Shown one piece after another: positions 1 to 33,798 of a stretch of DNA of 33,798 nucleotides. A program made the position numbers and the translations under genes. The stretch lies in NCBI GenBank assembly GCA_020718275.1, contig DYSI01000022.1, forward strand, positions 1-33,798. Reading direction: 5' to 3'. Origin of the DNA: Draconibacterium orientale (lineage in GTDB: Bacteria > Bacteroidota > Bacteroidia > Bacteroidales > UBA1556). Every line of letters begins with the position of its first letter. Within the stretch, counting starts at the first letter, position 1. Under the pieces are notes generated by a model. That model was not told the DNA's origin, ran no database searches, and was given only the letters and a program-made list of their open reading frames with translations.

Positions 1-39
1 TTCAATTTTAATGACTTTTGCAGGAATACTTAAACACAT
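1..39 (-). CDS. hypC: HypC/HupF-family hydrogenase maturation chaperone, N-terminus only (truncated at window edge)
   Basis: Reverse complement of 1..39 reads ATGTGTTTAAGTATTCCTGCAAAAGTCATTAAAATTGAA = MCLSIPAKVIKIE, the HypC N-terminal signature (MCLxIPxKV with essential Cys2). Lies 4 nt downstream of hypF on the same strand. Confidence 0.8.
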   Translation of the reverse strand, partial: MCLSIPAKVIKIE

Positions 40-43
40 AACT

Positions 44-2332
44 TTATATTTTTTTTAGATACATTCTACTTGCTGCAATTCCAAGCTGACCCAGCGCAAT
101 GCCGCCATCGTTTGCGGGTACTTTTTGGTGAACAAAGACTTCAAATCCAAGAGATTCTAACCGTTTTATTAAGCCTTCGCTGAGGTATACATTTTGAAAA
201 CTGCCACCAGATAAAACCACTTTACGAATTTTAGTTTGTAAAAACATTGCATGACAGACCTCGGTAGCAGCCTCAATCACGGTATTATGAAATTTAGCAG
301 CGATGGAGGTAATCGGCTGTTTATGAATAATATCTTCAACCAAGGCTCTCAAACAAAGTCGAAAATCAACTCCCTGTGCATCGATGTTATAGGGATAATA
401 TTTTTCGGTTTTAAAACCGAGGATTGCATCTTCGAGTCGCATAGGCGCTTCGGCATGAAATTGCGCCTGATGACATAAATTTAAAATAGCAGAAACTGCA
501 TCAAAGAGGCGTCCGGCAGATGAACTTAATGGGCTATTTATCTCTTTGTCAATCATATCCATTAGAAAAATAGCTTTTACCGATTCAATTTTTTTATTAA
601 ATGGAATTTTCAAATGTAAAAAATCGCGACCAAAAGTATCGTACAGATACGACACTGCCGTCCGCCATGGCTGGTATGCTACTTGATCGCCTCCTGGCAA
701 TGCTATATTTCTAAAATGCGTAAAGCGTTTGAAATCCACCAAATCACCAAAAAGAAACTCCCCACCCCAGATAGTGCCATCTGTTCCTAATCCAGTACCA
801 TCCATAATTACTGCCATAACTGACTCATTTAAACCATTTTCCATCATACAAGCTGCCATGTGAGCGTGGTGATGTTGGACTTTAATTATGGGTAAGTGGC
901 TGCTGGCAGCATATTGTGAAGAGAGATAATCTGGATGTAAATCACTCACCAAATATTGTGGAATAAACTTATAAAGTCTTTTAAAATTTTCAATACTTTG
1001 TTCAAAGAATTCAAAGGTTTCTGCATTTTTCAAATCCCCAATATGCTGCGACAAAATAGCTTGGTGGGTTCGTCCAAGGCAAAAAGTATTTACTAATTCG
1101 GCACCAAGCGCCAAAAAACCATCCACAGAAATCGGTAACCTAATTGGGGAAGGAACAAATCCCCGTGAGCGTCGAATTAAACTAAATTTATCGTTAATCA
1201 TCACACCAACCGAATCATCAACTCGATTATAAATGCTACGATTGTATGAAACAATTGCTTTAATTTTACTTTGAAAAGCCGTGAGAATACTTGTTTCATC
1301 TATAATAGTTGGTTCCCCAGCAAGATTTGCAGAGGTAAAAACAAGCGAATCCAATTTACAATTTTCAAAAAGCAAATAATGAAAAGGCATATATGGCAAA
1401 ATAGCCCCTAGGCGATGAAGGCCACGATTGATGCTGAATGGCAAATCCTTATACATATTTAACAAAATGATGGATTTACGCCACGACCGAAGTGCCAAAA
1501 TTTCGTTATTCGACAGGGTGGCATATTGCGAAATCGTCTCTAAATTCCTAAACATAACAGCCATCGGCTTACCATCGCGATGCTTTATAGATCGCAAATT
1601 AGCCACTGCCCCCTCGGAATTAGCATCACAAATCAGATGATAGCCTCCCATGCCTTTAATTGCAATAGTTTCTCCCTCTTCGAGCCAAGCCGCTGCTTTC
1701 TGTAAAATTTGTGTAATTTCTCTTGAAATGATACTTTCAGATTCAATTAAATACACTGGCCCACAATGAGAACAAGCAATCGGCTGGGCATGAAATCGAC
1801 GATCCTTTATATCCTCATATTCACGCTTACATTCTACGCACATTGGAAATACCGACATGGTGGTATTAGTCCGATCATAAGGTAAAGCTTTGATAATACT
1901 AAAACGAGGTCCGCAATGAGTACAATTTGTTAATGGATAATTGAGTCGATTGGATTGGCTTTTAATATCCTCCAAACAGTCATCACAAACGGCAATATCT
2001 GGACTTATTTCTGTAATTTCATCCGTAATTGGATTATTGTAGCTTTTAACAATCGTGAAGTCCTGAAAAATCAGTGGTGATATTTTCTTAAATTCTATTT
2101 TTTCGATTGATGAAGCTGTGGGAGCCTTGGTTTGAATAGCCGATATGAATTGGTAAATCCCATTTTCGGTGGTATTCAATTGAATTATTACTCCATCATT
2201 GCGATTATCAACGGTACCTAGACATTGGAATTGAGTGGCTAAACGTACTATAAATGGGCGGAATCCAACCCCTTGCACTAATCCAATCACTCGAATTTGA
2301 TATGTAGAAAATTCTTGATTCATCTTGGGCAA
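44..2332 (-). CDS. hypF: Carbamoyltransferase HypF ([NiFe] hydrogenase maturation); start may be the internal Met at 2323
   Basis: N-terminal acylphosphatase motif (VIGLVQGVGFRPFI), two CxxC...CxxC zinc-finger-like blocks (CDDC..CTHC, CVEC..CSHC), VQHHHAHMAACM motif, C-terminal VVLSGGSFQN. Confidence 0.95.
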   Translation of the reverse strand: MPKMNQEFSTYQIRVIGLVQGVGFRPFIVRLATQFQCLGTVDNRNDGVIIQLNTTENGIYQFISAIQTKAPTASSIEKIEFKKISPLIFQDFTIVKSYNNPITDEITEISPDIAVCDDCLEDIKSQSNRLNYPLTNCTHCGPRFSIIKALPYDRTNTTMSVFPMCVECKREYEDIKDRRFHAQPIACSHCGPVYLIESESIISREITQILQKAAAWLEEGETIAIKGMGGYHLICDANSEGAVANLRSIKHRDGKPMAVMFRNLETISQYATLSNNEILALRSWRKSIILLNMYKDLPFSINRGLHRLGAILPYMPFHYLLFENCKLDSLVFTSANLAGEPTIIDETSILTAFQSKIKAIVSYNRSIYNRVDDSVGVMINDKFSLIRRSRGFVPSPIRLPISVDGFLALGAELVNTFCLGRTHQAILSQHIGDLKNAETFEFFEQSIENFKRLYKFIPQYLVSDLHPDYLSSQYAASSHLPIIKVQHHHAHMAACMMENGLNESVMAVIMDGTGLGTDGTIWGGEFLFGDLVDFKRFTHFRNIALPGGDQVAYQPWRTAVSYLYDTFGRDFLHLKIPFNKKIESVKAIFLMDMIDKEINSPLSSSAGRLFDAVSAILNLCHQAQFHAEAPMRLEDAILGFKTEKYYPYNIDAQGVDFRLCLRALVEDIIHKQPITSIAAKFHNTVIEAATEVCHAMFLQTKIRKVVLSGGSFQNVYLSEGLIKRLESLGFEVFVHQKVPANDGGIALGQLGIAASRMYLKKI

Positions 2333-2664
2333 AGATAGACTTTGTTAGCTGATTCACGAAAAAGTATAAATCAATTTTTATTCGTATAAGTTGATACTTA
2401 TCACCAAAACAAGGACTATCAAGAATAAAATCTAGGCTTAATTTGTATACGAATTGCAAAAAAATGCATAATGGATTCAACTTAAACCCTACTTATTCAT
2501 TGTTCATATTTCAGATTATAATTCAAAAATATGTTTTGCAGAGTTTCAAAAGCTGTAAATCTCTGCTAAGCAATCCTTTCTTCAGTGCAAGATGAAAAAA
2601 ATACTTGCAAATTTTGGACATTCTGAATTTAGTCAATATTACTTATGAATGAATGAAAATCTCA

Positions 2665-2700
2665 TAAAAAAAAGAAAGTCGCCCGATAGACGACTTTCTC
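2665..2700 (-). terminator. Rho-independent terminator-like hairpin downstream of the 2770-4491 gene
   Basis: GAAAGTCG (2674-2681) / CGACTTTC (2691-2698) stem followed by a U-run on the minus strand. Confidence 0.75.
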
Positions 2701-2769
2701 AATTTGGGAATATATTTCACGCTGTTCTTATCCTGACCTTGCTTCTATTTATAAAGACCCTTTTAAATT

Positions 2770-4491
2770 CTAATTTATTAGAAACCTTGAGATCAAAATT
2801 TGATCATTATTGAAAACTCTAACAAAATACATGCCAGCATTAAAATCATCGGTTGAGATTTGAATAGTTTGGTTGATATTTTGGAAACGTTGAAATAATT
2901 TCCCACTTGCATCGTAAATTTCTATTGTAGCATTTTCTAATTGTGCAAGGTCAATATTTAAATCCTCACCCCTATTTGCTGGATTTGGATAAACACTTGT
3001 TGTCAATGGTATTGAATTAACATGAACGCTAATTAAATCAGATAAAATCACTTTCCCGTCAAAATCTACTTGTTTTAGCTGGTAGAAGTAAATACCATTT
3101 TCTACGGTGGCATCTATAGACTGATAGTTTAATAAGATATTAGATTGTCCATTTCCGTCAACACGCGCAATCAAACCAAATGTTTTTCCATCTTGAGTAC
3201 GAAGAACCTCGAAGTAATCATTGTTGATCTCTGAAGCAGTTGACCAATCAAGAGTAACTTTTTGGTCGATGTAATTTGCGGTAAATGAAATTAGCTGAAC
3301 AGGCAAAGGATTTGAGCCATTCGAGCAAACATCACAAGTGACGGTATTACCTTTGGAACCTCCAGTTGGATCTGTCACGCCATCAGAATTACAAATAGAA
3401 CCGCTACCGTCAATTTCGCCAGACCCTATCACTGAGGAGTCCACGAATAAATTCCCGTTATTAGTGATATCTACCACATTATTAAGATCTCCAACAATGT
3501 GAGTAATCCCATTGTTTTCAATTTCACCCCGATTGATCAAATCTCCTTCTACAACCATATTGCCATTTTGTGTTAGATTCGTAGACCAATCATTGACAAA
3601 ATTTCCAGTAATAGTGAGTGTGCCTGAAGTATTTATATCGTCTTTATTAGTATAATTGCCATCAACATAAGAAGTGCCAGAATTGGTAAAACTACCTTCA
3701 CTGTAAAAATTTTGACACGATAAGTAACCCGTATTTGAAAGCGGACCGCGATTAGTAATATTTCCATCAATAACTAAAGAATCTGTTGAAATTAGTTGAG
3801 CGCCCCAATCATTCATTAAATTGCCTTCAACTACAAAAGTATTATTCACGGTTGCAGTCCCTTGATTTGTCATATTTCCATCGATAAAAAGAGTCCCTGA
3901 AGTAGAAAAAGTACAACTCCAATCATTCAAAAAATTACCCCCTACCTCTATATCCCCAGTACTTGAAAAAGAATTATAGTTATTAAAGTTCCCATTTACG
4001 GTCATGTTGCCCGTGTTAATAAATGTAGCTCCCCAATAATTGCCAAAGCTTGAGGATATATCCATAGCTCCATTGTTGGTAAAGACCCCGTCATAAACCT
4101 CCACGGTCATAGCCTCAATTAGATCATTATTGATGAAAGATATCACGCCATAATCCACAAATAAGGTCTTTACATTTATCTTACCATTATTTACCATATT
4201 AGATCCATCCATTACTTTCAGCGTTTTAGCATTAGCGGTAAGACTGCCTGAACTTTCAATTGTAAAATATCCAAAGACAAGCAAATCACTTATAAATAAC
4301 ACATCATGATTAATAATGACTGTATCGGTGAAACCCCACGTCATTGCAGGAACAGAGGGAGACCAAATTGCGGAAGTTGTAAAATTACCATCAGCGATAG
4401 TTTGATAAACGGTACCTTGAAGGCTATTAGCCGTCAAAACAAAAAAAGATAAGAGTGTGAAAAGTCTGGTTAATTTAGTAGTGTTGAGCAT
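2770..4491 (-). CDS. Secreted protein with repeated beta-strand-like units and T9SS C-terminal sorting domain
   Basis: Signal peptide (LFTLLSFFVLTANSLQG); about 20-22 aa repeats (..GNFLNDW.., ..GNLMNDW.., ..GNFVNDW.., ..GDLINRG..); C-terminal YPNPANRGEDLNIDL...IEIYDASGKLFQ...GMYFVRVFNNDQILISRFLIN is a type A T9SS sorting domain. Confidence 0.85.
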   Translation of the reverse strand: MLNTTKLTRLFTLLSFFVLTANSLQGTVYQTIADGNFTTSAIWSPSVPAMTWGFTDTVIINHDVLFISDLLVFGYFTIESSGSLTANAKTLKVMDGSNMVNNGKINVKTLFVDYGVISFINNDLIEAMTVEVYDGVFTNNGAMDISSSFGNYWGATFINTGNMTVNGNFNNYNSFSSTGDIEVGGNFLNDWSCTFSTSGTLFIDGNMTNQGTATVNNTFVVEGNLMNDWGAQLISTDSLVIDGNITNRGPLSNTGYLSCQNFYSEGSFTNSGTSYVDGNYTNKDDINTSGTLTITGNFVNDWSTNLTQNGNMVVEGDLINRGEIENNGITHIVGDLNNVVDITNNGNLFVDSSVIGSGEIDGSGSICNSDGVTDPTGGSKGNTVTCDVCSNGSNPLPVQLISFTANYIDQKVTLDWSTASEINNDYFEVLRTQDGKTFGLIARVDGNGQSNILLNYQSIDATVENGIYFYQLKQVDFDGKVILSDLISVHVNSIPLTTSVYPNPANRGEDLNIDLAQLENATIEIYDASGKLFQRFQNINQTIQISTDDFNAGMYFVRVFNNDQILISRFLIN

Positions 4492-4621
4492 TATACTGTA
4501 ATAAAGTTAGTAATTTGAACTTAGGTTAGAAAACCGATCAAAGGTTACTTGTAAAAATTATACCAAAAATTACAAAGTACTAATTATCTATATTTTAAAA
4601 TTTATTATATACAAACATAAT

Positions 4622-4651
4622 TCTCATTATGAATTTTTTTTCATAATGAGA
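4622..4651. repeat. Perfect 12-bp inverted repeat with 6-nt T spacer
   Basis: TCTCATTATGAA (4622-4633) - TTTTTT - TTCATAATGAGA (4640-4651). No U-run follows in either orientation. Confidence 0.6.
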
Positions 4652-4750
4652 TAAAATAATGAATCAATGGATCAATCACAAAAGTTGTGGGGGAATAAAA
4701 AAAAGGTGAATTTTGTGATTGATGCCAAGCTTCTGTGTTTTATAAAACAA

Positions 4751-4785
4751 CAAAACCCACCACCAAAAAAGGTGATGGGTTTTTC
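4751..4785 (-). terminator. Terminator-like hairpin downstream of tRNA-Arg
   Basis: AACCCAcCACC / GGTGaTGGGTT stem flanked by A-run and T-run (bidirectional-looking). Confidence 0.7.
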
Positions 4786-4793
4786 ATTCTTAG

Positions 4794-4867
4794 TGATCCG
4801 GGCGGGATTCGAACCCACGGCCCGCAGCTTAGAAGGCTGCTGCTCTATCCAACTGAGCTACCGGACC
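4794..4867 (-). tRNA. tRNA-Arg (anticodon TCT)
   Basis: Minus strand GGTCCGGTAGCTCAGTTGGATAGAGCAGCAGCCTTCTAAGCTGCGGGCCGTGGGTTCGAATCCCGCCCGGATCA; full cloverleaf, acceptor GGTCCGG/CCGGATC, TTCGAAT T-loop, anticodon TCT. Confidence 0.95.
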
Positions 4868-4928
4868 ATCACAAATTAATTCAAACTCCTTGCAGAAGCT
4901 TTGCCTTGATTTGCTGTTTTATGATACA

Positions 4929-4950
4929 AAAAAAGGAGAATATCTCCTTT
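4929..4950 (-). terminator. Terminator-like hairpin downstream of tRNA-Pro
   Basis: AAAGGAGA-ATA-TCTCCTTT stem with adjacent A-run (U-run on minus strand). Confidence 0.6.
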
Positions 4951-4966
4951 CATTGTTTCTACTGTG

Positions 4967-5041
4967 TCGGGGTAGCAGGATTCGAACCTGCGACCCCCTG
5001 CTCCCAAAGCAGGTGCGCTAGCCGGGCTGCGCTATACCCCG
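4967..5041 (-). tRNA. tRNA-Pro (anticodon TGG)
   Basis: Minus strand CGGGGTATAGCGCAGCCCGGCTAGCGCACCTGCTTTGGGAGCAGGGGGTCGCAGGTTCGAATCCTGCTACCCCGA; acceptor CGGGGTA/TACCCCG, anticodon TGG. Confidence 0.95.
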
Positions 5042-5312
5042 TTTTTGCAGGAAACTACTATTTTCCATTGCGGCTGCAAAAATAATTTTTTTTTCTTTGC
5101 TTTCTCATTTTATTTCACTTTTTATTTCTCTGAAACCACTTTTATTTTTTTTGCGTCCTCGATATATTTATATTATATTGATATATAATATTTTACATTT
5201 TATTATTTTCCAGCATTTGCCTTTAATTTTACAACAAAAATCACGATTTTATATCAAATTTAGAAGTACTTTTTAGGTTTTAATATCAAAATAAAGCAAA
5301 AAAACCTATCCT

Positions 5313-7376
5313 TTACTTAAGTTCTAGCTTTTTTGCTATGCCAATACTAAACCATCGACCTGCTTGCTCAACATTGCCATAGTCGAAATATGAAATATTA
5401 AAAACATTACTGAGGTCGACATATAACCTCCATCCCGAAATGGAATAATTAAGGCGAGCATCTACAATAACAAATGGCTGGTATTCTATAGCATACTCCT
5501 TCCCACTTACTACATCATAGTTCAAGTATTGGCCCATCCGTTGATGAAATCGCAAACGCAAATCAATAGTTAATTGCTTAACTATTTGATAATTAGCATG
5601 CAACACCAACTTATTTTTAAGGTAGTCCATGCTATAATGCGATTGAAACATAGCACTTGAAGAGGATTTATTAAGAAAACTCCAGGATAATTCCAGTACA
5701 TTAAAACCTTTTAATACATTGAATTTTGTCCGATTAGTAAATATTACCATTGAAAAATCAATTCCCGTACTAATCACTTTAGTCAAGTTGATTGGTTGCC
5801 ATTTGACTGTGTCACTCAATCTCACCCAATCAATTGTATTATTTGAAACATTATAAAAAGTACTAAATTGACCTTGAAATAATCGTCCGTTAGTAGAAAT
5901 TCCCAACTCAAACGAATTTAAATTCTCAGCTTTTAAATAGATATTTCCAACATTACTAGGCCCCGAATAATACAAATCGGTAAAAGTTGGCAAACGCATT
6001 CCTGTATTAAACCCAGCGTATAAATCAACCTTATTGGATAGCGAATACTTAATATCAAATCCGGGATATATTCCGAATTCAAGAGTAGTTTGGGGAATCA
6101 AATAAATCATCAAGCCTGCGCCTACTTTTAAACGATTCCAAGTCATTTTTTGGTCGAAGGAAAAGGTCGAGTAAAAACGACTATCCGATTTATAATAAAA
6201 GGCCTTAGCATCAATTATTCCATGTATAGTATCAGACTGAGTAAGGCCTAAAACATTGCTAAGAATGTTTTCTGATCGAAAATTGAGAGCAAAACTACTT
6301 TTGCCAAAGCGTGAATTCAACCATACCTTTGAAGTAAATTGTGCTATTTGACTAAGATGATAATTGTGATTGGCATACCAATTAGGGATTTCCACTTGCC
6401 CCTCTCTAAACAACTCAAAACGATCGGCATTTGCTTTATAATGAAACTGATTTATAGTCGAAATACGACCCTTGGTCATAATTGAAAAGGCAGCAAAGGC
6501 ATTTCTAAGTTGTTCAAATTGAATGGGGTATTTAGGGGTATAAAAACTTTGAGCACCAAAAGACTTATCAGAAATGCCAGATTGCCAGTTTATTTCTGTT
6601 TTTGTATATTTCCGCTCACCATAATAAAAGACACCCAAGCGGCGAAAGTCAGTATTAGGTTGGTAAGACCTTGAAGAGCCATAATCAGCAGACCAAAAGT
6701 GGGCTGTCTTTTTTGCTAAATGCGAAAATGAAGCAGTCAATTGCGTTAATCCAAAATCGCCCAAATTTAAGGAGAGATCAATAAATTCGTGAGTAGGTTT
6801 TGGTGTGATTAAATTGATTGAGCCAGCAAACGCATTAGGCCCTAAAACGCGAGAAGCAGAACCAGAAACCACTTCAATACCTGCTATTTGATTGTAAGAA
6901 ACCGGCAAATTAAAACTATGATGACCAGTCTGTGGATCAGAAATATCAAAGCCATTTAATAAAACTTGCACCTGGTCGAAACCAGAGCCTCGAATGGACA
7001 AATCAGTTTGAATATCATTGGAAGCTCGCTGGCGAATATCAATTTGGGGCAGCGCATTGAGTGCGTTTTGCAGTGACTTAACACAGGAAGGTTGAAGATC
7101 AACAGTTTGAATGATGTCTATTGCTCTCACCAAGCCTGAGGCTGTGGTTGGAGTCAGTTCCCCAATTATGTCAACAGTATCCAAATGGCATTCGTCGGGG
7201 AGTGTCCGCGTGGATATGGTTTGAGTAAAACCTTTTGGAATTGACATAGTAATTAATAGGGAAACTACTAAAGATGCAATTCGGATTTGAATCTTTAAAC
7301 TGTTAAAAATCGCATACGATTTTCGTGACCAACGCTTGAAATTATAAACTTTATTTACAGAAAAGCTTTGTTGCAT
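5313..7376 (-). CDS. TonB-dependent outer membrane receptor (BtuB-like plug and barrel)
   Basis: Plug signature LQNALNALPQIDIRQRASNDIQTDLSIRGSGFDQVQVLLNGFDISDPQTGHHSFNLPVS...IEVVSGSASRVLGPNAFAGSINLIT; barrel C-terminus YVDLSNVFNISYFDYGNVEQAGRWFSIGIAKKLELK. Confidence 0.9.
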   Translation of the reverse strand: MQQSFSVNKVYNFKRWSRKSYAIFNSLKIQIRIASLVVSLLITMSIPKGFTQTISTRTLPDECHLDTVDIIGELTPTTASGLVRAIDIIQTVDLQPSCVKSLQNALNALPQIDIRQRASNDIQTDLSIRGSGFDQVQVLLNGFDISDPQTGHHSFNLPVSYNQIAGIEVVSGSASRVLGPNAFAGSINLITPKPTHEFIDLSLNLGDFGLTQLTASFSHLAKKTAHFWSADYGSSRSYQPNTDFRRLGVFYYGERKYTKTEINWQSGISDKSFGAQSFYTPKYPIQFEQLRNAFAAFSIMTKGRISTINQFHYKANADRFELFREGQVEIPNWYANHNYHLSQIAQFTSKVWLNSRFGKSSFALNFRSENILSNVLGLTQSDTIHGIIDAKAFYYKSDSRFYSTFSFDQKMTWNRLKVGAGLMIYLIPQTTLEFGIYPGFDIKYSLSNKVDLYAGFNTGMRLPTFTDLYYSGPSNVGNIYLKAENLNSFELGISTNGRLFQGQFSTFYNVSNNTIDWVRLSDTVKWQPINLTKVISTGIDFSMVIFTNRTKFNVLKGFNVLELSWSFLNKSSSSAMFQSHYSMDYLKNKLVLHANYQIVKQLTIDLRLRFHQRMGQYLNYDVVSGKEYAIEYQPFVIVDARLNYSISGWRLYVDLSNVFNISYFDYGNVEQAGRWFSIGIAKKLELK

Positions 7377-7398
7377 ATTTATCGAATCATTGAGCTGG

Positions 7399-7426
7399 CA
7401 AAGGTAGAAAAAAATAATTGAGTCAA
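7399..7426 (-). promoter_or_regulatory. Candidate Bacteroidota sigma-A promoter for the TonB receptor
   Basis: On the minus strand TTG - N17 - TACCTTTG (matches TTG-N17-23-TAnnTTTG), about 20 nt upstream of the ORF start. Confidence 0.5.
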
Positions 7427-7661
7427 TTGAAAAAAAATAATCTCAAAAACAACATACAACGCATTTAGTAAGCAGATAAATCTATATTTTTACAGCTTAA
7501 TTTTTTAAAATCAACAAAAAAGTTAAGCTAAAGTTAATAAGTGACATATATTACATAAAGTACTTATAATAAACAGTTTAACATTTAAAAAAATTGTTGT
7601 TTTTTTTTATCACTGACCAAAGATGACAGGCAAATAAGTCGTCTAAAACAATACGCAGTTA

Positions 7662-8207
7662 ATGGATCGTACAAAGCAAGTGGATTTACAAAAGATTATT
7701 GAGCAATGTATTGCGCAAGATCGAAAATATCAAAAGCTATTGTACGAGCGATATTTTGGCATTATGATGAAAATCGCCATTCGTTATACTGAGAATTGGG
7801 ATGAAGCAATGGAAGTTGTAAATACTGGATTTCATAAGATATTTACCAAAATTGCAGATTATGAAGGCTTAGGTTCATTTGAAGGTTGGATGAAACGTAT
7901 TGTCATCAATACCTCGTTAGACTATTTGAAAAAATCGCAGTCTAAAAATATTGAATTAGATGATAGAGTGGCCTTTGATAGCAACTATTTCATTGACAAT
8001 GACGCAATTAGTGATTTTTCAGTTGAAGATATTTTAAAAACTGTTCAATCACTGCCGCCAATGACTCGGGCGGTTTTTAACTTATATGTTCTTGAAGGTT
8101 ACAAACATCATGACATATCGGTAGAGTTAGGCATCAGTGAAGGAACTTCGCATTGGCATTTACAAAATGCAAGAAAACTTTTACAAGCCAAATTAAAAAG
8201 ATTCTAA
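7662..8207 (+). CDS. ECF-type RNA polymerase sigma factor (sigma-70 region 2 and 4)
   Basis: YFGIMMKIAIRYTENWDEAMEVVNTGFHKIFTKIADYEGLGSFEGWMKRIVINTSLDYLKK (region 2) and LPPMTRAVFNLYVLEGYKHHDISVELGISEGTSHWHLQNARKLLQAKL (region 4). Confidence 0.93.
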   Translation: MDRTKQVDLQKIIEQCIAQDRKYQKLLYERYFGIMMKIAIRYTENWDEAMEVVNTGFHKIFTKIADYEGLGSFEGWMKRIVINTSLDYLKKSQSKNIELDDRVAFDSNYFIDNDAISDFSVEDILKTVQSLPPMTRAVFNLYVLEGYKHHDISVELGISEGTSHWHLQNARKLLQAKLKRF

Positions 8208-8218
8208 AACAACTATAT

Positions 8219-8974
8219 ATGAATAATTTAAACATCGATCAGATCATTCAGCAAAAGCTCCAGATGCTGAATATTGACTACAAAACTGAATACTGGGATA
8301 AAATGGAGAAAAAACTCGAATCTGGCTCAACAGGTTCCGAGTTGCCTGCTCAAGCTTCAAAAGGAAGTTTCTCGAGCAATATTATGATTGCCTCGGTTGC
8401 AGCCGCGGTTACTGTGCTTACCTTAGTCTATGTTTTCACCAAAGAGGACAAAGTTGAACCTAGGCTATTAGCTAGTAACCAGCCTATTAGCACGGAAAAT
8501 CAACTTGAGCCTAAACAAGTAAGTTCTTACTCGGCTGAAGCCAAACATTTGGACCCCTGTACCGAAATAGCACCTGCCACTGCTGAAACAGAAAAATCCA
8601 TTGCCGCAAATCATCAAAGTAAAACTCATAAATTGGCCAAAAAGAGCAATCAAAATATGCAAACTGTGCCAGTGTTAAGTAAAGAAATACTCGATTCTGA
8701 AAACAATTCAGAATCTATAATCGTAGCGGAATCTTTATCATTAAATCATGAGCCCATTATAGTTGAAGAAGTTAAATCAACTACCACTATTGAACCAGCA
8801 ATTGATACTAATTCAAAAGAAGTGACCAATGAAACGAAGCCTATTGAGAATAATTACAATGAAAATGCGGTTTCTAATAATCAATTGATTCATGTAACGC
8901 CAATTGATAAACCAGTGAAAAGAGTATTTAAAGAACGTCATGGAATACTTTGGCATTTAGGATTTAGAAAATAA
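8219..8974 (+). CDS. Hypothetical single-TM protein, putative anti-sigma partner
   Basis: Better start at 8219 (MNNLNIDQIIQQKLQ) than the ORF-track start at 8153. N-terminal soluble segment, one TM helix (IMIASVAAAVTVLTLVYVF), long low-complexity C-terminal region; 11 nt downstream of the ECF sigma gene. Confidence 0.7.
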   Translation: MNNLNIDQIIQQKLQMLNIDYKTEYWDKMEKKLESGSTGSELPAQASKGSFSSNIMIASVAAAVTVLTLVYVFTKEDKVEPRLLASNQPISTENQLEPKQVSSYSAEAKHLDPCTEIAPATAETEKSIAANHQSKTHKLAKKSNQNMQTVPVLSKEILDSENNSESIIVAESLSLNHEPIIVEEVKSTTTIEPAIDTNSKEVTNETKPIENNYNENAVSNNQLIHVTPIDKPVKRVFKERHGILWHLGFRK

Positions 8975-8983
8975 AAAACTAGA

Positions 8984-9012
8984 AGCTCACTTTCGGTGAG
9001 CTTTTTTTTTAT
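8984..9012 (+). terminator. Rho-independent terminator after the sigma/anti-sigma pair
   Basis: AGCTCAC-TTTCG-GTGAGCT followed by T9. Confidence 0.85.
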
Positions 9013-9038
9013 TTTTACCTTTCCTTAAAGAACAAACA

Positions 9039-9854
9039 ATGCACCTTTACAAAAATACATTTTATAGTTTTATTTTACTATCCCTGCTTTTGGCTATTGG
9101 ATGCAAACCCATCGGCAGACCGAAGATCGAAAACCAAAGGCAGACAATCATCGCCATTACCAAAGCCCATGGAAGTGAAAGCTATCAACAGTATAAAAAT
9201 TGGATTCAAGCATCAAACCCCAATATACAAGTAATTGATTTATATGGTTTAACAATTGATAGCATTTCGTTTTTATTAAAAAACATTGATGGATTGATTA
9301 TTAGTGGAGGACCTGATATTAATCCAAATTTATATCATGAAGATTCCATTGCCTATCTGTGTGAAACGCCAGATAATTACCGCGATTCGATTGAGATGAT
9401 GAGTCTTCAATATAGCTTTTCACATCACATACCTATTTTAGGAATCTGTCGAGGGCATCAAATTATGAATGTTTTTTTTGGTGGAAGCTTATATGCTGAT
9501 ATTCCCACACAAGTTATAAATAACACTAACCATCGAAAAACGGATGGAATTGCCTACCACTCGATAAGCTTTTCACCAACAAGCGTTTTTAAAGAATGGA
9601 ATTTACAAGATTCCGTCGTGGTAAATTCCGCCCATCATCAAGCAGTAAAACGTTTGGGGGATTCCTTAGTTGCCATAGCATTTACCGACGACGGGCTGGT
9701 AGAAGCCTATCAATATGCAAATTATAAGCCTTTTCTTTTAGGTGTACAATTTCACCCAGAGCATATGCAAGGCCAAGCAATTTCCGATTCCATACGTTCA
9801 AAATTTATTGCTGCTGCAAACAAAACTTATCAACACAAAAGAAAAAATATATGA
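9039..9854 (+). CDS. Class I glutamine-amidotransferase-like / peptidase C26 (gamma-glutamyl hydrolase type) predicted lipoprotein
   Basis: Lipobox-like LLLAIGCKP; GLIISGGPDINP, PILGICRGHQIMNVFFGGSLYADI (nucleophile Cys), VQFHPEHMQ (His-Pro-Glu). Confidence 0.85.
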   Translation: MHLYKNTFYSFILLSLLLAIGCKPIGRPKIENQRQTIIAITKAHGSESYQQYKNWIQASNPNIQVIDLYGLTIDSISFLLKNIDGLIISGGPDINPNLYHEDSIAYLCETPDNYRDSIEMMSLQYSFSHHIPILGICRGHQIMNVFFGGSLYADIPTQVINNTNHRKTDGIAYHSISFSPTSVFKEWNLQDSVVVNSAHHQAVKRLGDSLVAIAFTDDGLVEAYQYANYKPFLLGVQFHPEHMQGQAISDSIRSKFIAAANKTYQHKRKNI

Positions 9855-11179
9855 CAAAATGGTCGCTTGCATACCAAATTCTGCGCGCCTTCGTGCGTTT
9901 TATTTTCAAAAGATTTTACAAAAAAGTAACTTCAATAGGACATGAAAACATTCCTATTCACAAACCAATTCTTTTTGCTGCGAATCATCAAAACGCATTA
10001 ATTGATCCATTAGCCATTATCTTCACCAATCCTAATCAGAGCGTTTTTTTAACTCGGGCAGACGTTTTTAACAATCCAATCTTACAAAAAATCTTTACTT
10101 TTCTTAAGATGCTCCCAGTTTATCGGATAAGAGATGGTGCCGATAGTTTAAAAAATAATGAGCGAATCTTCAATCAAAGTGTTGAAATATTGGAAGCCAG
10201 TATGTCGGTTGCGCTATTTCCTGAAGCAGCCCATACCGATAAGAGGCACCTAATGCCTCTAAAAAAAGCAGTTCCCAGAATTGCTTTTATGTCGGAAGAG
10301 AAAAATGATTTCAAATTGGATTTGCATATAGTTCCCGTCGGAATTTACTATGAAAATTATGAGCAATCAAACTCCACCCTCTTTGTAAATTATGGAAAAC
10401 CACTTCTATTGAAAAAGTATGAAGAGTTATATAAATCCAACAATCAAAAGGGATTTCAAGCATTGAAAGAAGATTTGGAAAATGCTATAATTCCGCTCAT
10501 CATCCATGTAAAAGACATGGAACATTACCCCTTTTATGAGTCAATACGGCTGTTTTTTCGTGAGAGAATGCGCCAAGCGCTCCAATTAAAAAACGATAGC
10601 CCAAAGAACAATTTCATTGCCGATCAGCAAACCATTGAAAAACTAGATCAGCATTTTCAAAATACCAATGAACATATTGAAACTTTAGAACAAGCGTTTA
10701 ATGCCCTTGAAACGAAAGCCAAAAAACTTGGCATTGATCTTTTTCGTCACAAAAGCCTTAACCTATTTCGACTAATCCTTTTGCTTTTAGTTTTTCTGAC
10801 TGGCCTACCAGTATTCATTTATGCGCTGATTAACAATTATTTGTATTATGCCTTAAGCATGAAGTTTATTCATAAAATTAAGGATCATCAGTTCTATTCA
10901 TCCTTTAAATTCGGATTAACTTTAGTGCTTGGACCGATAATGTATCTCATTCACACCCTAATATTTTACTTTATCACAGGAAATTTGACCTGGACTTTTC
11001 TATATTTAATTTCACTACCAACGACCGCCTATATTGCCAATAAATATCGATATGGATGGAAAACTTACTGGAAAGATATCACAGAATTTTCACAAAGTAT
11101 CGGTAATAAAGCAGAATATCAAATCTTTAAAGGAGAAAAGTCAGCATTTATGGAAAAGCTTGCGCAAAAACTACTTTAG
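9851..11179 (+). CDS. PlsC-type acyltransferase (1-acyl-glycerol-3-phosphate acyltransferase family) with C-terminal TM region
   Basis: ANHQNALIDPL (NHxxxxD motif), LPVYRIRDGADSLKNN, LFPEAAHTDK (FPEG-like), VGIYYENYEQSNSTLFVNYGKPL; hydrophobic C-terminal helices. ATGA overlap with the preceding gene. Confidence 0.88.
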   Translation: MTKWSLAYQILRAFVRFIFKRFYKKVTSIGHENIPIHKPILFAANHQNALIDPLAIIFTNPNQSVFLTRADVFNNPILQKIFTFLKMLPVYRIRDGADSLKNNERIFNQSVEILEASMSVALFPEAAHTDKRHLMPLKKAVPRIAFMSEEKNDFKLDLHIVPVGIYYENYEQSNSTLFVNYGKPLLLKKYEELYKSNNQKGFQALKEDLENAIIPLIIHVKDMEHYPFYESIRLFFRERMRQALQLKNDSPKNNFIADQQTIEKLDQHFQNTNEHIETLEQAFNALETKAKKLGIDLFRHKSLNLFRLILLLLVFLTGLPVFIYALINNYLYYALSMKFIHKIKDHQFYSSFKFGLTLVLGPIMYLIHTLIFYFITGNLTWTFLYLISLPTTAYIANKYRYGWKTYWKDITEFSQSIGNKAEYQIFKGEKSAFMEKLAQKLL

Positions 11180-12144
11180 CGTTTTTTGCGTCTTTTAATC
11201 TCTTCAGCATTAATACCTTTGATCTTTTCAGGCTTAGGTTCAGCCTTTGGAGCAGTAGGCTTTACAACTTTTTCGGGCTTAGCGGGGGGTGTAGATATAA
11301 GAGTAGGCTGGTTAACTGTATCAGGCAAAATTTGAAAAACACATCGGAAAGTAATCCAATCGGTAGGTTTATTAAAAAAAATATATCTAACGTCTCCGAT
11401 TCCATATTCCTCATGAAAATTAAAGCCTGTCGTCACCATATCACCATCTAAATATTCAGCGGCATTTTCGCTTTCATAAAAGAATTGGCCTTTACTTTTG
11501 AGAGGGTACGCAGCAACGACATTATGTAAAGCTTCACTGGTCATGGATTCCTCTAGTTTGCCAATATTATCGTAAAAGGTAGACATCGCCAACTCCCACT
11601 CTTTGCGCTTAGCTGAACGATATTTAAAGTTTATCGGATATTTCTTTCGCTGCTTGAGCGTTTTACATTCAACCGCATACTTTAAACGAACCTTATCGGT
11701 ACGCCACCGACAAAACTCAAAAATCTGATAATAGTTTACGTTGACAATTGGAAAATTGTAATATTTTGAACTAAGTAAATAATAATCAACATTATATATT
11801 TTTTTATCACTGGATACAACTTGCCACGAGCGAGTCAACATACGTTCGTAAAAATTACTATCCATTGGTAATGAATCATATAAGTGATAAGCTATTTCGG
11901 GTGACAGATTATAAATTGGCAATTCTTGAATCGAGACGTGAAGTTTAGGGGTATAAGAACGACGAATATCCGACAGGAACTCCAAATAATCCATCACACG
12001 AATTGGTTGTTGATCAATAAACAAGCTATCTGCCAAGAAAATAGTACCGGGAGGCGCCACTTTATAAATATCACCTTTAGGCTTAACGGCCATGAGCAGC
12101 AAGCTTAAAATAGATAAAAATATAAACGTCTTAATTTTCAACAA
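11176..12144 (-). CDS. Degenerate formylglycine-generating enzyme (FGE/SUMF1)-like domain protein, exported
   Basis: Signal peptide; FLADSLFIDQQPIRVMDYLEFL, FPIVNVNYYQIFEFCRWRTDK, FKYRSAKRKEWELAMS, ENAAEYLDGDMV, ITFRCVFQI follow the order of SUMF1-domain blocks (PVVNVSWxDAxxYCxW..., RLPTEAEWEYA, NVxEW, GFRCV). Confidence 0.6.
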   Translation of the reverse strand: MLKIKTFIFLSILSLLLMAVKPKGDIYKVAPPGTIFLADSLFIDQQPIRVMDYLEFLSDIRRSYTPKLHVSIQELPIYNLSPEIAYHLYDSLPMDSNFYERMLTRSWQVVSSDKKIYNVDYYLLSSKYYNFPIVNVNYYQIFEFCRWRTDKVRLKYAVECKTLKQRKKYPINFKYRSAKRKEWELAMSTFYDNIGKLEESMTSEALHNVVAAYPLKSKGQFFYESENAAEYLDGDMVTTGFNFHEEYGIGDVRYIFFNKPTDWITFRCVFQILPDTVNQPTLISTPPAKPEKVVKPTAPKAEPKPEKIKGINAEEIKRRKKR

Positions 12145-12259
12145 CTTACAAACATTTTTAAGATGGATACGCTTTTACGCACATTTTTATAAAAGGTTTG
12201 AAAGCAGTCGTAAAGACGCTAAAAAAAAGCTTAATTTTGTGGCTTAATACCCTAAAAAC

Positions 12260-12997
12260 GTGAAAAAACACATTCCTAACCTTATCACTTTGATGAACCT
12301 CCTATGCGGCGTGGCTGGCATTGTATCCGCGATGAATGGCTATTGGCAAGCTGCATTTTGGTTTATGATTTCCGGTGCCATTTTCGATTTCTTTGATGGA
12401 TTCGTTGCGCGATTACTTGGTGTTTCAGGCTCACTTGGCAAAGAGTTAGATTCCCTTTCAGATGTCGTAACTTTTGGCGTTTTACCAGCCATCATGTTGT
12501 ACAAAGTATTGTTGAGTAGCGACTTATCCTATCCATATTTTGAGATAGCTAATGTGAGAGTCACACCCCTAATCGCTTTTATGATAGCAGCATTTAGTTC
12601 CTTACGCTTAGCAAAATTCAATATTGATGAGCGACAAAGCAGTAGTTTCATCGGCTTACCAACGCCAGCCAATGCATTATTTATAGGCGCGCTTTCGTTT
12701 GCATCGCATGATCTTTGCCATTGCTCAACAATTCATAAAGTGATAGCCAGCCCCTATTTTTTGATTCCACTCACGCTGATATTATCCTATTTATTAGTGG
12801 CCGAGATCCCGCTATTTGCCATGAAATTTAAAAACTATAAATGGCAAGGAAATCAGATTAGGTATATTTTTATACTCTTAAGTGTCACCCTTTTATTAAT
12901 ATTTTATCAATGGTTTTATATGGCCATTCTCATCATAATACCCATGTATATTCTGATGTCGATTATAAACAATCGATTGCAAAAAACAACTAGTTAG
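12260..12997 (+). CDS. pssA: CDP-diacylglycerol--serine O-phosphatidyltransferase (GTG start)
   Basis: MKKHIPNLITLMNLLCGVAGIV and the CDP-alcohol phosphotransferase motif in SGAIFDFFDGFVARLLGVSGSLGKELDSLSDVVTFGVLPA (DG..AR...G..D...D). Confidence 0.93.
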   Translation: MKKHIPNLITLMNLLCGVAGIVSAMNGYWQAAFWFMISGAIFDFFDGFVARLLGVSGSLGKELDSLSDVVTFGVLPAIMLYKVLLSSDLSYPYFEIANVRVTPLIAFMIAAFSSLRLAKFNIDERQSSSFIGLPTPANALFIGALSFASHDLCHCSTIHKVIASPYFLIPLTLILSYLLVAEIPLFAMKFKNYKWQGNQIRYIFILLSVTLLLIFYQWFYMAILIIIPMYILMSIINNRLQKTTS

Positions 12998-12999
12998 GA

Positions 13000-13740
13000 A
13001 TGATTAGAGGCAAAAAAGTCGTGGTGGTGATGCCAGCCTATAATGCAGCTGCCACCTTATCATCAACCTATCACGAAATTCCCAAAGACATCGTTGATGA
13101 TGTAGTTTTGGTTGATGATGCAAGTTATGACAACACTTGGGAGATAGCTCAAAAACTAGGTATAAAACATCGCATACAGCATAATGTAAATATGGGTTAT
13201 GGTGGCAATCAAAAAACATGTTATCAAAAAGCATTAAGTCTAGACGCAGATATTATCATCATGCTGCATCCTGATTATCAGTATACTCCAAAACTAATCC
13301 CAGCTATGGTTGAACTTATTTCATCTGGATTGTATCCAGTGGTACTTGCTAGTAGGATTTTGGGGAAAGGAGCGCTAACTGGCGGAATGCCAATTTATAA
13401 GTATATAGCAAACCGATTATTAAGTGCATTTCAAAATTTGCTGATGAATCAGAAACTCTCAGAGTACCACACTGGATACCGAGCATACAGTGCTGAGGTT
13501 CTGCGAGTAATAAATTTTGAAGTAAATTCTAATGACTTTGTTTTTGACAATCAAATAATTGCTCAAATATTCAATAAAGGGTATGAAATAGCCGAAATTA
13601 CTTGCCCTACTCGTTACGACAACGCAAGTTCATCTATTGGGTTAAAACGTAGTATTTCCTATGGATTTGGGGTATTGAAAACAAGTTTTCAATATCTGTT
13701 TCACCAAAAAGGGTGGCGGAAGTTTAGAATATTTGAATAA
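13000..13740 (+). CDS. Glycosyltransferase family 2 (dolichyl-phosphate mannosyltransferase-like)
   Basis: VVVVMPAYNAAATL, VVLVDDASYDNT, NMGYGGNQKTCYQKAL, DADIIIMLHPDYQYTP; starts 2 nt after the pssA ORF end. Confidence 0.9.
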   Translation: MIRGKKVVVVMPAYNAAATLSSTYHEIPKDIVDDVVLVDDASYDNTWEIAQKLGIKHRIQHNVNMGYGGNQKTCYQKALSLDADIIIMLHPDYQYTPKLIPAMVELISSGLYPVVLASRILGKGALTGGMPIYKYIANRLLSAFQNLLMNQKLSEYHTGYRAYSAEVLRVINFEVNSNDFVFDNQIIAQIFNKGYEIAEITCPTRYDNASSSIGLKRSISYGFGVLKTSFQYLFHQKGWRKFRIFE

Positions 13741-13782
13741 TATAATCTATTAATTTACAATATTTTACCACACTATCAATCA

Positions 13783-16257
13783 TTACATTTCACCACCACC
13801 TTCTTCCCGTTTCTCCTCCATGCCATTGCGTTTTTCCTTGGTATAATTATTTATTTTATAACTAAGGGTTAAGTTGATTTGAGGGCCTTGGCGATTGAAT
13901 TGGTTGTGATTATTAAAGGAAGAAGAATATGTATAAAACTCATGCCTACCGGTATTAAAAATATCTTTCACATTTAAAGTAGCAGTCAATTTACGATCAA
14001 AAAAGTCGTAACGCAAAGCAGTATTAAGCATATAAAATTCAGCCATCTCGCCTTGAGCAGTCACCGAAGGAGCTCTATACATGCCATTTAACTGAAAGCG
14101 CATGAGCGAGGTAATCATAAAGTTTAGATCCGCTCTAAAGTCATAATTGTAATTGGATTGATCCACAGCACCACTATAAAGATTACCCAACAAATGGTAA
14201 TAATAATAATTACCACTTAAATTCATACGAAACCATTTAGTAAACTGGAGATTAGCCATCAATTCAAGTCCCAATGAATAATCGCGATCCATGTTTGCAA
14301 AGGACATATACGTAATATTATTTTCATCCATTTGCTGCAAGCGAGAGATTTTGTTTTTGGTAGAACGGTAATATGCTTCAAGAGAAACAAAAGAATTTTT
14401 CAATGTTTTCTGATAGCTAAGTTCAATATTATCAGTATATTCATCTTCGAGAGCAGGATTTCCGACTCGGATAAAATTACTAGAAATAAACATTGGATTT
14501 GGGTTTAACTCACCACCATCGGGGCGATCGACTCTGCGACTATAACTAGCTAATATTGAATTAGACTCTCCAATTTTTTGAGATAAATGAATGGTAGGAA
14601 AAAAATCGAAGCGGTTAATGACATAATTCTCCCCTCCATCCAATTCCTCAATCGAACGGTAGGTATATTCTCCCCTCATTCCTAATTGGTATCCTGTTTT
14701 GCGAAACACTCCACTATAGGTAAGGTAACCTGCGTGAATATCCCGATCAAAAGCTATCCTATTTCCTTGATTGGCATTAGTTAACCAGGTATCAGAAAGC
14801 GTGTCAAAGGAGGTAAAAACAAAATTATTTTCTTCACGATAAATACGAGATTGCAGTCCCGCTTCTAATTTTCTTTCACGACTAAGCGTTCGTGTATAGT
14901 CGGCTTTCAATCTCAAATCCGAATTTACTTCTTCCTCAGTAGTATGATACCAATCGTCGATTGGGCCATAATTAGTAAAACTTGCATCCGAGAGATTCTC
15001 TTTTTGATCTTCAACATCATTATCAGTATCCTTACTATAAAAGGCTGTTGCTTCCAGCTTCTCCCCTTCCCGTTTGAAAAGGTGCTGCCATGTTAGATTC
15101 CCGCTATAAAACTCACCCTCATTACTTGAAACACTTTGACTGATGGTAAATAGTTGGTAAGTGGTAGGATTTGTTCGTTCGTAAATATTGCCTGTAAAAT
15201 TCTTTAATCCAGTTTTAAGGCCATAAGCACCTTCTAAAGAGATCGTATTTTTAGCGTTTAAATAATAGTCAATTCCAGCCTTAGCAGTATAGTTGGAACG
15301 TCCTCGCATCCTACTAATTTCGGAGGTACGCAACATATTCGTATCTGAGGCAAAATTTATCAAATCAGAACCACTAGTTCCAGGCATACGTCCTTTTTGG
15401 GCATCTAAACCAACGAAATAATTGATTTTATCTTTTCTATAGTTAAGTACCGAATTCACTCCATAAGTTCCAAAACTGCCATAAGAAGCTTCGACAAAGC
15501 CATTAAAACCATTAGAAACATTATCTTTCAGGATAACATTGATAATACCACTCATCCCATCAGGGTCATATTTTGCCGATGGATTAGTGATGATTTCGAT
15601 ATTTTTAATCATGGCAGTAGGAATCTGCTGAAGCGCATCACCGCCAGATAATGGAGAAGGTTTTCCATTAATCATTACCACAAAATTAGAGCTCCCGCGC
15701 AGCGCCACGTTCCCTTCAATATCAACAGAAACAGAAGGTACATTTTCCAGCGCATCTACTGCACTTCCGCCACTTGCGCCTAAATCGCGTTCAACATTAA
15801 CAACTTTTCGATCAATCTTATATTCAACATAGGATTGATTTCCAATCACTTCAACGCCTTCTAATTTAACAACCGCTTGGTTTAATTTAATTATCCCCAA
15901 TCGCGCCATTGGCATTTTATCGGTAATTTGTATTTCTGATTTTTTAAATCGATCATAGCCCATAAAACTAATCTCAATGGAGTAATTCCCATTTGGAGTT
16001 TCAATAAAAAAACGGCCATCTTCGGAGGATATGCTTCCACCAACCAATTTAGAATCGCTCAGATTATACAAAGCAACACTTGCATAAGGAATAGGCTTAT
16101 TGGTTTGAGCGTCGATTAATTTACCACCCACCCCAGGTTTACTAGGCATTTGATTTGCTACTTGACCTTGTCCAGCCCCACCGCCAGGACGCTGGCTATA
16201 CAAGAAATTCAGATTAAACACAAGAACTAGAAGCAAGATAATTTTGAGATAATTCAT
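13783..16257 (-). CDS. Outer membrane beta-barrel / TonB-dependent receptor with carboxypeptidase-regulatory-like N-domain
   Basis: Start at 16257 (MNYLKIILLLVLVFNLNFLYSQ signal peptide) preferred over 16341. CarboxypepD_reg-like GGKLIDAQTNKPIPYASVALYNLSD...GRFFIETPNGNYSIEISFMGY; plug LENVPSVSVDIEGNVALRGSSNFVVMINGKPSPLSGGDALQQIPTAMIKNIEIITNPSAKYDPDGMSGIINVILK. Confidence 0.9.
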   Translation of the reverse strand: MNYLKIILLLVLVFNLNFLYSQRPGGGAGQGQVANQMPSKPGVGGKLIDAQTNKPIPYASVALYNLSDSKLVGGSISSEDGRFFIETPNGNYSIEISFMGYDRFKKSEIQITDKMPMARLGIIKLNQAVVKLEGVEVIGNQSYVEYKIDRKVVNVERDLGASGGSAVDALENVPSVSVDIEGNVALRGSSNFVVMINGKPSPLSGGDALQQIPTAMIKNIEIITNPSAKYDPDGMSGIINVILKDNVSNGFNGFVEASYGSFGTYGVNSVLNYRKDKINYFVGLDAQKGRMPGTSGSDLINFASDTNMLRTSEISRMRGRSNYTAKAGIDYYLNAKNTISLEGAYGLKTGLKNFTGNIYERTNPTTYQLFTISQSVSSNEGEFYSGNLTWQHLFKREGEKLEATAFYSKDTDNDVEDQKENLSDASFTNYGPIDDWYHTTEEEVNSDLRLKADYTRTLSRERKLEAGLQSRIYREENNFVFTSFDTLSDTWLTNANQGNRIAFDRDIHAGYLTYSGVFRKTGYQLGMRGEYTYRSIEELDGGENYVINRFDFFPTIHLSQKIGESNSILASYSRRVDRPDGGELNPNPMFISSNFIRVGNPALEDEYTDNIELSYQKTLKNSFVSLEAYYRSTKNKISRLQQMDENNITYMSFANMDRDYSLGLELMANLQFTKWFRMNLSGNYYYYHLLGNLYSGAVDQSNYNYDFRADLNFMITSLMRFQLNGMYRAPSVTAQGEMAEFYMLNTALRYDFFDRKLTATLNVKDIFNTGRHEFYTYSSSFNNHNQFNRQGPQINLTLSYKINNYTKEKRNGMEEKREEGGGEM

Positions 16258-16530
16258 TAGTATTGTATTAATTTTTATGATTGAATTTTGTTTTTCAATT
16301 CCATATTCAACTGAACCATAAAATAAAAACAGCGAAGTCAATTCTATTGAACGCGATAATAATTTTCAAGAAATTACGCTAGTTCATTCAAAACTAAAAT
16401 CATGAATTAATAAAATCATAATTAGCTTGGCTGGTATGAATTAATAGAAATAGAAGTATGAAACTTAAGGTAGAATGAACGAACCCACTTAAGACAAAGA
16501 ATTCGTGAAAAACTTGCGCGATGATCTAAA

Positions 16531-16572
16531 AAAAAAAACTGTCATTTAGTTATAATAAATGACAGTTTTTAA
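16531..16572 (-). terminator. Terminator hairpin downstream of secDF
   Basis: AAAACTGTCATTTA / TAAATGACAGTTTT long stem with flanking A-run (U-run on minus strand). Confidence 0.8.
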
Positions 16573-16589
16573 AGCTTTTAAATTGGGTG

Positions 16590-19500
16590 CTATTTTCTCT
16601 TAACTACTTTATCTGCTTCAGAGGCATTTTCGTTTTTCTTCATGACTTCGTAAGCAAATGGGCTAGCAATAAAGACAGAAGAATAAGTTCCAACTACAAT
16701 ACCAACCGTTAAGGCAAAAACAAAGCCTCTGATAACTTCACTACCGAAAATAAAAATTGCTAAAAGAACTACGATGGTTGTACCAGCAGTATTAACGGTA
16801 CGAGCTAAGGTAGAGTTGATGGCATTATTCATATTTTCCTTAATAGAACGCTTAGGAAACAACCCTCTATACTCTCTAATACGGTCAAAGATAATTACAG
16901 TATCGTTAATTGAGTAACCAATAATGGTTAAGATAGCGGCGATAAATGCTTGATCAACTTCAAGATTAAATGGTAGAATTCCACTAAAAATAGAGTAGAG
17001 TGAAACAACGATAAAGGCATCATGTACCAAAGCAATCAAACCGCCTAAACCAAATTGCCATCCTTTAAACCTCAACAATATGTACAAGAAGATGATTATA
17101 AAAGCAAAGAACATGGCGCCATAAGCTTCGTACATCAAGTCATCAGAAATAGTTGGATCCACTTTTTGAGAACTCATCATTCCAACATCTTTTGTTTCGC
17201 TAGAAGAGCTATAAGTAACATAATCAATAGGTGTTTTATAGAAAGATTTAACTCCCTCATAAACAGCACGGTCTACTGTTGAATCCGCAGCAATCTCTTT
17301 ATCCTCAATGAGGTATTTAGTGGTAATTTTAACCTGAGAATTTGGTCCGAAAGTCTTAACCTCAGGTCTCATTGCATTTCCATTTTTATCCACAAATTGC
17401 ATTTGAAGCGTCTCCGCTAGTTTTACCGTATTAACATCCTGATCGAAACGAACTACATAAGTACGTCCTCCAGAAAAGTCGACCCCATAGTTCAAACCTT
17501 TGAAGATTAAACTTCCAAGACCAATAATAATAATCACTCCTGAGATTAAGTAAGCTTTTTTACGCATACCTACAAAGTCCACTTTTGTATTTTGTAAGAA
17601 GTTTTCGGTAAATTTAGTATAAAAAGCGATGGGTTTATTCCGATCAAGTAACCAAGCAAAAGAAAGTCTAGAGATAAAAATTGCAGAAAACAAAGAGGTG
17701 ATAATACCAATCATTAAAGTAGTAGCAAAACCCTGCACAGGTCCAGATCCAAAAACAAAGAGTACTATAGCAGTTAAAAAGGTAGTCACATTACCATCGA
17801 TAATGGCTGAGTAGGCATGATGATAACCATCACTTATAGCAAGTCGAATGCCTTTTCCAGCTCTAACCTCTTCTTTAATCCTTTCATAAATAATTACGTT
17901 AGCATCTACAGCCATACCCATGGTTAACACGATACCAGCAATACCAGGAAGGGTGAGCACCGCTTGCAGGGAAGCAAGAACACCAAATAAGAAGAATAAG
18001 TTAGCCACCAGCGCAAGGTCGGCAATTAAACCGGCAGTACTATAAAACAATGCCATGTATATTAGTACCAGAATAAAGGCTGCAATAAAGGATAACAATC
18101 CTGCATTAATTGCTTCTTTTCCTAAAGAAGGACCGACAATTGCTTCTTCAATAATACGTGCAGGAACAGGAAGTTTACCACTCTTCAACACATTGGCTAA
18201 ATCTTGAGCCTCTTCAATGGTGAAATCGCCTGTAATTTGAGAGTTACCACCATCAATTTCGGATTGAACCGTTGGAGCAGAATACACATAATTATCAAGA
18301 ACAATGGCTATTGATTTCTTAAGATTATCGTGTGTCAGATTTTTCCAAATATGCGCCCCTTCGGAATTCATACTCATATTAACTTCCACGGTTCCACTTT
18401 GTGAATAGTCATTTCTAGCGTCAGTAATTACAGCGCCATCCAATGGTGGTTCACCATCGCGGGATTTTACTTGAATAACAAATAATTCGAGTGCATTAAC
18501 TTGTACTCCATTATTTTTCATGTATTTAGGAGGTTTTACACCCCAAATAAATTTAACATCACGTGGAAATAAAGCCTTTACTTGAGACAAAGCCAACATG
18601 GTATTTACGCGAGCTGTGTCACGTATTAAAGCAGTTCCTAAGATAGGACCATTTCCTGGATACCATTTTCCGTCGTTTGATTGACTAAAATTAGGCATAA
18701 AGTATTTGAAAAGACTGATAGCCTTATCATCCTTTGCTAATGTTTTAGTATCAGCACCATCAATATTCAATTCAGTATTAGGGGTATCTAGTTTAGTAGA
18801 ATCTGCTGGTGCAGTAGCACTATCCACTTTATCTGCCACCAATTCGCCATCGGCTGGAAGAATAGCATCAGGGTTAGTGATTGAATCTTTAGTATTGGTT
18901 GTAGGCTTAGCAGAGGAATAATATTTTGCGGTATATTCTTCAGCCTGGGTGAGGGCGTTAAAAATTTTAGGATCGTTAAAGTTATAGGTTTCCCAAAACT
19001 CGAGGCGGGCAGTAGATTGAAGCACTTTGCGCACACGACGAGGGTCTTTAACCCCTGGAAGCTCAACTAAAATACGACCATTTTGTAATTTCTGAATTTG
19101 AGGTTGTGCAACGCCAAATTGGTCAATACGTTTGCTTAAAATATCGAAAGTATTTGCAATAGCAGCATCTGACTGTTCACGTAAAACTTTCAGTACTTCC
19201 TCATCGGTAGCATTAGGAGCAACCAAATCTTTCAACTCAACGGTTGCATAAATCGAAGCTAAATTGACACCATTACTGTTTTTCTTCCAAGATTCGTAAA
19301 ACAAGGAAATAAAATCGCTTTGTGAATTTGCTTGAGCAATAACTGCTTCTTGAACTGATTTCTGAAATGCGGGGTCTTTTTTATTGTTACCAGCCATTGC
19401 CACTACTACGTCATTGACTGCCACTTCAAGAGTTACGTTCATCCCTCCTTTTAAGTCTAAACCGAGGTTTATTTCGCGTTCTTTACACTGTTTGTAGGTG

Positions 19501-19772
19501 TAGCCAAAGAATCCAAAAGAATAAATTTCCTCATTGGCCATTGAATCCAAATAATAGTTTTCAGCTGACTTTTTTAAGGAATCAATAAAAACATTTTCAA
19601 TTCTTCCTGTTCGTGCTGAAATAGCTTTGGCTTCTTCGTACACTGCGGGACTATTTGAATACTCTTTTGCTTTATTTTCAACGCGAGTTGTAAAATAACT
19701 AAAAGATAACTGATATAAAGATACCAGCGCAAGCAAGATAGCTAATAGTCTGATAGCGCCTTTATTTTGCAT
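16590..19772 (-). CDS. secDF: Protein translocase SecDF fusion
   Basis: SecD half (INLGLDLKGGMNVTLEV, RILVELPGVKDPRRVRKVLQSTARLEFWE, GMAVDANVIIYERIKEE) fused to SecF half (LNYGVDFSGGRTYVVRF, TIIGYSINDTVIIFDRIRE). Confidence 0.96.
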   Translation of the reverse strand: MQNKGAIRLLAILLALVSLYQLSFSYFTTRVENKAKEYSNSPAVYEEAKAISARTGRIENVFIDSLKKSAENYYLDSMANEEIYSFGFFGYTYKQCKEREINLGLDLKGGMNVTLEVAVNDVVVAMAGNNKKDPAFQKSVQEAVIAQANSQSDFISLFYESWKKNSNGVNLASIYATVELKDLVAPNATDEEVLKVLREQSDAAIANTFDILSKRIDQFGVAQPQIQKLQNGRILVELPGVKDPRRVRKVLQSTARLEFWETYNFNDPKIFNALTQAEEYTAKYYSSAKPTTNTKDSITNPDAILPADGELVADKVDSATAPADSTKLDTPNTELNIDGADTKTLAKDDKAISLFKYFMPNFSQSNDGKWYPGNGPILGTALIRDTARVNTMLALSQVKALFPRDVKFIWGVKPPKYMKNNGVQVNALELFVIQVKSRDGEPPLDGAVITDARNDYSQSGTVEVNMSMNSEGAHIWKNLTHDNLKKSIAIVLDNYVYSAPTVQSEIDGGNSQITGDFTIEEAQDLANVLKSGKLPVPARIIEEAIVGPSLGKEAINAGLLSFIAAFILVLIYMALFYSTAGLIADLALVANLFFLFGVLASLQAVLTLPGIAGIVLTMGMAVDANVIIYERIKEEVRAGKGIRLAISDGYHHAYSAIIDGNVTTFLTAIVLFVFGSGPVQGFATTLMIGIITSLFSAIFISRLSFAWLLDRNKPIAFYTKFTENFLQNTKVDFVGMRKKAYLISGVIIIIGLGSLIFKGLNYGVDFSGGRTYVVRFDQDVNTVKLAETLQMQFVDKNGNAMRPEVKTFGPNSQVKITTKYLIEDKEIAADSTVDRAVYEGVKSFYKTPIDYVTYSSSSETKDVGMMSSQKVDPTISDDLMYEAYGAMFFAFIIIFLYILLRFKGWQFGLGGLIALVHDAFIVVSLYSIFSGILPFNLEVDQAFIAAILTIIGYSINDTVIIFDRIREYRGLFPKRSIKENMNNAINSTLARTVNTAGTTIVVLLAIFIFGSEVIRGFVFALTVGIVVGTYSSVFIASPFAYEVMKKNENASEADKVVKRK

Positions 19773-19819
19773 AAGTTAAAGTTTAAATTAGGTGTAAAAA
19801 AGTTAAAAAAATAAGGCTG

Positions 19820-19850
19820 CAAAGTTAGAATAACTAATTTAATTAAGCAA
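19820..19850 (-). promoter_or_regulatory. Candidate Bacteroidota sigma-A promoter for secDF
   Basis: Minus strand TTG - N20 - TAACTTTG, about 48 nt upstream of the secDF start. Confidence 0.45.
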
Positions 19851-20191
19851 TAGAACAATAAAAAGAATGCGCCTCACCTAATTATCTAGTTTTGTGAATA
19901 TTAATCTCCGACTATGTCATCAACATTCAGAGGCATGTTTTGTAATTCCACTTAATTAGAATCATTTTATTTTGAAATTATGCTTCACTTTTATCACCTA
20001 TAAAGGCTAAAAAACAGGACATTTTTTACTAGCTGTGCGCTTCAATTAAATCTAAAAAAACACTAAATAGAGGGTTAATTCTTAATTTGAGGTGCAATGA
20101 ATTTAATTGATAACTCTTTTTGTTCCATTCTTAAGTTTGTAAGGTGAAAATTATTTTTGAAAGCTCGTTTTCATCTAATATTTGTATTTCC

Positions 20192-20368
20192 CATTTCGAC
20201 TGTACTCACTTTCCTTCGGCTTTGCTCAGGGCAGGCTGCTCAGCGCATCGCAATGCATCGCTTTGTGTCTTTCGTGATTTTCTTTGTGTGTTTTGTGGTA
20301 TAGCTGTTACACTAAGCGCTGCACTGAGCCTGTCGAAGTGGTGCACAAAGAAGTCACAAAGCTACACA
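20192..20368. repeat. Composite intergenic repeat module with imperfect terminal inverted repeats and CTTTGTGxCTT-type motifs
   Basis: CATTTCGACTGTACTCACT (20192-20210) versus reverse complement of CACTGAGCCTGTCGAAGTG (20322-20340) = CACTTCGACAGGCTCAGTG; internal CTTTGTGTCTTTCGTGATTTTCTTTGTGTG and the inverted GCACAAAGAAGTCACAAAGC downstream. Confidence 0.6.
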
Positions 20369-20422
20369 ATGATTTTTTATAGCACTTCAAATAAAGAATT
20401 AACCAAAAAGTGTTTTTCTGCT

Positions 20423-20451
20423 TTTGATTCTAAAAAATAACCCTATTTTTG
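20423..20451 (+). promoter_or_regulatory. Candidate Bacteroidota sigma-A promoter for the DUF1573 gene
   Basis: TTTG (20423-20426) - N17 - TATTTTTG (20444-20451), 38 nt upstream of the ATG at 20490. Confidence 0.6.
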
Positions 20452-20489
20452 TAGGCACACATTTTACTTAAATTTTAAAAAACTTTACC

Positions 20490-21569
20490 ATGGCCTATAA
20501 AAATCTATTGATAATTCTATTTTCGTTTTTGGCAAGCTTCAGTTTACAAGCTCAAATTGGAAAAATAGAATTTAAAAAGACCACCCATGATTTTGGAACC
20601 ATTAGCGAAGAAAGCACAAAAGCGGTTTATGAATTTGAATTTACAAACACTGGAAAAGGTGACTTAAAAATATTGAATGTGCAGGCGAGCTGCGGATGCA
20701 CAAGCCCAGAATACACAAAAAACCCCGTAAAACCTGGTCAAAAAGGCTTTATCAAAGTTACCTACTCCACCGTCAATCGACCTGGTGCGTTTCGCAAATC
20801 AATTACCGTTACCGTTAACAATCCTGAAAAACCAAATGAGGTGCTTTTTATTAAAGGAAATGTAACGCCAAAAGGCAAAAGCAAAGCCGAATTGTATCCT
20901 GTGGCTATTGGAAATTTAGAACTCATGACTAACCACTTAGCTTTTAATGAGTTGAATTCAGATGAAACCAGAACTGATAGTGTAAAGATTTACAATGCTG
21001 GAAGTCAAGCCATGGATCTTTCTTTTGAGCAAGTTCCTGCTCACCTTCAAGTTAAAGCTAATCCAACACAATTGCCTATCGATGGAGAAGGTTATCTTAT
21101 CGTTACTTATAATGGCTCAAAGAAAAAAGATTTTGGTTTGGTATACGATCGTTTTGGCATCAGAACAAATGATGTTAATCAACCGCTTAAATCATTGAAT
21201 GTCAGTGCTCGTATAACATTAGATTTTTCGCATCTAAGCAAGAAAGACATGGAGCAAGCCCCTAAAATTAGCTTTAAGGCTGTTAATTACGACTTTGGAA
21301 CGGTGAAATCGGGCAGTGTTATCACCTATCAATTTGAATTTACCAATGAAGGAAAGCAAGTGCTTGAGGTACTAAAAATTAAAAGTAGCTGTGGCTGCAC
21401 AACTTCTAAACTTTTACAAACTAGCTACAAAAAAGGTAAATCAGGAATGATTGAAGCCATTTTTGACACCTCTGGAAGAAAAGGAGCACAGCATAAAACG
21501 CTTACCGTCATTACCAATGACCCTAATAATGCTGAAATTGTGCTTAATATAACTGGAAAAATCGAGTAA
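20490..21569 (+). CDS. Exported protein with two DUF1573 domains
   Basis: Signal peptide (LLIILFSFLASFSLQAQ) and two copies of the DUF1573 pattern: TTHDFGTISEESTKAVYEFEFTNTGKGDLKILNVQASCGCTSPEY and VNYDFGTVKSGSVITYQFEFTNEGKQVLEVLKIKSSCGCTTSKL. Confidence 0.9.
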   Translation: MAYKNLLIILFSFLASFSLQAQIGKIEFKKTTHDFGTISEESTKAVYEFEFTNTGKGDLKILNVQASCGCTSPEYTKNPVKPGQKGFIKVTYSTVNRPGAFRKSITVTVNNPEKPNEVLFIKGNVTPKGKSKAELYPVAIGNLELMTNHLAFNELNSDETRTDSVKIYNAGSQAMDLSFEQVPAHLQVKANPTQLPIDGEGYLIVTYNGSKKKDFGLVYDRFGIRTNDVNQPLKSLNVSARITLDFSHLSKKDMEQAPKISFKAVNYDFGTVKSGSVITYQFEFTNEGKQVLEVLKIKSSCGCTTSKLLQTSYKKGKSGMIEAIFDTSGRKGAQHKTLTVITNDPNNAEIVLNITGKIE

Positions 21570-21599
21570 GAATCGAATAATTCTATCTATTCAAACAAA

Positions 21600-23795
21600 C
21601 TACCTTCCAATTGGCCTTGTCTCCCGTGGAAGTCGTCTGCTGTTCACATTCGACCATAATACGAATATCACGGTGAACATCAAAGAAATAATAGAAACTA
21701 CAAAAGCAATGATCACCCATACTGGTTTGTAAATAAACTTCACAAGATGAGTTCCTGATGGAACAATTACCCCCATAAACGATTGATTAACATTAATTAA
21801 ATCTGTTTTTTTGGTGTCAATTTCGATTTGCCAACCCATATAATAATTCTGCTGCAAAACCAATAATCGATCGACGCTCGTTTGTGTTTTAAACCTTATT
21901 TCATTTGGGATAAATAGCGTATTTTCAAGCTGATCCTCCGTAGTTAAAGGGCTAATTGATAGCTTGTCAATCGACTTATTTCCTATTACAAAAATCATAT
22001 TTGAATCTTGTAAATTCATGCCTTTTAAATCCTTCACCAGCGAAATATTATCAGCAAAAAAAGCCACTGTATGCCTATTGCTATTACGAAGAAGCCAGGG
22101 AAGCGAGTCTTGCAAAAAAACATAGTCTTTGAGCATCAAAGGATTATAGCCATCAGGAGCAATTTGCTTTCTAAAAGTGTTTACATTTCGCCAAATACAG
22201 CCAAAATGAGGAGTCATTTCATCCGTTTGATGCAACAAAATTTTATCATTCTGCAAAGGAAATCCAATCGGCAATTGGCGCATTTCGGAATAAGTATCCC
22301 GAGGATTTCTATGCTCATCATAAACCGTATATGGGGCATTTAATTGGGTTGCAAGCCCCAAATCCACAAAAACTAGCAGCAACAAAGCCGCTGATTTCCA
22401 TTTCGTATCTTGCTTTAATCGAAGTATTAAAAAGAATAACCCTAAAGCAATAATCTGAATAAATAACTGAAAATAAAGCTGTTGCAATATATCAGACTCC
22501 ATTGAATAATGAAAAAGACTTTTCCATTGGGTTGAATTATAAAGATTAGGGATTTGAAAAGAAGAGGAAACTAAGCCCACTGTTAATAAAATCGCTAAAA
22601 GAAGACCAAAAATCCATTTCAACAAGGTAGGATTCGGATTTGCAAGATATTGGTTAAGCGCATCAGCACCAATTATGATAAAGGTAAAAATAGAAAAAAT
22701 TCTTAGCAAGGCCGGAAATCGAAATAGGTTGAAAAAAGGAATATAGTGATAAAAAAAAGTTCGCAAGGGCAAGCTATCTCCAAGCGACACGAGCAAGTTT
22801 AGTAGACCAAAAAGCAAAAAAATCCACATCAGGAAATTTTTCTTTTGAAAAAAAGCAACCATCAAAAAAGCAAACAATATCAGTCCAAAATAACCATTTG
22901 TCATGGAAATATCTGTATTAAAGGCTGACATATCGTGGTTTACGGTAGTAAACGGAAGGATGAATGATTTCCAAGAGGTGAATGAAAATGGACCAAAAAG
23001 AGCATCGCGAAGTGCAATTCCACCCGATCGTTGCAAAAAAGGCATTAATTGGAAAACCGATACCAAAACTACCGCTCCATTTAAGAGCGTAAAAACAAAG
23101 GCCAGCAGATTTAATCGTACAAAATGAAAAAGGGCGGCTTTATTTTCATTGCGATAAATTGTAATTACGAAATAAATAAATAAGATCAACAGCAGGTAAA
23201 GCAAAATCATTCCAAAGGCAGGATAAGCACCGCTAATCAGCATAAAAGCATACAATGAAAAGCCAAATGCCGATTTCCACTTTCTATTTTGCCACATCAA
23301 AAGATAAGCGTGAATCAAAAAAGGAATCCATGCTGCGGCAATTAACCAATTGATATGCTGAGCATTACCAACAAAAAAACCACTCATTGAATAAGATAAA
23401 CCCATAATCATAGCCACCAGCGGGCTAAATTTGAGCGTAATTCCTAGGCGATACATTCCCCATGCTGCAATGACAATATGAAGCAACCATTCAACCATTA
23501 AAGTGTAGATGGAATAATGAAAAAAATACCCAATGAACCAAGTAATTGGATACCAAGCGGTACTTTGAGGATCCGCATGAATGGGATATCCGCCATGTTG
23601 GTAGGGATTCCATAAAGGCAAAATATGATTTTGAAGGCTGTCGGCTATTAAATATTTCCACGGAAATACCGCATCCAAAACATCCCATTTAAGTGTAAAC
23701 TGAAAGAAAGTAATTTGGTAAAAAGCCAAAACCACCAATATTGCCATGAGCCAATATGGTAAACTATTACGAATCAATAGTTTAATGGAGGTCAT
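21600..23795 (-). CDS. YfhO-family polytopic membrane protein (putative glycosyltransferase-like)
   Basis: Multiple TM helices with WKYLIADSLQNHILPLWNPYQHGGYPIHADPQSTAWYPITW and C-terminal DRLLVLQQNYYMGWQIEID...FMGVIVPSGTHLVKFIYKP, typical of YfhO. Confidence 0.85.
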   Translation of the reverse strand: MTSIKLLIRNSLPYWLMAILVVLAFYQITFFQFTLKWDVLDAVFPWKYLIADSLQNHILPLWNPYQHGGYPIHADPQSTAWYPITWFIGYFFHYSIYTLMVEWLLHIVIAAWGMYRLGITLKFSPLVAMIMGLSYSMSGFFVGNAQHINWLIAAAWIPFLIHAYLLMWQNRKWKSAFGFSLYAFMLISGAYPAFGMILLYLLLILFIYFVITIYRNENKAALFHFVRLNLLAFVFTLLNGAVVLVSVFQLMPFLQRSGGIALRDALFGPFSFTSWKSFILPFTTVNHDMSAFNTDISMTNGYFGLILFAFLMVAFFQKKNFLMWIFLLFGLLNLLVSLGDSLPLRTFFYHYIPFFNLFRFPALLRIFSIFTFIIIGADALNQYLANPNPTLLKWIFGLLLAILLTVGLVSSSFQIPNLYNSTQWKSLFHYSMESDILQQLYFQLFIQIIALGLFFLILRLKQDTKWKSAALLLLVFVDLGLATQLNAPYTVYDEHRNPRDTYSEMRQLPIGFPLQNDKILLHQTDEMTPHFGCIWRNVNTFRKQIAPDGYNPLMLKDYVFLQDSLPWLLRNSNRHTVAFFADNISLVKDLKGMNLQDSNMIFVIGNKSIDKLSISPLTTEDQLENTLFIPNEIRFKTQTSVDRLLVLQQNYYMGWQIEIDTKKTDLINVNQSFMGVIVPSGTHLVKFIYKPVWVIIAFVVSIISLMFTVIFVLWSNVNSRRLPRETRPIGR

Positions 23796-23814
23796 ATTTT
23801 GTTATTAAATTCAA

Positions 23815-24345
23815 CTATTTGACTTCACGCAAATAAACGTCATAAAAAAGCGTCGCTTTCATCGGTATTTTATCGTCATCACCCAAAAGACCATACGCAA
23901 GGTAGGAAGGAATTACCAATTTGGCACGATCACCAACTTTGAGCATCTTCACAGCCTCATGCAATCCACTGGGTTCTTCGGAATTATCAACAACAAAAAC
24001 CTTTTCGCCTAACTGTTTACTGCTGTATATCACTTCACCTCTAATCAAACTAATTTCATAATCCAAAACCACTGTATTTTCGCTAGTAGGTGATTTTCCT
24101 AAACCCTTTTGGTAAATGAAATAGCGCAATCCAGAGGCAGTTCGTTCAAAATTCCAATGACGACGATTCAGATAATCGTCAATTTGCACATCTTCTTTTT
24201 CGATATAAGCCTTATTAATCTGTTCGAGTTGCCGATCCAAAACAGCTTTCTGTATGGACTTCTGTTTAGGTTTTTCGGCCGTATTGCAAGATTGTAAACC
24301 TAAAATTACAAGCAAAACCAATACGATAAAAGAGATTTTTTTCAT
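23815..24345 (-). CDS. FKBP-type peptidyl-prolyl cis-trans isomerase lipoprotein, GldI-like
   Basis: Lipobox VILGLQSC; FKBP C-terminal block LHEAVKMLKVGDRAKLVIPSYLAYGLLGDDDKIPMKATLFYDVYLREV; preceding VIYSSKQLGEKVFVVDNSEEPSGL resembles GldI. Confidence 0.85.
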   Translation of the reverse strand: MKKISFIVLVLLVILGLQSCNTAEKPKQKSIQKAVLDRQLEQINKAYIEKEDVQIDDYLNRRHWNFERTASGLRYFIYQKGLGKSPTSENTVVLDYEISLIRGEVIYSSKQLGEKVFVVDNSEEPSGLHEAVKMLKVGDRAKLVIPSYLAYGLLGDDDKIPMKATLFYDVYLREVK

Positions 24346-24394
24346 AGTGTAACAGGCTTATTATCGGTTCATAACAACATTTTTATCAAGTCGA

Positions 24395-25414
24395 TTAATC
24401 GCAAACAATCGACAGCGAATGAATTAATTTCTCAAGCTTAATCTCGGTTTCGCTAAGCGATAAGTACGACTTACCTCCTGCCGCATTTAGATGCCCGCCA
24501 CCTTCAAAATGTTCTCTTGCAAAAGCATTTACAGAATAGTCGCCTTTGGAACGAAATGACATTTTAATTTTATCCTTCTTCTCGGTAAGCAAGGCAGCAA
24601 AGCAAATTCCTTTGATGGAAAGCGCATAATTAACGACCCCTTCGGTTAAACCCTCCGAATCGCCATATTGCATAAGCTCCTCCGAAGTGAGCGAAATATA
24701 AGCCGCATGCGATTCAGGAAAAACCTTTAATTTCTCCCCAATACAATAGCCCAACATGCGCAATCTTTCCACACTGTAATTATTATAAATTAAATCGTGC
24801 GTTTCTTTAACTTGCACACCATACCTTATTAATTCGGCAGCGGACTCGAAAGTTTCAGCATCGTTGCAACTATAGGCAAAAGAGCCAGTATCGGTCATTA
24901 GTCCAACAAAAATATGCGTAGCCACGACCTTGTTAATGTGTGATTTATAATTTGAAAGTCGAAGAATATCAAAAAGCAGTTCACTGGTACTTGACTTTTG
25001 TGGAAAGGAAAACATTAGATCAAAATAGGACTCATCGGGAAAAAGATGGTGATCAATCAGAACCTTTTTAGCTTTAGAATTGAGCATTGACTGTTCAATA
25101 TTTCCGGCGCGATGCGGAGCATTAAAATCCATTGCAAAAATTAAATCGGCTTGTAATACAGCACTTTGAACTTTCTTTCCTTCAATATCGTGAATTAATA
25201 TTTGATCGAGTTGAGGCATCCAATGCAAAAAATCAGGAATATTATTTGGGTTGACCACTATGACCTCTTTACCGATTTGATTTAAAATATTTTGAAAAGC
25301 CAATGCTGAACCAACCGTATCGGCATCAGGATTGGAATGAGTGACAAGACAAATCTTATGTGCTTGATTGATAAGCTCCTCAAGCTGAGCGATTGAATTT
25401 GGTGAAATAATCAT
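24395..25414 (-). CDS. DHH/DHHA1 phosphoesterase (NrnA-like oligoribonuclease/PAP phosphatase family)
   Basis: VTHSNPDADTVGSALAF, DFNAPHRAGN, VLIDHHLFPDE (DHH), FVGLMTDTGSFAYS, and C-terminal EHFEGGGHLNAAGGKS (DHHA1 GGGH). Confidence 0.93.
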   Translation of the reverse strand: MIISPNSIAQLEELINQAHKICLVTHSNPDADTVGSALAFQNILNQIGKEVIVVNPNNIPDFLHWMPQLDQILIHDIEGKKVQSAVLQADLIFAMDFNAPHRAGNIEQSMLNSKAKKVLIDHHLFPDESYFDLMFSFPQKSSTSELLFDILRLSNYKSHINKVVATHIFVGLMTDTGSFAYSCNDAETFESAAELIRYGVQVKETHDLIYNNYSVERLRMLGYCIGEKLKVFPESHAAYISLTSEELMQYGDSEGLTEGVVNYALSIKGICFAALLTEKKDKIKMSFRSKGDYSVNAFAREHFEGGGHLNAAGGKSYLSLSETEIKLEKLIHSLSIVCD

Positions 25415-25665
25415 CTAGTTTTTGAATTTGGCGGCAAATATAAACATTTGACCAATTGGAAAAAACACGCCAATTCATGAGCTAATTTCGACTGAAAAAC
25501 AATCCACCTAATGATTCACGAAGTTGAAACCATAAGCAGGTCTTTATTTTTCATCAAATAATTGTATTTAAATAGTTGATTAATTCATTATTACATATCA
25601 GAAACTGAGTTAAAAAAATATGTTTATAATTAGATACATTAATGTACTTTTTGTAATAAAAACCT

Positions 25666-25673
25666 TAACTTTG
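25666..25673 (+). promoter_or_regulatory. -7 element (TAACTTTG) upstream of the PKD/T9SS protein
   Basis: Exact TAnnTTTG match 80 nt upstream of the ATG at 25754; a well-spaced -33 TTG was not found. Confidence 0.3.
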
Positions 25674-25753
25674 CCCTAATCAAAAGAATCAAAAAACTGC
25701 TATTGAAAGCAGTACTGATAATTTAATCTTATTCAACTTAAAACCTTGCTACT

Positions 25754-27775
25754 ATGAAAATGATTTTGACACTTTTATTGAGTCTGATGATGGTGGGTTT
25801 GCAAGCGCAAACAAACCTTTTATCCGATAATTTTGAATCAGGCAGTGGAAACTGGACCCTCACCAATGGCTGGGGTTTAAGTACTGTAAGTTCTAATTCA
25901 TCCTCACACTCCTTAACAGAAAGCCCAACAGGTAATTACAGCGACAATATTACATCAATGGCTACCCTAACCACTGGCGTAAATTTAAGTTCAGCCTTAA
26001 ATGCCGATTTAAGTTTTTGGGCCAAATACGTTCTCGAAGGTGGTTTTGATTATATGTATCTTGAAGTTTCACCCAATGGAGGTACTACTTGGGTACAGCT
26101 CGATAGTTTTGACGATACCTTAGCCAATTGGACAAAATTCAGTTATTCATTAGGTGGCTATGTTGGCAATTCTAATGTTAAAATTAGATTTAAATTTGTC
26201 AGTGATGGCGCGGTAAATTTCGACGGGATGTATATTGATGACGTTGAAATTTATTCAGACACAACCGACAATTCAGAACCTTTGATATTGCATAACGAAC
26301 CTAGCTTTTACAGTGCTTCATTGAATACCTTTCCAGCCATTGCCAGCATTATTGACATTTCGGGTTTGTCCTACACCAAATGCTTTTATACCGTTGACGG
26401 TGGCAGTTTAGACAGCGTAAGTTATAGCTCTTTAGTTGGGAACACCTACACCTTTCCAATTCCAGCACAACAACCTGGTGCTCATGTAGATTACTACTTC
26501 ATTGCCATTGATAGTGCGCCTGCTCACAACGCTGTGGTCACCCAAACTTATCATTACATTCAAGGAAATTACATTAGTTATGATAATGCCGTAACTAATT
26601 TCGTAGATTCTACCGCCGTAGGAGGAGGAGCCGCTGTTCGCATCACCTTAGCAGGACCCGTTCAATTAACAACGATCTTATTACGAAATTATATAGACGT
26701 AAATCGCGATAATGACAGTATGCTAATCCACGTATGGGCCAATAACAATGGCGTTCCAGGCACCGATTTAATTACACCATTTAAAGTATTTCCATGGGCA
26801 ACTTTACAAAATACCAGTCCAATGACCGTGGTTGATTTAAGATCAGATTCACTAAGCTTAACTGGGCTGACTGGAGATATTTTTATTGGATTTACAGTTC
26901 CGGTCGGAGGAGTTTGGACTACTATTACCCAGCCAGGAACAGGAGGCAGATCCTTCAAATACAGTACGTCTGGTTGGACGATTAATACCAATACAGATTT
27001 TCATTTTAGAGCCATTACTTCGGGGCTTCTTGGACTTCCCACGGCAAATTTTACCTATAATAATTCGGCCATGCCGCAAATCAGCTTTCAAGATTCTTCA
27101 CTCGATGCTACAAGCTGGTCATGGAATTTTGGGGATGGAAGTCCGCTGAGCAATTTACAAAACCCAAGTCATGCCTATACCCACAATGGAATTTTTAATG
27201 TTTGCTTAATTGCTGGAAATCTTATAGGTACCGACACTATTTGCAAGTATGTAACTATCAACTCCTTCCCCACTCCGGTAAGTGCATTTATTTACGATGA
27301 TTCACAAAATCCTACTATTCAATTCACAGATCAATCCACCCAAAGTCCTCTAGCATGGAGTTGGCATTTTGGTTACAACGGCATGACAAGTGGTCAACCA
27401 AATCCAAGTTTCACCTATCCTAATGCAACGCAAACGTATCAAGTTTGTTTAACGGCTGCCAACCTTAACGGAATTGGAGATACTTCCTGCCAAACAATTA
27501 GTATTTTGAGTGACGGATTGAATGAAATTGAAGCTAAATATGTTAATATTTTCCCAAATCCAATGACCGAAAAAGCGCTGTTCAAAATAAATATTAACAC
27601 CAACAAAGCATTGACTTTCAATCTGTACGATGCCAGCGGGAAGCTTATTCAAGCTGACATTCAAGTCGTGAGTGAGGGAATTTTATTAAAACGCGGAAGT
27701 TTAAGTGCTGGAAATTATCTCTTTGAAATCATACAAGAAGGTCAAAAACATTCTGGAAAAATTATAGTCCAGTAA
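25754..27775 (+). CDS. Secreted PKD-domain protein with T9SS C-terminal sorting domain
   Basis: Signal peptide (MILTLLLSLMMVGLQAQ); N-terminal jelly-roll/MAM-like region (LSDNFESGSGNWTLTNGWGLS...); two PKD units (SWNFGDGSPLSNLQNPSHAYTHNGIFNVCL; SWHFGYNGMTSGQPNPSFTYPNATQTYQVCL); IFPNPMTEKALFKI...LYDASGKLIQ...GNYLFEIIQEGQKHSGKIIVQ sorting domain. Confidence 0.9.
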   Translation: MKMILTLLLSLMMVGLQAQTNLLSDNFESGSGNWTLTNGWGLSTVSSNSSSHSLTESPTGNYSDNITSMATLTTGVNLSSALNADLSFWAKYVLEGGFDYMYLEVSPNGGTTWVQLDSFDDTLANWTKFSYSLGGYVGNSNVKIRFKFVSDGAVNFDGMYIDDVEIYSDTTDNSEPLILHNEPSFYSASLNTFPAIASIIDISGLSYTKCFYTVDGGSLDSVSYSSLVGNTYTFPIPAQQPGAHVDYYFIAIDSAPAHNAVVTQTYHYIQGNYISYDNAVTNFVDSTAVGGGAAVRITLAGPVQLTTILLRNYIDVNRDNDSMLIHVWANNNGVPGTDLITPFKVFPWATLQNTSPMTVVDLRSDSLSLTGLTGDIFIGFTVPVGGVWTTITQPGTGGRSFKYSTSGWTINTNTDFHFRAITSGLLGLPTANFTYNNSAMPQISFQDSSLDATSWSWNFGDGSPLSNLQNPSHAYTHNGIFNVCLIAGNLIGTDTICKYVTINSFPTPVSAFIYDDSQNPTIQFTDQSTQSPLAWSWHFGYNGMTSGQPNPSFTYPNATQTYQVCLTAANLNGIGDTSCQTISILSDGLNEIEAKYVNIFPNPMTEKALFKININTNKALTFNLYDASGKLIQADIQVVSEGILLKRGSLSAGNYLFEIIQEGQKHSGKIIVQ

Positions 27776-27792
27776 GCGCGGTAAATTCCCCA

Positions 27793-27846
27793 AAAAATAA
27801 TTCGGCAGAAATTCATTGATTGAAGTTCTGCCGAATTATTTTTTTT
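27793..27846. terminator. Strong bidirectional terminator hairpin between convergent genes
   Basis: AATAATTCGGCAGAA (27796-27810) / TTCTGCCGAATTATT (27826-27840), 15-bp perfect stem with flanking A- and T-runs. Confidence 0.85.
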
Positions 27847-27861
27847 AGACGGTTCTAAAGA

Positions 27862-28581
27862 TTAGCTTTTCAAACTAATTTGAAGAATTCTACCGTTCAT
27901 AAGAGCGCCATGGTGCACAGCAAAATTGGCTAAAAACTCCCCAAATTCATCCGCACTAATAGGTGCTACAAAACCAGGAAAAGCTTCGTTTAGCATTTCT
28001 GTTTGCACACTTCCGGGATTTATACAATTGCAATGCACTTTGTATCGATGCCACTCTGCCGCCATTGACTCAGTAAGACTATTAACGGCCGCTTTAGAAG
28101 CGCTGTAGGCACCTAAACCAGGGAATTTTTGAGTACCTTGAATACCACCCATACTACCGATATTTACAATATGAGTGAGTTTTTCGGTTGAAAAATGGGG
28201 AAATAGGGATTGTGCTAATTTCAGCATTGCGTATGTATTCACCCGAAAAGTTTTTTCCCAATCATCGATAGAAGTATCAAATAAACTCTTGTTAATCAGA
28301 TATCCAGCATTGTTAATTAAGATGTCAACGCTTTGACCTTTTTCAAAATCAAAAAAAGCAGCTATTTCACGAATCAGTGGTAGATAATCCTTTTCCGACA
28401 AATCGAAGGAGAAACCAAACATCTCGGAATCAGCATTATATTCCGACAATTCATTTTTTAGCTGCTGCAAATTAAAAGCAGACCTAGCAATTGCAAAAAT
28501 ATGATGACCACCCTCTTTGAATAATGCTTTCAAAGTAGCCTTTCCTATTCCTTTGCTTGCCCCTGTAATTACTATATTCAT
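27862..28581 (-). CDS. SDR-family oxidoreductase; candidate sepiapterin-reductase-type enzyme by context
   Basis: Start at 28581 (MNIVITGASKGIGKATL) preferred over 28623. TGxxxGIG, NNAG (DILINNAGY), YSASK (LGAYSASKAAV). 13 nt downstream of the hydroxylase gene. Confidence 0.85.
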   Translation of the reverse strand: MNIVITGASKGIGKATLKALFKEGGHHIFAIARSAFNLQQLKNELSEYNADSEMFGFSFDLSEKDYLPLIREIAAFFDFEKGQSVDILINNAGYLINKSLFDTSIDDWEKTFRVNTYAMLKLAQSLFPHFSTEKLTHIVNIGSMGGIQGTQKFPGLGAYSASKAAVNSLTESMAAEWHRYKVHCNCINPGSVQTEMLNEAFPGFVAPISADEFGEFLANFAVHHGALMNGRILQISLKS

Positions 28582-28594
28582 CTTTCGAGAAAAA

Positions 28595-30334
28595 TTAATG
28601 ATTTTCAATAATCCGTATTCCATTTAAAATCAAAGTAGCAAACTGAGGAAATCGTTCCACTTTACCCAACAAATCGGTTTTAATGGAACTTGCTAGTTTA
28701 GCTATTTTCAACTGGATGGCCAATTCATAGATTTCGATACTCAGCAACCAATTATCAGGGTAATCAATCATAACCTTTTGATAGAGTTTGGTCAATTTTG
28801 AATCACCTTTAGATTTGATTCTAAAATCTCGAATTTCTTGATAATATCGCATCAACTGAGCATCCGACTGCATAGCATGTTGTGTGAAAGTATCCGAGAC
28901 ATAGGTTTGGGCTTCAGCCTCATTTTTATCTGCTAGCCCTGCGAAAACACTAGTAACTTGCTTACCAACAGCCATATCGTAAACTCCCCATTCTGGCTGA
29001 AACAAAATCTCGTCATTAAATCGCACAGTACAATCAACAAAAGTCATCAGCAACACCTTGCCGTATTTATTTTTGCGAATATATTTAAGTTTACCTTCCA
29101 CACAAACTCCTGATTGAAAATCCAAGCGAACCCAGAGACCAGTAATAATACCTATTTGCGCCAAATGTTGCAAGCTCATATTTTCGAGCGGAGACTGCAT
29201 GTTTTTTAGTAACCCAATGGGCGTACCGAAGCCCTCTGTATGTACATTCACGCCATGACCAATCATCACTCTTTCCCTTTCGCAAAGCATACTAGGTCCA
29301 GTGGTTTTTAGGTAGGCAATTTCTCCCTGCTCATCCAAAATCATTCGCGTAAAAATGCCACTAATTTGCAAGCCTGATGAAAGTTCAACACTAGCTTCCG
29401 CTTCACTATCAATGGCTTTTTGGACGCTTTTTGCGCCGCCAAGACGCAAGGCCATGGTATCGGCAAACTCATTAAGGACAATGGTTAAATGAATGAAGTT
29501 AGGGGTAACAAAAAGCTGCGGTTGCTGCGTGGTAATATCGAAAGATTTATCGGCGGCCTCAATGGTATATGGAAGCTTTATAACTCGCTCGCTCAAACAG
29601 TTGACACTTTCGCCAATGGAAGACAATAAACCAGCGCCATAAAGTTTTGGATTTTCAAATTCCCCAATCAGGCCATATTCAACGGTCCACCAATGCAGAT
29701 TGCGTATTTTTGACATTTCTGACATTTCTCCCATATAACGTTGTATTTCTACAACTTGTAATTCGGCTTCAGAAATCTCTTCGGCGGTAGAATGGCGATT
29801 TTCCTTAACAATAGAAAGTCGGCGAATGGCTTCATACAAATCATTATCGCGTTTAGAACTGATCGCCTTACTACCAATAGCACCAAAAAGACGGAGGTAT
29901 TCAGCATATTCGGCATCGGCAATAATCGGGGCATGGCCAGCAGCTTCATGAAAAATATCTGGCGCAGGAGTATATTCAATATGGCCAATGCTGCGTATGT
30001 CGGCCGCAATGACCAATACATGATAAGCTTGAAATTCCATAAAAACAGTTGGAGGAATAAAGCCATCAACACAGACAGCAGCCCAGCCAATCTTTTCTAA
30101 AATAGAATTGATTTCATCGATATTGGGAATTTTTTCAAAGCAAATCCCTGTTTGCTTAAGCCCTTCGACAAATGATTGATGAGCATTTTCGGCTAAAAAG
30201 TCAAAACTAATTCGCATCATATAACGCCATACTGCGTGGTCTTCGGGAGTATAATTAGCGTAATTTTGATTCACTACATATTTATGCAAATGCAGTGGTA
30301 AGCGTTTTAAATTTTCGTTTTTAGTCAGATACAT
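28595..30334 (-). CDS. Pterin-dependent aromatic amino acid hydroxylase (phenylalanine 4-monooxygenase family), long Bacteroidota-type form
   Basis: HIEYTPAPDIFHEAAGHAPIIAD (facial triad His129/His134) and LHWWTVEYGLIGE (Glu219); GAGLLSSIGE. C-terminal region of about 300 aa beyond the catalytic core. Confidence 0.92.
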   Translation of the reverse strand: MYLTKNENLKRLPLHLHKYVVNQNYANYTPEDHAVWRYMMRISFDFLAENAHQSFVEGLKQTGICFEKIPNIDEINSILEKIGWAAVCVDGFIPPTVFMEFQAYHVLVIAADIRSIGHIEYTPAPDIFHEAAGHAPIIADAEYAEYLRLFGAIGSKAISSKRDNDLYEAIRRLSIVKENRHSTAEEISEAELQVVEIQRYMGEMSEMSKIRNLHWWTVEYGLIGEFENPKLYGAGLLSSIGESVNCLSERVIKLPYTIEAADKSFDITTQQPQLFVTPNFIHLTIVLNEFADTMALRLGGAKSVQKAIDSEAEASVELSSGLQISGIFTRMILDEQGEIAYLKTTGPSMLCERERVMIGHGVNVHTEGFGTPIGLLKNMQSPLENMSLQHLAQIGIITGLWVRLDFQSGVCVEGKLKYIRKNKYGKVLLMTFVDCTVRFNDEILFQPEWGVYDMAVGKQVTSVFAGLADKNEAEAQTYVSDTFTQHAMQSDAQLMRYYQEIRDFRIKSKGDSKLTKLYQKVMIDYPDNWLLSIEIYELAIQLKIAKLASSIKTDLLGKVERFPQFATLILNGIRIIENH

Positions 30335-30411
30335 ATTAGATTAAGCGTTTTAATTTTAAAAATTGGTTTTACAATTTATGCGGCTCATATCAAATAAACT
30401 GATCTATCTAA

Positions 30412-30825
30412 TTATTCGCCGTAGTATTCGGCAATATTATTCTCCGTTTCAAAAAGCTGCAATTTATACAATTTTCTCATGTCGTTATCAATCAATGGCT
30501 TCAGTTCATTCCAGAAACAGAAAAGTAAGTTTTCGGAAGTAGTATTAACGCCATTTAAAAAGTCGACATCCACATTTAGATTCCGATGATCAACTTTAGC
30601 AATGATGGCGTCATTAATAATTTTCTTCAACAATTTAGTATCCATCACATAACCGGAGATTGGATCGATAGAACCCTTCACCGTAACAAAGAGTTCGTAA
30701 TTGTGTCCATGATAATTAAGCAGCGCACATTTATCAAAAATGGCTTCGTTTTCGGATGGCGAAAGCGATTGATTCCACAACTTATGTGCAGCGCTAAATC
30801 GTTCTCTTCTAGTAATATAGAACAT
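30412..30825 (-). CDS. 6-pyruvoyl-tetrahydropterin synthase / 6-carboxytetrahydropterin synthase (PTPS/QueD) family
   Basis: RRERFSAAHKL, CALLNYHGHNYEL (Cys-x5-HGHNY), MDTKLLKKII, DHRNLN, TSENLLFCFW, FETENNIAEYYGE. Confidence 0.92.
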   Translation of the reverse strand: MFYITRRERFSAAHKLWNQSLSPSENEAIFDKCALLNYHGHNYELFVTVKGSIDPISGYVMDTKLLKKIINDAIIAKVDHRNLNVDVDFLNGVNTTSENLLFCFWNELKPLIDNDMRKLYKLQLFETENNIAEYYGE

Positions 30826-30827
30826 AG

Positions 30828-31400
30828 TTAGTAATCTAAAATTTGTAGTAAATGATTTTCAAATTGTTGCAAATACAAGTCAATTGTTGGATTCTTAGTC
30901 ACGTCGTGCAAAGTAAAAGTAGGAGCTTTTGTCAGCCCTATAAATTTTTGCGCACTATGAAAGTGAAAAAAAACATCGTCAACAGATTTATCACCAAAGA
31001 GATAAGCATTGGGATTATTGAGCGCTTCGGAGGGAGCGTTCCAAGTGGTCACTAAAGAATATTTGGCTTGGAGTAATCCAGCAGTTCCATACTGCCCACC
31101 ATCTTGACGCCCATCATGGAGATATATTTTTCCTCGACCACCAGAATAAACACGATCCAAATAGTGTTTAAAACTAGCAGGGATATCCATCCAATAAACG
31201 GGCGTAAAATAGATTATCAAATCTGCCTGTAGGAACTTATTAACTTCTTCTTCAAGCTTATAAGGCAATCGCACCTGACTTAGCGCGAGCGTGTGATTCC
31301 TTGATTCAAAGAAGGATTGCGCAAATTCAAACAAAGTTTGATTTAGTCGTCCTTGAGATTTTGGCCAGACTTCGTGTCCATTAATCAGTAAAACTTGCAT
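30828..31400 (-). CDS. mdaB: MdaB-like NAD(P)H dehydrogenase (quinone), flavodoxin-like fold
   Basis: Start at 31400 (MQVLLINGHEVWPKSQGRLNQTLFEFA) preferred over 31484. ADLIIYFTPVYWMDIPASFKHYLDRVYSGGRGKIYLHDGR, LVTTWNAPSEAL, FHSAQKFIGL follow the MdaB pattern. Confidence 0.88.
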   Translation of the reverse strand: MQVLLINGHEVWPKSQGRLNQTLFEFAQSFFESRNHTLALSQVRLPYKLEEEVNKFLQADLIIYFTPVYWMDIPASFKHYLDRVYSGGRGKIYLHDGRQDGGQYGTAGLLQAKYSLVTTWNAPSEALNNPNAYLFGDKSVDDVFFHFHSAQKFIGLTKAPTFTLHDVTKNPTIDLYLQQFENHLLQILDY

Positions 31401-31404
31401 AAGC

Positions 31405-32028
31405 CTAGAGGTCAAATAAATCTTGTTTACGAACTTTTTTATAATGCTGATAATCGTCTTCTTGACTCCTATATCCAGTAGCACATAAAACCAAAGGTTT
31501 CAATCCTTTCTCTTCAAGATCAAGTAATTGGGCAAATCGATTAGCATCAAAACCTTCCATCGGACATGCATCAATTTCATCTAAAGCACATACAGTAAGT
31601 AAGTTACCTAAGGCAATATAAGTTTGTTTTGCAGCCCAGGCTTGTTTCTGCTCGTTTGTGTAATTGGTAACAAAGCCTTTAATCATAGATGATAGTCCGC
31701 CTAAAGCCTCTAGCTCAAGTTGCCTAGTAGCAGCAGTTAATTGGATAAATTGATCAGCATACGCTTCGTCAATGGATTCAATGGCACAAAATAGAAAAAG
31801 GTGCGAAGCAGTTGTAATTTGAGCCTGATTATAAGACAAAGGTAGTAGCAGCTCCTTAGTTGCTTGATCACTGATTACCATAATCTTATAAGGTTGTAAT
31901 CCCATCGAAGAAGCCGTTAAACTCAATGCATGCTTTAGTTTTTCAACTTGCGTTTCGGATAAAATCTTGGTGGAATCAAATTTTTTTACCGCATAACGCC
32001 ATTTTAATTGTTCAATAAGATCCTTCAT
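31405..32028 (-). CDS. NfsB-like NAD(P)H-dependent nitroreductase family oxidoreductase
   Basis: WRYAVKKFDSTKILSETQVEKLKHALSLTASSMGLQPYKIMVIS, AAKQTYIALGNLLTVCALDEIDACPMEGFDANRFAQLLDLEEKGLKPLVLCATGYRSQEDD: same block order as E. coli NfsB. Confidence 0.9.
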   Translation of the reverse strand: MKDLIEQLKWRYAVKKFDSTKILSETQVEKLKHALSLTASSMGLQPYKIMVISDQATKELLLPLSYNQAQITTASHLFLFCAIESIDEAYADQFIQLTAATRQLELEALGGLSSMIKGFVTNYTNEQKQAWAAKQTYIALGNLLTVCALDEIDACPMEGFDANRFAQLLDLEEKGLKPLVLCATGYRSQEDDYQHYKKVRKQDLFDL

Positions 32029-32325
32029 GTTTTTTATATTTTTAGATATTTAGTTAAACCAAAAATCTAGGAAAAGCCATTTCCATAATTACTAATACTG
32101 AGAGGTAAATGAAAACAGCAATTCAGCAAATTTAGGTCAAATAAATGACTAAATAATAGAACATGATAAATATTAAAATGCATAATAATCCCAATGTTTA
32201 TTCAATAAAATTACAGTTTTAAAAAACAATTATTCAAATAAATGATATTTTTTGAATCAAAATCAAAAAAAAATCGTATCATAGTACTTTCAAGTAGCTA
32301 AATATCAAAACTTAATATTTGACTT

Positions 32326-32679
32326 ATGAGCTTAGAAGATCGATATGAAAATTCAGACTTAGGCACCCTAATCATGATTATGGAGAAGCCTGGTGACTAT
32401 ACCCCCGAGTGCGTAATGATCGTGGCCGAAGAACTTAAAAAGCGAGCCCATAGCATTGAAGAAGTTAAAGCCATTGCAAAGGCATACCATCACGAAGAGT
32501 TCAAGATCATTATGAATCAATTCGATCCTTACACTGATAAACTAGAAATTCCACGAAGCCGATTTTTGACGCTAGAAGAACTAACTGAAGTCTTAAAAGA
32601 TGTTTTTGACCAATGGCTCGAAAAGCGTGAAAGCTACGATTTCGATGTTTGGAAATATGCCATTGGCGGAATAATGTAA
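32326..32679 (+). CDS. Hypothetical protein, 117 aa, acidic, helical-looking
   Basis: Uninterrupted ORF with good codon character; no recognised domain. Confidence 0.6.
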   Translation: MSLEDRYENSDLGTLIMIMEKPGDYTPECVMIVAEELKKRAHSIEEVKAIAKAYHHEEFKIIMNQFDPYTDKLEIPRSRFLTLEELTEVLKDVFDQWLEKRESYDFDVWKYAIGGIM

Positions 32680-32829
32680 GTCAAAAAGATTGTGATAGTT
32701 ATTAGCTTTGATGACCCATAAATAGAGATTATAAAATCTAACTTTGCCAAGAGGTATTTTAGGTAATTCTCAAGGAGAGTCCCTAGAATTATTGGTATTT
32801 TCTCTTACTAATATGAATATAACCCTATT

Positions 32830-33042
32830 ATGAAACAAAACATTGGTCAAATTGACAAAATTGTGCGCCTCATTTTTGCGGCAGTACTATCAGTCCTATA
32901 TTTCACTGGACTTGTAAGCGGAACATACGGAATCCTAGTTTTAATATTATCCTTGATAGTTTTTCTGACTAGCCTAATCAGCGTTTGTCTATTATATTTT
33001 CCCTTTGGAATCAACACTAAATCAAAAAAAGACAAGAAATAA
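32830..33042 (+). CDS. Small DUF2892-type (YgaP-like) two-TM membrane protein
   Basis: MKQNIGQIDKIVRLIFAAVLSVLYFTGLVSGTYGILVLILSLIVFLTSLISVCLLYFPFGINTK: N-terminal NIGxxDxxxRxxxG-like motif and two TM segments. Confidence 0.75.
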   Translation: MKQNIGQIDKIVRLIFAAVLSVLYFTGLVSGTYGILVLILSLIVFLTSLISVCLLYFPFGINTKSKKDKK

Positions 33043-33118
33043 ACGCCAATAGGTCATTTATTTTAGTTAAATCATTCATTATTAGCATCTTTACTTTGCA
33101 ATTATAAAATGATTGCTT

Positions 33119-33295
33119 GTGAAGTACATCAAAGGACAATATCGCAACTAGGTGGAGTTTGTAAACAAAGCCTAAGAGGAGCGCATCGGAGAAGATAGCC
33201 CAGTTCTGTGGATTGATGTATTTATAGCGAGTTTTTCATTGTGGAAAAGACACAAATTGCAACAGGAAATTGCAACTTCATTAAAGCATTTTTAG
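33119..33295 (+). pseudogene. Decayed N-terminal remnant of an IS1182-like DDE transposase (tentative)
   Basis: Frame from GTG 33119: VKYIKGQYRN*VEFVNKA*EERIGEDSPVLWIDVFIASFSLWKRHKLQQEIATSLKHF*. Resembles the N-terminal pattern of IS1182-type transposases (..G.xRxQ..F.P.SL(D/E)..I..DxPVRxIDxF(V/I)xSLxL), with two in-frame stops. Confidence 0.45.
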
Positions 33296-33450
33296 TGGAT
33301 CCCAAAAAAAAAAAACCAAGCTCGATAATTCCACCACAAACTAGCGTAAGCCAGAATTGACTTAATTCCTATTTTTGCCAGACAATTTAGCAGCAATATG
33401 AAATCTGGAGGAACTTTTAAGACGAACTGGGGCAAAGTCAACAACTTTTA

Positions 33451-33798
33451 ATGTCAATTATAGTAATGGAAGAAAAGATTGAAAATATAATACGGACAAT
33501 CATTAATGGCCCCACATTGGGTTATACTGACAATTTTCCGAAAAGAGAAATGTGGAGGGAAATTGCGAAAACACTTAATGGAGAATTTAAGATTAAATAT
33601 AATTCTGGACAAGAACTTGAAATTCACAATATTTCAATCCCTTACAAAAAATGGCATATTGAAATAACTGTTTCAGACACCAGACCTTTAAAATTTCAGA
33701 TTTCTTTTTCTTCAATCCAGGATTTTGAAATGTTATTGAGTTGGGAAGACCTCGTTGAGAGAATTATTAAAAAATTTAGCAAGCCAGAAATAGAATTA
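33451..33798 (+). CDS. Hypothetical protein, truncated by the window edge (no stop)
   Basis: Open frame of 116 codons to the edge: MSIIVMEEKIENIIRTIINGPTLGYTDNFPKREMWREIAKTLNGEFKIKYNSGQELEIHNISIPYKKWHIEITVSDTRPLKFQISFSSIQDFEMLLSWEDLVERIIKKFSKPEIEL... Alternative start at 33466. Missing from the ORF track because it is open-ended. Confidence 0.6.
   Translation, partial: MSIIVMEEKIENIIRTIINGPTLGYTDNFPKREMWREIAKTLNGEFKIKYNSGQELEIHNISIPYKKWHIEITVSDTRPLKFQISFSSIQDFEMLLSWEDLVERIIKKFSKPEIEL

What the first reader, a model, noticed from the sequence alone, without database searches (positions are those of the whole stretch)
27862..32028. Candidate self-contained pterin-cofactor synthesis, use and recycling operon around an aromatic amino acid hydroxylase
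Seen: five same-strand genes in the order NfsB-like nitroreductase, MdaB-like quinone reductase, PTPS-family enzyme, aromatic amino acid hydroxylase, SDR, with intergenic gaps of about 4, 2, 76 and 13 nt. Established: in animals BH4 is made by GTP cyclohydrolase I, PTPS and sepiapterin reductase (an SDR), is used by aromatic amino acid hydroxylases, and is regenerated by dihydropteridine reductase; E. coli NfsB/NfnB has been annotated with dihydropteridine reductase activity. Inference: the cluster could supply synthesis (PTPS, SDR), use (hydroxylase) and reductive recycling (NfsB-like and/or MdaB-like). Neither a GTP cyclohydrolase nor a pterin-4a-carbinolamine dehydratase is in the window. 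I cannot tell whether this exact arrangement has been described before.
Basis: partly seen in the sequence, partly recalled or inferred. Interest (0 to 1): 0.72.

Follow-up and report, generated by a model that had tools for sequence, protein, structure and literature searches.

The report
Phenylalanine hydroxylase operon with cofactor-making genes
In an uncultured Bacteroidales lineage, the enzyme that turns phenylalanine into tyrosine sits in one operon with genes that probably make and recycle its animal-like pterin cofactor; the enzyme families are known, but two of the partners look like unrecognised stand-ins for the animal enzymes.

Summary
The five genes are real: minus strand, gaps 4, 2, 77 and 13 nt, closed by a strong hairpin terminator. 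The PTPS has the C-x5-HGH signature of the biopterin-making subfamily (PTPS-II). It is not a QueD: sister genomes carry a separate QueD. GTP cyclohydrolase I lies on another contig, so the cluster is not self-contained. PTPS-II directly neighbours folE in most other Bacteroidales loci read. Conservation is uneven among the five hydroxylase-positive genus members: quinone reductase-hydroxylase-SDR in 5/5, PTPS adjacent in 3/5 (PTPS-II elsewhere in the other two), nitroreductase in 2/5, plus a decayed relic in a sixth genome. The SDR is not orthologous to the known bacterial sepiapterin reductase. It nevertheless sits directly after the hydroxylase in five families, forms one clade, and tracks PTPS-II across Bacteroidales families (p=2e-6): a candidate non-orthologous pyruvoyl-tetrahydropterin/sepiapterin reductase. 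The quinone reductase occurs only in the five hydroxylase-positive genomes (0/55 others). With carbinolamine dehydratase undetected in the genus, it is the best recycling candidate, by inference. HPPD occurs in all ten hydroxylase-positive genomes and one other, so the operon most likely opens phenylalanine catabolism. New variant of a known kind; all functions unassayed.

The parts
31405..32028 (-). NfsB-like nitroreductase (FMN family PF00881)
   Evidence: Pfam 7.5e-22; NfsB model PRK11053 141 bits, below its cut-off of 227; PDB hits include a chain named dihydropteridine reductase. Conserved in place only in G007, plus a relic in G002
30828..31400 (-). MdaB-like quinone reductase (flavodoxin fold), start at ATG 31400
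   Evidence: PF02525 2.1e-26; best PDB match Modulator of drug activity B 2.9e-39; start from alignment A3; present in all 5 hydroxylase-positive genus members and in none of 55 other genomes
30412..30825 (-). 6-pyruvoyl-tetrahydropterin synthase, PTPS-II subfamily
   Evidence: PF01242 2.2e-32; best PDB match mammalian PTPS 8e-32; C-x5-HGH; all Zn and catalytic residues conserved
28595..30334 (-). long-form aromatic amino acid (phenylalanine) hydroxylase
   Evidence: NF010657 737 bits over cut-off 346; best PDB match 7vgm phenylalanine-4-hydroxylase 4e-149 over residues 11-549; iron ligands H129, H134, E219
27862..28581 (-). short-chain dehydrogenase/reductase of a PAH- and PTPS-II-linked clade; candidate pyruvoyl-tetrahydropterin/sepiapterin reductase; start ATG 28581
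   Evidence: PF00106 2.3e-45; one clade of 50 sequences (98/98) separate from the Chlorobium-type sepiapterin reductase; S143, Y159, K163 present
27792..27846 (.). hairpin with T run after the SDR, also downstream of the convergent gene 25754-27775 (bidirectional terminator)
   Evidence: fold of -32.1 kcal/mol for 27776-27861
32127..32134 (-). TAnnTTTG (Bacteroidota -7 type) element in the gap upstream of the nitroreductase; weak, no better than chance
   Evidence: exact match TAAATTTG; none on this strand in the PTPS-PAH gap

Best explanation
This is a phenylalanine-hydroxylation operon that carries part of its own cofactor pathway. FolE (encoded elsewhere) makes dihydroneopterin triphosphate, the operon PTPS-II converts it to 6-pyruvoyl-tetrahydropterin, and the SDR reduces that to a tetrahydrobiopterin-type cofactor (stereochemistry unknown). 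The hydroxylase uses the cofactor, O2 and iron to convert phenylalanine to tyrosine, which enters the HPPD/homogentisate route. The oxidised cofactor, after spontaneous dehydration of the carbinolamine (no dehydratase was detected), is reduced again by a flavoprotein: MdaB-like first choice, NfsB-like second. Shown by sequence: gene set, PTPS-II signature, catalytic residues, conserved linkage, co-occurrence with folE, HPPD and PTPS-II. Inferred: all enzyme activities, the SDR step, the recycling step and the identity of the cofactor.
For: PTPS-II motif C-x5-HGH and all catalytic residues, the published signature of biopterin-pathway PTPS (PMC5041015). Sister genomes hold a separate C-x3-HGH QueD. 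PTPS-II abuts folE in most Bacteroidales loci read, including the genus members whose PTPS is outside the operon. The hydroxylase occurs only with PTPS-II in the 60-genome sample (10/10, p=1.5e-5). HPPD is in 10/10 hydroxylase-positive and 1/50 other genomes (p=1e-10). The SDR follows the hydroxylase in the genus, f53, f72, f101 and a Vicingaceae MAG. SDR and PTPS-II co-occur with one genome per family 13/2/5/30, p=2e-6. Families that lack this SDR but were read at the PTPS-II/folE locus often carry another SDR there (f60, f62, f67, f85), in f67/f85 a clade whose tested member has Chlorobium sepiapterin reductase 2bd0 as best PDB match. MdaB-like gene: 5/5 hydroxylase-positive genus members, 0/55 others. 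Dehydratase family not found in 11 genus genomes.
Against: No enzymology and no transcript data. PTPS-II-profile matches are nearly universal in the phylum sample (370/396), so PTPS-II must have uses beyond this hydroxylase. The SDR has no sequence or fold match that singles out pterin reductases. It is present in 48 phylum-sample genomes without the hydroxylase, and missing in 5 of 61 with it. MdaB is confined to one genus, so its 5/5 counts related genomes. The nitroreductase is often absent. The genome is 71% complete, so absences in it are weak.
Confidence: 0.68

Rival explanations
1. The SDR is the quinonoid dihydropterin reductase (recycling, as the animal dihydropteridine reductase, itself an SDR), and pyruvoyl-tetrahydropterin is reduced by some other enzyme.
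For: Direct adjacency to the hydroxylase in five families and 56/61 co-occurrence in the phylum fit a hydroxylase-specific recycling enzyme.
Against: In Bacteroidales the SDR follows PTPS-II, not the hydroxylase (family level p=2e-6 against p=0.25). It occurs in 13 hydroxylase-negative genomes of the 60 and in 48 of the phylum sample. It keeps S143-Y159-K163, whereas animal dihydropteridine reductase lacks the serine (own knowledge).
Confidence: 0.2
2. The NfsB- and MdaB-like flavoproteins have nothing to do with the pterin; they are redox-stress or detoxification genes co-transcribed with the rest.
For: Both families are broad-specificity reductases. The nitroreductase is in place in only 2 of 5 hydroxylase-positive genus members, and these two genes are absent beside the hydroxylase outside the genus.
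Against: The MdaB-like gene is in all five hydroxylase-positive genus genomes and no other genome searched, always directly upstream of PTPS or the hydroxylase. Nitroreductase-family dihydropteridine reductases exist (Rhodobacter NprA, cited by title in PMC6017928).
Confidence: 0.35
3. The hydroxylase uses tetrahydromonapterin made by a FolX/FolM-type route as in Pseudomonas and E. coli; PTPS-II serves another purpose.
For: Bacterial hydroxylases are described as using tetrahydromonapterin (PMC10354952), and biopterin as rare in bacteria (PMC13259868).
Against: PTPS-II lies in the operon or elsewhere in every hydroxylase-positive genome of the 60. The operon SDR has TGASKGIG, without the arginine of the pteridine reductase motif TGX3RXG. 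FolX/FolM themselves were not searched.
Confidence: 0.12
4. The PTPS is a QueD (queuosine) or folate-type enzyme that is in the cluster by chance.
For: NCBIfam puts it only below cut-off in both the general 6PTHBS and the QueD model; it is the only PTPS found in this incomplete assembly.
Against: C-x5-HGH motif and best match to mammalian PTPS. G005-G008 carry a separate QueD-type gene. PTPS-II neighbours folE in many families.
Confidence: 0.04

Closest known systems
Animal tetrahydrobiopterin pathway (GTP cyclohydrolase I, PTPS, sepiapterin reductase, aromatic hydroxylase, carbinolamine dehydratase, dihydropteridine reductase)
   Same: Same order of chemistry is predicted; PTPS shares motif and residues with the mammalian enzyme
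   Different: SDR not recognisable as the animal sepiapterin reductase; no carbinolamine dehydratase found; recycling enzyme would be a flavoprotein instead of an SDR; genes in one operon except folE
Pseudomonas phhA-phhB-type phenylalanine hydroxylase clusters (Zhao et al. 1994, cited in PMC9048412)
   Same: Phenylalanine hydroxylase in an operon with helper genes; catabolic role
   Different: Short-form hydroxylase with phhB and aminotransferase there; here a long-form hydroxylase (NF010657), no phhB, and PTPS/SDR/flavoproteins instead
Chlorobium/cyanobacterial biopterin synthesis (PTPS-II plus sepiapterin reductase such as PDB 2bd0)
   Same: PTPS-II plus an SDR; in families f67 and f85 of the phylum sample PTPS-II-folE-2bd0-like SDR form one cluster
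   Different: The window SDR is only 25-28% identical to those and lies in another clade; the product there is linked to pterin glycosides, here to a hydroxylase
Bacteroidota hydroxylase beside the homogentisate pathway (G041, G056, f53)
   Same: Same hydroxylase family; HPPD always present in hydroxylase-positive genomes of the 60-genome sample
   Different: In the window's genus the hydroxylase is beside cofactor genes; HPPD is on other contigs

Membership tests
PTPS-II (biopterin-type 6-pyruvoyl-tetrahydropterin synthase) | C-x5-HGH motif | tested here: met
   CALLNYHGH in the window; same spacing in all 14 aligned relatives; motif definition from PMC5041015
PTPS-II (biopterin-type 6-pyruvoyl-tetrahydropterin synthase) | Zn ligands and catalytic Cys/Asp-His/Glu | tested here: met
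   H14, H39, H41, C33, D79, H80, E126 invariant
PTPS-II (biopterin-type 6-pyruvoyl-tetrahydropterin synthase) | makes 6-pyruvoyl-tetrahydropterin | not testable with these tools
   needs enzyme assay
QueD (PTPS-I) | C-x3-HGH motif and QueD model cut-off | tested here: not met
   spacing is x5; TIGR03367 57.9 bits against 89.25
Aromatic amino acid hydroxylase NF010657 | model cut-off and 2-His-1-Glu iron site | tested here: met
   737 bits over 346; H129, H134, E219
Phenylalanine catabolism via homogentisate | HPPD in the same genome | tested here: met
   G000:C40:56037-57101, over cut-off; 10/10 hydroxylase-positive genomes
Sepiapterin reductase (Chlorobium type 2bd0 or animal) | closest relatives among sepiapterin reductases | tested here: not met
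   none among the best 60 PDB matches of the SDR or of its profile; 25-28% identity to the 2bd0-like clade, separate clade in tree
Sepiapterin reductase (Chlorobium type 2bd0 or animal) | genomic linkage to PTPS-II / biopterin use | tested here: met
   co-occurrence p=2e-6 by family; adjacency to hydroxylase in five families
Pteridine reductase (FolM/PTR1/PruA) | TGX3RXG motif | tested here: not met
   TGASKGIG, glycine in place of arginine
MdaB | homology to MdaB quinone reductase | tested here: met
   PDB 3rpe 2.9e-39, 4s24 1.5e-38; NCBIfam gave no MdaB model hit
NfsB / oxygen-insensitive nitroreductase (annotated dihydropteridine reductase) | PRK11053 equivalog cut-off | tested here: not met
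   141 bits against 227; homologous but not inside the equivalog
Dihydropteridine-recycling enzyme | NAD(P)H-dependent reduction of quinonoid dihydropterin | not testable with these tools
   only linkage evidence for MdaB
Five-gene operon as a conserved unit | all five genes together in relatives | tested here: not met
   all five only in G000 and G007; core of three in 5/5
Pterin-4a-carbinolamine dehydratase-dependent hydroxylase system | PF01329 gene in genome | tested here: not met
   0 of 11 genus genomes; several are incomplete

The most novel reading that the evidence does not exclude
Many Bacteroidota make a biopterin-type cofactor through PTPS-II and an unrecognised SDR clade that replaces the known sepiapterin reductases; and in this genus an MdaB-like flavoprotein recycles the quinonoid dihydropterin in the absence of carbinolamine dehydratase and of an animal-type dihydropteridine reductase.
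Probability: 0.35. Interest if true: 0.65.

Novelty: new variant of a known kind. Interest (0 to 1): 0.52.

Why it matters
Biopterin is described as rare in bacteria (PMC13259868), and only about 50 PTPS proteins were predicted to serve it in 2016 (PMC5041015). PTPS-II next to folE in many Bacteroidota families, with three unrelated SDR types beside it or linked to it, suggests that the pathway is much more common there and that its last step was filled more than once. The operon gives a compact set of five genes with which to test cofactor synthesis, use and recycling together, and names two concrete candidates (SDR and MdaB-like) for missing steps.

Tried and rejected
QueD reading of the PTPS: rejected by motif and by the separate QueD gene in sisters. 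FolM/PTR1-type reading of the SDR: rejected by motif. Tyrosine-biosynthesis role: disfavoured because HPPD follows the hydroxylase almost exactly; TyrA was not searched. AlphaFold model of the SDR (mean pLDDT 82; only 4 sequences; about residues 141-160 and the C-terminus weak) and Foldseek against the PDB gave only generic SDRs: uninformative. Sigma-70-type promoter and terminator scan equals shuffles, and the Bacteroidota promoter pattern is at chance: no evidence for or against an internal promoter. Alignment A4 contained an MdaB row by mistake and was discarded. Literature searches found no description of this arrangement, but the library lacks most subscription journals.
Full report
OBSERVATION. 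Five ORFs on the minus strand were confirmed: nitroreductase 31405-32028, MdaB-like 30828-31400, PTPS 30412-30825, hydroxylase 28595-30334, SDR 27862-28581. The longer MdaB and SDR ORFs start upstream in the preceding gene; alignment with relatives supports the inner ATGs. Gaps are 4, 2, 77 and 13 nt, and a -32 kcal/mol hairpin with a T run closes the unit.

FAMILIES. The hydroxylase is the long form NF010657 at 737 bits (cut-off 346), aligned over nearly its whole length with the solved 592-residue enzyme 7vgm, with its three iron ligands. The PTPS carries C-x5-HGH, the published signature of the biopterin subfamily PTPS-II, has all Zn and catalytic residues, and its best solved match is mammalian PTPS. 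The QueD model is below cut-off, and G005-G008 each hold a second PTPS of the C-x3-HGH QueD type. The MdaB-like protein matches MdaB structures at 1e-38. The nitroreductase is NfsB-like but below the equivalog cut-off. The SDR matches only generic SDRs.

REST OF THE PATHWAY. GTP cyclohydrolase I is at G000:C71:4621-5145. Pterin-carbinolamine dehydratase was found in none of the 11 genus genomes and in only one of the ten hydroxylase-positive genomes of the 60-genome sample, G023. HPPD, which acts two steps on in tyrosine breakdown (after transamination), is over cut-off in 10 of 10 hydroxylase-positive and 1 of 50 other genomes, and within the genus in exactly the five hydroxylase-positive members. 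The most likely role is therefore phenylalanine catabolism.

CONSERVATION. Genus members: G007 has all five genes; G008 has MdaB-PTPS-hydroxylase-SDR; G005 and G006 have MdaB-hydroxylase-SDR, with a different-branch PTPS-II directly joined to folE on another contig. So every hydroxylase-positive genus member has one PTPS-II, in the operon or beside folE. In G002 a 32-residue nitroreductase fragment runs straight into a hydroxylase C-terminal fragment with stops, next to the same DHH-family gene that lies near the cluster in the window: a decayed cluster at the same site, which shows that nitroreductase and hydroxylase were already together in an ancestor. Outside the genus none of the best 80 hydroxylase loci has MdaB, PTPS or nitroreductase beside it, but a Vicingaceae MAG has hydroxylase-SDR. 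A sample of 396 genomes across the phylum adds hydroxylase-SDR pairs in f53, f72 and f101.

CO-OCCURRENCE. In 60 genomes (50 families) the SDR (at least 200 bits) and PTPS-II: 18 both, 2 SDR only, 5 PTPS-II only, 35 neither (p=5e-9); one genome per family 13/2/5/30 (p=2e-6). SDR with hydroxylase by family in the same sample: p=0.25. Hydroxylase always with PTPS-II (10/10). In the phylum sample hydroxylase and SDR: 56/5/48/287, by family 7/2/1/46 (p=1e-6). Limits: PTPS-II status was read from the motif for all genomes counted positive and for several counted negative; the other negatives rest on match length and range only. PTPS-II-profile matches are nearly universal outside Bacteroidales (370/396), and for the weaker of these the motif was not read. 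The MdaB profile hit 5/5 hydroxylase-positive genus members and 0/55 others; these five are relatives, although mostly only about 50% identical to the window's MdaB.

IDENTITY OF THE SDR. PTPS-II is followed by folE in most loci read. In families f67 and f85 a further SDR follows folE; for the member tested (L226) the best solved match is Chlorobium sepiapterin reductase 2bd0, a positive control for the idea that the SDR next to PTPS-II is the reductase. In f60 and f62 yet another SDR type follows folE. These families have no window-type SDR. The window-type SDR forms one clade of 50 sequences (98/98), apart from both. Non-orthologous replacement of sepiapterin reductase is the simplest reading; the whole genomes were not checked for the other two types, so mutual exclusion is shown only at the level of families and PTPS-II loci.

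MECHANISM. FolE, then PTPS-II, then SDR make a tetrahydrobiopterin-type cofactor; the hydroxylase uses it; the oxidised form is reduced again, most likely by the MdaB-like flavoprotein, possibly by the nitroreductase (a nitroreductase-family dihydropteridine reductase is on record by title, NprA of Rhodobacter). Estimates: pterin supply for the hydroxylase about 0.8; SDR as pyruvoyl-tetrahydropterin/sepiapterin reductase about 0.55; MdaB as recycling enzyme about 0.45; nitroreductase in recycling about 0.25.

NOVELTY. Each family is known, phenylalanine hydroxylase operons with helper genes are known (Pseudomonas phh; PMC9048412), and PTPS-II gene clustering as a route to function is published (PMC5041015). 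I found no description of this arrangement in the held library, which misses most subscription journals. New are the predicted non-orthologous reductase clade and the flavoprotein recycling partner.

Noticed in passing
L217, L222, L226, L232, L233, L235 (families f67, f85): PTPS-II - folE - SDR clusters in which the SDR's relatives include Chlorobium sepiapterin reductase 2bd0 (tested for L226): apparent complete biopterin operons in Bacteroidota without the hydroxylase beside them.
   Followed up: partly
L210, L214, L225, L229, L234 (families f60, f62): A third SDR type, unrelated to the other two at 20-29% identity, follows PTPS-II - folE.
   Followed up: partly
L027:2541-2832 (G002): Fragment of the nitroreductase fused to a C-terminal fragment of the hydroxylase with stops, upstream of the DHH gene: a decayed copy of the cluster.
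   Followed up: yes
L283:6927-7643 (G003): Window-type SDR at a contig end beside the same DHH and FKBP-like genes as in the window; the hydroxylase may be missing only because the contig ends.
   Followed up: partly
L218, L237 (family f54): Two PTPS-II genes in tandem before folE; function of the second copy unknown.
   Followed up: no
L025:8422-10155 (G041): Hydroxylase reading frame interrupted by stops or frame breaks, next to an intact homogentisate pathway cluster.
   Followed up: no
L273-L277 and L288 (families f72, f74): The SDR keeps the same neighbours (HisC-like aminotransferase, sirtuin-like gene) whether or not the hydroxylase lies between, suggesting loss or insertion of the hydroxylase alone.
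   Followed up: partly
window 25754-27775: Secreted PKD-domain protein with type IX secretion sorting tail, convergent with the operon.
   Followed up: no
window 4794-4867 and 4967-5041, minus strand: Two tRNA genes about 100 nt apart.
   Followed up: no
window 44-2332, minus strand: HypF (hydrogenase maturation carbamoyltransferase), which hints at a hydrogenase in an organism that also uses an O2-dependent hydroxylase.
   Followed up: no
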